Assembly: GCA_002721785.1 (NCBI GenBank)
Contig: PBLO01000004.1
Location: 387,384-451,383 of the forward strand
Length of the DNA stretch: 64,000 nucleotides
Origin: Halieaceae bacterium
GTDB lineage: Bacteria > Pseudomonadota > Gammaproteobacteria > Pseudomonadales > Halieaceae
Reading direction: 5' to 3'
Under the pieces are notes generated by a model. The model did not search any database, had not been told where the DNA came from, and saw only the letters and a program-made list of their open reading frames with translations. The translations under genes were made by a program, and so were the position numbers. Below are positions 1 to 64,000 of this stretch, piece by piece. Every line of letters starts with the position of its first letter. The stretch's first letter is position 1.

Positions 1-2760
1 AATTTCTCCCCCGCCGACATCGAGGCACGCTGGTATGACCAGTGGGAATCGGCGGGCTATTTCGCGCCATCCGGAGAGGGACCCGCCTACTGTATTCCGA
101 TCCCGCCACCCAATGTCACGGGCACGTTGCACATGGGGCACGGCTTTCAGCAGGCCATCATGGATGCCCTCATTCGGTACCACCGTATGCGCGGACATAA
201 CACGCTGTGGCAGGTAGGCACTGATCACGCAGGGATCGCCACACAAATGGTCGTTGAGCGCCAGCTTGAGGCCGAGGGCACCAACCGGGAGGCGCTTGGT
301 CGGGAAGCATTTGTCGAGCGAGTCTGGGACTGGAAAGAGCAATCGGGAGGAGCCATCACTCAGCAGTTGCGGCGACTGGGTACATCTCCCGACTGGAGTC
401 GCGAGCGCTTCACCATGGATCTGGGCCTCTCAAAAGCCGTTCAGCAGGTTTTCATCTCCCTGTATGAACAGGGTCTCATTTATCGAGGCCACCGACTGGT
501 GAATTGGGACCCGCAGTTTCTAACTGCGATCTCTGATTTAGAGGTCGTTCAAGAGGAAGAATCGGGCTCCCTCTGGCATTTGCGCTACCCGTTAAGTAGC
601 GGAGAGGGATATCTGGTGGTGGCAACCACTCGACCAGAGACCATGCTGGGCGATACCGCTGTTGCCGTGCACCCCGACGACGAGCGATATCAGCATCTCA
701 TCGGCCAGACGATCGACCTGCCCTTGGCTGGCCGCGTCATCCCGATCATTGGTGATGATTACGTCGACCCGGAGTTCGGATCAGGCTGCGTCAAGATCAC
801 CCCTGCGCACGACTTCAACGATTACGCAATGGGCGAGCGGCACGACCTACCCAAAATCAACATTCTGACCGCGGAAGCACGGATCAACGATTCGGCACCC
901 GAGCGATTTCGGGGACTCGACCGCTTCGAGGCACGCAAGCAGATCGTTGAGGCTCTAGAGTCGCTCGAACTGCTAGATAAGATCGAGCCCCACACGCTAA
1001 AAGTCCCCCGAGGGGATCGTTCAGGCGCCGTCATTGAGCCGTGGCTCACGCCTCAGTGGTACGTCGATGCGAAAAAGCTGGCGGAACCCGCTATTAGCGC
1101 AGTTGAAGATGGTGCGATTCGTTTCGTGCCCAAGCAATGGGAGAACACCTACTTTGCGTGGATGCGTGACATCCAAGACTGGTGCATTAGCCGCCAGCTT
1201 TGGTGGGGCCATCGAATACCCGCTTGGTATGATCCCGACGGTAACGTCTACGTTGGCATCTCCGAAGAGCAAGTGCGGGTCGATCATGACCTAGTAGAAA
1301 CGCTTCCACTTCGTCAGGACGACGATGTGCTGGATACCTGGTTTTCGTCGGCCTTATGGACATTCTCCACGCTGGGCTGGCCAGACGATAATAATGACCT
1401 CACCGCTTTTCACCCTGCGTCCGTCTTAGTGACGGGTTTCGACATCATCTTCTTTTGGGTCGCGCGCATGATCATGATGTCGTTGCATTTCATGGAAGAG
1501 GTGCCCTTCCATACCGTGTACGTGCATGGACTGGTTCGCGACGGGGAAGGACAGAAGATGTCCAAATCCAAGGGCAATGTGCTGGACCCGATTGATCTCA
1601 TCGACGGCATCGAGCTCGAAACGCTCGTCACCAAACGTACAGCCCATCTCATGCAGCCGCAGCTGGCTGCCAAAATTGAAAAGGCGACTCGCAAACAGTT
1701 TCCAGACGGCATTCCCGGATATGGCACCGACGCACTGCGTTACACCTTTTACTCGCTGGCTTCGACGGGGCGCGACATCAAATTCGATATCGGTCGAATG
1801 GAAGGCTACCGAAACTTCTGCAATAAGATCTGGAATGCATCGCGGTATGTATTGAGCCACACAGAAGACTACGACCTGTCCAGCACAGCCACCTCACCTT
1901 CTCTCGCTGACCGATGGATACGAAGCCGGCTGGAGGCGACGCTAGTCCAGATCGAAGACGCGTATGACAACTACCGCTTCGATCTCGCGTCACAGGCGCT
2001 GTATGATTTTATATGGAATGAGTTCTGCGACTGGTACCTCGAGCTCTCCAAACCCGTGCTATGGGATGAGGCCGCCGAACCTGCAGAGCAGCTGGCCGCG
2101 CGGCAAGCCCTGTTAGGCGTACTGGAACAATCCCTGCGCATGCTCCACCCGTTCATGCCGTTCCTGACTGAAGAAATCTGGCAGACCGTCGCGCCACTTG
2201 CTGGCATGCGAGGAGACAGCATCATGCTGGCCCCGTGGCCGGCGCGCTGCTCGGATCAGATTGACACTGAGGCGGAACAGGAAATCGAGTGGCTGAAACA
2301 GATCATCGTCGGCATTCGCACGATCCGGTCTGAATCCAACATACCCCCGGGAAATGAGCTGCCGGTTTTTGTCGTCAATGCCTCCTCACTGGACAGGGAG
2401 CGCCTGCAACGCAATGAATCCTATCTTGGCCGGCTCGCCAAAGTCAGCAGCATCACGGTGCTCGAGTCGGGTGAAGATATTCCCGCCAGCCTCATGGCTC
2501 TGTGCGGTGATTTAGAGGTCAGAGTCCCCATGGCGGGCGTGATCGATGTCAGCGCCGAGCTGTCCCGGCTGGACAAAGAGCTGGCGCGGCACGAGCAGGA
2601 AATTACTAAGCTCTCCGGGAAGCTCTCAAATCAGGCATTTGTCGAGCGCGCACCTGGCGAAGTCGTCGCGGCCGAGAGAGAGAAACTCGAGCAAGCGGAA
2701 GCAGCGCTCGTGACGTTACAGCGCCAACGTGCGCAAATTGAAGAGTTGCGTTCCGCGTAA
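1..2760 (+). CDS. valS: Valine--tRNA ligase, 5' partial (open reading frame runs off the window start; track ORF begins at internal Met 127)
   Basis: Frame 1 is open from base 1 ([21 protein letters not shown]...[15 protein letters not shown]); class I aaRS HIGH-like HMGH and KMSKS motifs, [11 protein letters not shown]-terminal coiled coil. Confidence 0.97.
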
Positions 2761-2811
2761 AGCCCTGATACACCTACCACCCATAATAATTCTAATGTGG
2801 TGGAGTCAGAT

Positions 2812-3024
2812 ATGTCAGACCGCCAGACGGGAACAGTGAAGTGGTTCAACAATGCCAAGGGTTTCGGCTTTATCACGATGGCCGACAGGCCTGATGATAT
2901 TTTTGTTCACTTCCGCGCGATTCAGGGTGACGGCTATCGCAGTTTGAACGAGGGGCAAGAAGTCGAGTTCAAATTGGTGGAGGGGCCCAAAGGCCTGCAG
3001 GCAGAAGAAGTCACCAAACGCTAG
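2812..3024 (+). CDS. Cold-shock domain protein
   Basis: [34 protein letters not shown] with RNP1 (KGFGFI) and RNP2 (DIFVHF). Track ORF begins at 2797; Met at 2812 is the more typical start. Confidence 0.95.
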
Positions 3025-3093
3025 CACCCTCGCCAATATCCCGGCCCGCAAAGGTTTGGTAAGCTCGCGCTCTTTCTGAACTCGCGTGCCCCT

Positions 3094-3771
3094 ATGCCCT
3101 CCTCTAAAGCCTCTTCTCGCAAAGCCCAAAAAACCAGCTCCAAATCCACAGGAAAATCGTCTGACTCGCTATTGCGCCGCTTCAGGGGCGTAGCAATGCC
3201 CTACTCTGGTCACCGAAGCATTCGAGCTGTGAAGCGCGCCGGGCACGAGCCTAGCATTCATGGCACAAAGCTCTGGAAATCCAGTTGCCTCATCATCGAT
3301 TACCTGCAAAAAAACCCACCTAAACGACGCGATACCGTTTTAGACGCTGGATGTGGCTGGGGTATCACCGGGATCTGGTGCGCCAAGAAATGGGGTTCAG
3401 CCGTCACCTCGATGGATGCAGATCCCGCCGTATTTCCCTACCTGCAGGCCGTGGCGGAGCTGAACGGGGTCACCACCACACCATGGGTCGAGCGCTTCGA
3501 AAAGCTACGTAAAAAAGATCTCGCGCAAACAGACATCCTGTTCGGTGGAGACATCTGCTTCTGGGATGAGCTCGTCAAACCCGTCGGACAAATGATTGAT
3601 CGCGCTATCAACGCCGGGGTCGGCACGATCGTCATCGGTGATCCCGAGCGACCAACCTTTCACGAGATGGCCGAGCGGGCAATTAACAAACACGGTGGCG
3701 AGCTACTGGACTGGCGTCTATCCGGCACGGTGAAGGCCACTGGCGCATTACTGGTGATCCACAACGATTAA
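3094..3771 (+). CDS. Class I SAM-dependent methyltransferase with basic Ser/Lys-rich N-terminus
   Basis: VLDAGCGWGITGIWCAKK motif I, SMDADP motif II, ILFGGDICFWDEL; resembles the METTL20/21-type lysine methyltransferase fold. Confidence 0.75.
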   Translation: MPSSKASSRKAQKTSSKSTGKSSDSLLRRFRGVAMPYSGHRSIRAVKRAGHEPSIHGTKLWKSSCLIIDYLQKNPPKRRDTVLDAGCGWGITGIWCAKKWGSAVTSMDADPAVFPYLQAVAELNGVTTTPWVERFEKLRKKDLAQTDILFGGDICFWDELVKPVGQMIDRAINAGVGTIVIGDPERPTFHEMAERAINKHGGELLDWRLSGTVKATGALLVIHND

Positions 3772-4980
3772 TCAGGGTAAGTAGAAAAGCTCCATCTCCA
3801 ATATGCTCTCCACAGAATCTTGGCAGTTTGCGAATGCCGGGCGGAACACCATACGACGTAACGCACGCCTCAAACTGCCGGGAAGGCCCTCCGCCTCCGG
3901 GTCTACAGCAGCCAAATCAAGATCCCGGGGTTGTCCTCTCTCTGTGACAGTTGTCGATAACTCAACCGGCACGGGCACGTCACGAAAAGCCAGTTTGTAC
4001 GACAGTCGAGGGTATTCCGGTAACGGCCCTGCGGTTTTAAACCGCTTTGGTTCCGCAGCACAAGCACGCTGGTACAGCTTAGTCGCCTGATCTCGCTTCT
4101 TGTAAAACCAGTGCCAATCCGCCAGGGCAGAGACAGCATCGTGATTATCGGGCTGCAGTGACAGCAAACGCTCAAAAACCTGCTCACCTCTGATGAATAA
4201 CCGTCGTTGCAAGGCCTCAAGACGAGGCTCTCTGTCAAGCGACTGCCAGCCGGGGTCAGAAAAGCCCCGCTCAAAGCGTGGATCGTCCACCAGGACGTCC
4301 AGCTTGTACTCCAGCAAATAGTAAAAACGGCCAAGCCGGAACGTGAAGGGCTGACACCATGTATCGGCGACTGACGAGTCGGCACACACCTGCTCTGTCA
4401 TCGATTCAAAACGGTCGTGCAGCCTCAGGACATCGCGATCTCTCCCCTCCCAGCTTGCATCCAGCAGAGCATCCAGCGACACATCAAAAAATTCAGTCGC
4501 CGCCTGCAACTCACCCGCCTCAAAGGGCGGCAGACCCGCGCCTAACAAGCGCAGCTGATATGCGGCGCGCTCCTCGAAACCCTCACGATCACCTGACAAA
4601 AGGAACAGATCTAGCAAGCCACGCAATATCGGCAGCTGCTGGTCCCCGTACAAGCCGTTATTCACCCGGGCATTGTGCAGCGCCTGATCTAAATATTGTT
4701 CCGCAGCCTCAATATCGCCGATTGCGAGTAACAGGTCCGCTGTCTCGACCAATGCGGGAGCCAGATCAGGATGATAGGGTCCCAATCGCTGCTCCATTGC
4801 CCGCAGCGCTTGTTCAGCAATGTTAGCGCTGGCGAGCAAATCTGTGTCAAACACCACGTTGCTATGGTGCCGCTCAAGGGATTCAACACTCTGCACTCGA
4901 ACCCCAAAAGGCAGGGGTGTCTCTGCAGACACCTCAACGCCTGCTACTAGCAGGACAAGCACGAGTGCGCGTATCAACAC
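3772..4980 (-). CDS. Exported tetratricopeptide-repeat protein with TonB-like C-terminal segment
   Basis: GTG start, signal peptide MLIRALVLVLLVAGVEVSAE, TPR-like helices, C-terminal RRALRRMVFRPAF...ELFYLP. Confidence 0.65.
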   Translation of the reverse strand: MLIRALVLVLLVAGVEVSAETPLPFGVRVQSVESLERHHSNVVFDTDLLASANIAEQALRAMEQRLGPYHPDLAPALVETADLLLAIGDIEAAEQYLDQALHNARVNNGLYGDQQLPILRGLLDLFLLSGDREGFEERAAYQLRLLGAGLPPFEAGELQAATEFFDVSLDALLDASWEGRDRDVLRLHDRFESMTEQVCADSSVADTWCQPFTFRLGRFYYLLEYKLDVLVDDPRFERGFSDPGWQSLDREPRLEALQRRLFIRGEQVFERLLSLQPDNHDAVSALADWHWFYKKRDQATKLYQRACAAEPKRFKTAGPLPEYPRLSYKLAFRDVPVPVELSTTVTERGQPRDLDLAAVDPEAEGLPGSLRRALRRMVFRPAFANCQDSVESILEMELFYLP

Positions 4981-5019
4981 GCTGTTAACCGGGAGGTGTT
5001 CATCTTGCGAATATAGCGC

Positions 5020-5046
5020 AAAAAAAACCCGCCTCGGAGAGGCGGG
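5020..5046 (-). terminator. Rho-independent terminator on minus strand
   Basis: Perfect 8-bp stem CCCGCCTC-GGA-GAGGCGGG (5028-5046) followed on the minus strand by eight T residues (A-run 5020-5027). Confidence 0.85.
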
Positions 5047-5202
5047 CAGAGGCTGTTACAGACACTGGGCTGGGCCGGGGACAAAAGGGAAAAACCCGGT
5101 CGTCACTGCTCAGAACCTGTATTTCAGTCTGCAACACAGCTATCATTCCTTCCAATGTATTTTTTTAATCGAATCCAGTCCCTGGCGTTATAAGAGGCAT
5201 AG

Positions 5203-6144
5203 ATGAATCTGAATCGACTCGCAAGAATTGATCTTAACCTGCTGGTAGCACTGCATATTTTGCTACAGGAGGGCAGTGTATCCCGTGCCGCGGTCAAACT
5301 ATCCATAACCCAACCCGCGATGTCGAAGACGCTGGGCCGACTCCGGGAAACCTTTGACGATCCACTCTTCGTCCGCAGTAAACGCGGTATTCAACCCACA
5401 CCCAGGGCGCTTGGGCTTGCGGGCGAATTGAAAGGTGTTTTGGGGCAAATAGACGGGTTACTGGATGCGGGCGACTTCTCCCCCGCTGCCTTCAAAGGCG
5501 AAATCACGCTGGCAATATCGGAGTACGTCGGCTTCACCCTGTTACCACCGCTCTCTGCGCGCCTGCAATCACATGCTCCGCGCCTCAGACTGCGGACCAT
5601 CACGCGAGCCGAGAGACAGTTGGATCAGCTCGCGAGCGGTGAGCTCGACTTTGCTATCCAGATTCAGAGAGAAGAATATCCACCCGAGTACACGGTCGCA
5701 CCACTCGCCGCTTCTCCCCTTGCAATCTTCGTCAGACAAGATCATCCGCTGGTAGCGCAAACCCTGACCAGTCAGATGATCCGCCAGTTTCCACAAGTAG
5801 CGCTATACGTTGCCGATCGCGAGGAGCTGATTGGAGGACAGACACTGGCGAGAAACTTGTTCGAAAGCGATCGCGGGATACTGGAAACCTCTCACTTGCT
5901 CACCGCTTTCGAGATACTGCGCGAAACCGACTATCTACTCATTTGCCCTGCCTACCTCGCTCGCAATGAGGGCGCAACGCGGGATATCGTCGCGCTGACG
6001 CTCCCTGTCGACATGACCTTCAGCGTTCAATATTCGCTCATTGCTCATAAACGCACCGAGCAATCCCCGGTTCATCAGTGGCTATGGCAAGAGATTGTAG
6101 ATACCGTGCAATCTATGCGATTCAGAACAGTGCATAGGGGTTAA
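5203..6144 (+). CDS. LysR-family transcriptional regulator
   Basis: N-terminal HTH MNLNRLARIDLNLLVALHILLQEGSVSRAAVKLSITQPAMSKTLGRLRETFDDPLFVRSKRG plus substrate-binding domain. Confidence 0.95.
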   Translation: MNLNRLARIDLNLLVALHILLQEGSVSRAAVKLSITQPAMSKTLGRLRETFDDPLFVRSKRGIQPTPRALGLAGELKGVLGQIDGLLDAGDFSPAAFKGEITLAISEYVGFTLLPPLSARLQSHAPRLRLRTITRAERQLDQLASGELDFAIQIQREEYPPEYTVAPLAASPLAIFVRQDHPLVAQTLTSQMIRQFPQVALYVADREELIGGQTLARNLFESDRGILETSHLLTAFEILRETDYLLICPAYLARNEGATRDIVALTLPVDMTFSVQYSLIAHKRTEQSPVHQWLWQEIVDTVQSMRFRTVHRG

Positions 6145-6214
6145 TTCCCTCTGTTCATGCCAGAAAAGGGGCCATTTGTGCCATACTTCGCGCCCCTGCG
6201 TTACCCAGTCCAGC

Positions 6215-7018
6215 ATGAACACGACCAAGCGCCGCGACATTCCCCGTTTCAACACACCCATCGTTGAAACTCATTGCCATTTGGACTACCTCGAAGCCGA
6301 CGCTTTGGGTGAGGTTTTAGATGCAGCGTTCGAGGCGGGGATAGAACGCATCGTAACCATCTCGGTATCAGCGGATAATTTAGACACTGTTCGTGATATT
6401 GCCGACTCCCATGATGCAATCTGGTGCACGCAGGGGATACATCCCCATGAAGCTGACAGCTGGACGACTGACCTCGGCCAGCGGGTGACTGAAGGTAGCC
6501 AGCACGCTCGGGTGGTGGCCATAGGCGAGATTGGTCTTGATTACTTCTACGAGCACGCCGATCGCAACGCGCAATTGAACGCCTTCGATGCGCAGCTAGA
6601 TCTCGCAGCACAGCAAGATCTGCCTGTCGTGATTCATACCCGTGAGGCCGATTACGATACTCGAAGCGTGCTCGCCAATCACAGCGATACGCTGGCGCGT
6701 AAGGGCGTGATTCACAGCTTTACCAGCTCATTGTCTCTGGCCGAGTACTGCCTGAGTGAAGGCTTCATGCTGGGGTTCAACGGGATTACTACATTTCGCA
6801 ATGCCGACAATGTCAGAGAAGTTGTAGACGCCACCCCGGTTGAGCGTATCGTCCTTGAGACCGACGCGCCCTACCTGACACCTGTCCCCTACCGTGGACG
6901 ACCCAACGCCCCCTGTTACCTGCCCTTCATCGCGGAAAAGCTGGCAGAGATTAAAGCACTGCCCGTTGAGGAGATGCTCTCTCACGCTCGCGACAATAGC
7001 CACCGACTGTTTTTTTAA
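6215..7018 (+). CDS. TatD-family metal-dependent hydrolase
   Basis: VETHCHLDYLE, GIHPHEA, AIGEIGLDYF, VIHTREAD, ETDAPYLTP motifs; start set at ATG 6215. Confidence 0.92.
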   Translation: MNTTKRRDIPRFNTPIVETHCHLDYLEADALGEVLDAAFEAGIERIVTISVSADNLDTVRDIADSHDAIWCTQGIHPHEADSWTTDLGQRVTEGSQHARVVAIGEIGLDYFYEHADRNAQLNAFDAQLDLAAQQDLPVVIHTREADYDTRSVLANHSDTLARKGVIHSFTSSLSLAEYCLSEGFMLGFNGITTFRNADNVREVVDATPVERIVLETDAPYLTPVPYRGRPNAPCYLPFIAEKLAEIKALPVEEMLSHARDNSHRLFF

Positions 7019-7021
7019 AAG

Positions 7022-9772
7022 ATGACTGAGCATTTTCTACCTGGCCAGAGATGGGTCAGCCACGCCGATGCGACCCTCGGGCTGGGCATCGTCACCCACG
7101 CCGACGACCGGCGAGTCACACTCCACTTTCCTGCCGTTGAGGAAGAGCGCGTGTACGCGACAAACCGAGCACCGCTCACGCGACTATTGCTGAAACCCGG
7201 CGACCAACTCACGCCAACAAGCGGCACTCCGCTGATCGTTGAAGGTGTGCGGGAACAGAGCGGCGTTCTGATTTATGAAGCGAAAGACTCAACGGGGCAG
7301 ATACTGTCCATTGTCGAAACAGAGCTCGATGCTCACATTGAACTCAACACTCCGGTCGAACGCTTGCTGAACAATCAATTGGGTAAACCGCGTGATTTCG
7401 ATATACGTCGGACGACATTGGAGCATGTTGCCGCCGGAGAGGGCTTTGGCATGCGGGGCCTGCTCGGTGCGCGAACCGCTTTTCTGTCGCACCAACTTTA
7501 TGTCGCCGCCAGCGTAGGCCAGAGATTCGCGCCCCGCGTCCTGCTTGCCGACGAAGTGGGGCTCGGAAAAACCATCGAAGCCGGCTTGATCTTAACCCAA
7601 CAACTGCAACGTCAACGCGCTAACAAGATATTGATCATCGTGCCAGACACGCTAGCCCATCAGTGGCTAGTCGAGCTGCAAAGGCGATTCCACCTCTCGT
7701 TTTCACTCTTCAATCGACAACGCCTTGAAGAGGCCGATATCGAAACCGAGTTCTCGGAAAACCCGCTCATCATCGCGCCAATTTCTTTGTTTGAGGAAAG
7801 CCTCGCGATCAGCGATGTCGTCAGCAGTCTCAACTGGGACATGGTCGTCATTGATGAAGCCCATCACATCACCGGGCTCGGGGAAAACCGAAGCGAACTC
7901 GGCCAGTTTGTTCATGATCTCTCAGCCAACACCAGAGGCCTTTTACTTTTGACGGCCACGCCCGAGCAGGCGGGGCTGCGGAGCCACTTCGACCGTCTGC
8001 AACTCATCGACCCGGCGCGTTACGCGGACTTTGCGCAGTTTGAGTCTGAACATTCACAGTTCAATGAGTGGAGTCGTATCGTTGAAGCGCTGGAAGCAGG
8101 CGAGTCTGTGGCACTCCCCGAGGGGATCGACTCGGCAGCTGACAACGACACCAAGATCCAACAAATGCTGGATCGATACGGAACAGGACGCGTTCTGTAC
8201 CGCAACACCCGAAAGGGGATCTCAGGGTTCCCGACCCGCCATCGCATCTTGTACCCACTGCCCGCTCCAGCCCTCTATGGCACGAATATCGATCTGCTGC
8301 ATCCAGAGATTGAACACAGCAGTGACGACTGGATTGACCATGACCCACGGGTGAAATGGCTAGAGGACCACCTCAAGTCTCTCCGACCGGAGAAGGCGCT
8401 GGTCATTTGTGCTCACAGGGATACCGCCATTGCGTTAGAGCATCACCTGCACCTCAAGGCAGGCGTCCGTTGCGCGGCTTTCCACGAAGATCTCAGCCTG
8501 ATCGAGCGTGACCGCGCCGCCGCGTACTTTGCCGAAGAAACGGGTGGTGCACAGGCGCTGATTTGCTCAGAAATCGGTAGCGAAGGCAGGAACTTCCAGT
8601 TCGCGCGTCACCTCATTTGCTTCGATCTACCTCTGCACCCGGATCTACTGGAGCAGCGTATTGGTCGCCTGGACAGAATTGGGCAGGGTTCAGATATCTA
8701 CATTCACGTGCCCTACCTGCAGGGCACGAGTCAGGAAAGTTTGTGCCGCTGGCTCGATGAGGGACTCAATGCCTTCAGTTCAACCTGCTCTGTCGGCCAT
8801 CAAATTCATACGGAGTTCGCACACGAGTTAGCGCGCAGTTTCAACGAGCCCGCCTCGCTTCAACCTCTGCTAGATGCGACCCGGGCTCGACGAGATAGCC
8901 TGCTGCGAGAGAGTGAGGCGGGACGTGACCGGTTGCTCGAACGTCACTCCCATAATGCATCAGAGGGCCAGCTCATCATTGACTCGCTCTCGGAGCGTGA
9001 AGACAGCGAATCGCTGTTCGCGTTCACCGAACTGCTATTTGATCGCATGGGAATCGAGCAAGACTACCTAGATGAAAACTTGCAACTGGTCCGCCCCACC
9101 GAGAATCTGGCCACTGGCCAGCTGCCGGGACTGGACGAAGAAGGCGTCACAGCGACTTATGATCGCGCAACAGCCCTCTCGCGGGACGACGTCACATTCC
9201 TGACCTGGGAGCATCCGATCGTCACCGAAACAATGACTGCACTACTTGGCAGTGACGTGGGGAAAGCCAGCATCGGCACATTTAAGCATCGCGGCGTCCC
9301 CGCCGGCACCGTTTTGCTGGAGGCAATTCACCGGGTGGAGTGTCTCGCACCCCGTTACCTGCAGACTGGCCAGTTTCTGGATCAACAACCGCTGCGGACA
9401 CTATTGACCCAATCGGGCAAAGACGTGACAGACAAACTGTCCGCGCAGTTCTTCAGCGACGCACTCCAAAGCGTGCCCAGCGCGACAAGTGCGACGGCAC
9501 TGAATAAGTTACGCCCTCTTATAGAGACACTACTCCCCACAGTGGAACAAGCGACACAATTGGAAATCGAGCGCCGCACTGACGCCGCCATGTCAGCAGC
9601 AGCTGATTATTACGGCGCGGAAATCAGCCGACTCCAGCACTTGCAGCGCATTAACCCCGCTGTGCGGGACGAAGAAATTGCGACGCTGACGGAGGAAAGC
9701 GAGGCCTGTCAGAGCGCCCTATCGCATTCGAAGCCCTCGCTCGAGGGCCTCAGGGTGTGTATCGCGGTCTGA
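7022..9772 (+). CDS. rapA: RNA polymerase-associated ATPase RapA (HepA, SWI2/SNF2)
   Basis: MTEHFLPGQRWVSHADATLGLGIV N-terminus, LLADEVGLGKTIEAGLI Walker A, VIDEAHH Walker B, full-length RapA architecture. Confidence 0.96.
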   Translation: MTEHFLPGQRWVSHADATLGLGIVTHADDRRVTLHFPAVEEERVYATNRAPLTRLLLKPGDQLTPTSGTPLIVEGVREQSGVLIYEAKDSTGQILSIVETELDAHIELNTPVERLLNNQLGKPRDFDIRRTTLEHVAAGEGFGMRGLLGARTAFLSHQLYVAASVGQRFAPRVLLADEVGLGKTIEAGLILTQQLQRQRANKILIIVPDTLAHQWLVELQRRFHLSFSLFNRQRLEEADIETEFSENPLIIAPISLFEESLAISDVVSSLNWDMVVIDEAHHITGLGENRSELGQFVHDLSANTRGLLLLTATPEQAGLRSHFDRLQLIDPARYADFAQFESEHSQFNEWSRIVEALEAGESVALPEGIDSAADNDTKIQQMLDRYGTGRVLYRNTRKGISGFPTRHRILYPLPAPALYGTNIDLLHPEIEHSSDDWIDHDPRVKWLEDHLKSLRPEKALVICAHRDTAIALEHHLHLKAGVRCAAFHEDLSLIERDRAAAYFAEETGGAQALICSEIGSEGRNFQFARHLICFDLPLHPDLLEQRIGRLDRIGQGSDIYIHVPYLQGTSQESLCRWLDEGLNAFSSTCSVGHQIHTEFAHELARSFNEPASLQPLLDATRARRDSLLRESEAGRDRLLERHSHNASEGQLIIDSLSEREDSESLFAFTELLFDRMGIEQDYLDENLQLVRPTENLATGQLPGLDEEGVTATYDRATALSRDDVTFLTWEHPIVTETMTALLGSDVGKASIGTFKHRGVPAGTVLLEAIHRVECLAPRYLQTGQFLDQQPLRTLLTQSGKDVTDKLSAQFFSDALQSVPSATSATALNKLRPLIETLLPTVEQATQLEIERRTDAAMSAAADYYGAEISRLQHLQRINPAVRDEEIATLTEESEACQSALSHSKPSLEGLRVCIAV

Positions 9773-9774
9773 TA

Positions 9775-11658
9775 TCAAGGCCGAGGTCGGTACCAAACGG
9801 GAGAGGTGTAAGCGCGCTCCTGAATCGTATCGGGCCTTCGAGTATCAATACTGTCATCCGCCAAGGCCAGCTTGTCGAGCAAGGAATGGCGCGCCGTCGG
9901 AATCTGCAACACGCGAACATAATAAAACGCAGCCTGATCAGCATCGAAGTCCGGGTCCGCCCACACCGTGCTCAAGCTGGCCGCACCAATGGAGTTATCC
10001 GCAAGACCCGTTGCCAGGTCAACCGAATCACCTATGGGGGTCAGCGTTCCATCTGATTGCAATCGGTTGTCCCCTGCCCATACCACATCGTAAACGCGTT
10101 CCTGTGTGGCACCGTCATCATCCAGCCATCCTTTTACCACCTGAATACGATCCAGATACCCGCTCTTAGGGTCGGCTTGCGCTTCAACCACCATGGCAAA
10201 TTGATCCTCAGCGCCTGCGCCATGAATCTCCCCTCCCATTGGCACGGCCCGCTCAGCCAGGTTGGCGGGGTATGAGGGTGCCTCCAACGCACTGGATGAC
10301 AAGTTCAAGCCAGCGAAGGTCCTGACGGCAATCCGCGGACCGCTAGTGGCATACACCTCTCGCCGGCGCATCGCAGCAATAATCGCTTCGCGCGTGTTCT
10401 CCGTGGCCCATACGGCAGCCAAGCCCGAGGCGCTCATTCCCCATCCGAAGGTGCCGCGCGCATCATCCGACCACCCACCGCTCTTCCGAGAGGGAACCGA
10501 ATCAGTCGCCATCTTGCCGTGGAAGTTATCTTCCTCCGCCGACGGCAGCGACGTGTGCGCATCGGTCGAGCCAATCAACCCAAATTGATACGGGTTGACA
10601 CCAATGCTGGCCTCGAGGGACAAACCGGTCTTCAGTGCGCTGCGCACATAATCTCCGGGTTGCGGCACGTAGTCGGTCCACTCACGCTGGATGTAATAGG
10701 GGTAGGTTTCAAATTCGGCAAACGCATCATCAGGAGACAGCACAGGGTGCGTTTCCGAGTCGCCTTTGATCTGAGTAATCTCGACGACAGGCTCCCAATA
10801 ACGCCGAATCTCAGCGTAGTTCGCGCTGATATCGGTGCCGCGTATATCTCTGACGTCAAACATCGACCCCTTTGAGATATTTGAATTATGAGGGATCGCA
10901 ATAAAATTGCCCCCAGTCGATTCACTGGTTTTCTCAAGCCACGCCCACAAGTCACTGGGGAAAGAGCTGTCATCAAAACCAAAAGGCGCAAAAGTTTGCG
11001 CCTGCTCTGCATTAATGTCGCCCATTACAATACGGTGCAAGTTGGCGCCGCCCGGGATGAGTGAGTATTCCCAGCCAATCAAGGCCGTGAACTGACCCGG
11101 CTCGTTGTGTGCGTCGGCCGTATCGGTGATGAGCTTCCAGGTGTCGATCTCGACAGAGGGCTGCCTCGGTATCAAGCCACTCACCCTGTCGTCCTCCCAC
11201 CCTTCCATCGCCGTCACAGCATTATCAGCGGGCTCAGGCAAAATCGAAGTGAACAGCTCACGACCCGACTGATTGTCGATCGCGTCGCGCAGCAAGTACT
11301 GCACAAAGCGCGTCCAAATCCGCTCACGCCAACTTAACCCCTCGGTTTCCATTGAGTTGAGGTACAGACTGCGAATAACCCCTAAATACTCAGCGTGGTC
11401 TGACACGACCAGAAAGTCCAACGGCGTGCCAATCTGGACACGGGCCTTATGACCAGGATGCACGACCGGCATGCCTTTTGCGTAGCGATACGCCGTGTCC
11501 GGCGTGGCAGTCAGATTGCCATTGGTGAAAGCGTCAGAAGAATAAGTTGAGTGCAGGTGCGTATCACCCCACAGCAACTGCCTGTCTTCTGCCGCCACCT
11601 CCGCACCCAGTCCGGCTACTAACAGAGCGCTTGCACTGACCCACGTCGTTAGCTTCAT
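9775..11658 (-). CDS. DUF3604 domain exported protein
   Basis: Signal peptide; LLWGDTHLHSTYSSDAFTNGN and GWEYSLIPGGANLHRIVMGD typical of the DUF3604 family. Confidence 0.85.
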   Translation of the reverse strand: MKLTTWVSASALLVAGLGAEVAAEDRQLLWGDTHLHSTYSSDAFTNGNLTATPDTAYRYAKGMPVVHPGHKARVQIGTPLDFLVVSDHAEYLGVIRSLYLNSMETEGLSWRERIWTRFVQYLLRDAIDNQSGRELFTSILPEPADNAVTAMEGWEDDRVSGLIPRQPSVEIDTWKLITDTADAHNEPGQFTALIGWEYSLIPGGANLHRIVMGDINAEQAQTFAPFGFDDSSFPSDLWAWLEKTSESTGGNFIAIPHNSNISKGSMFDVRDIRGTDISANYAEIRRYWEPVVEITQIKGDSETHPVLSPDDAFAEFETYPYYIQREWTDYVPQPGDYVRSALKTGLSLEASIGVNPYQFGLIGSTDAHTSLPSAEEDNFHGKMATDSVPSRKSGGWSDDARGTFGWGMSASGLAAVWATENTREAIIAAMRRREVYATSGPRIAVRTFAGLNLSSSALEAPSYPANLAERAVPMGGEIHGAGAEDQFAMVVEAQADPKSGYLDRIQVVKGWLDDDGATQERVYDVVWAGDNRLQSDGTLTPIGDSVDLATGLADNSIGAASLSTVWADPDFDADQAAFYYVRVLQIPTARHSLLDKLALADDSIDTRRPDTIQERAYTSPVWYRPRP

Positions 11659-11848
11659 CGTCCACCTCTTATTATCTCGTTATGTTTCATGCGACGGGCA
11701 GCGTTCTGGGGGCGCCTTTAGAAGCTGGCGACATGACGGACAAGCGTCGACTCACGCCTGTCCCAGATGGACCCCTCGTAGCTTGCACCTCAGGCTATCC
11801 ACATCTCCCCTCCGGAGAAGAGCGCATGCTCGCCGGTCATGCTCAGAG

Positions 11849-12643
11849 CTATTTCCCCTGCCACTCAGGCTGTCTTTTCTGGAAAAACGCCTTGATAGCC
11901 TCTTTCGAGTCGTCACTGCCGATACAAAATGCCTGCAGCGCCGCCTCTTTGGAAATCGTGTCGGCCAAGTTATGAGAGGCAGCAAAAGCCAGCGATTCCT
12001 TGGTGTAACGCAAACCCAGAGGCGATCGATTGGCCAGCTCCTGCGCAAAGCTCATAGACTGAGAGGAGAAGTTCGCGTCCGGCAGGACGCGATTCGCCAG
12101 CCCCCATTCCACTGCCTTTTCGGCACTTAGCTTTTCGCCAAATGCCATCAGTTCAAAAGCGCGCTTGGCCCCAACGAAATTCGGTAACAACCAAGTGGCA
12201 CCGCCGTCAGGCACTAATCCAATGCCCACGAATGGTTGAAAAAGGTAGCTGCTTTCCGCCATCACCATCAGGTCACACGCCATCGCATAGGAGTATGAAA
12301 TCCCCGCACAGGGCCCATTCACGGCCGCGATCCAGGGTTTGCGTGCATGATGGATCGCCAGCACGCCGGGCTTATATTCTGCGTTCAACTGGTCCTCAAC
12401 GCCTTCGCCACCATTGGGCATGGGTTCTGAGGTATCGGACAGATCTGCACCCGCACCAAATGCTCTGCCCTCTCCTGTCAGGACGACAACCCAAATATCG
12501 TTGTCGGCATTGACTTCCTGTGCCGCACGCACGAATTCCCTGCGCATGGTCCCATTAAAGCTATTCAACTTGTCTGGCCGGTTGAAGGAAACGCGAGCCA
12601 CTCTCCCCTCACGCTCAATCAAAATACTGTCGTAATCACTCAT
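11849..12643 (-). CDS. Enoyl-CoA hydratase/isomerase (crotonase family)
   Basis: RVARVSFNRPDKLNSFNGTM, GEGRAFGAGADLSD, KPWIAAVNGPCAGISYSYAMACDLMVMAES. Confidence 0.92.
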   Translation of the reverse strand: MSDYDSILIEREGRVARVSFNRPDKLNSFNGTMRREFVRAAQEVNADNDIWVVVLTGEGRAFGAGADLSDTSEPMPNGGEGVEDQLNAEYKPGVLAIHHARKPWIAAVNGPCAGISYSYAMACDLMVMAESSYLFQPFVGIGLVPDGGATWLLPNFVGAKRAFELMAFGEKLSAEKAVEWGLANRVLPDANFSSQSMSFAQELANRSPLGLRYTKESLAFAASHNLADTISKEAALQAFCIGSDDSKEAIKAFFQKRQPEWQGK

Positions 12644-12653
12644 GATTCAGTTC

Positions 12654-13802
12654 CTATCCTTCCGATGTTTGTGCCGCACCAGCGTCCAGTAAGGCTGCGA
12701 CGGTTGCCTCATCCATGCCGCACGATTGGAGTACCGACACCGTATCAGCTCCCAGCGCGCGCGTACCATGACTGATCTCTGAGGGCGTTCGCTTAAATCG
12801 TGGTGCCGGGGATGGATGCGTCAAACCATCCACCTCGGTGTACACAGCCCGCTGCGAATTCGCGCCGTACTGAGGCGCCTCGACCATTGTCAAAACCGGC
12901 GCGAAACAGGCGTCACTGCCCGACATGATCGCATCCCACTCGTCACGGGTCTTAGTTTTAAGTATGGCACCAAGCTTCGCTTTCAGCTCCGACCACTGCG
13001 TTGTATCGTGCTGGTGCTGGAATTGGGAGTCTGACACCTCCGCTCGCGCTAACAATTCCGCATAGAACTGCGGCTCGATCGCGCCAATCGCCACATATTT
13101 ACCATCGGCACACTCGTAGGTGTCGTAAAAGTGTGCCGCGCCGTCCAGCAAGTTCGACTCACGTTCATCGGCGTTCCATGCCCCAATTTGTTGAAAGCCT
13201 TGCATCATCCACATGAGCTGAGCGGTCCCATCGACCATTGCCACATCGACCACCTGGCCCTTTCCAGATTTAGCGGCCTCAAGCAAACCGCCCATGATGC
13301 CGGTGACCAACAGCATACCGCCGCCGCCAAAGTCACCGACCAGGTTCAGCGGCACGACAGGCCGCTCACCCCGCCGACCTATCGCATGGAGCGCTCCCGT
13401 AATCGCAATGTAGTTGAGATCGTGGCCCGCAGCCTGAGCGAGCGGACCCTCCTGCCCCCATCCGGTCATGCGCGCAAACACCAAACGCGGATTCCGCGCC
13501 AGACATTCATCAGGACCAAAACCCAGCTTTTCACACACGCCGGGGCGGTAAGGATCGATTAACGCGTCCGCCTTCTCGATCAGCGCCATGAGGGCAGTTC
13601 GGCCGCCCTCCTGTTTCAAATCGAGCACCACCGATTTCTTGTTGCGGCCACTTATCGGCTCGGCCACTTTAGGGTCAGCCGCCCCCGGGCGCTCGATACG
13701 GATAACCTCAGCGCCCATATCCGCAAGCATCATGCCGCCCATAGGCGCCGGCCCAATGCCCGCCAACTCGATGATCGTGTAACCGCTCAACGCACCCATC
13801 AC
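12654..13802 (-). CDS. CaiB/BaiF CoA-transferase family protein (alpha-methylacyl-CoA racemase-like)
   Basis: LSGYTIIELAGIGPAPMGGMMLADMGAEVIRIERPG, GRNKKSVVLDLKQEGG, DPYRPGVCEKLGFGPDECLARNPRLVFARMTGWGQEGPLAQAAGHDLNYI. Confidence 0.93.
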   Translation of the reverse strand: MMGALSGYTIIELAGIGPAPMGGMMLADMGAEVIRIERPGAADPKVAEPISGRNKKSVVLDLKQEGGRTALMALIEKADALIDPYRPGVCEKLGFGPDECLARNPRLVFARMTGWGQEGPLAQAAGHDLNYIAITGALHAIGRRGERPVVPLNLVGDFGGGGMLLVTGIMGGLLEAAKSGKGQVVDVAMVDGTAQLMWMMQGFQQIGAWNADERESNLLDGAAHFYDTYECADGKYVAIGAIEPQFYAELLARAEVSDSQFQHQHDTTQWSELKAKLGAILKTKTRDEWDAIMSGSDACFAPVLTMVEAPQYGANSQRAVYTEVDGLTHPSPAPRFKRTPSEISHGTRALGADTVSVLQSCGMDEATVAALLDAGAAQTSEG

Positions 13803-13811
13803 GCTATCGCC

Positions 13812-14987
13812 TCAAAAGTTACGCTGATTAAAGGCGTCGTAATGATCACCCAGACAATGACGACCGATGATCAGCTTCATGATCTCGGAGCTACCCGCAT
13901 AGATCGTGGCGATCTTCGCATCAGCCGATTGGCGACTAATGGGGTATTCATCCATGAAGCCGGCACCGCCGTGGAGCTGCAATCCCTCATCGGCAACCCG
14001 CTGTTGCAGCTCCGAGGTTTTGAGCTTGGCTGCAGCTGCGTCCTCGGCCGAGAGTGTGCCCGCGTTGAAGGCCAGTGCGGCTTGATCGACGAAGCACTGG
14101 GCAATATCCAAGTCAGCACGCAACTCCGCCATCTTGAACTGGGTGTTTTGCATAGCGGCAAGTGGCTTACCGAACACCTCACGTTCACGCACGAAGTCAG
14201 CCGTCAAATCCCACGACAACTGTGCCGAGGCGAGATAACCCATCGCGCCGAGCAATCGCTCCTCGGCCAAGCCTTCCATCAGGTAATAGAAGCCCTTATG
14301 GGCCTCACCCAACACATTGGCTTTAGGCACTTTGATGTTATGGAAGAATAGCTCGGCCGTATCCTGGGCCTTCAGACCCATTTTGTTGAGATTGCGACCA
14401 CGCTCGAAGCCTTCCCAGGCGGCCTCAACCAGGAACAAGGTCATCGCGTGCGGATTGTTCTGCGGATCCGTTTTGGCGGCCACCACCACCAGATCGCAAT
14501 TGATCCCATTCGAAATGTAGGTTTTCTGACCGTTCAGGACCCAGTGGTCCTCATGCTCAACGGCATGGGTTCGCATACCGGCGAGGTTGCTGCCGGCATC
14601 AGGTTCCGTCATGGCGACGGCGAGAATAATGTCTCCCGACACAGCGCCCGGAATATAGCGCTCTATTTGCGCCTCAGTGCCGAAACGAGTGATGTAGGGG
14701 GCCACAATGCGACTGTGCAAGGAGCCGAACCAGTCGCTGCAGCGTGCGTAGGCCAGCTCTTCAATGATGACCTGCTCCCAGCGAATGTCGTAATCAGCCA
14801 TTCCCCCGAAGCGCTCCTCGGGCCACACCATCAGAAAGCCCTGCTCACCCGCCTTCTTAAAGATATCCCTGTCGACCACTCCCTGATCGCGGAAACGCTC
14901 CATGTGCGGCACGACCTCCTCAGCTAGAAAGCGTCGGTAGGCCTCCCGAAACATCGTTTGTTCTTCCGTAAACTGCCGTGTGAGCAT
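13812..14987 (-). CDS. Acyl-CoA dehydrogenase
   Basis: AMTEPDAGSNLAGMRTHA, WVLNGQKTYISNG, GKPLAAMQNTQFKMAEL, QLHGGAGFMDEYPISR. Confidence 0.95.
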   Translation of the reverse strand: MLTRQFTEEQTMFREAYRRFLAEEVVPHMERFRDQGVVDRDIFKKAGEQGFLMVWPEERFGGMADYDIRWEQVIIEELAYARCSDWFGSLHSRIVAPYITRFGTEAQIERYIPGAVSGDIILAVAMTEPDAGSNLAGMRTHAVEHEDHWVLNGQKTYISNGINCDLVVVAAKTDPQNNPHAMTLFLVEAAWEGFERGRNLNKMGLKAQDTAELFFHNIKVPKANVLGEAHKGFYYLMEGLAEERLLGAMGYLASAQLSWDLTADFVREREVFGKPLAAMQNTQFKMAELRADLDIAQCFVDQAALAFNAGTLSAEDAAAAKLKTSELQQRVADEGLQLHGGAGFMDEYPISRQSADAKIATIYAGSSEIMKLIIGRHCLGDHYDAFNQRNF

Positions 14988-15163
14988 ACTGCTCTACTCC
15001 TCTTTCACTGTCCGCCGCCCGGCGTTCGTCCTGCACAGTAGGCAGGCACGAGTGGGCGACTCATTAACTGCGGGTCCTCACGCGATGGTATGCATGGCTT
15101 TCATCGGCGAGTGAGCCAGTTATCGGGTTATCGGTTACTCCCCGCTGCGCGCAAAGCCTCAGG

Positions 15164-16873
15164 CTAGTCCGCAGAGGCCGGGTCCAATACCTCTTTTAAC
15201 TCGCGCTTCAGAAATTTCCCATTCGCATTGCGCGGCAGCGGCTCAGACAAGAACCAAACGTAGCGGGGAACTTTGAACGCAGCGAGTCGCGACCCCATGT
15301 GCTCTCTCAAACCGGGGGCATCCAACATGGCGTCCTGTTTGAGATGGACCGCCACACCAACCTCCTCGCCCAATCGGTCATCGGGCACCGCAAAGGCGAC
15401 GGTTTCAAGCACCGCCGGGTGGGTGTATAGGGCGCCCTCCACTTCTGCGCAGTAAATGTTCTCGCCGCCGCGCAGAATCATGTCTTTCGCCCGATCAACG
15501 AGATAGAGGAACCCGTCTTCGTCGAAGTAACCGATATCGCCCGTATGCAACCATCCGTCTACGATGGTCTCGGCTGTCGCTTCGGGACGATTTAAGTAAC
15601 CCTTGATGACGGGTGCACCTTTCACCAGCAACTCTCCAGCCTCACCGACCGGCAAGCTGCCTCCCGCGTTATTGACTATCTTCCCTTCCAGCGTCGGCAC
15701 AAGTGGTCCGCAGCTTTGTGGTCGAGCCAGAAACAAATCGCCCGTTGTATAAGTGCTGATGCCGCAGACCTCGGTCATGCCGTAGCCCTGCGCCGGCTTG
15801 GCGCGCTTCGTGGCTTCCACAACCTTATTTGGTAGATCAGGATGCATAGCCGCTCCCCCGCCACCCAATGAGTTCAGGCTAGAGGTGTCGTAATCCGCAA
15901 AGTCAGGGTGGGCGAGTAACTCGCGAGTCATCATCGGCACCGCACTCAAGGTATTCACCTTTTCACGCTCGATCAGCTTGAGCGCCTCCTCGGTATCCCA
16001 CTTGTACATCAACACCAGCTTGCCACCGCTCAAGGTCGCGCCGTGCATCACGCAGTTGTTAGCGGTGACGTGAAAGAGCGGCGTGGCAACGAGGGACGTC
16101 GCGGCGGGCGCAGACACCGGGGCCTCGACCGCTTCACCTCGATTCATCGCCTGGGTGGTGGCAAATATTTGACCCATCGCGGCGACATTCATGATGTTGT
16201 GGACACAACCGCGGTGCGTGAGTTGCGCCCCTTTCGGTCGCCCAGTTGTCCCCGATGTGTAGAAAATGCAGGCATCGTCGTTGGGGTCGATATCGGGCAT
16301 GGGCAAATCACCGGGCCCCTGAACCGTGTCCGCCCATTGCGTTGCAGGGACAGGCGGGTTCGCCTCGCGCACCGCCACCACTGCCATATCCGGGAAGTCA
16401 CCGGCAATCTCGGAAAACACTGCCAAGCGCTGATCATCAGCCACCAAGAGCTTGGGCTCTGAGTCATTCAACGCGTAGGCCATCTCATCGGCCACCCACC
16501 ACGCATTCATACCCACGACGACGCCACCGACTGCGATGACCCCCCAGTAGGCGAAAATCCATTCGGGGTAATTGCGAAGGGCTATCGCCACACGATCGCC
16601 GGAGCCGATACCCTGGCTTTGTAACCACGTCGCAAAATGCGCGACGATTTGGCCCGCCTCTGCAAAAGTCCAGCGCTCATCACCGTAGACAACATATTCC
16701 TGATCGCCGTAACCCTGACCCAACAGCCAAAGGTCACGCATTGAACCGGGCGCATGTTGATAAGCTTTTAACTCGTGCCCGCCAACCTCAATGGTGGTGA
16801 GCTCGAGAAACGCGCCTGGCGCCGTCACCATCTCCACGGCGTTGCGATAGTGCTCCATCACTTGATTGCTCAT
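15164..16873 (-). CDS. AMP-dependent acyl-CoA synthetase
   Basis: IFYTSGTTGRPKGAQLTHRG, GYGMTEVCG, GWLHTGDIGYFDEDGFLYLVDRAKDMILRGGENI; start set at MSNQVMEHY. Confidence 0.95.
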   Translation of the reverse strand: MSNQVMEHYRNAVEMVTAPGAFLELTTIEVGGHELKAYQHAPGSMRDLWLLGQGYGDQEYVVYGDERWTFAEAGQIVAHFATWLQSQGIGSGDRVAIALRNYPEWIFAYWGVIAVGGVVVGMNAWWVADEMAYALNDSEPKLLVADDQRLAVFSEIAGDFPDMAVVAVREANPPVPATQWADTVQGPGDLPMPDIDPNDDACIFYTSGTTGRPKGAQLTHRGCVHNIMNVAAMGQIFATTQAMNRGEAVEAPVSAPAATSLVATPLFHVTANNCVMHGATLSGGKLVLMYKWDTEEALKLIEREKVNTLSAVPMMTRELLAHPDFADYDTSSLNSLGGGGAAMHPDLPNKVVEATKRAKPAQGYGMTEVCGISTYTTGDLFLARPQSCGPLVPTLEGKIVNNAGGSLPVGEAGELLVKGAPVIKGYLNRPEATAETIVDGWLHTGDIGYFDEDGFLYLVDRAKDMILRGGENIYCAEVEGALYTHPAVLETVAFAVPDDRLGEEVGVAVHLKQDAMLDAPGLREHMGSRLAAFKVPRYVWFLSEPLPRNANGKFLKRELKEVLDPASAD

Positions 16874-17060
16874 TAGGAACTGCCCCTTTTTGTTCTTGAT
16901 GACTGCGTGCAGCGTTGTCACGCCGAGCGACCGCACGATAACCTACCGGCTGTCGAACGACCACCTACGCGGCGACTGAATTGGCAGGTATCATGCCGAT
17001 TGTTTTCGGCGGATGCCAGCCCAGAAAAGGGCTATTCATTAAGGAGATCCAAGGATCGTC

Positions 17061-18077
17061 ATGAGCACGCAAGACCTCGAACTTTCTCGACTTGAACCCT
17101 GGCTGCGGCAGCATATTGCAGACTTCTCCGGCAATCTGAGCGCCGAAAAATTTGCTGGGGGGCAATCCAACCCGACCTTTAAAATAACCGCAGGCGACAA
17201 GCACTACGTATTGCGGAGAAAACCACCAGGTGAACTATTGGCTTCCGCGCATGCGGTTGATCGTGAATACCGGGTTCTGGATGCGCTCAGGGATACCGAC
17301 GTCCCGGTTCCACAGGCGGTTGCGCTCTGCGATGACAACGAGGTCATTGGCTCGATGTTCTACGTGATGGAGCATCTTGAGGGACGAATCTTCTGGGACC
17401 CGGCAGTGCCAGAAGTGGACAACGCCGAACGCTCTGTCATCTACGACGAGATGAATCGCGTGCTGGCAGCACTGCATTCTGTCGACGTGGATACCGTCGG
17501 GCTCAGTGATTATGGCAAGCCGGGTAACTACTACGCACGTCAGATTGGTCGCTGGACCAAGCAATATCGGGCATCTGAGACAGAAACCGTTGCCGACATG
17601 GAAGCCTTGATCAAATGGCTACCCGACAACATCCCAGGTGGAGAAGAGACCGTCGCCCTGGTGCATGGAGACTATCGACTGGACAATATGATCTTCCACC
17701 CAACCGAGCCCAGAATCATCGGCATTCTGGACTGGGAACTCTCCACGCTGGGCGACCCGCTCGCGGACCTCGCTTATCAATTAATGGCGTGGCAATTCCC
17801 ACGAGAAGGCGGCATCGCCGGCCTGGAAGGGATCGATCGTTCGTCTTTGGGTCTACCCTCTGATGAAGACTATATCGCGGCTTACTGCCAGCGCACCGGC
17901 CGGACAGGCATCGATAACTGGCCTTTCTACATGGCGTTTTGCTTCTTTCGCATCGCCGCCATCCTGCAGGGCATCAAGAAGCGCGCCCAGATAGGGACCG
18001 CTTCGAGCGCCGAGGCAGACAGCCGCGCGATTATGGTTGGACCACTAGCCGCCCTCGGGGCTGCCTGTATTCCCTAA
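17061..18077 (+). CDS. Phosphotransferase (APH) family protein, ACAD10/ACAD11 N-terminal-domain-like kinase
   Basis: GGQSNPTFKITAGDKHYVLRRKPPGELLASAHAVDREYRVLDAL, FYVMEHLEGRIFWDPAVP, LVHGDYRLDNMIFHPTEPRIIGILDWELSTLGDPLADLAY. Confidence 0.93.
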   Translation: MSTQDLELSRLEPWLRQHIADFSGNLSAEKFAGGQSNPTFKITAGDKHYVLRRKPPGELLASAHAVDREYRVLDALRDTDVPVPQAVALCDDNEVIGSMFYVMEHLEGRIFWDPAVPEVDNAERSVIYDEMNRVLAALHSVDVDTVGLSDYGKPGNYYARQIGRWTKQYRASETETVADMEALIKWLPDNIPGGEETVALVHGDYRLDNMIFHPTEPRIIGILDWELSTLGDPLADLAYQLMAWQFPREGGIAGLEGIDRSSLGLPSDEDYIAAYCQRTGRTGIDNWPFYMAFCFFRIAAILQGIKKRAQIGTASSAEADSRAIMVGPLAALGAACIP

Positions 18078-18082
18078 GCAAG

Positions 18083-18108
18083 GATTCAGTCACCTCGATG
18101 ACTCAATC
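18083..18108. terminator. Putative bidirectional hairpin between convergent genes
   Basis: GATTCAGTCA-CCTCGA-TGACTCAATC (one mismatch in a 10-bp stem) between the stops of convergent ORFs; no T-tract. Confidence 0.35.
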
Positions 18109-19690
18109 AAGCGGCTTTTGAGGCGCGCGCCTTAGAGGACCTGCCACGCTTCGCGGGAGAGTCCGCTTTGAGCGCCTGAAGCTGAGCTGACGTGGGGGGT
18201 GGCCGCCTGCGGGAGCTCTTGGGCCGGCGATAGGTCCCAGGCGCAGGACGCAAATCACCATATTCGAATCGATGCAGGATTTCTTCAAGCGTTCTCGAAA
18301 TCTGCGTGCAGCGTCGCACCGATTCAATTCTGCTGTAGGTTGCGCGCTCACCCTCTTTGACCAAGAGACGAAGCTCTTCTTCGCTGGGCTGACTGATCAG
18401 ATTGAGCGGATTTTGCATCCGGAACCGGGGCACGATGTTGATGTCGCCTGAGTACTCTTGATCAAGCAATGCATGAACTCCATGCATCATCATATTGAAT
18501 TTAGGCCAATTATCGCCGTATTTTTTAGCCACACCGCGGTAGAAATTCAGCATCTCCCGACCAATCCCCATCCCCAGAGATGTCGCAGCCTGTCGCAGCG
18601 GACGGGTCCTGTCATCACGTGGCAAAAACGCTATCGCAATCGGGTTAACCATGCTGACAATGTAGTGGTTAGTGGAAAACAGGCGCGATAACCGTTTGGC
18701 GGGCAAATCGTCGGCAACCGAGCCGTCCACCCATCGCCGCGCCGGCAAATAGGGTTGCGCCTCTCCCCGCTCATTCTTCGCTTTCAACATGACCGCGGGA
18801 AAAACGCCCGGAATAGCGCAGGAGGCCATTGCGGCGGAACGAAGAAACACGTTAGGGGACGACACCGCATTGAGCAGGCGAGAACGTTGGTGCGGCTCAG
18901 CAGGCGCGACCGTAATACTCACCTGGCGGCCTGTCTTGGCGTAGGCCTCACCAAAAGTCAGGTCAGGAATGGTCGCCTCGATCAACTTCTCAACATCGTC
19001 TGCAGTAAAGCGGCTACCCGCACCAGAGAGCCATTGCCGAATTAATCCTCGGGTGTCAGCGCCCCCCGACTCCATCAGCCCGATCAGATCAAGTGATGTC
19101 ATTTCTTCATCGGTATAGGCCGCAAGGGCCGCTGCAACGATCGATCCAGCGCTCGACCCTGATATCACGCGGGGCAGCAGACCATGGCGGAGCAACTCGG
19201 TGACGACACCCAGGTGCAAAAATCCCAGCACCCCGCCACCGCTCAGCATCAGCGCTGAGCGCCCGTAGCAGACGTTACTGCGGTAGAAAAAATCGAGCTT
19301 CTGTTGCGTCGGAATCACATCGTTGGGCAACTCGGCGAGCAAGCGCAGTGATTCGTCGATTTCCTGTATGTATTGCTCGATAAGTACTTTGGTACCGGAT
19401 TTGGCCTGGCGGTATAGCACGCTTTTACCCATGCCACCCATGTTGCCGTGGATGCCTTCGTTCAACGCGTAGAGCAGGCCAGTCCAGTCTTTCTGTTTAC
19501 GGAACTTCTTGAGCCGGTCCAGCCGGTAGCTTATCTGCGCATGATCATAGAGCTCCGACGGCTCCTCTTGTCGCCACTCAGCTTTTCCCGTTGCCTCGTC
19601 GTGCGCCTGCGCCGCAGACAACCAAGCCTCATAGGATGTCGCCGACTCCATGTCGTTTTCGAGTTGCCGTAACTCAGATTTGCTGGCCAA
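18107..19690 (-). CDS. Patatin-like phospholipase with N-terminal DUF3336 domain
   Basis: ALMLSGGGVLGFLHLGVV, VISGSSAGSIVAAALA (GxSxG), WVDGSVADDLP (DG); long DUF3336-like N-terminus. Confidence 0.93.
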   Translation of the reverse strand: MASKSELRQLENDMESATSYEAWLSAAQAHDEATGKAEWRQEEPSELYDHAQISYRLDRLKKFRKQKDWTGLLYALNEGIHGNMGGMGKSVLYRQAKSGTKVLIEQYIQEIDESLRLLAELPNDVIPTQQKLDFFYRSNVCYGRSALMLSGGGVLGFLHLGVVTELLRHGLLPRVISGSSAGSIVAAALAAYTDEEMTSLDLIGLMESGGADTRGLIRQWLSGAGSRFTADDVEKLIEATIPDLTFGEAYAKTGRQVSITVAPAEPHQRSRLLNAVSSPNVFLRSAAMASCAIPGVFPAVMLKAKNERGEAQPYLPARRWVDGSVADDLPAKRLSRLFSTNHYIVSMVNPIAIAFLPRDDRTRPLRQAATSLGMGIGREMLNFYRGVAKKYGDNWPKFNMMMHGVHALLDQEYSGDINIVPRFRMQNPLNLISQPSEEELRLLVKEGERATYSRIESVRRCTQISRTLEEILHRFEYGDLRPAPGTYRRPKSSRRRPPPTSAQLQALKADSPAKRGRSSKARASKAA

Positions 19691-19789
19691 TTAACGCTCC
19701 TTGGCAGTTTCGGGCTTCATCCCGATGTACGGATATCCGTGGTCCAGCATAGAGGCTCTCCGGAGCACGTAACAGCTTGACAGCCCCCA

Positions 19790-21319
19790 TTACCCCGCTT
19801 CGCGATACGCATCCTGAAGGTGGCGCTTGTAAAGCTTGCCGTTATCCATTCTGGGGAGTTGCTCGAGGAAGTCGATCTTCCGCGGCACCTTGACCGTCGA
19901 GAGACGCTCTCGCATCCACTCAATCAGCTCAGCCTCCGTCTCGTCGTTCGCATCAGACCAAGTCAGCGGCTGCACCACCGCCATGACCTCTTCGCCAAAC
20001 TCCGGGTGAGGAATCCCGAAAACCGCCACATCGGCAACCTTCTCATGCGCGATCAGAAGGCCCTCAATCTCTGCGGGGTAGACGTTCACACCCCCCGTGA
20101 TGATGGTGAAATTTTTGCGGTCGGTGAGGTACAAAAAGCCCTCTTCATCGAGGTAACCCACGTCACCCATGGTGCTCCAACCCTGCTCGTTAAAGGCGTT
20201 CTTGGTTTTTTCTGGCTCATCGAAGTACTCAAATGGGCGGCTGTTGGCGAAGTAGACGTCGCCCACCTCACCCGGACCCAGAACCTCACCGTTTTCATCG
20301 AGGATCCTCGGTTCGCCAATGATCGCCTGTCCAACTGAACCTTTGTGTGTCAGCCAGTTGGCAGAATCAATGATCGTAAACCCATTGCCTTCACTGCCCG
20401 AGTAGTACTCAACGATCACCGGCCCCCACCATTCGATCATGGCCTCTTTCACGTCTACAGGGCACGGGGCCGCGGCGTGAATAGCGCACTTCATCGAGCT
20501 GAGGTCGTATCGCGTTCGCGATGCCTCCGGAAGTTTCAGCATTCGAACAAACATAATGGGCACCCACTGGCTGTGAGTCGCTTTGTATTGCTCAATAAGC
20601 TGTAGGGAATGCTCTGGATCGAAGTGCTCCATGATGAGCGACGTTCCACCTAGCCCCAGCACCATCAAGTTGTAGTGTAGAGGCGCCGCGTGATACAGCG
20701 GCGCGGGCGACAGGTAAATCGTGTTCACATCAAAACCAAAGAAGGCCCCAACACTACCCGACAAGGCGTGGTCGGCGTGAATACTCTCCGCATGGGGCGC
20801 CCAGTAAACGCCTTTTGGCTTACCCGTAGTACCCGAGGAGTACAGCATCGGAGCGCCCAAAAACTCATCCTCAATCGGCGTTGAAGGCAAATCTGCCAAC
20901 GCTTCATCCAGCGCTTCAAACCCCGCTATGTCACCGCCTACAGACAAACATCTCGTCAACCCTGGCGCAGCCGCAGCGGCTTCGGTAGCGACATGTACCA
21001 GTTCTGCGGAAGCGACAAATAACTTCGCCTTGCAGTTGGTGATGATGTAGGCCGTCTCGTCTTCCTTCAGGTGAGTGCTGATTGGGGTGAAAATAATGCC
21101 CGCCCGATTGGCCGCCTGCGCAACCTGCAAAAACTCCGGACAGTTCTTCATCATCATGGCGATGTGGTCGCCCCGCTGTACGCCTGATGCTCGAAGCAAA
21201 TGCGCGATCTGATTTGATTTGCGATCCAGCTCCGAATAGGTCACGACCTGCCCGGAACTCGCCATGATGTAGGCGGGACGATCGGGTGTCTCAGCGGCAT
21301 AAGATGAAAAATGCGGCAT
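19790..21319 (-). CDS. AMP-dependent acyl-CoA synthetase
   Basis: MLYSSGTTGKPKGVYW, YYSGSEGNGFT, GWSTMGDVGYLDEEGFLYLTDRKNFTIITGGVNVYPAEIE. Confidence 0.94.
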   Translation of the reverse strand: MPHFSSYAAETPDRPAYIMASSGQVVTYSELDRKSNQIAHLLRASGVQRGDHIAMMMKNCPEFLQVAQAANRAGIIFTPISTHLKEDETAYIITNCKAKLFVASAELVHVATEAAAAAPGLTRCLSVGGDIAGFEALDEALADLPSTPIEDEFLGAPMLYSSGTTGKPKGVYWAPHAESIHADHALSGSVGAFFGFDVNTIYLSPAPLYHAAPLHYNLMVLGLGGTSLIMEHFDPEHSLQLIEQYKATHSQWVPIMFVRMLKLPEASRTRYDLSSMKCAIHAAAPCPVDVKEAMIEWWGPVIVEYYSGSEGNGFTIIDSANWLTHKGSVGQAIIGEPRILDENGEVLGPGEVGDVYFANSRPFEYFDEPEKTKNAFNEQGWSTMGDVGYLDEEGFLYLTDRKNFTIITGGVNVYPAEIEGLLIAHEKVADVAVFGIPHPEFGEEVMAVVQPLTWSDANDETEAELIEWMRERLSTVKVPRKIDFLEQLPRMDNGKLYKRHLQDAYREAG

Positions 21320-21376
21320 GGCGGGCTTCTCTTTTCAGCGTATGATTTAGCTCAACTATACAAGCTCGAGACCAAG

Positions 21377-22177
21377 ATGGTAGCGGCGACCGCCACAATG
21401 TCAGGAGCAGATATTCGCAGGTTATCCAGATCTGCGGAGTTCTCCGGCCAAACCTCGGGGGTCGCTGCGGGCTACGTACAGTGCAACATCGTGATTCTGC
21501 CCCGAGACACGGCTGATCACTTCGCGCAATTTTGCGCCCTGAATCCCAAACCTTGCCCCCTGCTTGCCGTTAGCCCTGAGCCGGGGGACTACCGGCTGCC
21601 TGACTTGGGAGAGGATATCGACATCAGGCGTGACGTCCCCCGCTACCGCATCTGGCGCGACGGCATATTCACGGAGCAATGCGAGAGCATCGAGCAGCTC
21701 TGGCAACAGGATTGGGTGGCCTTTGCACTCGGGTGTTCTTTCTCCTTCGAGGAGGCACTGATTAAATCGGGTATCGAGGTAAGAAACATCAGTGAGCAAT
21801 GCAACGTGCCCATGTATCGCACCAATATTGACTGCACGCCAGCGGGCCCCTTCGAGGGAAAATTGGTTGTCAGTATGAGGCCCATGCCCGCATCAAATGC
21901 GATTGAAGCGATACAGATTTGCGGCCGTTACCCGAGAGTTCACGGCGCGCCGGTGCACTTCGGTGACCCCACCCTGATTGGGATTACCGACCTGCAGCAA
22001 CCCGATTTCGGAGACGCCGTGTCGGTGCGCCCAGAGGATGTCCCGGTATTCTGGGCATGTGGTGTAACACCACAAGTGGCTCTGGAAGCGGCAGAACTTC
22101 CTGTGGCGATCACCCACGAACCGGGCCATATGCTCGTGACGGACCTAAAAAATGAGGAGCTGGCGGGCCCGCTATGA
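21377..22177 (+). CDS. D-Glu_cyclase (DUF1445/UPF0317, YcsI-like) family protein
   Basis: SGVAAGYVQCNIVILPRDTADHFAQFCALNPKPCPLLAVSPEPGD, FALGCSFSFEEALI, MYRTNIDCTPAGPFEGKLVVSMRPM, CGVTPQ, ITHEPGHMLVTDL. Track ORF begins at 21311; internal ATG 21377 is more likely. Confidence 0.88.
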   Translation: MVAATATMSGADIRRLSRSAEFSGQTSGVAAGYVQCNIVILPRDTADHFAQFCALNPKPCPLLAVSPEPGDYRLPDLGEDIDIRRDVPRYRIWRDGIFTEQCESIEQLWQQDWVAFALGCSFSFEEALIKSGIEVRNISEQCNVPMYRTNIDCTPAGPFEGKLVVSMRPMPASNAIEAIQICGRYPRVHGAPVHFGDPTLIGITDLQQPDFGDAVSVRPEDVPVFWACGVTPQVALEAAELPVAITHEPGHMLVTDLKNEELAGPL

Positions 22178-22914
22178 CGACAAATCTCACCTTGAACTGC
22201 GACATGGGCGAAGGATTTGGCCCGTGGAACATGGGCGATGACCACAGCATCATGCCCCTCATTGACGCTGCCAACATTGCCTGTGGCGGTCACGCGGGTG
22301 ACCCCACGACAATGCGCACCTGCGTTGAACTGGCCAAACGCCACAAAACAGAAATCGGTGCACACGTGTCTTACCCTGACAAACAGGGCTTCGGTCGGCG
22401 CGCGATGGATATCACCGGGCAGTCGCTGATTGATCTCATTCATTATCAAATAGGCGCGTTGGATGGCATTGCGCGCGCGCACGGCACACGAGTTGCCTAC
22501 GTCAAACCCCATGGGGCGCTTTACCACGCGATGCTGGCAGATGTGGGTGTGCTCAACGACATCATGGCAGCCGTTGCCAGCTGGCATGCCGAACTCGAAT
22601 TAGTTGTGCTCGCCACACCGCGAGATCGTAAAACTCTCCAACTAGCCGTGGAACATGGTCTCACGCTGCGATATGAGGCCTTTGCCGACCGCGGCTACAC
22701 CAGTCGAGGATTACTGCTCAGTCGTAACAAGCCCGGCGCCGTCCTGGACGCCAAGCAGGCCGCGAAACAGGCGAAGGCTATCGCGCAAAATACCCTTAAG
22801 ACACCCCGAGGTCGGCGTATTCCCGTCAACGCCGATACGCTTTGCGTGCACAGTGATTCGCCCGGTGCGGTACAAATGATCGCAGCGATTCGTAAAGCAC
22901 TGGACGGACTCTGA
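22174..22914 (+). CDS. pxpA: 5-oxoprolinase subunit A (LamB/YcsF family)
   Basis: TTNLTLNCDMGEGFGPWNMGDD, ANIACGGHAGDPTTM, GAHVSYPDKQGFGRRAM, VKPHGALY, LCVHSDSPGAV; ATGA overlap with upstream gene. Confidence 0.95.
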   Translation: MTTNLTLNCDMGEGFGPWNMGDDHSIMPLIDAANIACGGHAGDPTTMRTCVELAKRHKTEIGAHVSYPDKQGFGRRAMDITGQSLIDLIHYQIGALDGIARAHGTRVAYVKPHGALYHAMLADVGVLNDIMAAVASWHAELELVVLATPRDRKTLQLAVEHGLTLRYEAFADRGYTSRGLLLSRNKPGAVLDAKQAAKQAKAIAQNTLKTPRGRRIPVNADTLCVHSDSPGAVQMIAAIRKALDGL

Positions 22915-22917
22915 CCC

Positions 22918-23610
22918 GTGTTCGAGGTGGGCCCCGCAGGTGAAGAGGGCCTCAGGCTTGTTTTCCTTGAGGCGCCCCGCCCAGCCCTGACGCGCTGTCT
23001 GCTCCGCATTCAGTCCGCAGCCCAGGGCTATTTTGCGGAAAATCTGGCAGACAGCGTCGTGGGCTATACGACGCTTACCCTGCTCTTTCATCCGTTCCGC
23101 CTTGAGCGTGACCGCGCTGAAGCCTGGCTCACTGAACAAGCTGACTGTGCAACGCTGACCGATTCTGATGACCAGAGTCTCACCGGAACCGTGGTGACGC
23201 TACCGGTGCTCTACCACCCGAGCGTCGCGCCTGACCTCGAATGGCTGGCCGACCAAAAAAATATCAGTGTCGACCAGATTATCGCGCTACATACGGGTAC
23301 GACCTACTTTGCCTATGCAACGGGCTTCGCGCCCGGCTTTTGCTATCTGGGCGACCTACCAACAGAGTTGGCTACGCCACGGCTGGCTGATCCGCGCGCG
23401 GCGGTGCCCGCAGGCGCGGTGGGTTTGGCAGATCGGCAGACTGCCGTCTACCCCGGCATATCGCCAGGGGGATGGCGATTAATCGGGTCATGTCCGAGAC
23501 CGCTCTTTCAGAACGGCGAACATCCGACTGCCTACTTGGCGGTGGGGGATTCGGTGCGATTTGAAGCCATTACCCCTCAGGAATACCGGAAGTTCGGAGG
23601 CGAACTGTGA
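22918..23610 (+). CDS. pxpB: 5-oxoprolinase subunit B (KipI family)
   Basis: GTG start; LPVLYHPSVAPDLEWLA, YFAYATGFAPGFCYLGDLPTELATPRLADPRAAVPAGAVGLADRQTAVYPGISPGGWRLIG. Confidence 0.94.
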   Translation: MFEVGPAGEEGLRLVFLEAPRPALTRCLLRIQSAAQGYFAENLADSVVGYTTLTLLFHPFRLERDRAEAWLTEQADCATLTDSDDQSLTGTVVTLPVLYHPSVAPDLEWLADQKNISVDQIIALHTGTTYFAYATGFAPGFCYLGDLPTELATPRLADPRAAVPAGAVGLADRQTAVYPGISPGGWRLIGSCPRPLFQNGEHPTAYLAVGDSVRFEAITPQEYRKFGGEL

Positions 23611-24533
23611 GGGAGCTCGTCATTCACCAATCGGGCCCGGCCGCCAGCATTCAAGACAGCGGAAGAAGCGGCTGCCTCCAATTGGGGATCCCCCCCGCCG
23701 GCGCGATGGATGCCGATGCGCTGGCCAGCGGCCAATACCTTCTTGGACATAGCGCCGATGAAGCTGCCATCGAGATGGCGTATGGCAATCTGGTGGCCAG
23801 CCCGACCGAGCCCTGTCACATCGCCGTGACAGGGGCCGCCGTGGATCTGCGCATCGACAGTATCAGCGCTCGCATGCACACCGTGCTGCGAGTCGAAGCC
23901 GGCCAGCAGATCCAGATTACCCCCGGCGCAGTCGGCGTCTACAGCTATCTCCATGTGGACGGCGGAATCGATACACCAGAAACCCTGGGAAGCCGAAGCA
24001 CCTCGGCGAGAGAGGGTGTTGGCGGTTTCGATGGCCGACGCCTGATGAATGGTGATTGTCTCCCACTTGGAGAGCCGAATGAGCCCCCAAGCGACCGCGC
24101 TGGCGATCTGACCCATACCCCACCCGGGGATCTGATTAGATTGCGGTTCGTACCCGGATTTCAGTACGCATTAATGCAGCCCGATGTCATCGCCGCGCTG
24201 TGTGAAAATGATTTCGTGGTGACGCCAAAAGCCAATCGGATGGGCGCACAGCTTGAGGGGAGCCGTCTCGACACGGGCATCGAGACATTACTCTCCGAGG
24301 CGACTACCCATGGCGCCATACAAATTCCGCCCGGCGGCCAACCCATCGTGCTACTCAATGACCGTCAAGCGGTGGGCGGCTACCCCAAGCCCGGCGCAGT
24401 GATCCGGAGCGACTGTCGACGGCTTGCACAAGCCCGCCCGGGTCAAAGGGTGCGCTTTTCACTCTGCTCTCCACAAGAAGCAGACAGGATAAGCTGGCTG
24501 GAACAACACTATCGAGATACGCGACTGTCATGA
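23607..24533 (+). CDS. pxpC: 5-oxoprolinase subunit C (KipA / biotin-dependent carboxyltransferase-like)
   Basis: GPAASIQDSGRSGCLQLGIPPAGAMD, GVYSYLHVDGGID, LGSRSTSAREGVGGFDGRRL, RMGAQLEGSRL, VLLNDRQAVGGYPKPGAVI. Confidence 0.93.
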   Translation: MRELVIHQSGPAASIQDSGRSGCLQLGIPPAGAMDADALASGQYLLGHSADEAAIEMAYGNLVASPTEPCHIAVTGAAVDLRIDSISARMHTVLRVEAGQQIQITPGAVGVYSYLHVDGGIDTPETLGSRSTSAREGVGGFDGRRLMNGDCLPLGEPNEPPSDRAGDLTHTPPGDLIRLRFVPGFQYALMQPDVIAALCENDFVVTPKANRMGAQLEGSRLDTGIETLLSEATTHGAIQIPPGGQPIVLLNDRQAVGGYPKPGAVIRSDCRRLAQARPGQRVRFSLCSPQEADRISWLEQHYRDTRLS

Positions 24534-25372
24534 CGCCACCTGACACGCTCAACCTTTCCCGCTCGATCGAGTCGTTATTGACCCGCCAGAACCATCGCGG
24601 CATGGACGACATCAGGCAAACGCTACAACCCGGCTATTTATTGCGGGCCGCGCAAACATTGCTGGACCGCCCCGGCAATGTCTTCATTCTGACAGGCTTC
24701 CCGGTGGCAGATACGTTTGAGACTGATGGTCCCGCTGGCGCGTTAGCCTTATATCGTCTGGCGCAGCGCCTCGGCAGTGCGCCAACCATCATTTCAGATA
24801 CAGCCCTCGTCAGCGCGCTACGAGACACCTGCGACTGCCACACCATCTCGGGCGACAGTCAATTGGACGCCCAAGCGCTCTACGCAGTCCGTTCCCCTCA
24901 GCTAGTCATCAGTATCGAGCGACCGGGCGCGTCTGCCGACGGCCGCTACTACAACATGGCAGGCGAAGACATATCGTCTGCTTGTTCGGCGGCAGAACCC
25001 TATCTAGCACTTGCCAACTGCCCTACCATAGCCATTGGTGACGGGGGCAATGAAGTAGGAATGGGGAACGCAGTCACAGCGCTGTCTAGCCTGAATATTC
25101 AACCAGCAGTGAGCACGGTTGATGAACTTATCGTCGCAGATGTGTCGAACTGGGCAGCCTACGCGCTATGCGCCCTCACAGACTGGCTCGCAGGGGACAC
25201 CACAGAGAGCATGACGCGTTTTCACGCTGACCTTGAGACATTGGTTGCGCGTGGCGCAGTAGATGGCGTCACGCGTGAGCCGACGGCCACAGAAGATGGA
25301 TTCCCGCTCTCGGATACCACTGCACTAATAAGCGATATCGCTCAACTCCTTTCAAAAGGATCTGTCGCATGA
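24530..25372 (+). CDS. DUF4392 / D-glutamate cyclase-like C-terminal domain protein
   Basis: FILTGFPVADTFETDGPAGALALYRLAQRLG, VISIERPGASADGRYYNMAGEDIS, TIAIGDGGNEVGMGN; ATGA overlaps at both ends. Confidence 0.83.
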   Translation: MTPPDTLNLSRSIESLLTRQNHRGMDDIRQTLQPGYLLRAAQTLLDRPGNVFILTGFPVADTFETDGPAGALALYRLAQRLGSAPTIISDTALVSALRDTCDCHTISGDSQLDAQALYAVRSPQLVISIERPGASADGRYYNMAGEDISSACSAAEPYLALANCPTIAIGDGGNEVGMGNAVTALSSLNIQPAVSTVDELIVADVSNWAAYALCALTDWLAGDTTESMTRFHADLETLVARGAVDGVTREPTATEDGFPLSDTTALISDIAQLLSKGSVA

Positions 25373-26229
25373 CCCAGGCCTATCTCAATGGGGCGTTTAC
25401 AGCGCTGGAAGACGCCCACATCTCGCCAATGGACAGAGGCTTCCTGTTTGGAGACGGGGTGTACGAAGTCATACCCTGTTATGACGGACAGCTCGTGGCA
25501 ATGCCCTACCATCTGGAACGGTTAGCGCAGTCATTGAGCGGGATTGCGCTCACATCCCCCCACAGCGATGATGCCCTGACAAGCATCCTGACGGAACTGG
25601 TCAATCGCAATGGGGGCGGTGACCTCGGCGTCTACCTGCAGATCACTCGGGGCGCCGCGCCTAAACGCCAGCATGCGTTTCCCGAACACATCGAACCCAC
25701 TGTATTTGCCTACACCTTCGCTATCACCCCACCGTCGGATGGCAGCCCTGAGACAGCCAAATGCTTTTCAGCCGTAACACGCACCGATCAACGATGGGAC
25801 CGATGTCACATCAAATCCACTGCCCTGCTCGGCAACGTGCTTCACATGATGGAAGCGATTGATGCGGGGGCTGAGGAAGTGTTGCTGTTCAACAGCGACG
25901 ATGAGCTGACAGAAGCAGCGGCATGCAACGTGTTTGTGGTCTGCAACGGTACTGTCCTCACCCCAGCGCTCGATCATCAAATACTGCCCGGCGTAACGCG
26001 TCGGCAATGCTTAGAGCTGCTGGAGGCACACACTGACTGGCCGGTCGAGATCCGGCCGGTCTTGCGCCAAGAGGTAGCCCAGGCTGAAGAGATCTGGCTC
26101 AGCTCCTCCACCAAAGAACTTGCACCGATCGTGAAACTCGATGGCAAGGCAGTGGGCGATGGCAAACCCGGCAGAATGTGGGCCGTTGCGCAGAAGCTCT
26201 TCAACGAATACCGCTTCAGCGCCAACTGA
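25369..26229 (+). CDS. D-amino acid aminotransferase-like PLP class IV aminotransferase
   Basis: MTQAYLNGAFTALEDAHISPMDRGFLFGDGVYEVIPCYDG, IKSTALLGNVLHMMEAIDAGAEEVLLFNSDDELTEAAACNVFVV. Confidence 0.88.
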   Translation: MTQAYLNGAFTALEDAHISPMDRGFLFGDGVYEVIPCYDGQLVAMPYHLERLAQSLSGIALTSPHSDDALTSILTELVNRNGGGDLGVYLQITRGAAPKRQHAFPEHIEPTVFAYTFAITPPSDGSPETAKCFSAVTRTDQRWDRCHIKSTALLGNVLHMMEAIDAGAEEVLLFNSDDELTEAAACNVFVVCNGTVLTPALDHQILPGVTRRQCLELLEAHTDWPVEIRPVLRQEVAQAEEIWLSSSTKELAPIVKLDGKAVGDGKPGRMWAVAQKLFNEYRFSAN

Positions 26230-27296
26230 TGCCCCGATCTACCCGCATTAACATCGACCTTGGCGCAATCCTGCACAACGCCGGGGTGTTGCGCGCGGCA
26301 GCAGGCGACAAGCACGTAATGGCCGTCGTCAAAGCCGACGCGTACGGGCACGGCGCGGTGCCGGTCGCGACCCATATCGAGGGGACGGTTGACGCGTTTG
26401 CGGTCGCACTGATCGAAGAAGCCGTCACACTTCGCGACGCCGGCGTAACCAAGCCGATACTGGTACTCGAGGGGCCGCACTGTTCGGTGGATCTCGCGCT
26501 CTGCGTGCACCTCAATATTTGGCCCACCCTGCACCGGGCAGATCAACTGGACTGGTGTCACGCACTCACTGAGAAGCCAGAGCAGGTGTGGCTCAAGATT
26601 GACACCGGCATGCACAGGCTGGGATTCCAACCGGTGCAGGCGCAATCGATTACTCAACAACTCAAGGCAGACGGCATCAAAGCGGTCGTCGCGATGTCGC
26701 ATCTCGCAGCCGCTGAAACCCCGGATTCTGAGCTGTCGGTGACACAGAAAACGACATGGGATAGCGCGACCACCCACTGGGAGGACGAAACCAGCCTGCA
26801 CAACTCCGCAGCCACACGACTGGCGACCCCCGCACGGAGCACATGGGCGCGGATTGGTTATGCGCTTTATGGGGGGCAGATTGAAGGGCTAGAGCGCGAT
26901 CCTCGACTCAAGCCGGCCATGACACTCGTCAGCTCTGTTCTGGCCACGCGGCGCATTACACAGGGCGATAGTGTGGGTTACGGGGGGCGATGGACAGCAG
27001 AGAGAGACAGCGTCATCGCCACTGTCCCGGTTGGGTACGGTGACGGCTATCCCTGGGCTGCCGCAGATGGCACACCTGTGGCAATCGGTGAGCATCTGGC
27101 GCCCCTCGCTGGGCGGGTATCTATGGATATGATCACCGTCGATGTTACAGATTGTGGCGAGATCCCATGCGATATGCCCGTGACTTTGTGGGGCGACCAA
27201 CCGCACATCGACACGGTAGCGTGTCACGCAGGAACAATTGGCTACGAACTGATGACGCGGCTCACTCAGCGCGCACCTCGGCACTATCTTCGATGA
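26229..27296 (+). CDS. alr: Alanine racemase
   Basis: RINIDLGAILHNAGVLRAAAGDKHVMAVVKADAYGHGAVPVA (PLP Lys), WLKIDTGMHRLGF, VGYGGRWTA, VPVGYGDGYP, GRVSMDMITVDVTD; TGATG junction with upstream gene. Confidence 0.94.
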   Translation: MPRSTRINIDLGAILHNAGVLRAAAGDKHVMAVVKADAYGHGAVPVATHIEGTVDAFAVALIEEAVTLRDAGVTKPILVLEGPHCSVDLALCVHLNIWPTLHRADQLDWCHALTEKPEQVWLKIDTGMHRLGFQPVQAQSITQQLKADGIKAVVAMSHLAAAETPDSELSVTQKTTWDSATTHWEDETSLHNSAATRLATPARSTWARIGYALYGGQIEGLERDPRLKPAMTLVSSVLATRRITQGDSVGYGGRWTAERDSVIATVPVGYGDGYPWAAADGTPVAIGEHLAPLAGRVSMDMITVDVTDCGEIPCDMPVTLWGDQPHIDTVACHAGTIGYELMTRLTQRAPRHYLR

Positions 27297-27446
27297 CATA
27301 CTCGATGACACATTTGACGACATCCGTCGCGCAGACTGTTGTACCTCACAATAAACGCCGCACCATCAAGATGAGGCGCTACTCACATTGCGGTCGACGC
27401 CTGCTCACCCAGCCCGCAAGCGAGGCACCCAGCGGAGCGCTACGCC

Positions 27447-28952
27447 ATGGCCAATGAGCCGACGGAAGCTGAAACCTTACTGAGCGCAATTGACCTGGGC
27501 AGTAACTCCTTTCACCTGATTATCGCCAAATCAGATTTTGGAGAGCTGCGACCAGTTCAGACGCTGGCAGAAAAGGTTCAACTGGGCGAGACATCCGGCA
27601 AAGGCACGCTCACCAAGGCAGCCATCTCGCGGGGCCTGGCATGCCTTGAGCGCTTCAAACAGCTAATCGACAGCACCGCTCCCGCAAAAATCCGGGTAGT
27701 GGGCACCAACGCCCTGCGGCGCGCCAAAAACCGGATGGATTTTATTGAACCCGCAGAGCAAATCCTCGGCGCACCCATTGACGTGATTTACGGACGGGAA
27801 GAGGCGAGATTGATCTACCTCGGCGTGGCGCACACCCTGTCTGACGATGAAGACACGCGTCTTGTTGTGGACATCGGTGGGGGCAGCACGGAATTCATTT
27901 TGGGCCAGCGGTTTGAGCCGATCAGACTAGAGAGTCTTCAGATGGGGTGCGTTTCCTACGGCGAGGCTTTCTTCCCAGACGGGGAGATCACACGAGAACG
28001 ATTCGATGCCGCCTATCATCGCGCACGCATCGAGGTATCGCACATCCGCAGAAACTACCACCGGGAAATGTGGCACGAGGCGGTGGGTTCGTCGGGAACG
28101 CTGCGGGCAATTGAGACTCTGATCACTACCGCAGGCTGGCGCGAATCCGGTATCGATCGCCCTAGCCTTGCGGAGCTGCGCAAACAGCTTTTGTCGTTCC
28201 GCCACATAGAAGAAATCGACCTACCCGGACTCAGCGAAACCCGTAAAGGCGTCGTGACGGCCGGGCTCGCCATAACTATGGGGCTTTTTGACGGTCTACA
28301 GGTGCAAGAAATGCGCACCTCGTCTGGCGCATTACGCGAGGGTGTCATCTACGATCTCATTGGACGGTTTAGCCACGAGGACGTGCGGAATCGGAGCATT
28401 TCTGCGATGCAACAGCGTTACTCCGTCGATCAGCGCGTAGCCGATCTCGTTGCCGAACGCGTAGCCCTCCTCGCTGGGGCCACCCGGACCAGTTGGCAAC
28501 TTGACGACGGTGACGCCGAATTACTGCGTTGGGCTGGCGCCTTGCACGAGATCGGCATCGCCATTTCCCAGAAAAACTATTCGCAGCACTCCGCCTACCT
28601 GGTGCTTAACACCGACCTACCCGGCTTCGCGCAGCAAGATCAGGAGACGATGGCAGCACTGATCGCCGGCCTCAAGGGAAAACCCCGGTCAGAACTGCTG
28701 AATCCGATTGCTAAACGGAAACGACTCAACGTTGCGAGAATGATGGTGCTTCTGAGGTTGGCCGTTATCTTCAAGCACGTAGAAGCACTGGAGACGATCC
28801 CTGCGCTGAGCGTCTCAGCGCATGACAATACGCTGACGGTATCGGTCCCCGAGGACTGGGGAAAGGAACATCCCCTCACAATCTGGGAGATAGAGCAGAG
28901 CGCCTCTGCGGTTGAGAGGCTCGGCATTGAGTTGGTGCTGCGCCAGAATTGA
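27447..28952 (+). CDS. ppx: Exopolyphosphatase / guanosine pentaphosphate phosphohydrolase family
   Basis: AIDLGSNSFHLIIAKSD, GTNALRRAKN, VVDIGGGSTEFILG, SSGALREGVIYDLIGR. Confidence 0.94.
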   Translation: MANEPTEAETLLSAIDLGSNSFHLIIAKSDFGELRPVQTLAEKVQLGETSGKGTLTKAAISRGLACLERFKQLIDSTAPAKIRVVGTNALRRAKNRMDFIEPAEQILGAPIDVIYGREEARLIYLGVAHTLSDDEDTRLVVDIGGGSTEFILGQRFEPIRLESLQMGCVSYGEAFFPDGEITRERFDAAYHRARIEVSHIRRNYHREMWHEAVGSSGTLRAIETLITTAGWRESGIDRPSLAELRKQLLSFRHIEEIDLPGLSETRKGVVTAGLAITMGLFDGLQVQEMRTSSGALREGVIYDLIGRFSHEDVRNRSISAMQQRYSVDQRVADLVAERVALLAGATRTSWQLDDGDAELLRWAGALHEIGIAISQKNYSQHSAYLVLNTDLPGFAQQDQETMAALIAGLKGKPRSELLNPIAKRKRLNVARMMVLLRLAVIFKHVEALETIPALSVSAHDNTLTVSVPEDWGKEHPLTIWEIEQSASAVERLGIELVLRQN

Positions 28953-28962
28953 ACGCAGCACC
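28934..28962. terminator. Putative bidirectional terminator hairpin between ppx and the ammonium transporter gene
   Basis: Perfect 9-bp inverted repeat GGTGCTGCG-N11-CGCAGCACC spanning the ppx stop codon; convergent gene ends. Confidence 0.5.
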
Positions 28963-28969
28963 ACTGCAA

Positions 28970-30280
28970 TCAGAGGTCGTAGCCCCGCTCGTCGTGCAAG
29001 ACGATATCAAGCCCGGCCGTTTCGTCTTCCTGGTCGACGCGCAACGACACCATCGCATCCACCACCTTGAGCAATATCCAGCTGAGTACTGCCGTGTAGA
29101 TGAACGTGGCAGCGATTCCAGTCAGCTGAATACCCAGCTGGCCGCCGATACTATCGACGCCATCTGAAAAACCGTTGCCACTAAACAGGCCTAATGAGGG
29201 CGAGCAGAAAATACCCGCCATAACGAGCCCCAACATGCCGCCTACGCCGTGAACTGGAAAAACGTCGAGACTATCGTCAATGCCGAGGCGATTTTTCAGC
29301 GTGATCGTCGCGAAGTAACACACCACGCCTGCAGAGAGTCCAATCACCACTGCCCCCGCCGGGCCAACCGAACCGGATGCAGGGGTAATGGTCCCCAGCC
29401 CCGCGACCATGCCTGTCACAATACCCAGGACAGAGGGCTTGCCGTGGCGGAGCCACTCCATTGCCATCCACGCCAATGAACCACAAGCAGCCGATAAATG
29501 CGTCACCAGCATTGCCATGGCGGCACTACTGTCTGCTGCAACCGCTGAGCCCGCATTGAACCCAAACCACCCTACCCACAGCATGCCAGCGCCGGTAACC
29601 GTCATGGTGAGGTTGTGCGGTGGCATCGCGGTCTGACCGAAACCACGTCGGCCACCCAGGGACATCGCCGCCACCAAGGCCGCGACGCCTGCGGTAATGT
29701 GCACCACGGCGCCACCCGCGAAGTCCTGCAGGCCCATGTTGCCCAGCCAACCGCCGCCCCAAACCCAATGGCACACGGGGGCGTACACCAGAATCAGCCA
29801 GAGAGAGCTGAAAATGAGCATGGCTGAAAACCGCATTCGCTCAGCAAAACCGCCGACTATCAGTGCGGGGGTAATGACGGCGAACGTCAGCTGAAACATG
29901 ACAAACAGCGTCTCGGGAATGGAGCCGTTCACGCTATCCATGCTGACCTTTGCCAAGAAAAGATTGCCCAAATCGCCAATCCAGGGGCCCTGCTCCACAC
30001 CCCCGGAGCCAAAGGCAAGGGTGTAACCCACAACAAACCACAGGACCGACATCAATGCCGTCAGCGCGAAGCATTGCATCAGAACCGATAGAACGTTTTT
30101 GACACGCACCAAACCAGCATAGAACAGCGACAGGCCCGGAATCGTCATAAACAGCACCAAGGCCGTCGAAGTCAGCATCCACGCCGTGTCGGCACCAGAG
30201 ACGGTGTCAGCCATCGCGGGCCCACTCAACAAAGCGGAGAAAATCAGAGCACAAGAACGTCTGCTGGCGATTCCAGTCAT
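28970..30280 (-). CDS. amtB: Ammonium transporter
   Basis: DTAWMLTSTALVLFMTIPGLSLFYAGLVRVKNVLSVLMQCF, GDLGNLFL, FAGGAVVHITAGVAALVAAMSLGGRRG, HGVGGMLG; Amt-family membrane topology. Confidence 0.95.
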   Translation of the reverse strand: MTGIASRRSCALIFSALLSGPAMADTVSGADTAWMLTSTALVLFMTIPGLSLFYAGLVRVKNVLSVLMQCFALTALMSVLWFVVGYTLAFGSGGVEQGPWIGDLGNLFLAKVSMDSVNGSIPETLFVMFQLTFAVITPALIVGGFAERMRFSAMLIFSSLWLILVYAPVCHWVWGGGWLGNMGLQDFAGGAVVHITAGVAALVAAMSLGGRRGFGQTAMPPHNLTMTVTGAGMLWVGWFGFNAGSAVAADSSAAMAMLVTHLSAACGSLAWMAMEWLRHGKPSVLGIVTGMVAGLGTITPASGSVGPAGAVVIGLSAGVVCYFATITLKNRLGIDDSLDVFPVHGVGGMLGLVMAGIFCSPSLGLFSGNGFSDGVDSIGGQLGIQLTGIAATFIYTAVLSWILLKVVDAMVSLRVDQEDETAGLDIVLHDERGYDL

Positions 30281-30426
30281 GGTGGGTTTCCTTGGAAATT
30301 TTTACAGGTGTGAGCCCGAGTGTGCCACAGCCAGCCGCGCAAACCCAACCGCATCCGTTAAACAGCGTTGAGATTGCGGCGAACGCCGATTATTCTCCGC
30401 GCACCCTGCTGCCACTTGAGCTCGTC

Positions 30427-31806
30427 ATGCGTCACATTATTCTGGCATTCATCATTCTTTCATCAGCACTAGCATCGACAGTGGTACCGGCGACGCCCCG
30501 CAATGTGATTTTGATCATTGGTGACGGCTTCGACGATCAGCACGTAACCATGGGGCGGAACTACCTCTCCGGCATGAGCGGGCAACTGGGTCTGGACACG
30601 CTTGCGTTTCGTGCATCGGTACAAATCGAAACGGTCAGCGATGAGGGTCAGCCGCTGTACGTTGCCGACTCCGCGAACACGGCCACGTCGCTGGCCACTG
30701 GCCGCATGACTAACATTGGTCGAATCGCAACGGATATTGCCGATAACGATCTCCCCAGCATTGCCGAGCGGGCCATTGAGGCTGGCTGGCGGGTAGGACT
30801 CGTCACAACCTCTTCTCTCACCGACGCTACACCCGCCTCATTTCTTGCTCACGTCTCATCGCGGAGCTGTGAAGGCCCTAAAGAGGTCTTGGGCAGCACC
30901 TATTACGGCATTCCACAGCCGGCATGCCTCAGCGATGCAAGAGACAATGGCGGCCCCGGCTCCATTGTGGAGCAACTCGTCGGCAGCGGTGCCCACGTTC
31001 TGCTTGGCGGGGGCGATAAATTTATGAAGCAACAGACCGTAGACGGCATCACGGTCTCTCAACTCGCGGTCAATCAGGGTTTCAGAGTGATCTCACGTGA
31101 CACAGCATTTGACTCGCTCGCAGCACCGCAACGCTTACTCGGTGCGTTTGATGAAGAGACGCTAGAAGTGCAATGGCAGGGCACAGATGCAAGGATCGGG
31201 GAACCCGTAGAGCGCAGCTGGCTAAGTCATATCTCAAAGTATTTTGGCTCGGTAACCGAGCCATCGCCCATGTCTTGTGAACCGAATCCTGCTTACCGGA
31301 ACACGCCGAGGCTCGCCGCGATGACTGATCTCGCGCTCACCCATCTCGCTACCGATAATGAGCAAGGCTTCTTTTTGATGATTGAGTCAGCGTCAATCGA
31401 TAAGCAATCCCACAAGCGTAATCCCTGCGGATCGATCGGTGAGATCGCGCAGCTGGAGGAGAGTTTGGCGCTAGCCCGAAGCTTCGCGTCGAATCATCCA
31501 GAGACCGCAATTATCGTGACCGCTGACCACGCACAGGCCGCACAGATCCTCCCCGAACCCACGCTTTATGCAAATTATCCGATCGCCATTTATTCACCCG
31601 GCCTGACCGCCCGCGTCAGAACCCCAGAGGGCGGTATGATGCGCATCAACTACGCGACCAATAATGGATTCAGCGAGGAGCACACTGGCGCGAACGTACC
31701 GCTATTTGCTAACGACGTTGCGGCACAGTGGTTAAGCGCCTTCATGCGGCAGCGCGATGTCCATGACGCGATGGAGCGCTTTCTTTTCCGTCCTGAAAAC
31801 CACTAG
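30427..31806 (+). CDS. Alkaline phosphatase, exported
   Basis: Signal peptide MRHIILAFIILSSALAS; NVILIIGDGFDDQHV, VADSANTATSLATG active-site Ser, VTTSSLTDATPASFLAHV, MIESASIDKQSH, IVTADHAQ. Start set at ATG 30427. Confidence 0.92.
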   Translation: MRHIILAFIILSSALASTVVPATPRNVILIIGDGFDDQHVTMGRNYLSGMSGQLGLDTLAFRASVQIETVSDEGQPLYVADSANTATSLATGRMTNIGRIATDIADNDLPSIAERAIEAGWRVGLVTTSSLTDATPASFLAHVSSRSCEGPKEVLGSTYYGIPQPACLSDARDNGGPGSIVEQLVGSGAHVLLGGGDKFMKQQTVDGITVSQLAVNQGFRVISRDTAFDSLAAPQRLLGAFDEETLEVQWQGTDARIGEPVERSWLSHISKYFGSVTEPSPMSCEPNPAYRNTPRLAAMTDLALTHLATDNEQGFFLMIESASIDKQSHKRNPCGSIGEIAQLEESLALARSFASNHPETAIIVTADHAQAAQILPEPTLYANYPIAIYSPGLTARVRTPEGGMMRINYATNNGFSEEHTGANVPLFANDVAAQWLSAFMRQRDVHDAMERFLFRPENH

Positions 31807-31892
31807 GCCAAGGGTGCGCATTCTCGCCCTCGCCCTCCCCTTTCGCCCAGTGTGCAAGCGCATCAACTGACTAGCGGAACTGCTCAGCGAGA

Positions 31893-32738
31893 TTACAGAT
31901 TCACCCAGGTGTTAAGCGCCTTGAGCCTGAACTCGATGCCGTCCACGCGCAAGATGACGCTATCTCTCAAGATGTCGATGACCTCGACCGTGTCTGCGCG
32001 CTGCCCAGACTGTAAGCGCTTTCCATTGAGCATGACAGACGCCAACCCTTGCGGCGCGAAGTTGTGCTCGGAATAAACAATCATCGGTATCTGATCTTTC
32101 TGTTGCTGGGACAGATTCTCAAGGAGTGGCGACGGATGGGGACTCAATGCCGACTCACCGATTTCGCGAGCCGCGTTTTCCATTGCTTTGGCGAGATCAA
32201 CTGGTGGCGCAATCGACTGTACCGGCTGATCCTGCTGATTGGGCAGCACTGACGTTTCCGCCTCGACTCTGGATTGCGTTCTCGTCGCGGCCGGAGTGGC
32301 CTCGCCCGCTTCAGCAGCATCCGACCACATCTGTTGATGCAGTGAAGCAACTTGTTCCGTTACACCTGCACTCACATCACGCTTGGGCTGGGGTTCAGCG
32401 CGCAATCGCTGTCCGCTTTCCATAGCAGAGCCAAGCGGCCTCGTGGAGGACGCTGATGTGTCGAACGATTCAGTTGCCACGCTCAATTCAGCGGCTGACG
32501 AGCGCCGTGTACCCGGTAGAGGCTCCGCAGTCGGTGGCGTCGATAACGCCATCTGCGGGGTACTCCATTGCCACACGGCAACAGCGCCGGCACCGAATAT
32601 CGTGCCAGCCAATAGCGCCAGGACAACGAATGGCCGTTGTGCAGTCTGCGCTCCCGATACCGTAGCCGGTGCATCATGTTGAGTGACGGGCCCGACCTGC
32701 TGCTTAGACTGCCGTAATGCGTCGAGAATCAGAGACAT
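31893..32738 (-). CDS. gspB: Type II secretion system assembly protein GspB-like
   Basis: MSLILDALRQSKQ N-terminus, single TM, C-terminal IPMIVYSEHNFAPQGLASVMLNGKRLQSGQR...VEVIDILRDSVILRVDGIEFRL. Confidence 0.88.
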   Translation of the reverse strand: MSLILDALRQSKQQVGPVTQHDAPATVSGAQTAQRPFVVLALLAGTIFGAGAVAVWQWSTPQMALSTPPTAEPLPGTRRSSAAELSVATESFDTSASSTRPLGSAMESGQRLRAEPQPKRDVSAGVTEQVASLHQQMWSDAAEAGEATPAATRTQSRVEAETSVLPNQQDQPVQSIAPPVDLAKAMENAAREIGESALSPHPSPLLENLSQQQKDQIPMIVYSEHNFAPQGLASVMLNGKRLQSGQRADTVEVIDILRDSVILRVDGIEFRLKALNTWVNL

Positions 32739-34420
32739 AAAGCCCCTCCCGACTGGCTCAGAGCAGACAACAAGGCATTCTCCAGTGAGAATCCCTCTCC
32801 GATCTCGTCACTTAATGCCCGCCAACTCTTCGCGCCCATTACGCCATCTATTTCGAGTCCCCGAGCACGCTGAAAAGCACGAACTCGCTCGGCGACGGCA
32901 GCGGTGTACACGCCCAGCGGCGGCACTGGTAGGCCATCCAGCACCGACAGTGCACGCACGATGTCCGTGACGACGATGCCAGTCACCCCCTCAGAGACTG
33001 GGCCTGTCCAGCCTGTCGGGGTTTGCCATAGGTAACTGAAGCGGCCCCGCCACAGCGCCGCGAGGGCTGCAACCGGTACTTCGCAAACGGCAGCTCCCGT
33101 CCACAGCTGCGCCCTCTCGTTTGAAATGCCCAGCAGGATAGCCGCGCCCGCGAACCCATTGTCACGGCGCAACTCCAGTATCGACGGTCGATTGTGGTCC
33201 AGCACGGCATCCCACACATCGGCTTGATGACGCTCGCAGAGCCAACCCGCTGCCGAGGCCGCATCGCACAGACCTTCAACCAGTGGCTGACCCTGCACGA
33301 GACCCCAGAGCGCGCGCTCAGCTTGCTTCGGCGACAACAACCAGGGTCTCACGGCAGCAGCGCTCGCTGCGCCAACACCAGCGGCGGACGCCGGGGAATC
33401 GGGCGAGATCATGCGTAGATCGGGCTGACTCATTGCCAAACCGCCAGTACCTTGCTCTTCGGTGAGTGACGCTTCAGATGTCAGAGGAATAGAGAAATCG
33501 GGCCTTGCCACAAACCAAACGACTCCGCACAGCAGGGCCAGAGTAACCATCAGTAGACGCCCATATGGCATGCCGGCACGAATAGGATCCGTCGCGTTAC
33601 TCGAGGCTGTTCCCAAGACTTCTGCGGCCGCCTCAGTGACCAAACGCGCGGAAACTTCCTCCACCTGCCGACCATAGGCGCCCATCATCGCCCGATCGCA
33701 TAACAAATTGACCAAACGCGGAATCCCACCACTTAGCCGATACACTGCTTTGCTGGCGGCGCTTGGGAACACCACCCGATTACTGGGCAAACCAGCGATC
33801 TGCAATCGATGCTGGATATAGGCAGCCGTCTCTGAAGCATCGAGTGGTGTGAGGTTAAACCGTGCAGTAATCCGCTGATTAAGCTGCCGTAACTCGGGTC
33901 GCCTCAACATGGCCGCCAGTTCGGGCTGACCCGTGAAAATAATCTGCAGCAACTTCTTTTCATCCGTCTCGAGGTTGGTAAGAAGACGGATCTGCTCAAG
34001 CACCTCGAAACCCAGATGTTGCGCCTCGTCGATCATCAGTACGGTGCGACGGTTCGCACGGTGATTGGCGAGCAGAAATTGATGTAACGCGTCGGTCAGT
34101 AGTTTGAGGCTGTCAGTCCCCTGCTCATACTCAACCTCGAATTCATCACAGACTGTCGCCAACAACTCCACAGCGCTTAGTGCAGGGTTCAGCACGATGG
34201 CGATATCAGTCTGCTCAGGGAGTTGCTCCAGCAGGCAGCGGTTGAGTGTTGTCTTCCCGGTTCCGACCTCGCCTGTCAGGAGAATAAATCCACCCCCGCT
34301 GCCGACGCCGTACAACAAATGCGCGAGTGCATCGCGGTGTCGGTCGCTCATGAACAGATAGCGCGGATTCACCGCGATCGAGAATGGCTGCTCAGTGAGT
34401 CCGAAGTACTGTTGATACAT
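32729..34420 (-). CDS. gspA: GspA/ExeA-family AAA ATPase with peptidoglycan-binding domain
   Basis: MYQQYFGLTEQPFSIAVNPRYLFMSDRHRDALAHLLYGV, LLTGEVGTGKTTLNR, VLMIDEAQHLGFEVLEQIRLLTNLET, C-terminal PGB_1-like repeat. Confidence 0.93.
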   Translation of the reverse strand: MYQQYFGLTEQPFSIAVNPRYLFMSDRHRDALAHLLYGVGSGGGFILLTGEVGTGKTTLNRCLLEQLPEQTDIAIVLNPALSAVELLATVCDEFEVEYEQGTDSLKLLTDALHQFLLANHRANRRTVLMIDEAQHLGFEVLEQIRLLTNLETDEKKLLQIIFTGQPELAAMLRRPELRQLNQRITARFNLTPLDASETAAYIQHRLQIAGLPSNRVVFPSAASKAVYRLSGGIPRLVNLLCDRAMMGAYGRQVEEVSARLVTEAAAEVLGTASSNATDPIRAGMPYGRLLMVTLALLCGVVWFVARPDFSIPLTSEASLTEEQGTGGLAMSQPDLRMISPDSPASAAGVGAASAAAVRPWLLSPKQAERALWGLVQGQPLVEGLCDAASAAGWLCERHQADVWDAVLDHNRPSILELRRDNGFAGAAILLGISNERAQLWTGAAVCEVPVAALAALWRGRFSYLWQTPTGWTGPVSEGVTGIVVTDIVRALSVLDGLPVPPLGVYTAAVAERVRAFQRARGLEIDGVMGAKSWRALSDEIGEGFSLENALLSALSQSGGALCL

Positions 34421-34447
34421 GGGAGACAGCTCGAGTTAACAGTAAGC

Positions 34448-34497
34448 ATTGCACCTCAAGCTTTTGGCATTTGTTGTGCCAATTTTGGAGGTGCAAT
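34448..34497. promoter_or_regulatory. Nested inverted repeats in divergent gspA / nitronate monooxygenase intergenic region
   Basis: Outer perfect 10-bp IR ATTGCACCTC...GAGGTGCAAT, inner perfect 6-bp IR TTGGCA-N7-TGCCAA. Confidence 0.55.
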
Positions 34498-34640
34498 ACC
34501 ATTATGCGGCGGAATGATAGCCCTGCACACCATTAATGCGCTGAATAACGGCTTTAGGCGCGCAACGCTTGTACCGGCGCACGCAGAAACGTAGGTTTCC
34601 ACACCGCCCACAACCTTTTTTTTACTAGGAGATGATTCTC

Positions 34641-35606
34641 ATGGCTTTGCCACCCGCTTTACACAACCGCCTCAGACTGCCTGTCGTGGGCTCACCGCTC
34701 TTTATCATCTCCAATCCTGACTTGGTCATCGCCCAGTGCAAGGCCGGCATTGTCGGGTCATTCCCTGCACTGAACGCCCGACCCGAACCAGTTTTGGAAG
34801 AGTGGCTGGAGCGCATTACTTCAGAGCTTGCGGACTATGACAAAGCCAACCCCGACGCACCGTCAGCCCCCTTTGCTGTGAATCAGATTGTTCATGGGTC
34901 GAACGCGCGCCTGAAGCACGACATGGACATGTGTGTGAAGTACGAGGTCCCGATTGTCATCACGTCATTGGGCGCTAAAGAGTGGGTCAACGAGATGGTC
35001 CACAGTTACGGCGGCATCGTCTTACACGACATTATTAACAATCGCTTCGCGAAAAAAGCGATCGAAAAAGGCGCGGACGGGCTCATTGCCGTCGCAGCGG
35101 GAGCCGGCGGACACGCAGGCACTACCTCCCCCATGGCGTTGATTCAGGAAATCAGGGAATGGTTCGATGGGCCGCTGCTGCTCTCGGGCGCCATCGCGAC
35201 CGGCGACGCGGTGCTCGCCTCGCAGGCGATGGGAGCAGATTTAGCCTACATCGGATCCGCCTTTATCGCGACTGAGGAAGCCGATGCCGAGCAGGCCTAT
35301 AAACAGGCGATTGTAGATTTCGGCGCCGATGACATTGTCTATAGCAACCTCTTCACCGGCGTACACGGCAATTACTTGAAGCCGTCCATCGAGGCGGCTG
35401 GGCTGGACCCCAACAATCTCCCCGAAAGTGACCCCAGTGCCATGGATTTTGGCTCAGGCGGCAATACCGACGCGAAAGCCTGGAAGAACATTTGGGGTTG
35501 TGGCCAGGGTATCGGCGCTGTAAAAAGTTTGGGCTCGACTGCCGACTACGTCGCAAAATTAACCGACGAGTACCAACAAGCCAAAGCACGGATCAACGCA
35601 CTATGA
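34641..35606 (+). CDS. Nitronate monooxygenase (2-nitropropane dioxygenase) family FMN protein
   Basis: LPVVGSPLFIISNPDLVIAQCKAGIVGSFPALNARP, ADGLIAVAAGAGGHAGTTSP, SGAIATGDAVLASQAMGADLAYIGSAFIATEEA. Start set at ATG 34641, downstream of AGGAG. Confidence 0.92.
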   Translation: MALPPALHNRLRLPVVGSPLFIISNPDLVIAQCKAGIVGSFPALNARPEPVLEEWLERITSELADYDKANPDAPSAPFAVNQIVHGSNARLKHDMDMCVKYEVPIVITSLGAKEWVNEMVHSYGGIVLHDIINNRFAKKAIEKGADGLIAVAAGAGGHAGTTSPMALIQEIREWFDGPLLLSGAIATGDAVLASQAMGADLAYIGSAFIATEEADAEQAYKQAIVDFGADDIVYSNLFTGVHGNYLKPSIEAAGLDPNNLPESDPSAMDFGSGGNTDAKAWKNIWGCGQGIGAVKSLGSTADYVAKLTDEYQQAKARINAL

Positions 35607-36793
35607 CCGACGATACAAAAATCCCCCGTAGCCCAGAGGACGACTACAGTCCTGAGATTGTCGAACAGCGGCAACAGTTTATCGAGGCAAAAACGGGGGC
35701 CTCTCTGGATCACACCAAGCAGTTCTCATTTGATCCGCATGAGATGGAGAGCAACATCGAAAACTTCTGGGGTGTCGCCCAGATCCCCATCGGCGTTGCC
35801 GGACCACTATTGGTTAATGGCGAGCACGCACAAGGCGAGTTCTATGTGCCTATGGCAACCGTCGAGGGCACCATGCTCGCCTCTTATAATCGCGGCATGA
35901 AAGTGATCCGTGAATGCGGCGGCGTCCTGACGACCGTATCGGAAGAATCCATGCAACGGTCACCCGTTTTCATTTTCCGTAATGCCAGGCAGGCCAGAGA
36001 TTTCCAGCTCTGGATCAAAGACAATTTCGAAGCAATCAAGGCAAAAGCCGAAACCTCGACGTCAGTGGGCAAGCTGCACGACATTGAGAGCTACCACGTG
36101 CACAGCATGGTGTTCACGCGGTTCGACTACTCCACCGGCGACGCTGCGGGCCAGAACATGGTCAGCCGGGCGACCTTTGTTGCCTGCGAATGGATCAATG
36201 AACAGCGTCCGGAAATGCTCCATTACATGCTGTCGGGTAACTTCGACACGGAGAAGAAGACCTCCTCCGTTAACCTCCTCAAGACCCGCGGCAAACGCGT
36301 GACTGCGGAGATCACAGTGCCACGCGAGATCCTCATGAAGCATCTTCGCGTCGCGCCCGAACAGATCGCCTATGGCCAGCAGATTTCGACGCTCTCGGCG
36401 ATCCTGACGAACTCCTCAAATAATGCGAATCATCCTGCTAACGCACTCGCTGCGCTATATCTCGCGACCGGCCAGGACGTTGCGAACATTGGTGAGTCGA
36501 ACCAGTGCACCACCTATCAGCGCGCAACCAGTAAGGGCGACTTCTATTTCTCCATCACCCTGCCAGCGCTGATTATGGCGACCTATGGCGGCGGCACAGC
36601 CCTTCCTACGCAGCGGGAGTGCTTGCGCATGATGGGCTGTGAAGGCAAAGGTAAGGCACTGAAGCTATGCGAAATCGCCGCGGCACTCGTAGTGGCCGGA
36701 GAATTATCACTCTCCGGTGCAGCGCGCGTGGATAAAAAGACGCGCACTAACGAGTGGGTTGACGCCCACGAACGCCTGGGTCGTAATCGTTGA
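35603..36793 (+). CDS. Hydroxymethylglutaryl-CoA reductase, class I-like
   Basis: [113 protein letters not shown] (catalytic His and NR). ATGA overlap with upstream gene. Confidence 0.92.
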
Positions 36794-37371
36794 GGCGACG
36801 CGTTCAGACAGCACAGTCGCTGAATGCTGACCGCAGGATAGGTCTAGTCAGGCGCATCATTGCTAATCTGGTCTGTGCAGGCAGCATAGTCCTCGGCGGC
36901 CAGACTTGGGCCGAGCGTGGCTCCCACGTCAGCCTTGAGGAACCGTTGCCGCAACCGGCGTGGGAATTGCCGCTCATTGCAAATGGCGAGGGTACGGTCT
37001 CGGCATCGTCCTTTATCGGGCGCGTGACGTATTTGGATTTTTGGGCAAGCTGGTGTGGTCCGTGCCGCCTCTCTCTTCCCGCGCTCAATCGTCTCAGTCA
37101 GGAATTTGCGCCACAAGATTTCGGCGTGGTGGCAATCAGCGTTGACTATGTCGACGAGGACGCCCTCGACTTCCTCGCACGCTACCCCGTGGATTACCCC
37201 GTTGCGATAGACAAGACGGGTGATTCAGGACGCGCTTTTGCCGTAGCGGGTATGCCCTCGGGCTACCTCATTGGGCGTGATGGACTCATTCGGGAGGTCC
37301 ATGTCGGGTTCCGTAAGGGTGATGAAGCGCTTCTACGAGAGAAAATCGCGGAACTGATCAAAGAATCCTGA
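36790..37371 (+). CDS. TlpA/ResA-like exported thioredoxin-family protein
   Basis: TTG start overlapping the upstream stop; hydrophobic N-terminus; [26 protein letters not shown] (CxxC). Confidence 0.85.
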
Positions 37372-37435
37372 CCAGCCTGAGTTAAACGCCCCCCGAAATG
37401 CTCATCCGCTCGAACCAGCGGCTCGTACTGATTGC

Positions 37436-37804
37436 ATGACTGAACATGACACCTTGTATTTTGATGGGAGCTGCCCACTGTGCCGTCGAGAGATGGCCCA
37501 CTTGGCGCGCCTTAAATCAGACGATCTGGTACTGCAGGACATCCACGACCTAACGGATAGCGACGCGCTGCCAGATAAGTCCTCGATGCTGCAATCACTC
37601 CACCTGCGCAAAAACGGTGATTGGGTCACGGGCATCGATGCCAATATTGCAGCGTGGCAATACACCCGCATTGGATTTTTCTGGCGCTGGCTATCATGGC
37701 CTTTCATCAAGCCGATCGCGTCTTGGGCATACGGGGTCTGGGCCACTCGCCGCTACGCCAAGCGTTACCCCGCATCGACGGCATCAGACGCCGCGTCAGA
37801 CTAG
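37436..37804 (+). CDS. DCC-family thiol-disulfide oxidoreductase (DUF393)
   Basis: DTLYFDGSCPLCRREMAHLARL; DUF393 signature. Confidence 0.88.
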   Translation: MTEHDTLYFDGSCPLCRREMAHLARLKSDDLVLQDIHDLTDSDALPDKSSMLQSLHLRKNGDWVTGIDANIAAWQYTRIGFFWRWLSWPFIKPIASWAYGVWATRRYAKRYPASTASDAASD

Positions 37805-37813
37805 GAAGAACAC

Positions 37814-38458
37814 GTGGCAGATTCGTGCCTGACACTCGATGACCTTGAGGCAATGGATAACGAGGCGCGGGCCCGCTTGATCAACTGCTTGCCGGGTTAT
37901 AAGTCGGCGATGCTGGTCGGCACCTGTGACGCAGACAGATTAACCAACCTAGCTATCATCAGCTCGCACTTCCATCTCGGCTCACGGCCGCCCTTATTGG
38001 CAATGATTCTGCGACCCGATACCGGCCGCAGTGAGCGGCACACGCTGAGCAATATCCTCGAAACGGAAAGCTGGACATTGAACGCGTTCACGCTTGCCGA
38101 CGCAGCGCAGGCACATCAAACCTCGGCTCCCTACCCAAAAACGCAGTCAGAATTTGATGCTTGCGGCTTCAATGAAGACTGGAAATCCAACTGCCCAGCC
38201 CCATTTGTATCAGGATCCCCCTTACAGGTTGCTTGCGCACTGCGCGAGCATCGGCGGCTGGACATCAACGGAACGCACATGGTGATCGGTGAGGTCACCA
38301 CACTGCACTATCCGGAGGACGCGCTGCGACCGGATGGCGCACTGTTGCTGCACAGCATGGGCGCAGTCGCGATATCCGGGTTGGATACCTACACCCAGCC
38401 CGATGCGGGCGTGTCATTCCGCGCCGCCAGCGTAGATACGCCTACCACCCCACTATGA
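37814..38458 (+). CDS. Flavin reductase-like FMN-binding split-barrel protein
   Basis: NLAIISSHFHLGSRPPLLAMILRPDTGRSERHTLSNILETESWTLNAFT. Confidence 0.75.
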   Translation: MADSCLTLDDLEAMDNEARARLINCLPGYKSAMLVGTCDADRLTNLAIISSHFHLGSRPPLLAMILRPDTGRSERHTLSNILETESWTLNAFTLADAAQAHQTSAPYPKTQSEFDACGFNEDWKSNCPAPFVSGSPLQVACALREHRRLDINGTHMVIGEVTTLHYPEDALRPDGALLLHSMGAVAISGLDTYTQPDAGVSFRAASVDTPTTPL

Positions 38459-38477
38459 CCCTCGTTTTGCGTAACCA

Positions 38478-38544
38478 GATCAGCTAGGCTACGGCGCCTG
38501 CGCACCAGGCCTGATCGAGACGCGAGCGGCGCTTGCGTCGCTCG
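38478..38544 (+). other. Potentially structured leader upstream of pepF (two consecutive inverted repeats)
   Basis: GATCAG(38478)...GCCTG-CGCAC-CAGGC(38496-38510)-CTGATC(38511-38516), then CGAGCG-N10-CGCTCG (38523-38544). Confidence 0.35.
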
Positions 38545-38579
38545 GTTGCGACTCTGGGAATGAAGGAGACCCACACACC

Positions 38580-40481
38580 ATGACACCCTCTACCACCTTA
38601 CTCTCCGTGATGACCGCCCTCATCCTCCTTTTGCCAACCGCAGCGCACAGCACCGACGTGCCAGAGCGCGGAGATATTGACGCGGCGTACAAGTGGGATC
38701 TGTCGGATATGTATGTGGACACGGACGCCTGGGAGGCAGATCGCGACCGGTTTATCGCCGCCCTCCCCAACTTGGAGCAATACCGGGGGCAACTCGGTAC
38801 AGATGGCGCCACCCTGCTAGCGGCCATCGAGAGCATTCAGGCGGTTGAGACGATCATTGCCAATCTGTACGTCTACGCGGGGCTTAGAAGCTATGAGGAC
38901 ACCCGGGTGTCCGAAAATGCCGCGCGGTTCTCAGAGGCGCAGGGGCTTTACGCCCGGTATCAGCAGGCGCTGTCATACTTCACTCCTGAGCTACTTGCTA
39001 TCTCTGAAGAAACGCTGGATCAGTTTATCGACGGCACGCCGGCGCTTGCTGTGTACACGCACTACCTCGACGAAACAGCGCGCATGCGGCCTTACACGCT
39101 ATCGGAAGCCGAAGAAAAGCTGCTTGCCATGGCCTCGGATCCGCTCGATAAATTCGACAGCGTGTTTACCGCCATCGACAGCTCGGACCTTCAATTTGGC
39201 ACCGTCGTTGATAGCGACGGCAACGAGATCGAATTGACCAACTCACGATACGGCGCGTTTCTCCACTCAACCGACCGGCGCCTGCGCGAGGATGCGTGGA
39301 AGGGCCTTTTCTCAGCGTATAAAACCCTCAATCACACGCTGGCTGCCAATTACGAAGGTCACGTGAAAAGCCGTGTCTTTTTCGCACAAGCTCGCGGTTT
39401 TGACTCAAGGCTCGAACAGGCAACGTACACCAACGCCATCCCGATCGACGTGTTTAACAATCTGATCGCCACGGCACGCGCCGGCAGCGCGCCGCTGCAG
39501 CGTTACCTGAAACTTCGAAAGAAGCAGCTCGGCGTAGACCTCCTCGAAATTTGGGACATGTACGCACCGATTGTGCCGCCGACCCTGAAGGACATTCCTT
39601 TCGAAGAGGCCAAAAACATTGTGGCCGATGCTCTGACGCCCCTTGGCCAAGAGTACATCGACGTCTATTGGAAGGGGTTCGATGAAGGCTGGGTGGACGC
39701 CATGGCTAACCGCGGAAAGCGCGGTGGGGCCTATAGCTGGGGCACCTACACCTCCAAGCCCTACCTGTCGATGAACTATGAAGGCACGCTCAACAATGTC
39801 TCGACGTTAGCGCATGAATACGGCCACTCGATTCATAGTTACCTTACCCGCAATACTCAGCCGCAGGTCTACGGCGACTACAGAACTTTCATCGCCGAGA
39901 TCGCCTCCATGACCAACGAGGCCATACTGATGCAAAAAATGCTGAGCGAAGCATCAAGCGCCGGCGAGCGCGCCTACTTACTGAGCTCTTATCTGGATGA
40001 GTTCCGCGGCGGCTTTTACCGTCAGGCTTCGTTTGCCGACTTTGAGGCACGCGCCCATGCGAAAGTCGAGGCAGGAGAGGCCTTAACTGCTGATGTGCTA
40101 AACGGGATTTACGCCGACGTGTTCGCGGATTATTACGGTGATGCAGTGCATGCCGACGAGCTCAATCAAATCGAGTGGAGTCGTATCCCTCATTTTTTGC
40201 GGAGCGATAATTTCTACGTTTACCAATACTCCACCTCATTCGTAGCGGCTACTGCGCTTGCCAAAATGATTCTTGAAGAGGGTGAGCCAGCCCGAGAGCG
40301 ATACCTTACGATGCTGAAATCAGGTTCGAATGACTATCCCATCGAGCTTCTCAAAAAGGCAGGCATTGACATGACCTCAGCCGCGCCGATCGAGGCAACG
40401 ATCGAAGTATTTGATGAGTTAGTTGATCAACTCGAGCAGGCGCTAGAGGACATGAACACAGTTGCGGCTTACAGCCATTGA
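38580..40481 (+). CDS. pepF: Oligoendopeptidase F (M3 family), with predicted signal peptide
   Basis: Signal peptide MTPSTTLLSVMTALILLLPTAAHS; STLAHEYGHSIHSYLT (HExxH), M3B-type N-terminal domain. Confidence 0.92.
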   Translation: MTPSTTLLSVMTALILLLPTAAHSTDVPERGDIDAAYKWDLSDMYVDTDAWEADRDRFIAALPNLEQYRGQLGTDGATLLAAIESIQAVETIIANLYVYAGLRSYEDTRVSENAARFSEAQGLYARYQQALSYFTPELLAISEETLDQFIDGTPALAVYTHYLDETARMRPYTLSEAEEKLLAMASDPLDKFDSVFTAIDSSDLQFGTVVDSDGNEIELTNSRYGAFLHSTDRRLREDAWKGLFSAYKTLNHTLAANYEGHVKSRVFFAQARGFDSRLEQATYTNAIPIDVFNNLIATARAGSAPLQRYLKLRKKQLGVDLLEIWDMYAPIVPPTLKDIPFEEAKNIVADALTPLGQEYIDVYWKGFDEGWVDAMANRGKRGGAYSWGTYTSKPYLSMNYEGTLNNVSTLAHEYGHSIHSYLTRNTQPQVYGDYRTFIAEIASMTNEAILMQKMLSEASSAGERAYLLSSYLDEFRGGFYRQASFADFEARAHAKVEAGEALTADVLNGIYADVFADYYGDAVHADELNQIEWSRIPHFLRSDNFYVYQYSTSFVAATALAKMILEEGEPARERYLTMLKSGSNDYPIELLKKAGIDMTSAAPIEATIEVFDELVDQLEQALEDMNTVAAYSH

Positions 40482-40680
40482 CTGAGGGGGCAACACGGAC
40501 CACACAATCCTCTTTGAAGCGTCATTTTGTCGATAAAGACCTGCTTCACGCTGGACTGGCCGGCAATTTGCGAAAAATGACCGCCGCGACTCGAGCGCCT
40601 CGGCAAGCATTCGCGTGAATTTTCGGTATGCTCTTTAGGCTGTTACTCGCCTAAGCAGCCGAAGATCAAGGGTCAAGTAA

Positions 40681-41556
40681 ATGCTTCAACATATACCGCA
40701 CCGCTCGCCTCAAGCAGGCGCAATTACAGCCGGACAGATTGGGCTTATTGTTGTATTGATCGTTGTGATCACGGCAGGTGTATTGCTGCTGACGGGCATT
40801 TGGCCATTCGACAAAGATCCGACACCAGCAACCCAGCCGGCTGCCGAGGTCGAGGTCGAGGTTGTGACACCTGTCGCGGTGGAACCCGCCGCTGAGGCTG
40901 CACCCGAGCCTCAACCAGAACCCCCGGCAGAGCCGCTACCCGAGCCTGATCCGTTGCCGAAGCTTGACGAGAGCGATGATGCGGTCCGTGATGCAATCGC
41001 CGACATCCCCCTGGGTACCGCGGGTCAGCAGTATCTCCTACCCGGCAATATTATCGAGCGCAGCACCAGCGTCGTTTACCTCATGGCTGAGGGGGAAGTG
41101 CCTTATAAACTACTCCCTATCGCCAGACCTAAGGTGGCGTTTCCCATTGCTGATGACGGGCTACAAGTCACCGCAGATCCTGCGGGCTACGCGCGCTACG
41201 ATGCACTCGCCAAGTGGATAGAGAGCCTGGACGTCGACGCCCTCCTCTCAGCCCTCGACTGGCTGCTACCCCTTTTTAGAGAGGCCTGGAGCTTTTATGG
41301 GGAAAGTGAGTCATCTTTTAACCAGACGGTTCTCAACACGCTGGACCTGATCATCTACACGCCCGAAGTCAACGTGTCAGGGGCGCGTTTGTTCCTCAAG
41401 GAAGCGGTATGGCTATACGAGGACCCTGCGATAGAGGGCTTAGCGCCGATACAGAAACAGGTGCTACGGATGGGCCCTGCCAATGCCACCATCATCAAGG
41501 ACAAAGCGGGTGAGGTGCGGTCTCTGTGGGCAGCTCGCCTCACTGTCGAAGGCTGA
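40681..41556 (+). CDS. DUF3014-like protein with single TM segment and Pro/Glu/Ala-rich periplasmic linker
   Basis: TM GLIVVLIVVITAGVLLLTGIWPF, linker AAEVEVEVVTPVAVEPAAEAAPEPQPEPPAEPLPEPDPLPKLDESD, then YDALAKWIESLDVDALLSALDWLLPLFREAW. Confidence 0.75.
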   Translation: MLQHIPHRSPQAGAITAGQIGLIVVLIVVITAGVLLLTGIWPFDKDPTPATQPAAEVEVEVVTPVAVEPAAEAAPEPQPEPPAEPLPEPDPLPKLDESDDAVRDAIADIPLGTAGQQYLLPGNIIERSTSVVYLMAEGEVPYKLLPIARPKVAFPIADDGLQVTADPAGYARYDALAKWIESLDVDALLSALDWLLPLFREAWSFYGESESSFNQTVLNTLDLIIYTPEVNVSGARLFLKEAVWLYEDPAIEGLAPIQKQVLRMGPANATIIKDKAGEVRSLWAARLTVEG

Positions 41557-41592
41557 TATAACAAAGGTTATGGGTGACGCGGCGCGAGCAAC

Positions 41593-42132
41593 CTAGCCCT
41601 CTAGCGGGTCGTCTCCAGGCGGAGCGCCCACATCGTCAGTCTCCACAAGACGTCTACTGATATCAGCCCCGAAGCCCCGGTATTGGAGGAATCGCAGGCG
41701 TTTTGCGCGCTCGCGCTGACGTTCATCCCAGTCACCCTCAATGGGCCTACCCCGGTACTTTTTTTCATAAACCGAGGCTGCTTCAACATCCCAATCAAGG
41801 CCATCGTCAAACGCCTCTAATAGAGAGTCACTGAGGTACTGCTCAACCTTCTGTTGCCGCAAGTCGTTGCGGATTCGGCTCGGCCCGTAACCGCGGCTCG
41901 CGAGCTGTCGTGCTCTGGAGGCAGCGAAGCGCTCATCGCTCAGCAACCCCTCGTCGATGAGTTGTTGCACCACGCTTGCTACGGTTGCATGGTCGCAATC
42001 ACGCTTTCTGAAGCGCTTCGTAAGCTTGGACGTTAACTCCGCTGATCCATGCTCGCGTCTAGCAAGCAGATCCATCCCAGCAAGCCGAAGCTCGCCGGGA
42101 GTCACTGGATCTTTCTTGGCGTAGTCCTCCAT
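41593..42132 (-). CDS. recX: Regulatory protein RecX
   Basis: AGMDLLARREHGSAELTSKLTKRF, LIDEGLLSDERFAASRARQLASRGYGPSRIRNDLRQQKV; adjacent to recA. Confidence 0.93.
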   Translation of the reverse strand: MEDYAKKDPVTPGELRLAGMDLLARREHGSAELTSKLTKRFRKRDCDHATVASVVQQLIDEGLLSDERFAASRARQLASRGYGPSRIRNDLRQQKVEQYLSDSLLEAFDDGLDWDVEAASVYEKKYRGRPIEGDWDERQRERAKRLRFLQYRGFGADISRRLVETDDVGAPPGDDPLEG

Positions 42133-42150
42133 AGAGGCTTTTGATGGGCG

Positions 42151-43227
42151 TTAAGAGGACTCTGCGACGTTACCCAGATCCGCTTCCCCAGCGTCTTCTG
42201 CGGGCGCTTCCGTGACTTCGGTTTCAACCGCCGCCAACGGCAAACCCATCATCTGGTGACGAATTTGATCTTCAATCTCTTTTGCGACCGCTGCGTTTTC
42301 TTCTAAGAATCGTGAGGCGTTGGCCTTGCCCTGGCCGATCTTGTCGCCCTTATAGGCATACCAGGCACCCGACTTATCGATGAGGTTCAGCTTCACGCCC
42401 CAATCGATCACCTCACCCATGTGGTAGATGCCACAGCCGTACATGATCTGGAATTCTGCTTGACGGAACGGCGGGGACACCTTGTTTTTCACTACCTTGA
42501 CGCGGGTTTCGTTACCGACGACTTCGTCGCCCTCTTTGACCGCGCCGATACGGCGGATATCCAGTCGCACGGAGGAGTAAAACTTCAACGCGTTTCCGCC
42601 GGTCGTGGTCTCTGGGCTACCAAACATCACGCCGATCTTCATACGAATCTGGTTAATAAAGATCACCAGACAATTGGTCTGCTTAATCGCGCCCGTCAGC
42701 TTTCGCATCGCCTGACTCAGCAGACGCGCCTGAAGGCCCACGTGGGAATCACCCATCTCACCCTCGATTTCGGCCTTCGGCGTCAGTGCAGCAACTGAAT
42801 CGACAACCAGCACGTCAACGGCGCCAGAGCGGACTAGCATCTCGGCAACTTCTAACGCCTGCTCACCGGTGTCGGGCTGGGACACGATGAGATCATCGAC
42901 TTGTACACCGAGCTTATCGGCGTATTGAGGATCCAGTGCGTGCTCAGCATCAATAAACGCTGCGGTACCGCCCGCCTTTTGGGCTTCTGCAATCACCTGC
43001 AATGTCAGGGTAGTTTTACCCGAGGATTCAGGCCCATAGATTTCGACGATACGACCCTTAGGCAAGCCTCCAATGCCCAGAGCGATATCCAATCCCAGTG
43101 AGCCTGTAGAGATCGACGGAATCGCAACACGCTCCTGATCCCCCATGCGCATGACTGTGCCCTTGCCGAACTGACGCTCGATCTGTGATAAGGCTGCATC
43201 CAGTGCTTTTTGCTTGTTCGGATCCAT
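42151..43227 (-). CDS. recA: Recombinase RecA
   Basis: [76 protein letters not shown]. Confidence 0.99.
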
Positions 43228-43351
43228 GTCTTGCTCCTTTAATGTGGCTGCCAGAGGTGTGTCTGTCAGACCGTCCTATGAAAATCGTCTTTTTGGGCGC
43301 TCAACCCGATTGAGAGGGGTGCCGGCGCCGAATTCGCCACCCGTAAAAATA

Positions 43352-43367
43352 CTGTATATATATTCAG
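43352..43367 (-). promoter_or_regulatory. LexA (SOS) box upstream of recA
   Basis: CTGTATATATATTCAG = CTG-N10-CAG with AT-rich core, in the region preceding recA. Confidence 0.9.
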
Positions 43368-43480
43368 CTTTTTTATCGGGAATTGCAATCCAGTTTAGAG
43401 ATCAATTTCAGCAAAAGTAATGTCGTATCGAGCAACGTGTCGCCTGATGCGACAGGTATCGCTCACCGTACCGAGCCACC

Positions 43481-44248
43481 TTAAAGAAAGGCGTCACCAC
43501 CGTTTGGGCTCAAACACTGGCCCCTGAAGTGACCTGCGGCATCGCTTGCGAGGAAAAGATAGGCGCCCACAATGTCCTCCACCTCCGCAATCCGGCCAGC
43601 AGGAATGTTTTGACGAATACCCTCAAGGATGTCGTCGGGCACATCCGCCAGAATGGGTGTCATCGTCGCACCCGGCGCTACGCAGTTGGCCGTGATCGGG
43701 CGGTCGCCGATCTCGAGTGCGAGACTGCGCGTGAAGGACAGAATTGCGCCCTTGGCCGCGGTGTAGTGGGAGAAACCCGGGGCGCCGATATACGCGAGCT
43801 GTGACGCCGTATTGATAATGCGCCCGCTATTTTGTGCGTACATCACTTTCAACGCAGAGCGCGTGCAAAGAAATGTGCCACGCAGGTGCACCCCCATCAA
43901 TCGGTCGAAGTCGTCAACCTCCAGCGACTCGATCGGGCTGGAGTGAGCAATGCCTGCATTGTTGACCAAGATATCCAGCGGCCCTGATCCGATCTGAGAG
44001 AACATCGCCAATACGTCAGCCTCTTGACTCACATCGGCTTGCACCGCCTGAGCCTTGCCACCCGCCTGAGTGATGGCGGCGACCACCGCTTCGGCCGCCT
44101 CTAGTGTTGACTCATCGGGATAGTTGACCCATACGAATGCGCCGTTGGCGCCGAGCGCTTCTGCCACCGCAGCACCGATCCCCGAGCTCGCCCCTGTCAC
44201 CATGGCCGTTCTATTGTCCAGATCCACAGTCATCGCAGGTGTTGCCAT
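43481..44248 (-). CDS. SDR-family oxidoreductase
   Basis: AMVTGASSGIGAAVAEALG, DILVNNAGIAHS, YTAAKGAILSFTRSLALEI, FRGQCLSPNGGDAFL. Confidence 0.93.
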   Translation of the reverse strand: MATPAMTVDLDNRTAMVTGASSGIGAAVAEALGANGAFVWVNYPDESTLEAAEAVVAAITQAGGKAQAVQADVSQEADVLAMFSQIGSGPLDILVNNAGIAHSSPIESLEVDDFDRLMGVHLRGTFLCTRSALKVMYAQNSGRIINTASQLAYIGAPGFSHYTAAKGAILSFTRSLALEIGDRPITANCVAPGATMTPILADVPDDILEGIRQNIPAGRIAEVEDIVGAYLFLASDAAGHFRGQCLSPNGGDAFL

Positions 44249-44284
44249 GAGCGCTCCTCCCTTAGTCGTACTGATCGCAACGCA

Positions 44285-44605
44285 CTACCACGTCACCCCA
44301 CCGGCCAGAGTCCCGGCCGCCAGCACCAGGCGAGACCACTCAACCGTCTCCCAGATGCCGCAACGCGCATAAGGGTCCCCCTCCAGCCAGGCCTTGGCCT
44401 GCTCGAGATCGTCGGTGCGGTATACCAGCATGCTGCCAACAATGTGCTCCCCCGAGGGATCTTTTAGCGGGCCCGCCATGGCGATGTGATCCACGATGCG
44501 TTCGATGTGCGCCAAATGCCCTGCCATGTGCTCTTTCCGGAGATCGTCCACGTCATCGCCGTCACGGTCCGCGCACTTTACCAGCCATAGATTTTCACGG
44601 GCCAT
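44285..44605 (-). CDS. YciI-like protein
   Basis: MARENLWLVKCADRDGD...RKEHMAGHLAHIERIVDHIAMAGPLKD, YRTDDLEQAKAWLEGDPYARCGIWETVEW. Confidence 0.88.
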   Translation of the reverse strand: MARENLWLVKCADRDGDDVDDLRKEHMAGHLAHIERIVDHIAMAGPLKDPSGEHIVGSMLVYRTDDLEQAKAWLEGDPYARCGIWETVEWSRLVLAAGTLAGGVTW

Positions 44606-44764
44606 GCCAGGCTCCTGCAAACGAGATACATGACCCCATACCTTAAACAGCTTTTTGCTCACCAGCCAGAGGCACTCCGCCTCACCGTCGATCCTGAAAT
44701 GTCCGTACCAATCTCACTCCCAAGCCATTATTATTTTCAGCACAACAAAAAGGAGATGGCAGCG

Positions 44765-46741
44765 ATGATATTTGAGATGGGGAAACGCCTCGTCGCCGGA
44801 GCGGGCATTATCACTCTGGTGACATTGATGGGATGCGAGGCCAAACAGGACGCCGCGTTGCCTGCAGATGTGTCGTCTACTGAGGCCGAGCCCGCGACTC
44901 TGGGCTCGATGGACGAACAGTACGCCTGGGTAGGTGATCTAGGTGATCGTGACGCGCTCCCGGGGAAGCAGCTCTACATCGAAAATTGTGCGGGGTGCCA
45001 CGAAGCGCAGGTCTATAAAGCGCCCCATACCACTTGGCTGGAACTGATGTCGCCGCAGGTGCTGTACCGCTCCATTACCGAGGGCATCATGCAATCGCAA
45101 GCCGCACACCTCTCCGATGGCGATAAACAGCACATCGTTGAATACATCACTCAGATGCGCCTCGGCGATCCGAATGCGGGGCCCGAAGTCGCGTGGTGTG
45201 AAGATGCGGCCTCCGAGTTCACTGAGCTCGATGAGAGCCAACTCTCAGGCTGGGGACACGATACTCGACGATATGTATCTTCGGAGGTCGCAGGATTTGA
45301 CCGCTCACAGATCAGCGACCTGGAATTGAAATGGAGCTTTGGTTTCCCCGCATCGACCCGCGCACGATCGCAACCGACCATCGCGATGGGCGCTGTGTTT
45401 GTCGGCAGTCAGGATGGCACCGTCTATGCATTCGATCTGGAAACAGGCTGCGTGCGCTGGACCTATGCCGCACGCGCCGAGGTCCGAACCGGCATCACGC
45501 TGGGGAAACGCGGGCCAGAGGGCACACCGACCGCGTATTTTGGTGACATCATTGCCAACCTCTATGCGGTCGACGCAAACAGCGGCGAATTGATCTGGCA
45601 GACCAGTCCCGACGAGCACCACAGCGCCACATTGACCGGCACGCCCGCGTTCGCGAACGGTAATCTATATGTGCCGGTTTCATCTCTCGAGGTGGTCACC
45701 GCGGCCAACCCTGATTACGCCTGTTGTACCTTCCGCGGCCACGTCATGGCGGTCGATGGCAATGACGGCAGCATGCTCTGGGACAGCTATGCCATCCCCA
45801 ATGCACCGTCATCGGTGGGTACCACCAGCGTGGGCACCGATATGATGGGGCCTTCTGGGGCGCCCGTTTGGACCAGCCCCACGATCGATGTTGAGAAGAA
45901 CCTCCTCATCTTCGGTACGGGGGAAAACTACTCCTCACCGGCAGACGCCAACAGCGACGCTGTGATCGCCGTTGCACTCGATTCCGGCGAGCGCCTTTGG
46001 TCGAGACAAACCTTTCCAGGTGATGCCTGGAACGTTGCCTGCATGATGGCGGATAACCCCAACTGTCCTGAAGAAGACGGACCGGATTACGATCAAGCCT
46101 CAAGTCCGCTCCTGGTTGATGTTGGCGAAGGCAAAACTGTGGTCGTTGCCGGGCAAAAGGATGGCCGCGTGTTTGCGCTGGACTGGGAGACCGGGCAAAG
46201 CAAACTATGGGAGGTCAAACTGGGGCGCGGCAGTATTCAGGGCGGCGTACATTTTGGCATGGCCGCTGACGGCACCACCGTTTACGTGCCCATCAATGAC
46301 ATGAACGATACCCGCAATGGCGAGTGGCTGGACCCTGAGACAGCGCGCCCAGGTGTCTCAGCGGTCGATGCCGTCACCGGTGAAGTGCTGTGGAGTCACG
46401 TACAAGACAATGTGTGCGGCGAGGGCCGCCCCTTTTGCGACCCGGGCGTATCCGCGGCCATTACGGCAACCGACGGTGCAGTCATTGCAGGGCACCTCGA
46501 TGGCGTGATCCGCATCTATGATGGCCCCACGGGCGATATTATCTGGCGCTACGACACGACAAACCCAGTTGAGGGCACCAACGGCGTCACCGCCAAGGGT
46601 GGTGGGATGAGTGGCTCAGGCCCCGCATTGGGTGCAGGCCACATGGTAATCAACTCGGGATACGGGCTGTATAACCACGAAGCCGGCAACGCGCTGCTCG
46701 TCTTTGCGCCCAAAAGCAGCGGCACCGTGAGCGCGCGATAA
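44765..46741 (+). CDS. PQQ-dependent dehydrogenase with N-terminal cytochrome c domain (polyvinyl-alcohol-dehydrogenase-like), predicted lipoprotein
   Basis: Lipobox-like LVTLMGC; CAGCHEAQ (CxxCH); beta-propeller repeats VFVGSQDGTVYAFDLETGCVRW, VFALDWETGQSKLW; vicinal Cys pair DYACCTF. Start set at ATG after AAGGAG. Confidence 0.85.
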   Translation: MIFEMGKRLVAGAGIITLVTLMGCEAKQDAALPADVSSTEAEPATLGSMDEQYAWVGDLGDRDALPGKQLYIENCAGCHEAQVYKAPHTTWLELMSPQVLYRSITEGIMQSQAAHLSDGDKQHIVEYITQMRLGDPNAGPEVAWCEDAASEFTELDESQLSGWGHDTRRYVSSEVAGFDRSQISDLELKWSFGFPASTRARSQPTIAMGAVFVGSQDGTVYAFDLETGCVRWTYAARAEVRTGITLGKRGPEGTPTAYFGDIIANLYAVDANSGELIWQTSPDEHHSATLTGTPAFANGNLYVPVSSLEVVTAANPDYACCTFRGHVMAVDGNDGSMLWDSYAIPNAPSSVGTTSVGTDMMGPSGAPVWTSPTIDVEKNLLIFGTGENYSSPADANSDAVIAVALDSGERLWSRQTFPGDAWNVACMMADNPNCPEEDGPDYDQASSPLLVDVGEGKTVVVAGQKDGRVFALDWETGQSKLWEVKLGRGSIQGGVHFGMAADGTTVYVPINDMNDTRNGEWLDPETARPGVSAVDAVTGEVLWSHVQDNVCGEGRPFCDPGVSAAITATDGAVIAGHLDGVIRIYDGPTGDIIWRYDTTNPVEGTNGVTAKGGGMSGSGPALGAGHMVINSGYGLYNHEAGNALLVFAPKSSGTVSAR

Positions 46742-46742
46742 C

Positions 46743-47033
46743 TTACTCGCGCTCGTAGTCCAAAGCGAGCACCTCACAGTGCTCGCGTAACACCACGCCA
46801 ACTGCCTGATGGTCCGGATGATTCAGGTAACTCGGCAAATCCTCTGCCGCATTGAGCGTAACGAGCACGCCATGGGTGGCGCCGTTCGCACGGTCGGTGA
46901 CGTTGCGTCCCGCTGAAATCGCCAGCACACCGGGCAAGTGCGTCAGGGCGCGGATAGACGACAGGATGTCTTCCATCTTGTCCTCGCTGACCCCGGCTTT
47001 GGGCGTTAGCCAGACCATGTGCTCAATCGCCAT
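46743..47033 (-). CDS. Dabb (stress-responsive alpha/beta barrel) domain protein
   Basis: MAIEHMVWLTPKAGVSEDKMEDILSSIRALTHLPGVLAISAGRNVTDRANGATHGVLVTLNAAEDLPSYLNHPDHQAV. Confidence 0.85.
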   Translation of the reverse strand: MAIEHMVWLTPKAGVSEDKMEDILSSIRALTHLPGVLAISAGRNVTDRANGATHGVLVTLNAAEDLPSYLNHPDHQAVGVVLREHCEVLALDYERE

Positions 47034-47040
47034 ATCGACC

Positions 47041-49236
47041 TCAGACTAAGTTGAACCCTTGACTTGATAGCGGGAAGCGTCGGACACGGCGCCCCGTCGC
47101 GTCAAATAACGCATTCACCACGGCCGGGGCGATGGGCGTTGTCGCCTGCTCGCCTACCCCTGTCGGCGGCTCATCGCTTGGCAGGATGTGCACCTCAACC
47201 TTTGGCATCTGCGGAAGACGCATCACGGGATAATCATGAAAGTTACTCTGCTGCACTTCGCCATTCACAATATCGATGTTTCCGAAGGCAACGCCGCCCA
47301 AACCGTAAGCAAGACCGCCTTCTACCTGACCTTCGATGCCGAGAGGATTCACTGCGAAACCGCAGTCCACGACGCAGACGACTCTATCAACGGTGAAATC
47401 CCCATTCTCTGCGACAGTGACTTCGACGGCCTGAGCAACAGGTGAAATGTTATAGATGCGGGATGCCACCCCACGTCCCCTTCCCGGCGCGAGCGGCTTG
47501 TCCCAATCGCATTTTTCCTTCAGCACGCGCAACACACGGTTCATCCGCGCGTGGTCTTTAGTGAGACGCAACCGGAGCTCCATGGGGTCGATACCGCCTT
47601 TATGCGCCAACTCATCCAAGAAGCACTCATAGGCAATGCCCGTGTGGGTGTGACCCACTGAGCGCCACTCTTGGGGCACGATCCCTGACTTTGGTGCGTT
47701 ATGGCTCTCCACTCGATGATGTGGAATCTGGTAGGACGTGCCGTAGGGAAACACGCCAAAAGGCTCCTGCAGGCAACCGTCCAAAGAATAGATATCGATA
47801 CCCCGCACCATATAAGTGGGGTCGTGTTTTGTGCCCTGCATCAGAGACTGGCCGACCGCAACCTGATGCCAGGCTTCGGGCATACCGGAATCGTCGACAC
47901 TGCCGCGCAACTTATGGACAAAGAGTGGCCGGTAATGCCCGCTGCGAATATCTTCCTCGCGCGACCAGATGATTTGCACAGGCACGGACTCGCCCATTGC
48001 AGCCTCAACAGCTTCAACCGTGTAGTCCGCGGTCTTGCTGGAACGCCGGCCGAAGCTACCCCCCATCAGTGGCCTATGAATCGTGACATTTTGTTGCGGG
48101 ATCCCCAGAAAACGAGAGATCACCTCCTGATCGTTGGACTGGTACTGCGTACCACTCCAGATTGTGCAGGTATCGCCTTCGACTTGAGCGATGCAATTCA
48201 TAGGCTCCAACGTGGCGTGAGCCAACAGTGGCATTTCGTAGGTCGCCTCAACGACCTCATCCGCCGCATCCAAGACACCCCTCGCGTCACCAATGTCTTC
48301 AGCCAACATACCGGTCGTGTCAGCTAGCGCGCGGTAGTCAGCGTAGAACTGCTCGGTCGAGACCTTTGCATTAGCACCACGATCCCAACTGATCTTCAGT
48401 TTTGCCCTGGCTTTCTGCGCTCGCCAGTAACTATCGGCCAACACTACTACACCCGCTCTGATCGCTTTCGCTTTCACCACACCCGGCATAGCGAGGGCTT
48501 CGGTGGCATCAAAGTCGACGACCGAACCACCGTAAACCGGAGGTCGCGCAATGGCACCGTAGAGCATGCCAGGCAGTTTGATATCAATACCAAACTGGGC
48601 GCTGCCATCGACTTTGCCGGCGCCCTCATAGCGGCGGGCAGGCTTACCCAGAATCTTGAATTCGCTTGGATCCTTCAGAGCCACTGTCTCTGGTGGCTGA
48701 ATATCGAGGCGATGAATGACCTCCAACAATTCGCCGTACGTGGCGCGACGACCCGTGTCAGCGTGTGTCACGGTAGCATCGGCTGTAGTCAGCTCGGCCA
48801 TCGGCACATCCCAATCCCTCGATGCGGCCTCGAGCAACATGGTCCGAGCTTTGGCGCCTGCAGTGCGCATAGGAATAAAGGTGCTGCCGGTGGTGACTGA
48901 TCCCGCAGTCAGGTATTCCCTGAACAAGGGAGAGTAATACTCCGGAGAAGTCGGCGCCGCCTCGAGGGCGATACTGCGATAATCAACGTCAAGTTCTTCC
49001 GCCAACATCATGCTCATCACGGTATAAGCGCCGTTACCAAACTCCGAGTTGTTCGCCAGCATCGTGATGACATTGCTCGGATCGATGCGCACAAAGCTAT
49101 TCATCATCGCACCGCTGCCGCCCGCCAGCGCTTTAGCCGAAAGCCCCAGGGGACACTGCGCAGCGAACAGTAACGCTCCACTCCTTTGCATAAACCGTCT
49201 GCGGCTCATTGGAGCCGCGGTGAGGTGCTCACTCAT
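47041..49236 (-). CDS. Xanthine dehydrogenase-family molybdopterin-binding large subunit (isoquinoline 1-oxidoreductase beta-like)
   Basis: Tat-like [23 protein letters not shown]-type N-terminus, [15 protein letters not shown]-like region, [40 protein letters not shown]. Confidence 0.9.
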
Positions 49237-49703
49237 GTGTTCTGCTCCTCCGCCATCAACGCTGCCGCGAGGTGTACGGCTTTTCGAATGCGGGGATAGG
49301 TGCCGCAACGGCAGATGTTGCCGGCCATCGCACCATCGATTTCCGCATCATTTGGGGTGGGATTTGACGTGAGCAATGCGGTAGCAGCCATAATCTGTCC
49401 TGATTGGCAGTACCCACACTGCGCAACATCGGTCTCGAGCCAGGCCTGCTGAACGGGAGACAGCCCCTGCTCGCTAGCCTGCCCTTCTATCGTTTGGATG
49501 CGTTTGTCAGCGACTGCGGCGACGGGAGTCACGCAGGAACGGATAGCGCTGCCCTCCACGTGCACCGTGCAAGCACCGCACTGCGCCACGCCGCAACCAT
49601 ACTTGGTGCCGGCGAGACCCAATTCGTCCCGTAACACCCATAGCAAAGGTGTGTCGGCTTCGCTGGTGATCTCCACTTCCTTTCCGTTCACTTCTAGTTT
49701 CAC
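49233..49703 (-). CDS. (2Fe-2S)-binding small subunit (isoquinoline 1-oxidoreductase alpha-like)
   Basis: GTG start after [72 protein letters not shown]. Confidence 0.92.
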
Positions 49704-49848
49704 GGATTCTCCTTGAGGGATGCGCCTGTACGGACAATATGACACTGCACAAGCGTTTGATAAAGGGTTGAACAGTGCGCCTGCTCACCCAAGAGACGAG
49801 AGTCGGCGGGGGCACACCGGCTCGGTAAGGCCCACGTGCGCCGCGAAC

Positions 49849-49862
49849 AAGTGTGTACACTT
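49849..49862. promoter_or_regulatory. Candidate operator upstream of the P450/GntR operon
   Basis: AAGTGT-GT-ACACTT inverted repeat containing perfect GTGTACAC; about 75 bp before the first P450 ATG. Confidence 0.35.
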
Positions 49863-49937
49863 TGAGGTGGATTGCATACACTGATCCGTAGTGAGCCTGC
49901 GCGTCACGCGAGCACCACAATTCTCAGGGGGACCACC

Positions 49938-51140
49938 ATGGAAATTCACCGCGTTAGCCGCTACCACGAAGTAGAACACGCCCTGCGCATCAACGATTTG
50001 AAGCAGTCCCTCTATGACGAGGGCAAAATCCTGATGGATAAAGTGCTGGTAACACTCCACGGGGATGAACACCGGCAACGGCGCTCTATAGAGAGCCAAC
50101 TGTTCAGAAAGAATTTTTTTCGTGTCTATGAAAGTCAGGTGTTTCCGGAATTGCTCCAAGAAACGCTCGATCAGTTCCTGACCACCTCATCGCTCGATCT
50201 CAAGGAATTGGGCTACCGCATCATGGTGCACCTCTCGCTCTCCTTTGCCGGCATTGATCGTGTTGAGGGCACGGTAGAGGAAGCCGACGCACAACATCGC
50301 CTGCTCATTCAACTCGGACAAGCAGCCACTATTGGTCAATTCAAGGGGGATAGAGAACCCATCTTCCAAGAGATCCGAGAGGCGATAGACGAGTTTCGCG
50401 AACGCTTCTTTCTGCCCTCTCGCTCCCGCCGTCTCGGGCTGATTGAAGACTATCGAGCGGGCAATATCAGCGAGGAAGACCTCCCCCGCGACATCCTGAC
50501 CATTCTGCTCATGCACGACGAAGAGCTCGCCATGCCCGACGAACTGATGGTTAGGGAAGTTGCCTTTTTCTATCTCGCCGCCTCACACACCTCGGTACAT
50601 ACCTTGGTTCACGCGACTAACGAGCTACTGAAGTGGTGTGAAAAAACGGACCAAACGCCGGCCCAAGTCGTTGCCGACACTCACCAACTGCAGCGCTTTG
50701 TTCTGGAGAGCATGCGCTTACACCCCTCCAGCCCGGAGGCTTGGCGACGCGCTGAAGCTGAAATCACACTGGCGAACGGGCAGATCGTTCCCGAGGGCGA
50801 CAAGGTGGTCATCGATTTACAGACCGCCAATCGTGATACGACAGTCTTTGGCGAAGACGCGGCAGATTTCAATCCACTGCGCAGCGTCGTGGGCAGAGTC
50901 AGCCGGGCAGGCATGTCGTTTGGTGGCGGCATGCACGTCTGTCTGGGGATGAATCTGGTGGCGGGCACCATGCTCCGGGAGGGTGAAGCACCCAATCCAG
51001 ACAATCATCAGTTCGGCACGATTACGCTGATCATCAAAGAGCTGATCGAACGCGGCATGCGACCCAACCCGGATAATCCACCGACCAAAATCGAAGCTTC
51101 GGAACGCGACGTCTGGGCAACCTATCCGGTCCTGTTTTAG
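49938..51140 (+). CDS. Cytochrome P450 (paralogue 1)
   Basis: LESMRLHPSSPEAWRR (ExxR), FGGGMHVCLG heme-Cys loop; I-helix AASHTS. Start set at ATG 49938. Confidence 0.93.
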   Translation: MEIHRVSRYHEVEHALRINDLKQSLYDEGKILMDKVLVTLHGDEHRQRRSIESQLFRKNFFRVYESQVFPELLQETLDQFLTTSSLDLKELGYRIMVHLSLSFAGIDRVEGTVEEADAQHRLLIQLGQAATIGQFKGDREPIFQEIREAIDEFRERFFLPSRSRRLGLIEDYRAGNISEEDLPRDILTILLMHDEELAMPDELMVREVAFFYLAASHTSVHTLVHATNELLKWCEKTDQTPAQVVADTHQLQRFVLESMRLHPSSPEAWRRAEAEITLANGQIVPEGDKVVIDLQTANRDTTVFGEDAADFNPLRSVVGRVSRAGMSFGGGMHVCLGMNLVAGTMLREGEAPNPDNHQFGTITLIIKELIERGMRPNPDNPPTKIEASERDVWATYPVLF

Positions 51141-51144
51141 TCCG

Positions 51145-52368
51145 ATGACGCACACCGCTCGAGTCACTGGCTACCACAACGCGCACGCAGCGCTGTGTGA
51201 CAAACGTCTGGTGCAGTCAATGTACAGCGAGTGCAACGTGCTGATGGAGCGTGTGTTGCTCACACTCCATGGAGACGCTCACACCTGCCGCAGGGCGATC
51301 GAGTGGAAACTCTTCCGTCGGGACTTTGCACGCTTTTATGAGCGGGAGATCTATCCCAATACGCTCGCCCAAACCCTGGCCCCGTATCTCTCCAGTGGCC
51401 AAATGGATCTTCCCGAGTTCGGCTTTCGGGTAAACATCAATCTCAGCGCAGATATCGCCGGAATCGACCGACCAGAGGGGTCGGCGGCTGAGACTGACGC
51501 GCTGGTCGCCTACACGCGTAAATTCAGTGAAGGCGCCACCCTATTCCACTCGACACGCGACAAAGACACAGTGCGTAGGGAGGTCGGCGAAGCACTGGAA
51601 TCTTTCAAACACGCATTTTTTGTGCCCTCCCGGGATCGGCGCGAGCAGATGTTGCAGCGTGTGGGCAAGGGTGAACTCTCAGAGGACGAGCTACCGCGAG
51701 ACATTCTGACGGTGCTGCTCGCCAATCGACAGGAACAGAACCTGGACGACGACATGATCCTGCGAGAGGTCGCTTTCTTTATGCAGGCGGGCTCACACAG
51801 TTCGGCCAATGCGCTCACTCATACCTTCCACGAGCTACACCAATGGTGCTTGTCTCACCCGGAGGATCGCGAGCGACTTCAAAACGACGAGTTGTTCTTG
51901 CAACGCTGCGTGCATGAGAGTCTGAGATTGCATCCCGCCAGCCCCGTCGCATGGCGGACGGCAGGCGAGGCCTTCACACTCCCCGACGGTACAGATCTCG
52001 CAGAAGGCGAGAGCGTTGTCATTGACCTGATGTCCGCTAATCTCGAGGCGCCATTGTTCGGGGATGACGCCGCGATATTTAATCCGAAGCGAGAAGTCGC
52101 GCCGCGCATACCGCCCTTCGGCCTCACCTTCGGCATCGGCATTCACACCTGTTTCGGCCGTGACATCGCCGGAGGTTTGGGCACTGCCAGCGAATCGGGG
52201 CAGGCGCCGCATATCGGCACTTTGAGCAACCTGCTGAAAAGTCTGTTGGCCTGCAACGCTCGCCCCAACCCCGCCCTAGCCGCGCAACTCGATGACGGCA
52301 CTGAGCGACCCAACTGGGGGACTTACCCGCTGCTCATCGGCGCCACTGACGGCGGAGGTAAATCATGA
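51145..52368 (+). CDS. Cytochrome P450 (paralogue 2)
   Basis: HESLRLHPASPVAWRT (ExxR), FGIGIHTCFG heme-Cys loop; I-helix AGSHSS; clear sequence similarity to preceding P450. Confidence 0.93.
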   Translation: MTHTARVTGYHNAHAALCDKRLVQSMYSECNVLMERVLLTLHGDAHTCRRAIEWKLFRRDFARFYEREIYPNTLAQTLAPYLSSGQMDLPEFGFRVNINLSADIAGIDRPEGSAAETDALVAYTRKFSEGATLFHSTRDKDTVRREVGEALESFKHAFFVPSRDRREQMLQRVGKGELSEDELPRDILTVLLANRQEQNLDDDMILREVAFFMQAGSHSSANALTHTFHELHQWCLSHPEDRERLQNDELFLQRCVHESLRLHPASPVAWRTAGEAFTLPDGTDLAEGESVVIDLMSANLEAPLFGDDAAIFNPKREVAPRIPPFGLTFGIGIHTCFGRDIAGGLGTASESGQAPHIGTLSNLLKSLLACNARPNPALAAQLDDGTERPNWGTYPLLIGATDGGGKS

Positions 52369-53072
52369 CAGACAAAGATCCCACGACCGCCGGCACAGTC
52401 CGCCTCGCCATCGAGCGCGATATCTTTAACGGCGACCTCGCGCCCGGAGATGCCCTGGAAGAAACGCGACTGGCAGCGAGGTTCGGCGTGTCGCGTACGC
52501 CGGTGCGCGAGGCCATCACGCAGCTTGTGCAGGCTGGACTCGTCACTAAACGCGCACATAAACGCGCCGTCGTCTCTGAACTCGACCCCGGGACCCTGCT
52601 AGAACTGTTCGAAGCTCTCTCGGAGCTCGAGGGTGCTGCGGCATTTCTGAGCGCCAGCCGCATGACGCCGCAGGAAAAGAGCGAACTGTTGAGTATCCAC
52701 GCTGCTGCCGGAGAGAACTTACAGCAAGGCGGGGACCCAAACGCCTATGCAGACTTGGGTTTCGCATTTCATCAATTAATTGTGCGCGGATGTCACAACA
52801 GCGTGCTCATCGACACTACTGAATGGCTGGCACTGCGAGTGCTGCCCTACCGTCGCTTTCAAGTCGTTGCACCCGGGCGCCTGCAGCGTAACCAGGCTGA
52901 TCACGACGGCATCATTTCCGCTATCGTTGACGGAGACGCGGCGACTGCACGCGACCTGATCCAGCGCCATACGCTCGAACAAGGGGACGCCCTGATGCGC
53001 TTCATTGCGCTGAACAAAACCTCGCACGCGGACTTCCACTCGACCGCGAGCATCAAAGGAAATGTGTTATGA
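52365..53072 (+). CDS. GntR-family (FCD domain) transcriptional regulator
   Basis: LAPGDALEETRLAARFGVSRTPVREAITQLVQAGLV, FCD-type helical C-terminal domain; 4-bp overlaps both sides. Confidence 0.94.
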   Translation: MTDKDPTTAGTVRLAIERDIFNGDLAPGDALEETRLAARFGVSRTPVREAITQLVQAGLVTKRAHKRAVVSELDPGTLLELFEALSELEGAAAFLSASRMTPQEKSELLSIHAAAGENLQQGGDPNAYADLGFAFHQLIVRGCHNSVLIDTTEWLALRVLPYRRFQVVAPGRLQRNQADHDGIISAIVDGDAATARDLIQRHTLEQGDALMRFIALNKTSHADFHSTASIKGNVL

Positions 53073-54421
53073 GCCAATCATATACCTTGATTAAAAGCGG
53101 CCTCGTTATCGATGGGACCGGCGCTGAGCCGTTTCAAGCTGACGTTCTCGTTCAGGACAAGCAGATTGTCGCTGTGGGAACCGATGCTGCCAGTCACGCC
53201 TCGTCTGACGCCTCGATCACAGAGATAGACGCGTCGGGCTGCAGAGTGCTCCCGGGCATGATCGACAGCCACTGCCACATCAGTTTCGACCACCCCAATA
53301 GCAATGACGAGCTGTTCTTCCACAGACGTTATGGTTTGGCGGCGCTGGTCGCTGGCGTTAACGCCCAAAAAGTCCTGCGCGCAGGCTTTACCAGCTTCTT
53401 TGATGCGGATTGCGTTTTCGATGTCGGGGTTGACCTCCGCGATGCCATCGAGGGCGGCGTCATCGAAGGACCACGCATGACTACGGGCGGCAACGTACTG
53501 ATTAATTGTGTCGGCGGCACCGCCGCAAGGCTGCTTCCCGACGAAGGCACACGGGGTTACGCACGTATCGTTCATACCCCTGACGACATCGTCAAAGAAA
53601 TACATAAACAGATCAAAATGGGTGTCGACTGGATCAAGGTGCACGTCAGTGGCATGCCAATTCGCCCCACCAAGGACGGTGGTGAAATCTCTACGTGGAC
53701 CCTCGATGAGCTGAAACTCGTCTGCGACACGGCTCACCAGTTCGGCATCCCTGTGGTCGGGCATTGCCGGAATGCCTCCAGCACACGGGACGCGGCGCTC
53801 GCAGGCTTTGACATGATCTTGCACGCAACGTACATGGACGATGAAGCGCTGCAGGTTGTGATCGACCGTAAGGTGCCTCTGGTGCCCACTTTCACCTTTC
53901 AGGCCAATCTGGCTGACTTTGGTGCGGCAATTGGCTCTGACGCCAATCTGCGCGAGGTCTTCCGTGCCGAAATTACCGAGAGCGTCGGCACCCTGCGCGC
54001 CGCGCTTGACGCAGGCGTCCCCTTGCTTACGGGTAGTGAGAGTGGCTTCAGTCTGACGCCCTATGGGGACTGGCACTACCGTGAGCTACAGGTTTTCGTA
54101 GAAGATTTGGGCATGACACCCCTGCAAGCCATTAACAGCGCCACCGAGCAAGGGGCGCGAGCGCTAAAACTTGAAGGTGAACTGGGGTGCATTAAGCCCG
54201 GGTACCTTGCCGACATATTGATTTTTGACGGTGAGCCAGAATCTGTCATTACCCAACTGGGAGAGCAGCACCGCTTCAAAACGATTATGAAAGAAGGCCG
54301 GATCGTTGATACCAGCACGCCCCTGCCCCGCGATTGGCAACTACCCGGATGGCGCGTCAGTGAGTACTCGGAAAGAGTGTTGACGCGAGAACTGGTGGAA
54401 TCAATGGGACTCACACCCTAA
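53069..54421 (+). CDS. Amidohydrolase family protein (imidazolonepropionase/prolidase-like)
   Basis: KSGLVIDGTGAEPFQADVLVQDKQIVAVG, VLPGMIDSHCHISFDH, GVDWIKVHVSGM, PVVGHCRN, LLTGSESGFS. Confidence 0.91.
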   Translation: MSQSYTLIKSGLVIDGTGAEPFQADVLVQDKQIVAVGTDAASHASSDASITEIDASGCRVLPGMIDSHCHISFDHPNSNDELFFHRRYGLAALVAGVNAQKVLRAGFTSFFDADCVFDVGVDLRDAIEGGVIEGPRMTTGGNVLINCVGGTAARLLPDEGTRGYARIVHTPDDIVKEIHKQIKMGVDWIKVHVSGMPIRPTKDGGEISTWTLDELKLVCDTAHQFGIPVVGHCRNASSTRDAALAGFDMILHATYMDDEALQVVIDRKVPLVPTFTFQANLADFGAAIGSDANLREVFRAEITESVGTLRAALDAGVPLLTGSESGFSLTPYGDWHYRELQVFVEDLGMTPLQAINSATEQGARALKLEGELGCIKPGYLADILIFDGEPESVITQLGEQHRFKTIMKEGRIVDTSTPLPRDWQLPGWRVSEYSERVLTRELVESMGLTP

Positions 54422-54539
54422 AGCGGCTCCACACGCTGTTCCTTGCGACTCCGGCAACGGAGGCGCGGGAGCTAGGCCATAACCCATCAGGCGCCATGCA
54501 ACGCACAGCGCTTTGGATAAAAACAAGAAGGAAGGCAGA

Positions 54540-55280
54540 GTGAAAACAGCAGTCATAACCGGGGGCGCAGCAGGACTGGGCGCCGACGTTGCACGTCGGC
54601 TTAGCGAGGCAGGCTACCGCGTCGCGATCTTTGATCTGGGAGCAGAGCGCGTCGCCGACGCTGCCGCTGCCCTGCAGAATGCTGTGGGGATTGAGGCGGA
54701 TGTGACCCAGCCCGAACAGGTCGCGGCCGCGTTTGCCGCTTTAGGCGAGACACCCGATCTGCTGGTGAACAACGCCGGGATCGTTCGCTTTGGCCCCATA
54801 GAAGAACAATCCGTTCAGGATTATATCGATGTGGTGAACGTCAACCTGCTCGGCAGTTGCTTTTGTGCACGCGCAGTGGCCCCAGCAATGATTGAGCGGG
54901 GCTCCGGACACATCATCAACTTCACCTCCATCAACGGAATCCATCCCGCGCCGGGCGTCGGCATGTACGGTCCGACGAAAGCCGCGATGGCGAATATGAC
55001 TCAGGGCATGGCGATTGAATGGGGCCCTAAAGGCATCCGCGTTAATGCCATTGCACCGGGCATGATCGATGCCGGCATGTCTAAACCTATTTTCGAGAAC
55101 CCCAAAGTGCGCGCCGTGCGAGGCGGCGGCGTGCCGCTTCGCTGCCTTGGCGAGGCCTCGGATATTGCCGAGGCCGTGTTGTTCCTCGATTCGGACGGAG
55201 CAAAGTACATCTCCGGACACGAGCTGGTTGTTGACGGCGGTGTCTCTACAAGCGTGATGGCGCACCTCCCCCGCGAATGA
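54540..55280 (+). CDS. SDR-family oxidoreductase
   Basis: GTG start; AVITGGAAGLGADVARRLSEAGYRVAIFDL, LLVNNAGIVRFG, MYGPTKAAMANMTQGMAIEWG, ISGHELVVDGGVS. Confidence 0.92.
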   Translation: MKTAVITGGAAGLGADVARRLSEAGYRVAIFDLGAERVADAAAALQNAVGIEADVTQPEQVAAAFAALGETPDLLVNNAGIVRFGPIEEQSVQDYIDVVNVNLLGSCFCARAVAPAMIERGSGHIINFTSINGIHPAPGVGMYGPTKAAMANMTQGMAIEWGPKGIRVNAIAPGMIDAGMSKPIFENPKVRAVRGGGVPLRCLGEASDIAEAVLFLDSDGAKYISGHELVVDGGVSTSVMAHLPRE

Positions 55281-55972
55281 GCCGACGTAGCAATCTCATC
55301 CTCGTGGGAGGCATCTTCCATGACTTTCAAGCATCGGCCGAAGCATTGTCCGATGTACTGGCGCCCCTGGGAATCGAATCACGTATCGAGCCAGATCTGG
55401 ACGCGGGCTTAGCCAGCCTCGCAACACACCCCGTGGATCTGATTACAGTGAATGCGTTGCGCTGGGAAATGATCGGCGAAAAATACGACCCCTACCGCGA
55501 CAGCGAAGCGTACTCCCCTCCCGCTGCAACTCGCGCCGCCTTGGCGAACCATCTTGAAACGGGGGGCGCATTGCTAGGCCTTCATACGGCCAGTATCTGC
55601 TTCTCAGACTGGCCAGAGTGGGGCCAAATACTGGGCGGTCGCTGGGTTTGGGGCACAAGCTTTCATCCCCCACCCGAGAGAATCACTGTGACCCCGGCTG
55701 AGCGCGACGGCTCAGACGCACTCCCCGCTTTTGAGGTGCACGACGAGCTGTATACCGATTTGACACTGGAGCCCGAGGCCGAAGTACTGGCCTACGGCCG
55801 CAGTGAAGCCATGCCCAACCCCCAACCCGTTCTGTGGCGACACACGGTGCGCCGGGGCAGAGTGATCTATGACGCGCTGGGTCACGACAGTGCGTCTCTG
55901 CTGCATCCGCCCCACGCAAAATGGCTCACAGAGTCCGTAGCCTGGGCGCTGGAAGAGGAGTCTGTATTGTGA
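55277..55972 (+). CDS. ThuA-like domain protein
   Basis: LILVGGIFHDFQASAEALSDVLAPLGIE, ALLGLHTASICFSDWPEWGQILGGRWVWGTSFHPP, VHDELYTDL; 4-bp overlaps both sides. Confidence 0.83.
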   Translation: MSRRSNLILVGGIFHDFQASAEALSDVLAPLGIESRIEPDLDAGLASLATHPVDLITVNALRWEMIGEKYDPYRDSEAYSPPAATRAALANHLETGGALLGLHTASICFSDWPEWGQILGGRWVWGTSFHPPPERITVTPAERDGSDALPAFEVHDELYTDLTLEPEAEVLAYGRSEAMPNPQPVLWRHTVRRGRVIYDALGHDSASLLHPPHAKWLTESVAWALEEESVL

Positions 55973-56757
55973 AATCGCTCGAGGGCATGTCGATACTGAT
56001 CACAGGGGGTGGTTCAGGCATCGGGCTGGGCACGGCCCAATACTGCGTCAATCGCGGCGCCAAGGTCACGATCTGTGGACGCAGAGCTGACAAAATTGAG
56101 GCCGCGGCGGCGTCACTGGGCAGCCAGTGTCGCGGCGTCGCCGCCGACATCACCGTAGCCTGCGATCGCGAGAACTTACTGGCGGTCGCGCTGGAGCACG
56201 GAGGCCAGCTCGACGCCCTGGTGAATAACGCCGGCAACATGTATCGCGGCGCCATCACCGAATTAGACGAGCAAGAATTGCAGGATGTATTCCACACCAA
56301 TGTGATTGCAGCGATGATGCTGACCGGACTGTGCACGCCGCATCTCGCCGAGCGCGGGGGCGCGGTCGTCTTCGTGGGTTCTATTCACACCCGACGCGCC
56401 TTCCCTGGCGCATCGCCTTACGCTGCAACCAAGGCCGCTGTGCAGGGCCTGACTCGCGTGCTGGCGGCGGAGCTAGGCCAGCAGAAGATTCGCGTGAACT
56501 GCCTGCTCCCCGGTGCAGTCTTCACCGAAATCAATCAGCGTGCAGGTCTAATGGATGATGAAACCGCGTTGCAAAGACTACAGGGAATGTCAGACTTGCA
56601 CGCCTTGGGCCGCATTGGCACCACCGAAGAGATTGCCGAAGCCATGGCGTACTTGATGTGCGCCGAGTGGGTGACGGGCGCCATGATCGATATCGACGGC
56701 GGACTGGGTCTGGGCATCACGGCTGACCCTGCCATCACAAACAGAAAGGAGCAGTAA
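55969..56757 (+). CDS. SDR-family oxidoreductase
   Basis: GTG start in GTGA overlap; SILITGGGSGIGLGTAQYCVNRGAKVTICGRRADK, ALVNNAGNMYRG, YAATKAAVQGLTRVLAAELG. Confidence 0.92.
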   Translation: MKSLEGMSILITGGGSGIGLGTAQYCVNRGAKVTICGRRADKIEAAAASLGSQCRGVAADITVACDRENLLAVALEHGGQLDALVNNAGNMYRGAITELDEQELQDVFHTNVIAAMMLTGLCTPHLAERGGAVVFVGSIHTRRAFPGASPYAATKAAVQGLTRVLAAELGQQKIRVNCLLPGAVFTEINQRAGLMDDETALQRLQGMSDLHALGRIGTTEEIAEAMAYLMCAEWVTGAMIDIDGGLGLGITADPAITNRKEQ

Positions 56758-56759
56758 CC

Positions 56760-57089
56760 ATGAGCGAACCCATTAGTGTGAACGTGACGACTCGAGAGGG
56801 CGAACAGCGAACTGTCACACAGGGCGCGGGCCACCAGACATTAATGCAGGTGCTCTACGAGGAGGATATCGGTGTCGAAGCGATCTGCGGCGGCTGCACC
56901 TCCTGCGCCACCTGTCACGTGCTCATTGAGCCCGAGTGGATGAGCAAGCTGCCCGAACGAGATCAGGCTGAACTGATGTTGCTGCAATACGCAGAGCACT
57001 ACGATCCGGAGCGCTCGCGCCTGAGTTGCCAACTACAGCTGGGGCCAGAGCTTGAGGGTATGCCACTGACGATTGCCCCTGAAGAGTAG
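56760..57089 (+). CDS. 2Fe-2S ferredoxin, adrenodoxin/putidaredoxin-like
   Basis: AICGGCTSCATCHVLIEPEW (Cx5Cx2C), LSCQLQLGPELEGMPLTI. Confidence 0.92.
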   Translation: MSEPISVNVTTREGEQRTVTQGAGHQTLMQVLYEEDIGVEAICGGCTSCATCHVLIEPEWMSKLPERDQAELMLLQYAEHYDPERSRLSCQLQLGPELEGMPLTIAPEE

Positions 57090-57133
57090 GCATAGGTCGA
57101 ACGCCCTGCCCCCGAGACTGAGGTGATCACAAT

Positions 57134-58150
57134 ATGACGGATCGCATTGCACTCGCCCAAGCCCAATCCATCGACATCCACGCGCACGCCGTGCTCGCGG
57201 GATCGATGGGTATGGCGGGAGAGCACGGCCCCGAGATCGGCTACACCGACGAGGGCGCTCCGTGGTTTCGTGTGGGTGACTATCGGCTCGATGGTGTTCG
57301 GTACGAAGGCAGCCCCTTCATGGAAGCGGACATTCGCATCGCGAACATGGAGTCTGCCGGCATCGACTTTCAGGTCGTATCGCCCAACCCATTGACCTAC
57401 TTCCATCACATCGAACCCGAACATGCCGTGCGCTTTTGCCAGGAACACAATGACGCCCTGGCCGAGATGGTTGCACGCCACCCCGATCGCCTTGCCGGCT
57501 TTGCCGCGCTACCGATGCAAGACATCGACGCGGCGTGCAAAGAGCTTGATCGCGCGCTCACGGATCTCGATTTGCTCGGCGGCTACATCGGCACCGATAT
57601 TGGCAGACCACTGAACGATCCCGCCCTGGATACCTTCTACGCCCACGTAGTGAAACGTGATGTGCCACTTATGATGCACCCCGCTCCGGCAGGCATCGAT
57701 GGCCCGGCGGGCGACCCAAACTTGAAACAGTTTGATCTGGATCTGCTGACAGGATTCGCGGCTCAAGAATCGATCGCTGTCGCCACGCTCATATTCGGTG
57801 GCGTCCTGCACCGACATCCTGATATCGATATCTGTCTGAGTCACGCAGGCGGGACTATGACATCGTTAATCGGCCGATTTAACCGCGCCTGCACCAAACG
57901 GCCCTGGGTACCGGAACACCTTCAATACGAGGGTGCTTTTGAGGAATCGCTGAAGCAGCTTTGGTTCGATACCCATGTGCACGACCCACGCGTGCTGCAG
58001 TGGGTCATCAAGATTATGGGTACCGAGAAGCTTTTGCTCGGAACCAATTTCTCGGGTTGGGACCAACATGCGATGACCCACGATATCGACCCCAAGCTGG
58101 CGGACCAGATGGCCGCCAACGCCAAGCGATTACTGAGGGTGCCGAGCTGA
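57134..58150 (+). CDS. Amidohydrolase family protein (ACMSD-like decarboxylase/hydrolase)
   Basis: SIDIHAHAVLA, FQVVSPNPLTYFHHIEPEHAVRFCQEHNDALAEMVARHPDRLAGFAALPMQD, LSHAGGTMTSLIGRFNRA, LLLGTNFSGWD. Confidence 0.9.
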   Translation: MTDRIALAQAQSIDIHAHAVLAGSMGMAGEHGPEIGYTDEGAPWFRVGDYRLDGVRYEGSPFMEADIRIANMESAGIDFQVVSPNPLTYFHHIEPEHAVRFCQEHNDALAEMVARHPDRLAGFAALPMQDIDAACKELDRALTDLDLLGGYIGTDIGRPLNDPALDTFYAHVVKRDVPLMMHPAPAGIDGPAGDPNLKQFDLDLLTGFAAQESIAVATLIFGGVLHRHPDIDICLSHAGGTMTSLIGRFNRACTKRPWVPEHLQYEGAFEESLKQLWFDTHVHDPRVLQWVIKIMGTEKLLLGTNFSGWDQHAMTHDIDPKLADQMAANAKRLLRVPS

Positions 58151-58151
58151 G

Positions 58152-59390
58152 ATGATGCGCCAAACGGAACGAGAACTGGCGCAACGTTGGCCGCTGATTA
58201 TGGCCACCTGCATGGGCATTATCAGCAGCTCATTCGTTTTACCGTATTACTCTATCGGCGCGCTGGTCGCACCCGTGACCGAGGAATTCGGCTGGAGTCG
58301 CGCACAGTTTCAGGCGGCAATCCTTTTCAGCTCGGGCCTAGGGGCGCTGACCTCCCCCATCATAGGCTGGCTGAATGACAAATATGGTCCGCGTCGAGTT
58401 GCTCTGCCCTCCATTATTGGGCTGTCACTGGGTCTATTAACCGCTTCGCAGATTCAGGGCGATCTGTGGATGCTGTTCCTGGCCTACGGCATGATGGCGT
58501 TACTGGGTGCGGGCACTATTCCCGTCACCTGGACGCGGGCGATCGCAACCAGCTTTTTCAAAAGGCGCGGACTTGCCCTGGGCTTAGCCCTTACAGGCAC
58601 CGGCATCTGCGCTTCAGTGGCGCCCCACTACACCGTCTGGCTCACAGATCAATACGGCTGGCGGGGAGCCTACATCGGCCTGGCATTGATACCCATGCTG
58701 ATTGCATGGCCAACGCTCTACTTCCTCTTCAAACCGCTCGATACCCACGCGAATACTGCGGCCGCTGAGCCCGAAACCTCGGCAGCCCTAGCGAGCGGCT
58801 TGACCTTGGGTGAAGCAGTGCGCGGCTATCGCTTTTGGGTGCTGCTGCTCTCTATCCTGTTTGCCTACCAGGGCTTTTCAGGCATTGGCCCCAACCTGCT
58901 GCCCTCCCTCACTGACGACGGCTTTACTCGTGAGCAAGCCGCATCCGTCCAAAGCGTATTCGGCATGTCGATCATCGTCGGTCGCGTCGTGGTGGGCTAT
59001 CTCGTAGATCGGCTTTGGGCACCCGGCGTGGCAGCCTTTTGTCTTGCGATACCCGCCGCGGGCGCGGCTATGCTCCATGGTGAGCAAACCTTTGCAGCAG
59101 CAGCGCTGGCTGCCTTTTTGATCGGTTTCGCTGCAGGTGCCGAACTTGATTTGATGGCCTTCCTTGCAGCGCGTTACTTCGGTTTAGCGCACTACGCCAA
59201 GATCTACTCGATTCTTTATGCGACTCTCGCGGTGTGCTCAGGCACAGCACCCATGGTCTTCGCTTCGGTCTATGACGCAACGGGCAGCTATGATCTGGGG
59301 TACTCCATCGCCAGCGGCTTGTTCTTGGTTTCGGTGGTATTGATTCTGCTGTTGGGGCGCTATCCAAAAGAATATGAGGGCGGGCACTGA
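58152..59390 (+). CDS. MFS transporter (monocarboxylate/oxalate-formate antiporter-like)
   Basis: 12-TM-like hydrophobic pattern; GWLNDKYGPRRVALPSI loop motif, GWRGAYIGLALIPM. Confidence 0.9.
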   Translation: MMRQTERELAQRWPLIMATCMGIISSSFVLPYYSIGALVAPVTEEFGWSRAQFQAAILFSSGLGALTSPIIGWLNDKYGPRRVALPSIIGLSLGLLTASQIQGDLWMLFLAYGMMALLGAGTIPVTWTRAIATSFFKRRGLALGLALTGTGICASVAPHYTVWLTDQYGWRGAYIGLALIPMLIAWPTLYFLFKPLDTHANTAAAEPETSAALASGLTLGEAVRGYRFWVLLLSILFAYQGFSGIGPNLLPSLTDDGFTREQAASVQSVFGMSIIVGRVVVGYLVDRLWAPGVAAFCLAIPAAGAAMLHGEQTFAAAALAAFLIGFAAGAELDLMAFLAARYFGLAHYAKIYSILYATLAVCSGTAPMVFASVYDATGSYDLGYSIASGLFLVSVVLILLLGRYPKEYEGGH

Positions 59391-59426
59391 GGCACCTCCC
59401 CCGATCGATACTTCAGGAGCCAAACT

Positions 59427-60497
59427 TCACGATCCGATTGGCGCCCAAGCTAATAAGCTACTGTCATTTGTGAAGGTATTGGGAACCAGTTTGATGCCTC
59501 CCGCTTCGGCCAGGGCGACGTAGTCCATCCAACTCACTACCGCGGCAATGGGTGTCCCCGGCCCCGTATCAAAGAACAACGGACCATACACATTCGCGGT
59601 ATAGATGAGATCATCCTCCGAAACACGCTGGGTCGCATCATGGCGCGCACCAGCAGGCTCATAAAACCACGTACCAGGCCCGTAACCTTCCGGCGGGCCT
59701 GCACGCACTCCTAGCGCTCCCTCAAGCACCAGAAAGTCGGCGCCGGCAATGTGGTTGTGCGGCGCTGCCACGCCGTTATGTCGGACCATAAGGGAGACAT
59801 AACCGGTCTCCTGACTCACACGCAGCACCTTTAATCCGATATCGGGCAGGTCGGGATTGACCACCCAAGGCACCGCACGACAGTCGACAAAATAGGGGTG
59901 CTGGAAAGTATCGGGAGATGCTGTTGTCACGCTGGCGACGAGATGTCCCGAGTTCTGACCTGCGATGGCTAGTGGCTCACCTACACCCGTGTAAGGTTGC
60001 CGCTCAACCATGCACTCGGCCAACGTATTCGGAATCATGCTGATGCCGGCCTGCAAGGCCATCTGCCTGATATCGGCACTGGTGACCAAGCGACTCACTT
60101 GATTGCCAGCAGACAAAAGTGCAAATGCGCCATAACAGTTGACCAGTAGCTCAGCATCTTCGGCGGCGACCAGTCGGTCGAGACAGGTATTGGCGGAGAA
60201 GTAACCCCATATACCGGGCTCAAGATGGCTTGTACCGTTGCCATCCAAGCAATCCAGAGATCCCGACAGTACCAGCAGATCCATTCCCGACAGCGATAGC
60301 AGTCGGTCCAGACTTGCGCCCTTCTCGAGCCGCACGATCAGGCTGAACATGCCGCTTTCCATACTGGCTCGCAGCGGCTTGAGGGAGCAGCCTGCAACAC
60401 CGCTGAGCGGGAGCCAGGGCAACAAATTGGTATCTACCCCCCCTTCAGCGCCATCAGGGTCGAATTCGGGATTAAATGCCAGAGAACCTTCACTCAT
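59427..60497 (-). CDS. Bicupin-like protein (2,4'-dihydroxyacetophenone dioxygenase/ChrR-cupin-like)
   Basis: MVRHNGVAAPHNHIAGADFLVLEGALGVRAGPPEGYGPGTWFYEPAGARHDATQR; repeated cupin-like half with SLIVRLEKGASLDRLLSLSGMDLLVLSGSLDCLDG. Confidence 0.7.
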   Translation of the reverse strand: MSEGSLAFNPEFDPDGAEGGVDTNLLPWLPLSGVAGCSLKPLRASMESGMFSLIVRLEKGASLDRLLSLSGMDLLVLSGSLDCLDGNGTSHLEPGIWGYFSANTCLDRLVAAEDAELLVNCYGAFALLSAGNQVSRLVTSADIRQMALQAGISMIPNTLAECMVERQPYTGVGEPLAIAGQNSGHLVASVTTASPDTFQHPYFVDCRAVPWVVNPDLPDIGLKVLRVSQETGYVSLMVRHNGVAAPHNHIAGADFLVLEGALGVRAGPPEGYGPGTWFYEPAGARHDATQRVSEDDLIYTANVYGPLFFDTGPGTPIAAVVSWMDYVALAEAGGIKLVPNTFTNDSSLLAWAPIGS

Positions 60498-60710
60498 CGG
60501 TCTGTTTACTCTCTAGTTATCGTTGTTGTCCTAGCAAACCTCGCATGATCACGACGACGAGGCAAGCGCCCTTGCATCCAGACGAGAACCACAAAGAACA
60601 GTCAAACCAGTCCCTTGCAACTGCACGGAGGGAGCGAACTGAATCGCTGGCAACCCAAATCGCCATGAGTATCATAGGAAGCAGCCGAGACGCCCCGGCA
60701 GAGGCAATCG

Positions 60711-61247
60711 ATGACTGAATCGCACACAGCTACGTCGGACTATGTTCTGAATCAGACCATGCTCCGCATCAAAGACCCCGAACCTTCGCTGCGGTTTTAT
60801 CAAGACGTGATGGGAATGACGCTGTATCAGAAAGTCGACTTCCCGGAGATGTCGTTCTCCCTCTATTTTCTAGGCTATCCCTCGAATCATGAGGGCAACA
60901 CGATTCCCACTGACCCAAACGCCAGATGCCATTTCACTTTTCAGCAAAGTGCACTGCTGGAGCTCACCCACAATTGGGGCACCGAAACGGACCCGGACTT
61001 CCCCGGCCACCACAATGGCAATGAGGCACCACGCGGATTCGGCCACATCGGGGTTTCCGTGCCCGATGTCGCAGCGGCCTGCGCGCGCTTCGAGTCATTG
61101 GGCGTCACGTTCGTCAAAAAACCCGACGAAGGCACCATGAAAGATCTCGCGTTCATACAGGACCCTGACGGTTACTGGATAGAAATCCTCAACGCAGACT
61201 CCATCACACAATTGATTCAGGAGCATGGAGCGACGAGCCATGAGTGA
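60711..61247 (+). CDS. Lactoylglutathione lyase (glyoxalase I)-like protein
   Basis: [81 protein letters not shown]. Confidence 0.92.
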
Positions 61248-62391
61248 CGCACGCGAGCTGGCGGGCAGAGCACTAGCGCATTTCAACAATGGGACGACTG
61301 ATCTGGCCCCCGAGCAACTGCGCATTCCGATTGACGCCTACACCAACGAAGCGCGATATGAAGCGGAGCGACAAACCGTTTTTTTCGAATCACCGATTGC
61401 CATCGCTCTGTCTCTGGAACTACCGGAGGCAGGAGACTTCCAGACGCAAACAGTCATGGGCGTACCACTTCTGCTGACACGTGACCGTGACATGAAAGCA
61501 CACTGCTTTATCAACGTGTGCCGGCACCGGGGAGCTAAAGTCTGCTTGCAGGAAAAAGGCCATCAAACGCGCTTTAGTTGCCCTTATCACGCTTGGACCT
61601 ATAGCAACCAAGGCGAGCTGATTGGCATCTATGGCGAGGACAGCTTTGGCGAGGTTGATCGCGCCACGATGGGTCTCACAGAACTCACGTGCGAAGAGCG
61701 AGCAGGCGTGATCTTCGCCTGCCTGACACCTGGCCACGCTTTTAACATCGACGATTGGCTTGGCGAGTTCGCTGAGAAACTCGCAGATCAGAAACTTGCC
61801 AACTGGCATCTGTATACCGAACGTTGTTTGGACGGCTCGGGATGGAAAGCCACGATGGATGGCTATCTCGAGGTCTACCACCACGATAGCGTGCATGGAA
61901 AAACCGTCGGCCCGCACACCGTGGGCAATTTACTCGTGCACGATACGTGGGGCGCCCACCAACGCATGGCTTTTGCCCGGAAAAACATTCAAGAACTGAA
62001 TGACCGGCGACCGGAATCCTGGGACAACCCCGAATCATTCATCCGTGTTGTCCATTCGGTGTTCCCCAACCTGTCGATCTCCGCCATTTTGGGCGGCCAG
62101 TGTCTGGTCGGGTTTATCTTTCCTGGCGAAACCAGCACGACCACGGTGACGCGGCAGCTCATTCTGAGCGCCGGGGCACCAACGACAGAAGATGAGCAAA
62201 CGGCAGTTGAAACATTCAGCCAGATGACGCTGCAAGCCGTGAGGGATGAGGACTACGCTCTCGTCGCGACGGTTCAGGGTGGGTTAGGCTCTGGAGCCAA
62301 CGACAACTTTTTGATTGGCCGCAATGAGCCCGCTGTGCAACACTACCATCGCGAGATCGAGAGCCTTATGAAAGCAAGCAGGAGAGCCTAG
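61240..62391 (+). CDS. Rieske [2Fe-2S] aromatic ring-hydroxylating oxygenase alpha subunit
   Basis: [37 protein letters not shown] Rieske motif; [18 protein letters not shown] mononuclear iron ligands; 8-bp overlap with upstream gene. Confidence 0.94.
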
Positions 62392-62392
62392 T

Positions 62393-63211
62393 TTGGGAAT
62401 GATCGAGCAGAAGATTCGAAGTCTGACCATGGCCGTACTACTGGCACAGGCTCTAACCATTTCCCCTTCCAAAGCAGCCTGTCCCGACTCCTTCGTTGAT
62501 GAGAGCAGGTGGTCAACCACATCACCGGCGTGGTCCTCGGGAGTGGCTTTCGTGATAGCGACTTTCAGTCTCTCAAATGATGCTGGAGGGGATGTGGATT
62601 TCAGCTCGCTCTCGATGGCCGAAACACTGCAAGCGTGGGTTCCAATTCCTGAAGGAGCCAACCCTTATGAAACAGACCCATATGAATTCAACTCCGGGAA
62701 TTTATATTTTCGGACGGCTCCGGCAGGAGAAACTTATGCCGACGGCGCGACCATTTCTTGGGACCTGGCTTTTGACGTTTCAAATACGCCCGCTAACTAT
62801 CCACGGCAAATCAGTCTCAACCCCGAGGAGGGTAACCTCTTTGGCCAATTTAGCTATACGATGCTGAATGCGTCCTTCTACTGTAGTGAGGGAGAGCCGT
62901 TCTACGCAGAAATCACAGCGGCTGAGGCAGGTCTAGGCGAGATCATGCTGACGGCTTCTGCCTTTGAGGGTAGTGCAGCAATAACCAGCTACGACGCTAC
63001 ATGCGAGGATTCGGCGGGGAATACATCAACCGGCTCAAGCGCCAGTACATCGATCACGATCACGGACCTTGATGCCGGAGAGGATTATACTTGCACGGTA
63101 ACAGCTACAAATTCTGTGGGTACCAGCTCTGTATCTGACCCTACCGACACGCTGACGCCAACATCTAGCGGCTTGCCCATTTGGTTACTCCATGAGGCCA
63201 GCACTCCTTGA
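62393..63211 (+). CDS. Secreted protein with fibronectin-III-like C-terminal domain and short hydrophobic GLPIWLL tail
   Basis: TTG (62393) or ATG (62399) start; signal peptide IRSLTMAVLLAQALTISPSKAA; SAASTSITITDLDAGEDYTCTVTATNSVGTSSVS-type repeat; C-terminus TPTSSGLPIWLLHEASTP. Confidence 0.7.
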   Translation: MGMIEQKIRSLTMAVLLAQALTISPSKAACPDSFVDESRWSTTSPAWSSGVAFVIATFSLSNDAGGDVDFSSLSMAETLQAWVPIPEGANPYETDPYEFNSGNLYFRTAPAGETYADGATISWDLAFDVSNTPANYPRQISLNPEEGNLFGQFSYTMLNASFYCSEGEPFYAEITAAEAGLGEIMLTASAFEGSAAITSYDATCEDSAGNTSTGSSASTSITITDLDAGEDYTCTVTATNSVGTSSVSDPTDTLTPTSSGLPIWLLHEASTP

Positions 63212-63337
63212 GCGCAACAATCAATTCAATTGTTCAGCCCAGACGAAAAGATTGAATATCCAGACTTTGGTTGCCAAAAAGAGCGTAGCGTGGCACTCGT
63301 GCTGACGGGGTCGCCACAATCTAGGACATGACATATC

Positions 63338-64000
63338 TTGGGAATCATTGACTACCAGAGCCATCTGAATGCGCTGATATCTGTCAAGGGTCACCCCTTT
63401 GAAAGAGACGCCTTCGCCGAGGTATTTGAGTCTTTCGAGGGCATACGGCATACGTTCGTAGAGCAACCCGCGTCACAGGCTTTTCTCAATACTGAGGCCG
63501 CCGCCCCTTGGGACGTGCTGGTGTTTTATGACATGCCAGGAATTGATTTCAGCACCCAACCACCGGGCTTTGTCGCACCGTCAGAAGCGCTGAAAAAAGG
63601 ATTTATGGAACTCCTCGAGGCGGGTAAGGGCATGGTCTTTCTTCATCACGCCATTGCCGGTTGGCCGCTATGGCCCGAATACGGTGAAGTCATTGGTGGC
63701 CGCTTTTTCTATGGGCCCGCCGAATGTAGAGGCCAGCAAGTGCTAGATTCGGGCTACCGACACGACGTGCCACACAACGCCAGCGTAATCGACTCAACAC
63801 ACCCGATTACCAAAAATCTCGACAACGCCTTCCCACTGACGGATGAGCTTTACCTGTACGAGGTATTCGAGGATGACATTCAGCCCCTGCTCAGCAGTGA
63901 CTACAAGTTTGATCGCGAGCATTTTTATTCAGCTCACCATGCGGTGACGGGCAACATGTTCTGCAATGATGATTGGCCGCATCCCGAGGGCAGTCCGCTG
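63338..64000 (+). CDS. ThuA-like domain protein, 3' partial (runs off the window; start codon uncertain, see finding)
   Basis: Open frame LGIIDYQSHLNALISVKGHPFERDAFAEVFESFEGIRH...DVLVFYDMPGIDF...GKGMVFLHHAIAGWPLWPEYGEVIGGRFFYGPAE...TDELYLYEVFEDDIQPLL. Confidence 0.8.
   Translation, partial: MGIIDYQSHLNALISVKGHPFERDAFAEVFESFEGIRHTFVEQPASQAFLNTEAAAPWDVLVFYDMPGIDFSTQPPGFVAPSEALKKGFMELLEAGKGMVFLHHAIAGWPLWPEYGEVIGGRFFYGPAECRGQQVLDSGYRHDVPHNASVIDSTHPITKNLDNAFPLTDELYLYEVFEDDIQPLLSSDYKFDREHFYSAHHAVTGNMFCNDDWPHPEGSPL

Follow-up and report, generated by a model that had tools for sequence, protein, structure and literature searches.

Why would a bacterium of the Halieaceae couple an alanine racemase and a D-amino acid transaminase to the two domains of D-glutamate cyclase and to a putative 5-oxoprolinase, and in which direction do these enzymes run? 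The question is raised by a gene cluster at 21377–27296 of the window, the whole 64,000-nucleotide stretch of DNA analyzed here. Direct reading of the ORFs confirms that the cluster comprises seven genes on one strand, as a sequence-only reading had described, and that all of their junctions are overlaps of 1–4 nt or a 3-nt spacing. The order is DUF1445–pxpA–pxpB–pxpC–DUF4392–Dat–alr, and the genes and their flanks are as follows.

19790–21319, minus strand: acyl-CoA ligase (FadD-like; AMP-binding, PF00501), divergent, upstream flank outside the unit
21377–22177, plus strand: DUF1445/“D-Glu_cyclase” protein (PF07286, UPF0317, YcsI-like), 266 aa; PF07286 1.5e-67
22174–22914, plus strand: pxpA (LamB/YcsF), 246 aa; PF03746 5e-88; NCBIfam PxpA subfamily 312 bits, cut-off 213
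22918–23610, plus strand: pxpB-like carboxyltransferase C/D domain protein, 230 aa; PF02682 3e-54; TIGR00370 141.1 bits (cut-off 145.55)
23607–24533, plus strand: pxpC-like carboxyltransferase A/B domain protein, 308 aa; PF02626 3e-78; TIGR00724 237.8 bits
24530–25372, plus strand: DUF4392/GLUCM-like C-terminal domain protein, 280 aa; PF14336 2e-59; TON_0340 structures
25369–26229, plus strand: Dat, canonical D-amino acid transaminase, 286 aa; PF01063 9e-52
26229–27296, plus strand: alr, alanine racemase, 355 aa; PF01168/PF00842 1e-57/1e-39; TIGR00492 302 bits
27447–28952, plus strand: Ppx/GppA phosphatase, downstream flank; PF02541 5e-73

Results

Architecture and Conservation of the Cluster

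ATGA overlaps join DUF1445 to pxpA, pxpC to DUF4392, and DUF4392 to Dat; pxpB and pxpC share a GTGA overlap, pxpA and pxpB are separated by a 3-nt gap, and Dat meets alr in a TGATG with a 1-nt overlap. The DUF1445 gene has a further in-frame ATG at 21311. All seven proteins score far over the Pfam cut-offs for their families, and the gene names originally given are correct on these matches, with caution for PxpB and PxpC, which fall under equivalog cut-offs. Scans for sigma-70 promoters and terminators gave no promoter signal beyond shuffled expectation. Of the flanking genes, the Ppx/GppA phosphatase adjoins the cluster or lies within a few kb of it in f1 loci and is kept only inside the window's family, and AMP-binding enzymes are found among the flanking genes in just a few loci.

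Of 40 other loci in the order, 29 preserve the complete seven-gene arrangement, at protein identities of 33–65%; among 80 named loci the same seven genes stand in order in 30, with 28 more showing the same order without alr. Thus, the arrangement is not due to chance, and the neighborhood is conserved far beyond the close strains to which it might have been confined. Other marine Gammaproteobacteria keep the order, usually without alr, and Alteromonadales-type loci have no alr in the cluster at all. Most carriers are marine heterotrophs. Several clusters contain a LysR-type regulator, and a check of 78 proteins flanking 30 loci found no conserved transporter beside the cluster. Two kinds of partial loss are seen: reduced or streamlined relatives (L073, L076) retain Dat–Alr and have dropped the cyclase and Pxp genes, and the f13 genomes retain PxpABC plus Dat–Alr, with DUF1445 and DUF4392 gone. 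No description of this gene cluster was found in the literature on D-glutamate cyclase, DUF4392, DUF1445, DGLUCY, 5-oxo-D-proline, or the gene combination; the operon is a novel variant built from known parts.

Alr, Dat, and the Missing Glutamate Racemase

The product of alr is the sole alanine racemase match in the window genome by family search, and it has both Pfam domains and a TIGR00492 score well identifying it as such (302 bits, cut-off 168). Alanine racemase is single-copy in 12 of 12 sampled family genomes and lies in the cluster each time, so it is presumably essential and anabolic in this family. The glutamate racemase MurI, in contrast, gave no TIGR00067 match in any of the 12 sampled family genomes, the window genome included; completeness is 99–100% for 11 of these 12 genomes and 91% for the window genome.

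Across 298 genomes of the order, a transaminase of this Dat type is present in 67 of 74 that lack MurI versus 37 of 224 that have it (Fisher p 2e-31; family-stratified permutation, 0 of 20000). The closest solved relatives of the window's Dat are the D-amino acid aminotransferases 4pbc and 1daa. Canonical fold IV D-amino acid transaminases carry the motif F26/Y31/[VA]33/[KRPT]35, xYxQ, and RxH (PMC10003956), and the corresponding carboxylate trap is found here as F27, Y32, V34, P36, VYLQ, and R100-x-H102. R100, H102, and Y32 are invariant across 23 cluster homologues, but outside the window the Q of xYxQ is mostly H in these homologues. The NCBIfam D-amino-acid transaminase model, TIGR01121, is the best match, although at 232.8 bits Dat falls below its cut-off of 277.45 and hence is not filed as that equivalog. 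Bowmanella and Lacimicrobium, whose clusters have no linked Dat, were considered as Dat-less bacteria that obtain D-Glu via DUF4392; this was rejected, as both carry a cluster-type Dat elsewhere (1e-141 and 1e-138).

A Putative Split D-Glutamate Cyclase

In mouse DGLUCY, DUF1445 is fused to DUF4392 and the enzyme converts D-Glu to 5-oxo-D-proline (PMC5339696), an activity known for no other such protein. The two domains of the mammalian protein (9030617O03Rik/C14orf159) (PMC5339696, PMC5132392) are both present here, but not in one polypeptide: each has its own gene, the two lie 2.4 kb from each other with pxpABC in between, and both are coupled to Dat and Alr. The DUF1445 protein matches the PSPTO_5379 structure 2pif at 288 bits, and its AlphaFold model (pLDDT 92) retrieves 2pif in Foldseek with an E value of 9e-32 and, weakly, the NrpR-like domain MJ0159 (3nek; E 6e-6). 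The metal ligands of TON_0340, which has been reported to be a weak Mn-dependent phosphatase, are E59, D61, E115, D157, E161, and D246 (PMC5132392). The metal-site acids of the DUF4392 protein, E64, D66, E130, D171, E175, and D256, are all six conserved and are invariant in 25 and 28 homologues.

DUF1445 occurs in 25 of 25 DUF4392-positive genomes versus 1 of 28 DUF4392-negative ones, also where the two genes are unlinked. MurI is absent from 31 of 41 DUF4392 carriers compared with 43 of 257 noncarriers (stratified p 5e-5). This association was dropped as the main signal when conditioning on Dat showed that Dat carries much of it. Moreover, the other 10 of the 41 carriers also have MurI, and a Dat homologue occurs without DUF4392 in 36 genomes that lack MurI, so MurI can be lost without a D-Glu drain and such a drain can exist beside MurI. 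Within family f32, five genomes without MurI carry DUF1445, DUF4392, and Dat, and the six with MurI have none of the three; two of these six (L191, L192) still hold PxpABC and Alr side by side.

A Divergent PxpABC

PxpA has a single match in the window genome, and each sampled family genome has one PxpA, always in the cluster. The subunit make-up is that of PxpABC, with A from the LamB/YcsF family and B and C consisting of carboxyltransferase domains. PxpB lies just under the NCBI equivalog cut-off for TIGR00370 (141.1 versus 145.55 bits); PxpC reaches 218.6 bits against an equivalog cut-off of 500 and passes that of the general domain model TIGR00724 (237.8 versus 230.2). As judged from their domains, the window's PxpB and PxpC probably work like those of 5-oxoprolinase, with no claim to equivalog membership.

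All three subunits are shared with the PxpABC systems of B. subtilis (ycs/kip), E. coli (ybgJKL), and C. glutamicum (pxpTABC), and in B. subtilis DUF1445 (ycsI) accompanies the pxp genes, as it does here (PMC10448178). The present system differs in belonging to a divergent subfamily and in being joined to DUF4392, Dat, and Alr. In trees, PxpA and PxpC of the cluster largely form their own subfamily, and the E. coli copy falls outside the cluster clade. The idea of a strictly separate clade for the cluster PxpABC held only in part: the trees show four or five changes of label, and the window and its genus mate fall outside the main cluster clade, on long branches.

Discussion

The present analysis suggests that the operon probably serves bacteria devoid of glutamate racemase as a D-Ala/D-Glu supply-and-drain unit. 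Alr would convert L-Ala to D-Ala, and Dat would use D-Ala and 2-oxoglutarate to form D-Glu for peptidoglycan. DUF1445 and DUF4392, acting as a split cyclase, would turn surplus or recovered D-Glu into 5-oxoproline, the lactam of which PxpABC would reopen with ATP to give glutamate, so that a MurI-less cell could both make D-Glu and return it to the glutamate pool. The gene content and its conservation, the catalytic motifs, the single-copy Alr, the absence of MurI, the complementarity of Dat and MurI, and the co-occurrence of DUF1445 and DUF4392 are observed; the enzyme activities and the direction of flux are what we infer from them. The drain half is likewise predicted, as is its stereochemistry: because known PxpABC takes 5-oxo-L-proline and DGLUCY yields the D form, passage from 5-oxo-D-proline to L-Glu would require PxpABC to be relaxed in specificity or a further step to epimerize the lactam. 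Other points also weigh against this model: Dat works reversibly and could remove D-Glu alone, the window's PxpB and PxpC fall under the 5-oxoprolinase equivalog cut-offs, TON_0340 is reported to be a weak phosphatase, and completeness of the window genome is 91%.

The sequence-only reading had the whole operon funneling exogenous D-amino acids through D-Glu and 5-oxoproline to glutamate. The same enzymes are able to run in that catabolic direction, the carriers are mostly marine heterotrophs, and a LysR-type regulator is common to several clusters and many catabolic operons. Nevertheless, we regard a catabolic operon as unlikely. Alr is single-copy, MurI is absent from all 12 family genomes, Dat tracks MurI loss, reduced genomes keep only Dat–Alr, and no transporter is a conserved neighbor, all of which argues that Alr and Dat are primarily biosynthetic; alr is also wholly missing from Alteromonadales-type loci. 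Thus, from the genes present, Alr and Dat are best read as the D-Ala/D-Glu supply for peptidoglycan. What survives of the funnel is its course from D-Glu via 5-oxoproline to Glu, which DUF1445, DUF4392, and PxpABC naturally suggest and which is better seen as D-Glu disposal or homeostasis, alongside which salvage of external D-amino acids may occur.

Two further explanations give PxpABC a different task. It could recycle 5-oxoproline formed spontaneously from Gln and Glu, with the D-amino acid genes cotranscribed because the glutamate pool supplies both, and with DUF1445 and DUF4392 in another small role. Such damage repair would fit the exactly one PxpA per family genome, the adjacency of PxpABC and Alr in the f32 loci minus the D-Glu genes, and the f13 genomes that hold PxpABC and Dat–Alr alone; it appears quite improbable, however, as it leaves unexplained both the joint pattern of DUF1445, DUF4392, and Dat, inverse to that of MurI in f32, and their long-range conserved order with PxpABC. 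Still less probable is a proof-reading loop, in which 5-oxo-D-proline derived from D-Glu would be the substrate of the cyclase pair and PxpABC, and D-Glu would be regained for the wall. The separation of the cluster PxpA and PxpC from E. coli PxpABC means that a D-specific lactamase is possible, and Dat-derived D-Glu would be costly to lose, but the cyclase would feed a futile ATP cycle and PxpABC, as the only copy in the genome, must handle the L-lactam too.

Within the supply-and-drain reading, a tentative and rather doubtful proposal is that DUF1445 and DUF4392 constitute a putative two-component enzyme converting D-Glu to 5-oxo-L-proline, one protein cyclizing and the other inverting the alpha carbon, and that with PxpABC they form an ATP-driven, one-way converter of D-Glu to L-Glu. 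If this is true, the converter would be a nonracemase replacement for MurI acting in reverse, and the persistence of the two domains as a pair from bacteria to vertebrates would be explained.

Almost no bacterial wall can be built without D-Glu, and MurI serves as a drug target. Where present, MurD2/MurL or a bifunctional DapF would be a competing source of D-Glu. The MurD2/MurL pathway of Xanthomonas, another gammaproteobacterial replacement for MurI, consists of unrelated proteins, and D-amino acid aminotransferase, the canonical motif of which is present here, is a known MurI alternative (PMC8788868). The present case differs from that known route in that Dat lies within an operon holding putative D-Glu cyclase and 5-oxoprolinase genes and in that the MurI swap is visible over a whole order. 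The DgcN/DgcA D-Glu catabolism of Yu et al. 2023 reportedly proceeds via N-acetylated intermediates with enzymes unlike those here. It resembles the predicted drain in leading from D-Glu to L-Glu in marine bacteria, specifically Proteobacteria (cited in PMC12363236).

The two domains of human D-glutamate cyclase are poorly understood; the operon places them in a genetic context, predicts their partnership, and makes the question of which cyclase domain does what, along with the stereospecificity of PxpABC, directly testable on small bacterial proteins. In its carriers, the cluster looks like the cell's only means of making cell-wall D-amino acids, combined with an outlet for surplus D-Glu. A broad group of marine Gammaproteobacteria has apparently exchanged MurI for Alr and Dat, with what would be a dedicated D-Glu outlet alongside.

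Results

The sequence-only reading had named seven tightly joined genes in the window; rereading of the sequence bore out the genes and their junctions, and Pfam bore out the family names. The cluster and the genes beyond it lie as follows:

21377–27296, one strand: DUF1445, pxpA, pxpB, pxpC, DUF4392, dat (D-amino acid transaminase), alr (alanine racemase)
27447–28952, downstream of alr: Ppx/GppA phosphatase gene, conserved within the family
28970–30280, opposite strand, past the Ppx/GppA gene: AmtB-like ammonium transporter ORF

Flanking genes show no conservation past the family, and among those compared no transporter recurs beside the cluster. DUF4392 (PF14336) scored above cut-off in 41 of the 298 genomes sampled from the order, the nearest relatives of the window copy being from Halieaceae and Luminiphilus (54–57% identity), which makes a marine gammaproteobacterium of Halieaceae type the likeliest source of the window. 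When 20-kb neighbourhoods were compared for 40 of these 41 genomes, the complete seven-gene order was kept at 29 of the 40 loci, with the others either lying at contig ends or being variants. Scanning genome-wide yielded 80 named loci, of which 30 have all seven genes in order, 28 lack alr with the order otherwise the same, and one (L154) has alr shifted to the front; alr-less carriers include Rheinheimera, Alishewanella, Marinobacterium, Amphritea, Colwellia, and Thalassotalea. In many relatives, DUF4392 and dat are separated by a gene for a LysR-type regulator (e.g., L038:8257-9237, L110:9850-10737, and L136:12904-13854), which the window lacks. Amphritea-type loci additionally contain a gene resembling PLP-dependent synthases along with an Lrp/AsnC-like regulator, and the clusters at L063:7612-11913, L065:7433-10988, and L153:7461 onwards have PxpA with no PxpB or PxpC between it and DUF4392.

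The cluster alr is the only alanine racemase gene of the window genome, and all 12 sampled family genomes have exactly one, inside the cluster. None of the 12, 11 of them 99–100% complete, has glutamate racemase (MurI), genomes being counted as MurI-less when the TIGR00067 match was absent or weak only (E above 1e-15). With Dat presence scored over the order as a match to the cluster-Dat profile at E ≤ 1e-50, cluster-type Dat occurs in 67/74 MurI-less versus 37/224 MurI-bearing genomes (Fisher p 2e-31). Because the sampled genomes, although evenly drawn, are related, within-family permutation gives the safer figure: an overlap of 56.5 on average and 64 at maximum, against the observed 67. The inverse pattern persists among genomes without DUF4392 (36/43 MurI-less versus 29/214 MurI-bearing). 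Outside the order, cluster-bearing, MurI-less genomes with no Dat at the locus, such as those of Bowmanella and Lacimicrobium, have a cluster-type Dat elsewhere. In five genomes of family f42 (G079, G108, G161, G204, and G264; 96–100% complete), MurI is absent and no Dat match falls below 1e-50; the best Dat matches there lie at 2e-23 to 7e-31 or are missing altogether. In the window Dat, the canonical D-amino acid transaminase motif is complete, and the closest solved structures to this protein are D-amino acid aminotransferases, a recognised alternative source of D-Glu (PMC8788868). Strong family evidence and the complementarity with MurI thus indicate that the Alr and Dat of the cluster are biosynthetic.

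Natural deletions separate the parts of the cluster. G043, a MurI-less genome of 1.3 Mb, retains Dat–Alr and is missing both DUF1445 and DUF4392; in G138, Dat–Alr is retained behind a prolyl-tRNA synthetase gene. Two genomes of family f13 have PxpABC, a phosphoribosyltransferase, Dat, and Alr without DUF1445 or DUF4392. At L074:8633-15297, in a MurI-less genome without DUF1445 or DUF4392, this arrangement follows RecJ. In family f32, DUF1445, DUF4392, and Dat are present in 5/5 MurI-less genomes and all absent from 6/6 with MurI, two of which (G178 and G259) still have PxpABC adjacent to Alr. PxpABC is followed by Alr at L191:4249-7780 and L192:488-4146, in MurI-bearing relatives lacking DUF1445, DUF4392, and Dat.

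Across 53 genomes picked from different families, DUF1445 was found in 25/25 DUF4392-bearing versus 1/28 DUF4392-less genomes, and in three (G003, G106, and G137) both are present though far apart, a distribution suggesting that the two are partners. In vertebrates the two domains are fused in a protein that converts D-Glu to 5-oxo-D-proline, and its loss leads to D-Glu accumulation (PMC5339696). The window DUF4392 conserves 6/6 metal-binding acids of TON_0340, a relative with solved structures, which its structural model also matches. A structure search with the window DUF1445 found solved structures of its own family, plus a weak match to an NrpR-like domain. NrpR is a sensor of 2-oxoglutarate, so that a C5-dicarboxylate ligand for DUF1445 may be entertained as a lead only. 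At G596:C2:1139447-1142134, a weak Asp/Glu racemase match lies between two DUF4392 domains in one 3586-aa open frame, a fusion that further ties DUF4392 to glutamate stereochemistry.

PxpABC is the sole copy in family genomes and must therefore also handle ordinary 5-oxo-L-proline, if this is repaired at all. In trees, the cluster copies group apart from the E. coli type (4 and 5 label changes versus ~17 when shuffled). The PxpA and PxpC sequences from the window, like those from its genus mate, form long branches outside the main cluster clade, and the window PxpB and PxpC score under the equivalog cut-offs. In the genus of the window, PxpA and PxpC (22174–24533 in the window) are unusually divergent despite the retained gene order, reflecting either fast evolution or in-place replacement.

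Discussion

The individual parts of this cluster are already known. A literature search, largely without subscription journals, found no account of their union in one conserved operon, of its inverse relation to MurI, or of the partnership between the two cyclase domains.

We propose that Alr would convert L-Ala to D-Ala, from which Dat, with 2-oxoglutarate, would form D-Glu and pyruvate; DUF1445 and DUF4392 would then cyclize surplus D-Glu to 5-oxoproline, which PxpABC would open with ATP to Glu. The Alr and Dat steps draw strong support from family evidence and MurI complementarity; the later steps are inferred from family relations. The known substrate of PxpABC is the L lactam. Animal D-glutamate cyclase (DGLUCY) yields the D lactam (PMC5339696), a stereochemical mismatch that would be solved by inversion of the centre by the DUF1445/DUF4392 pair or by a PxpABC that takes the D form. 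Since MurI is also present in 10 DUF4392-bearing genomes, the drain formed by DUF1445, DUF4392, and PxpABC is not restricted to MurI-less cells. Collectively, the natural-deletion patterns argue that a cell without MurI must keep Dat–Alr, and that DUF1445 and DUF4392 form a dispensable, D-Glu-specific addition.
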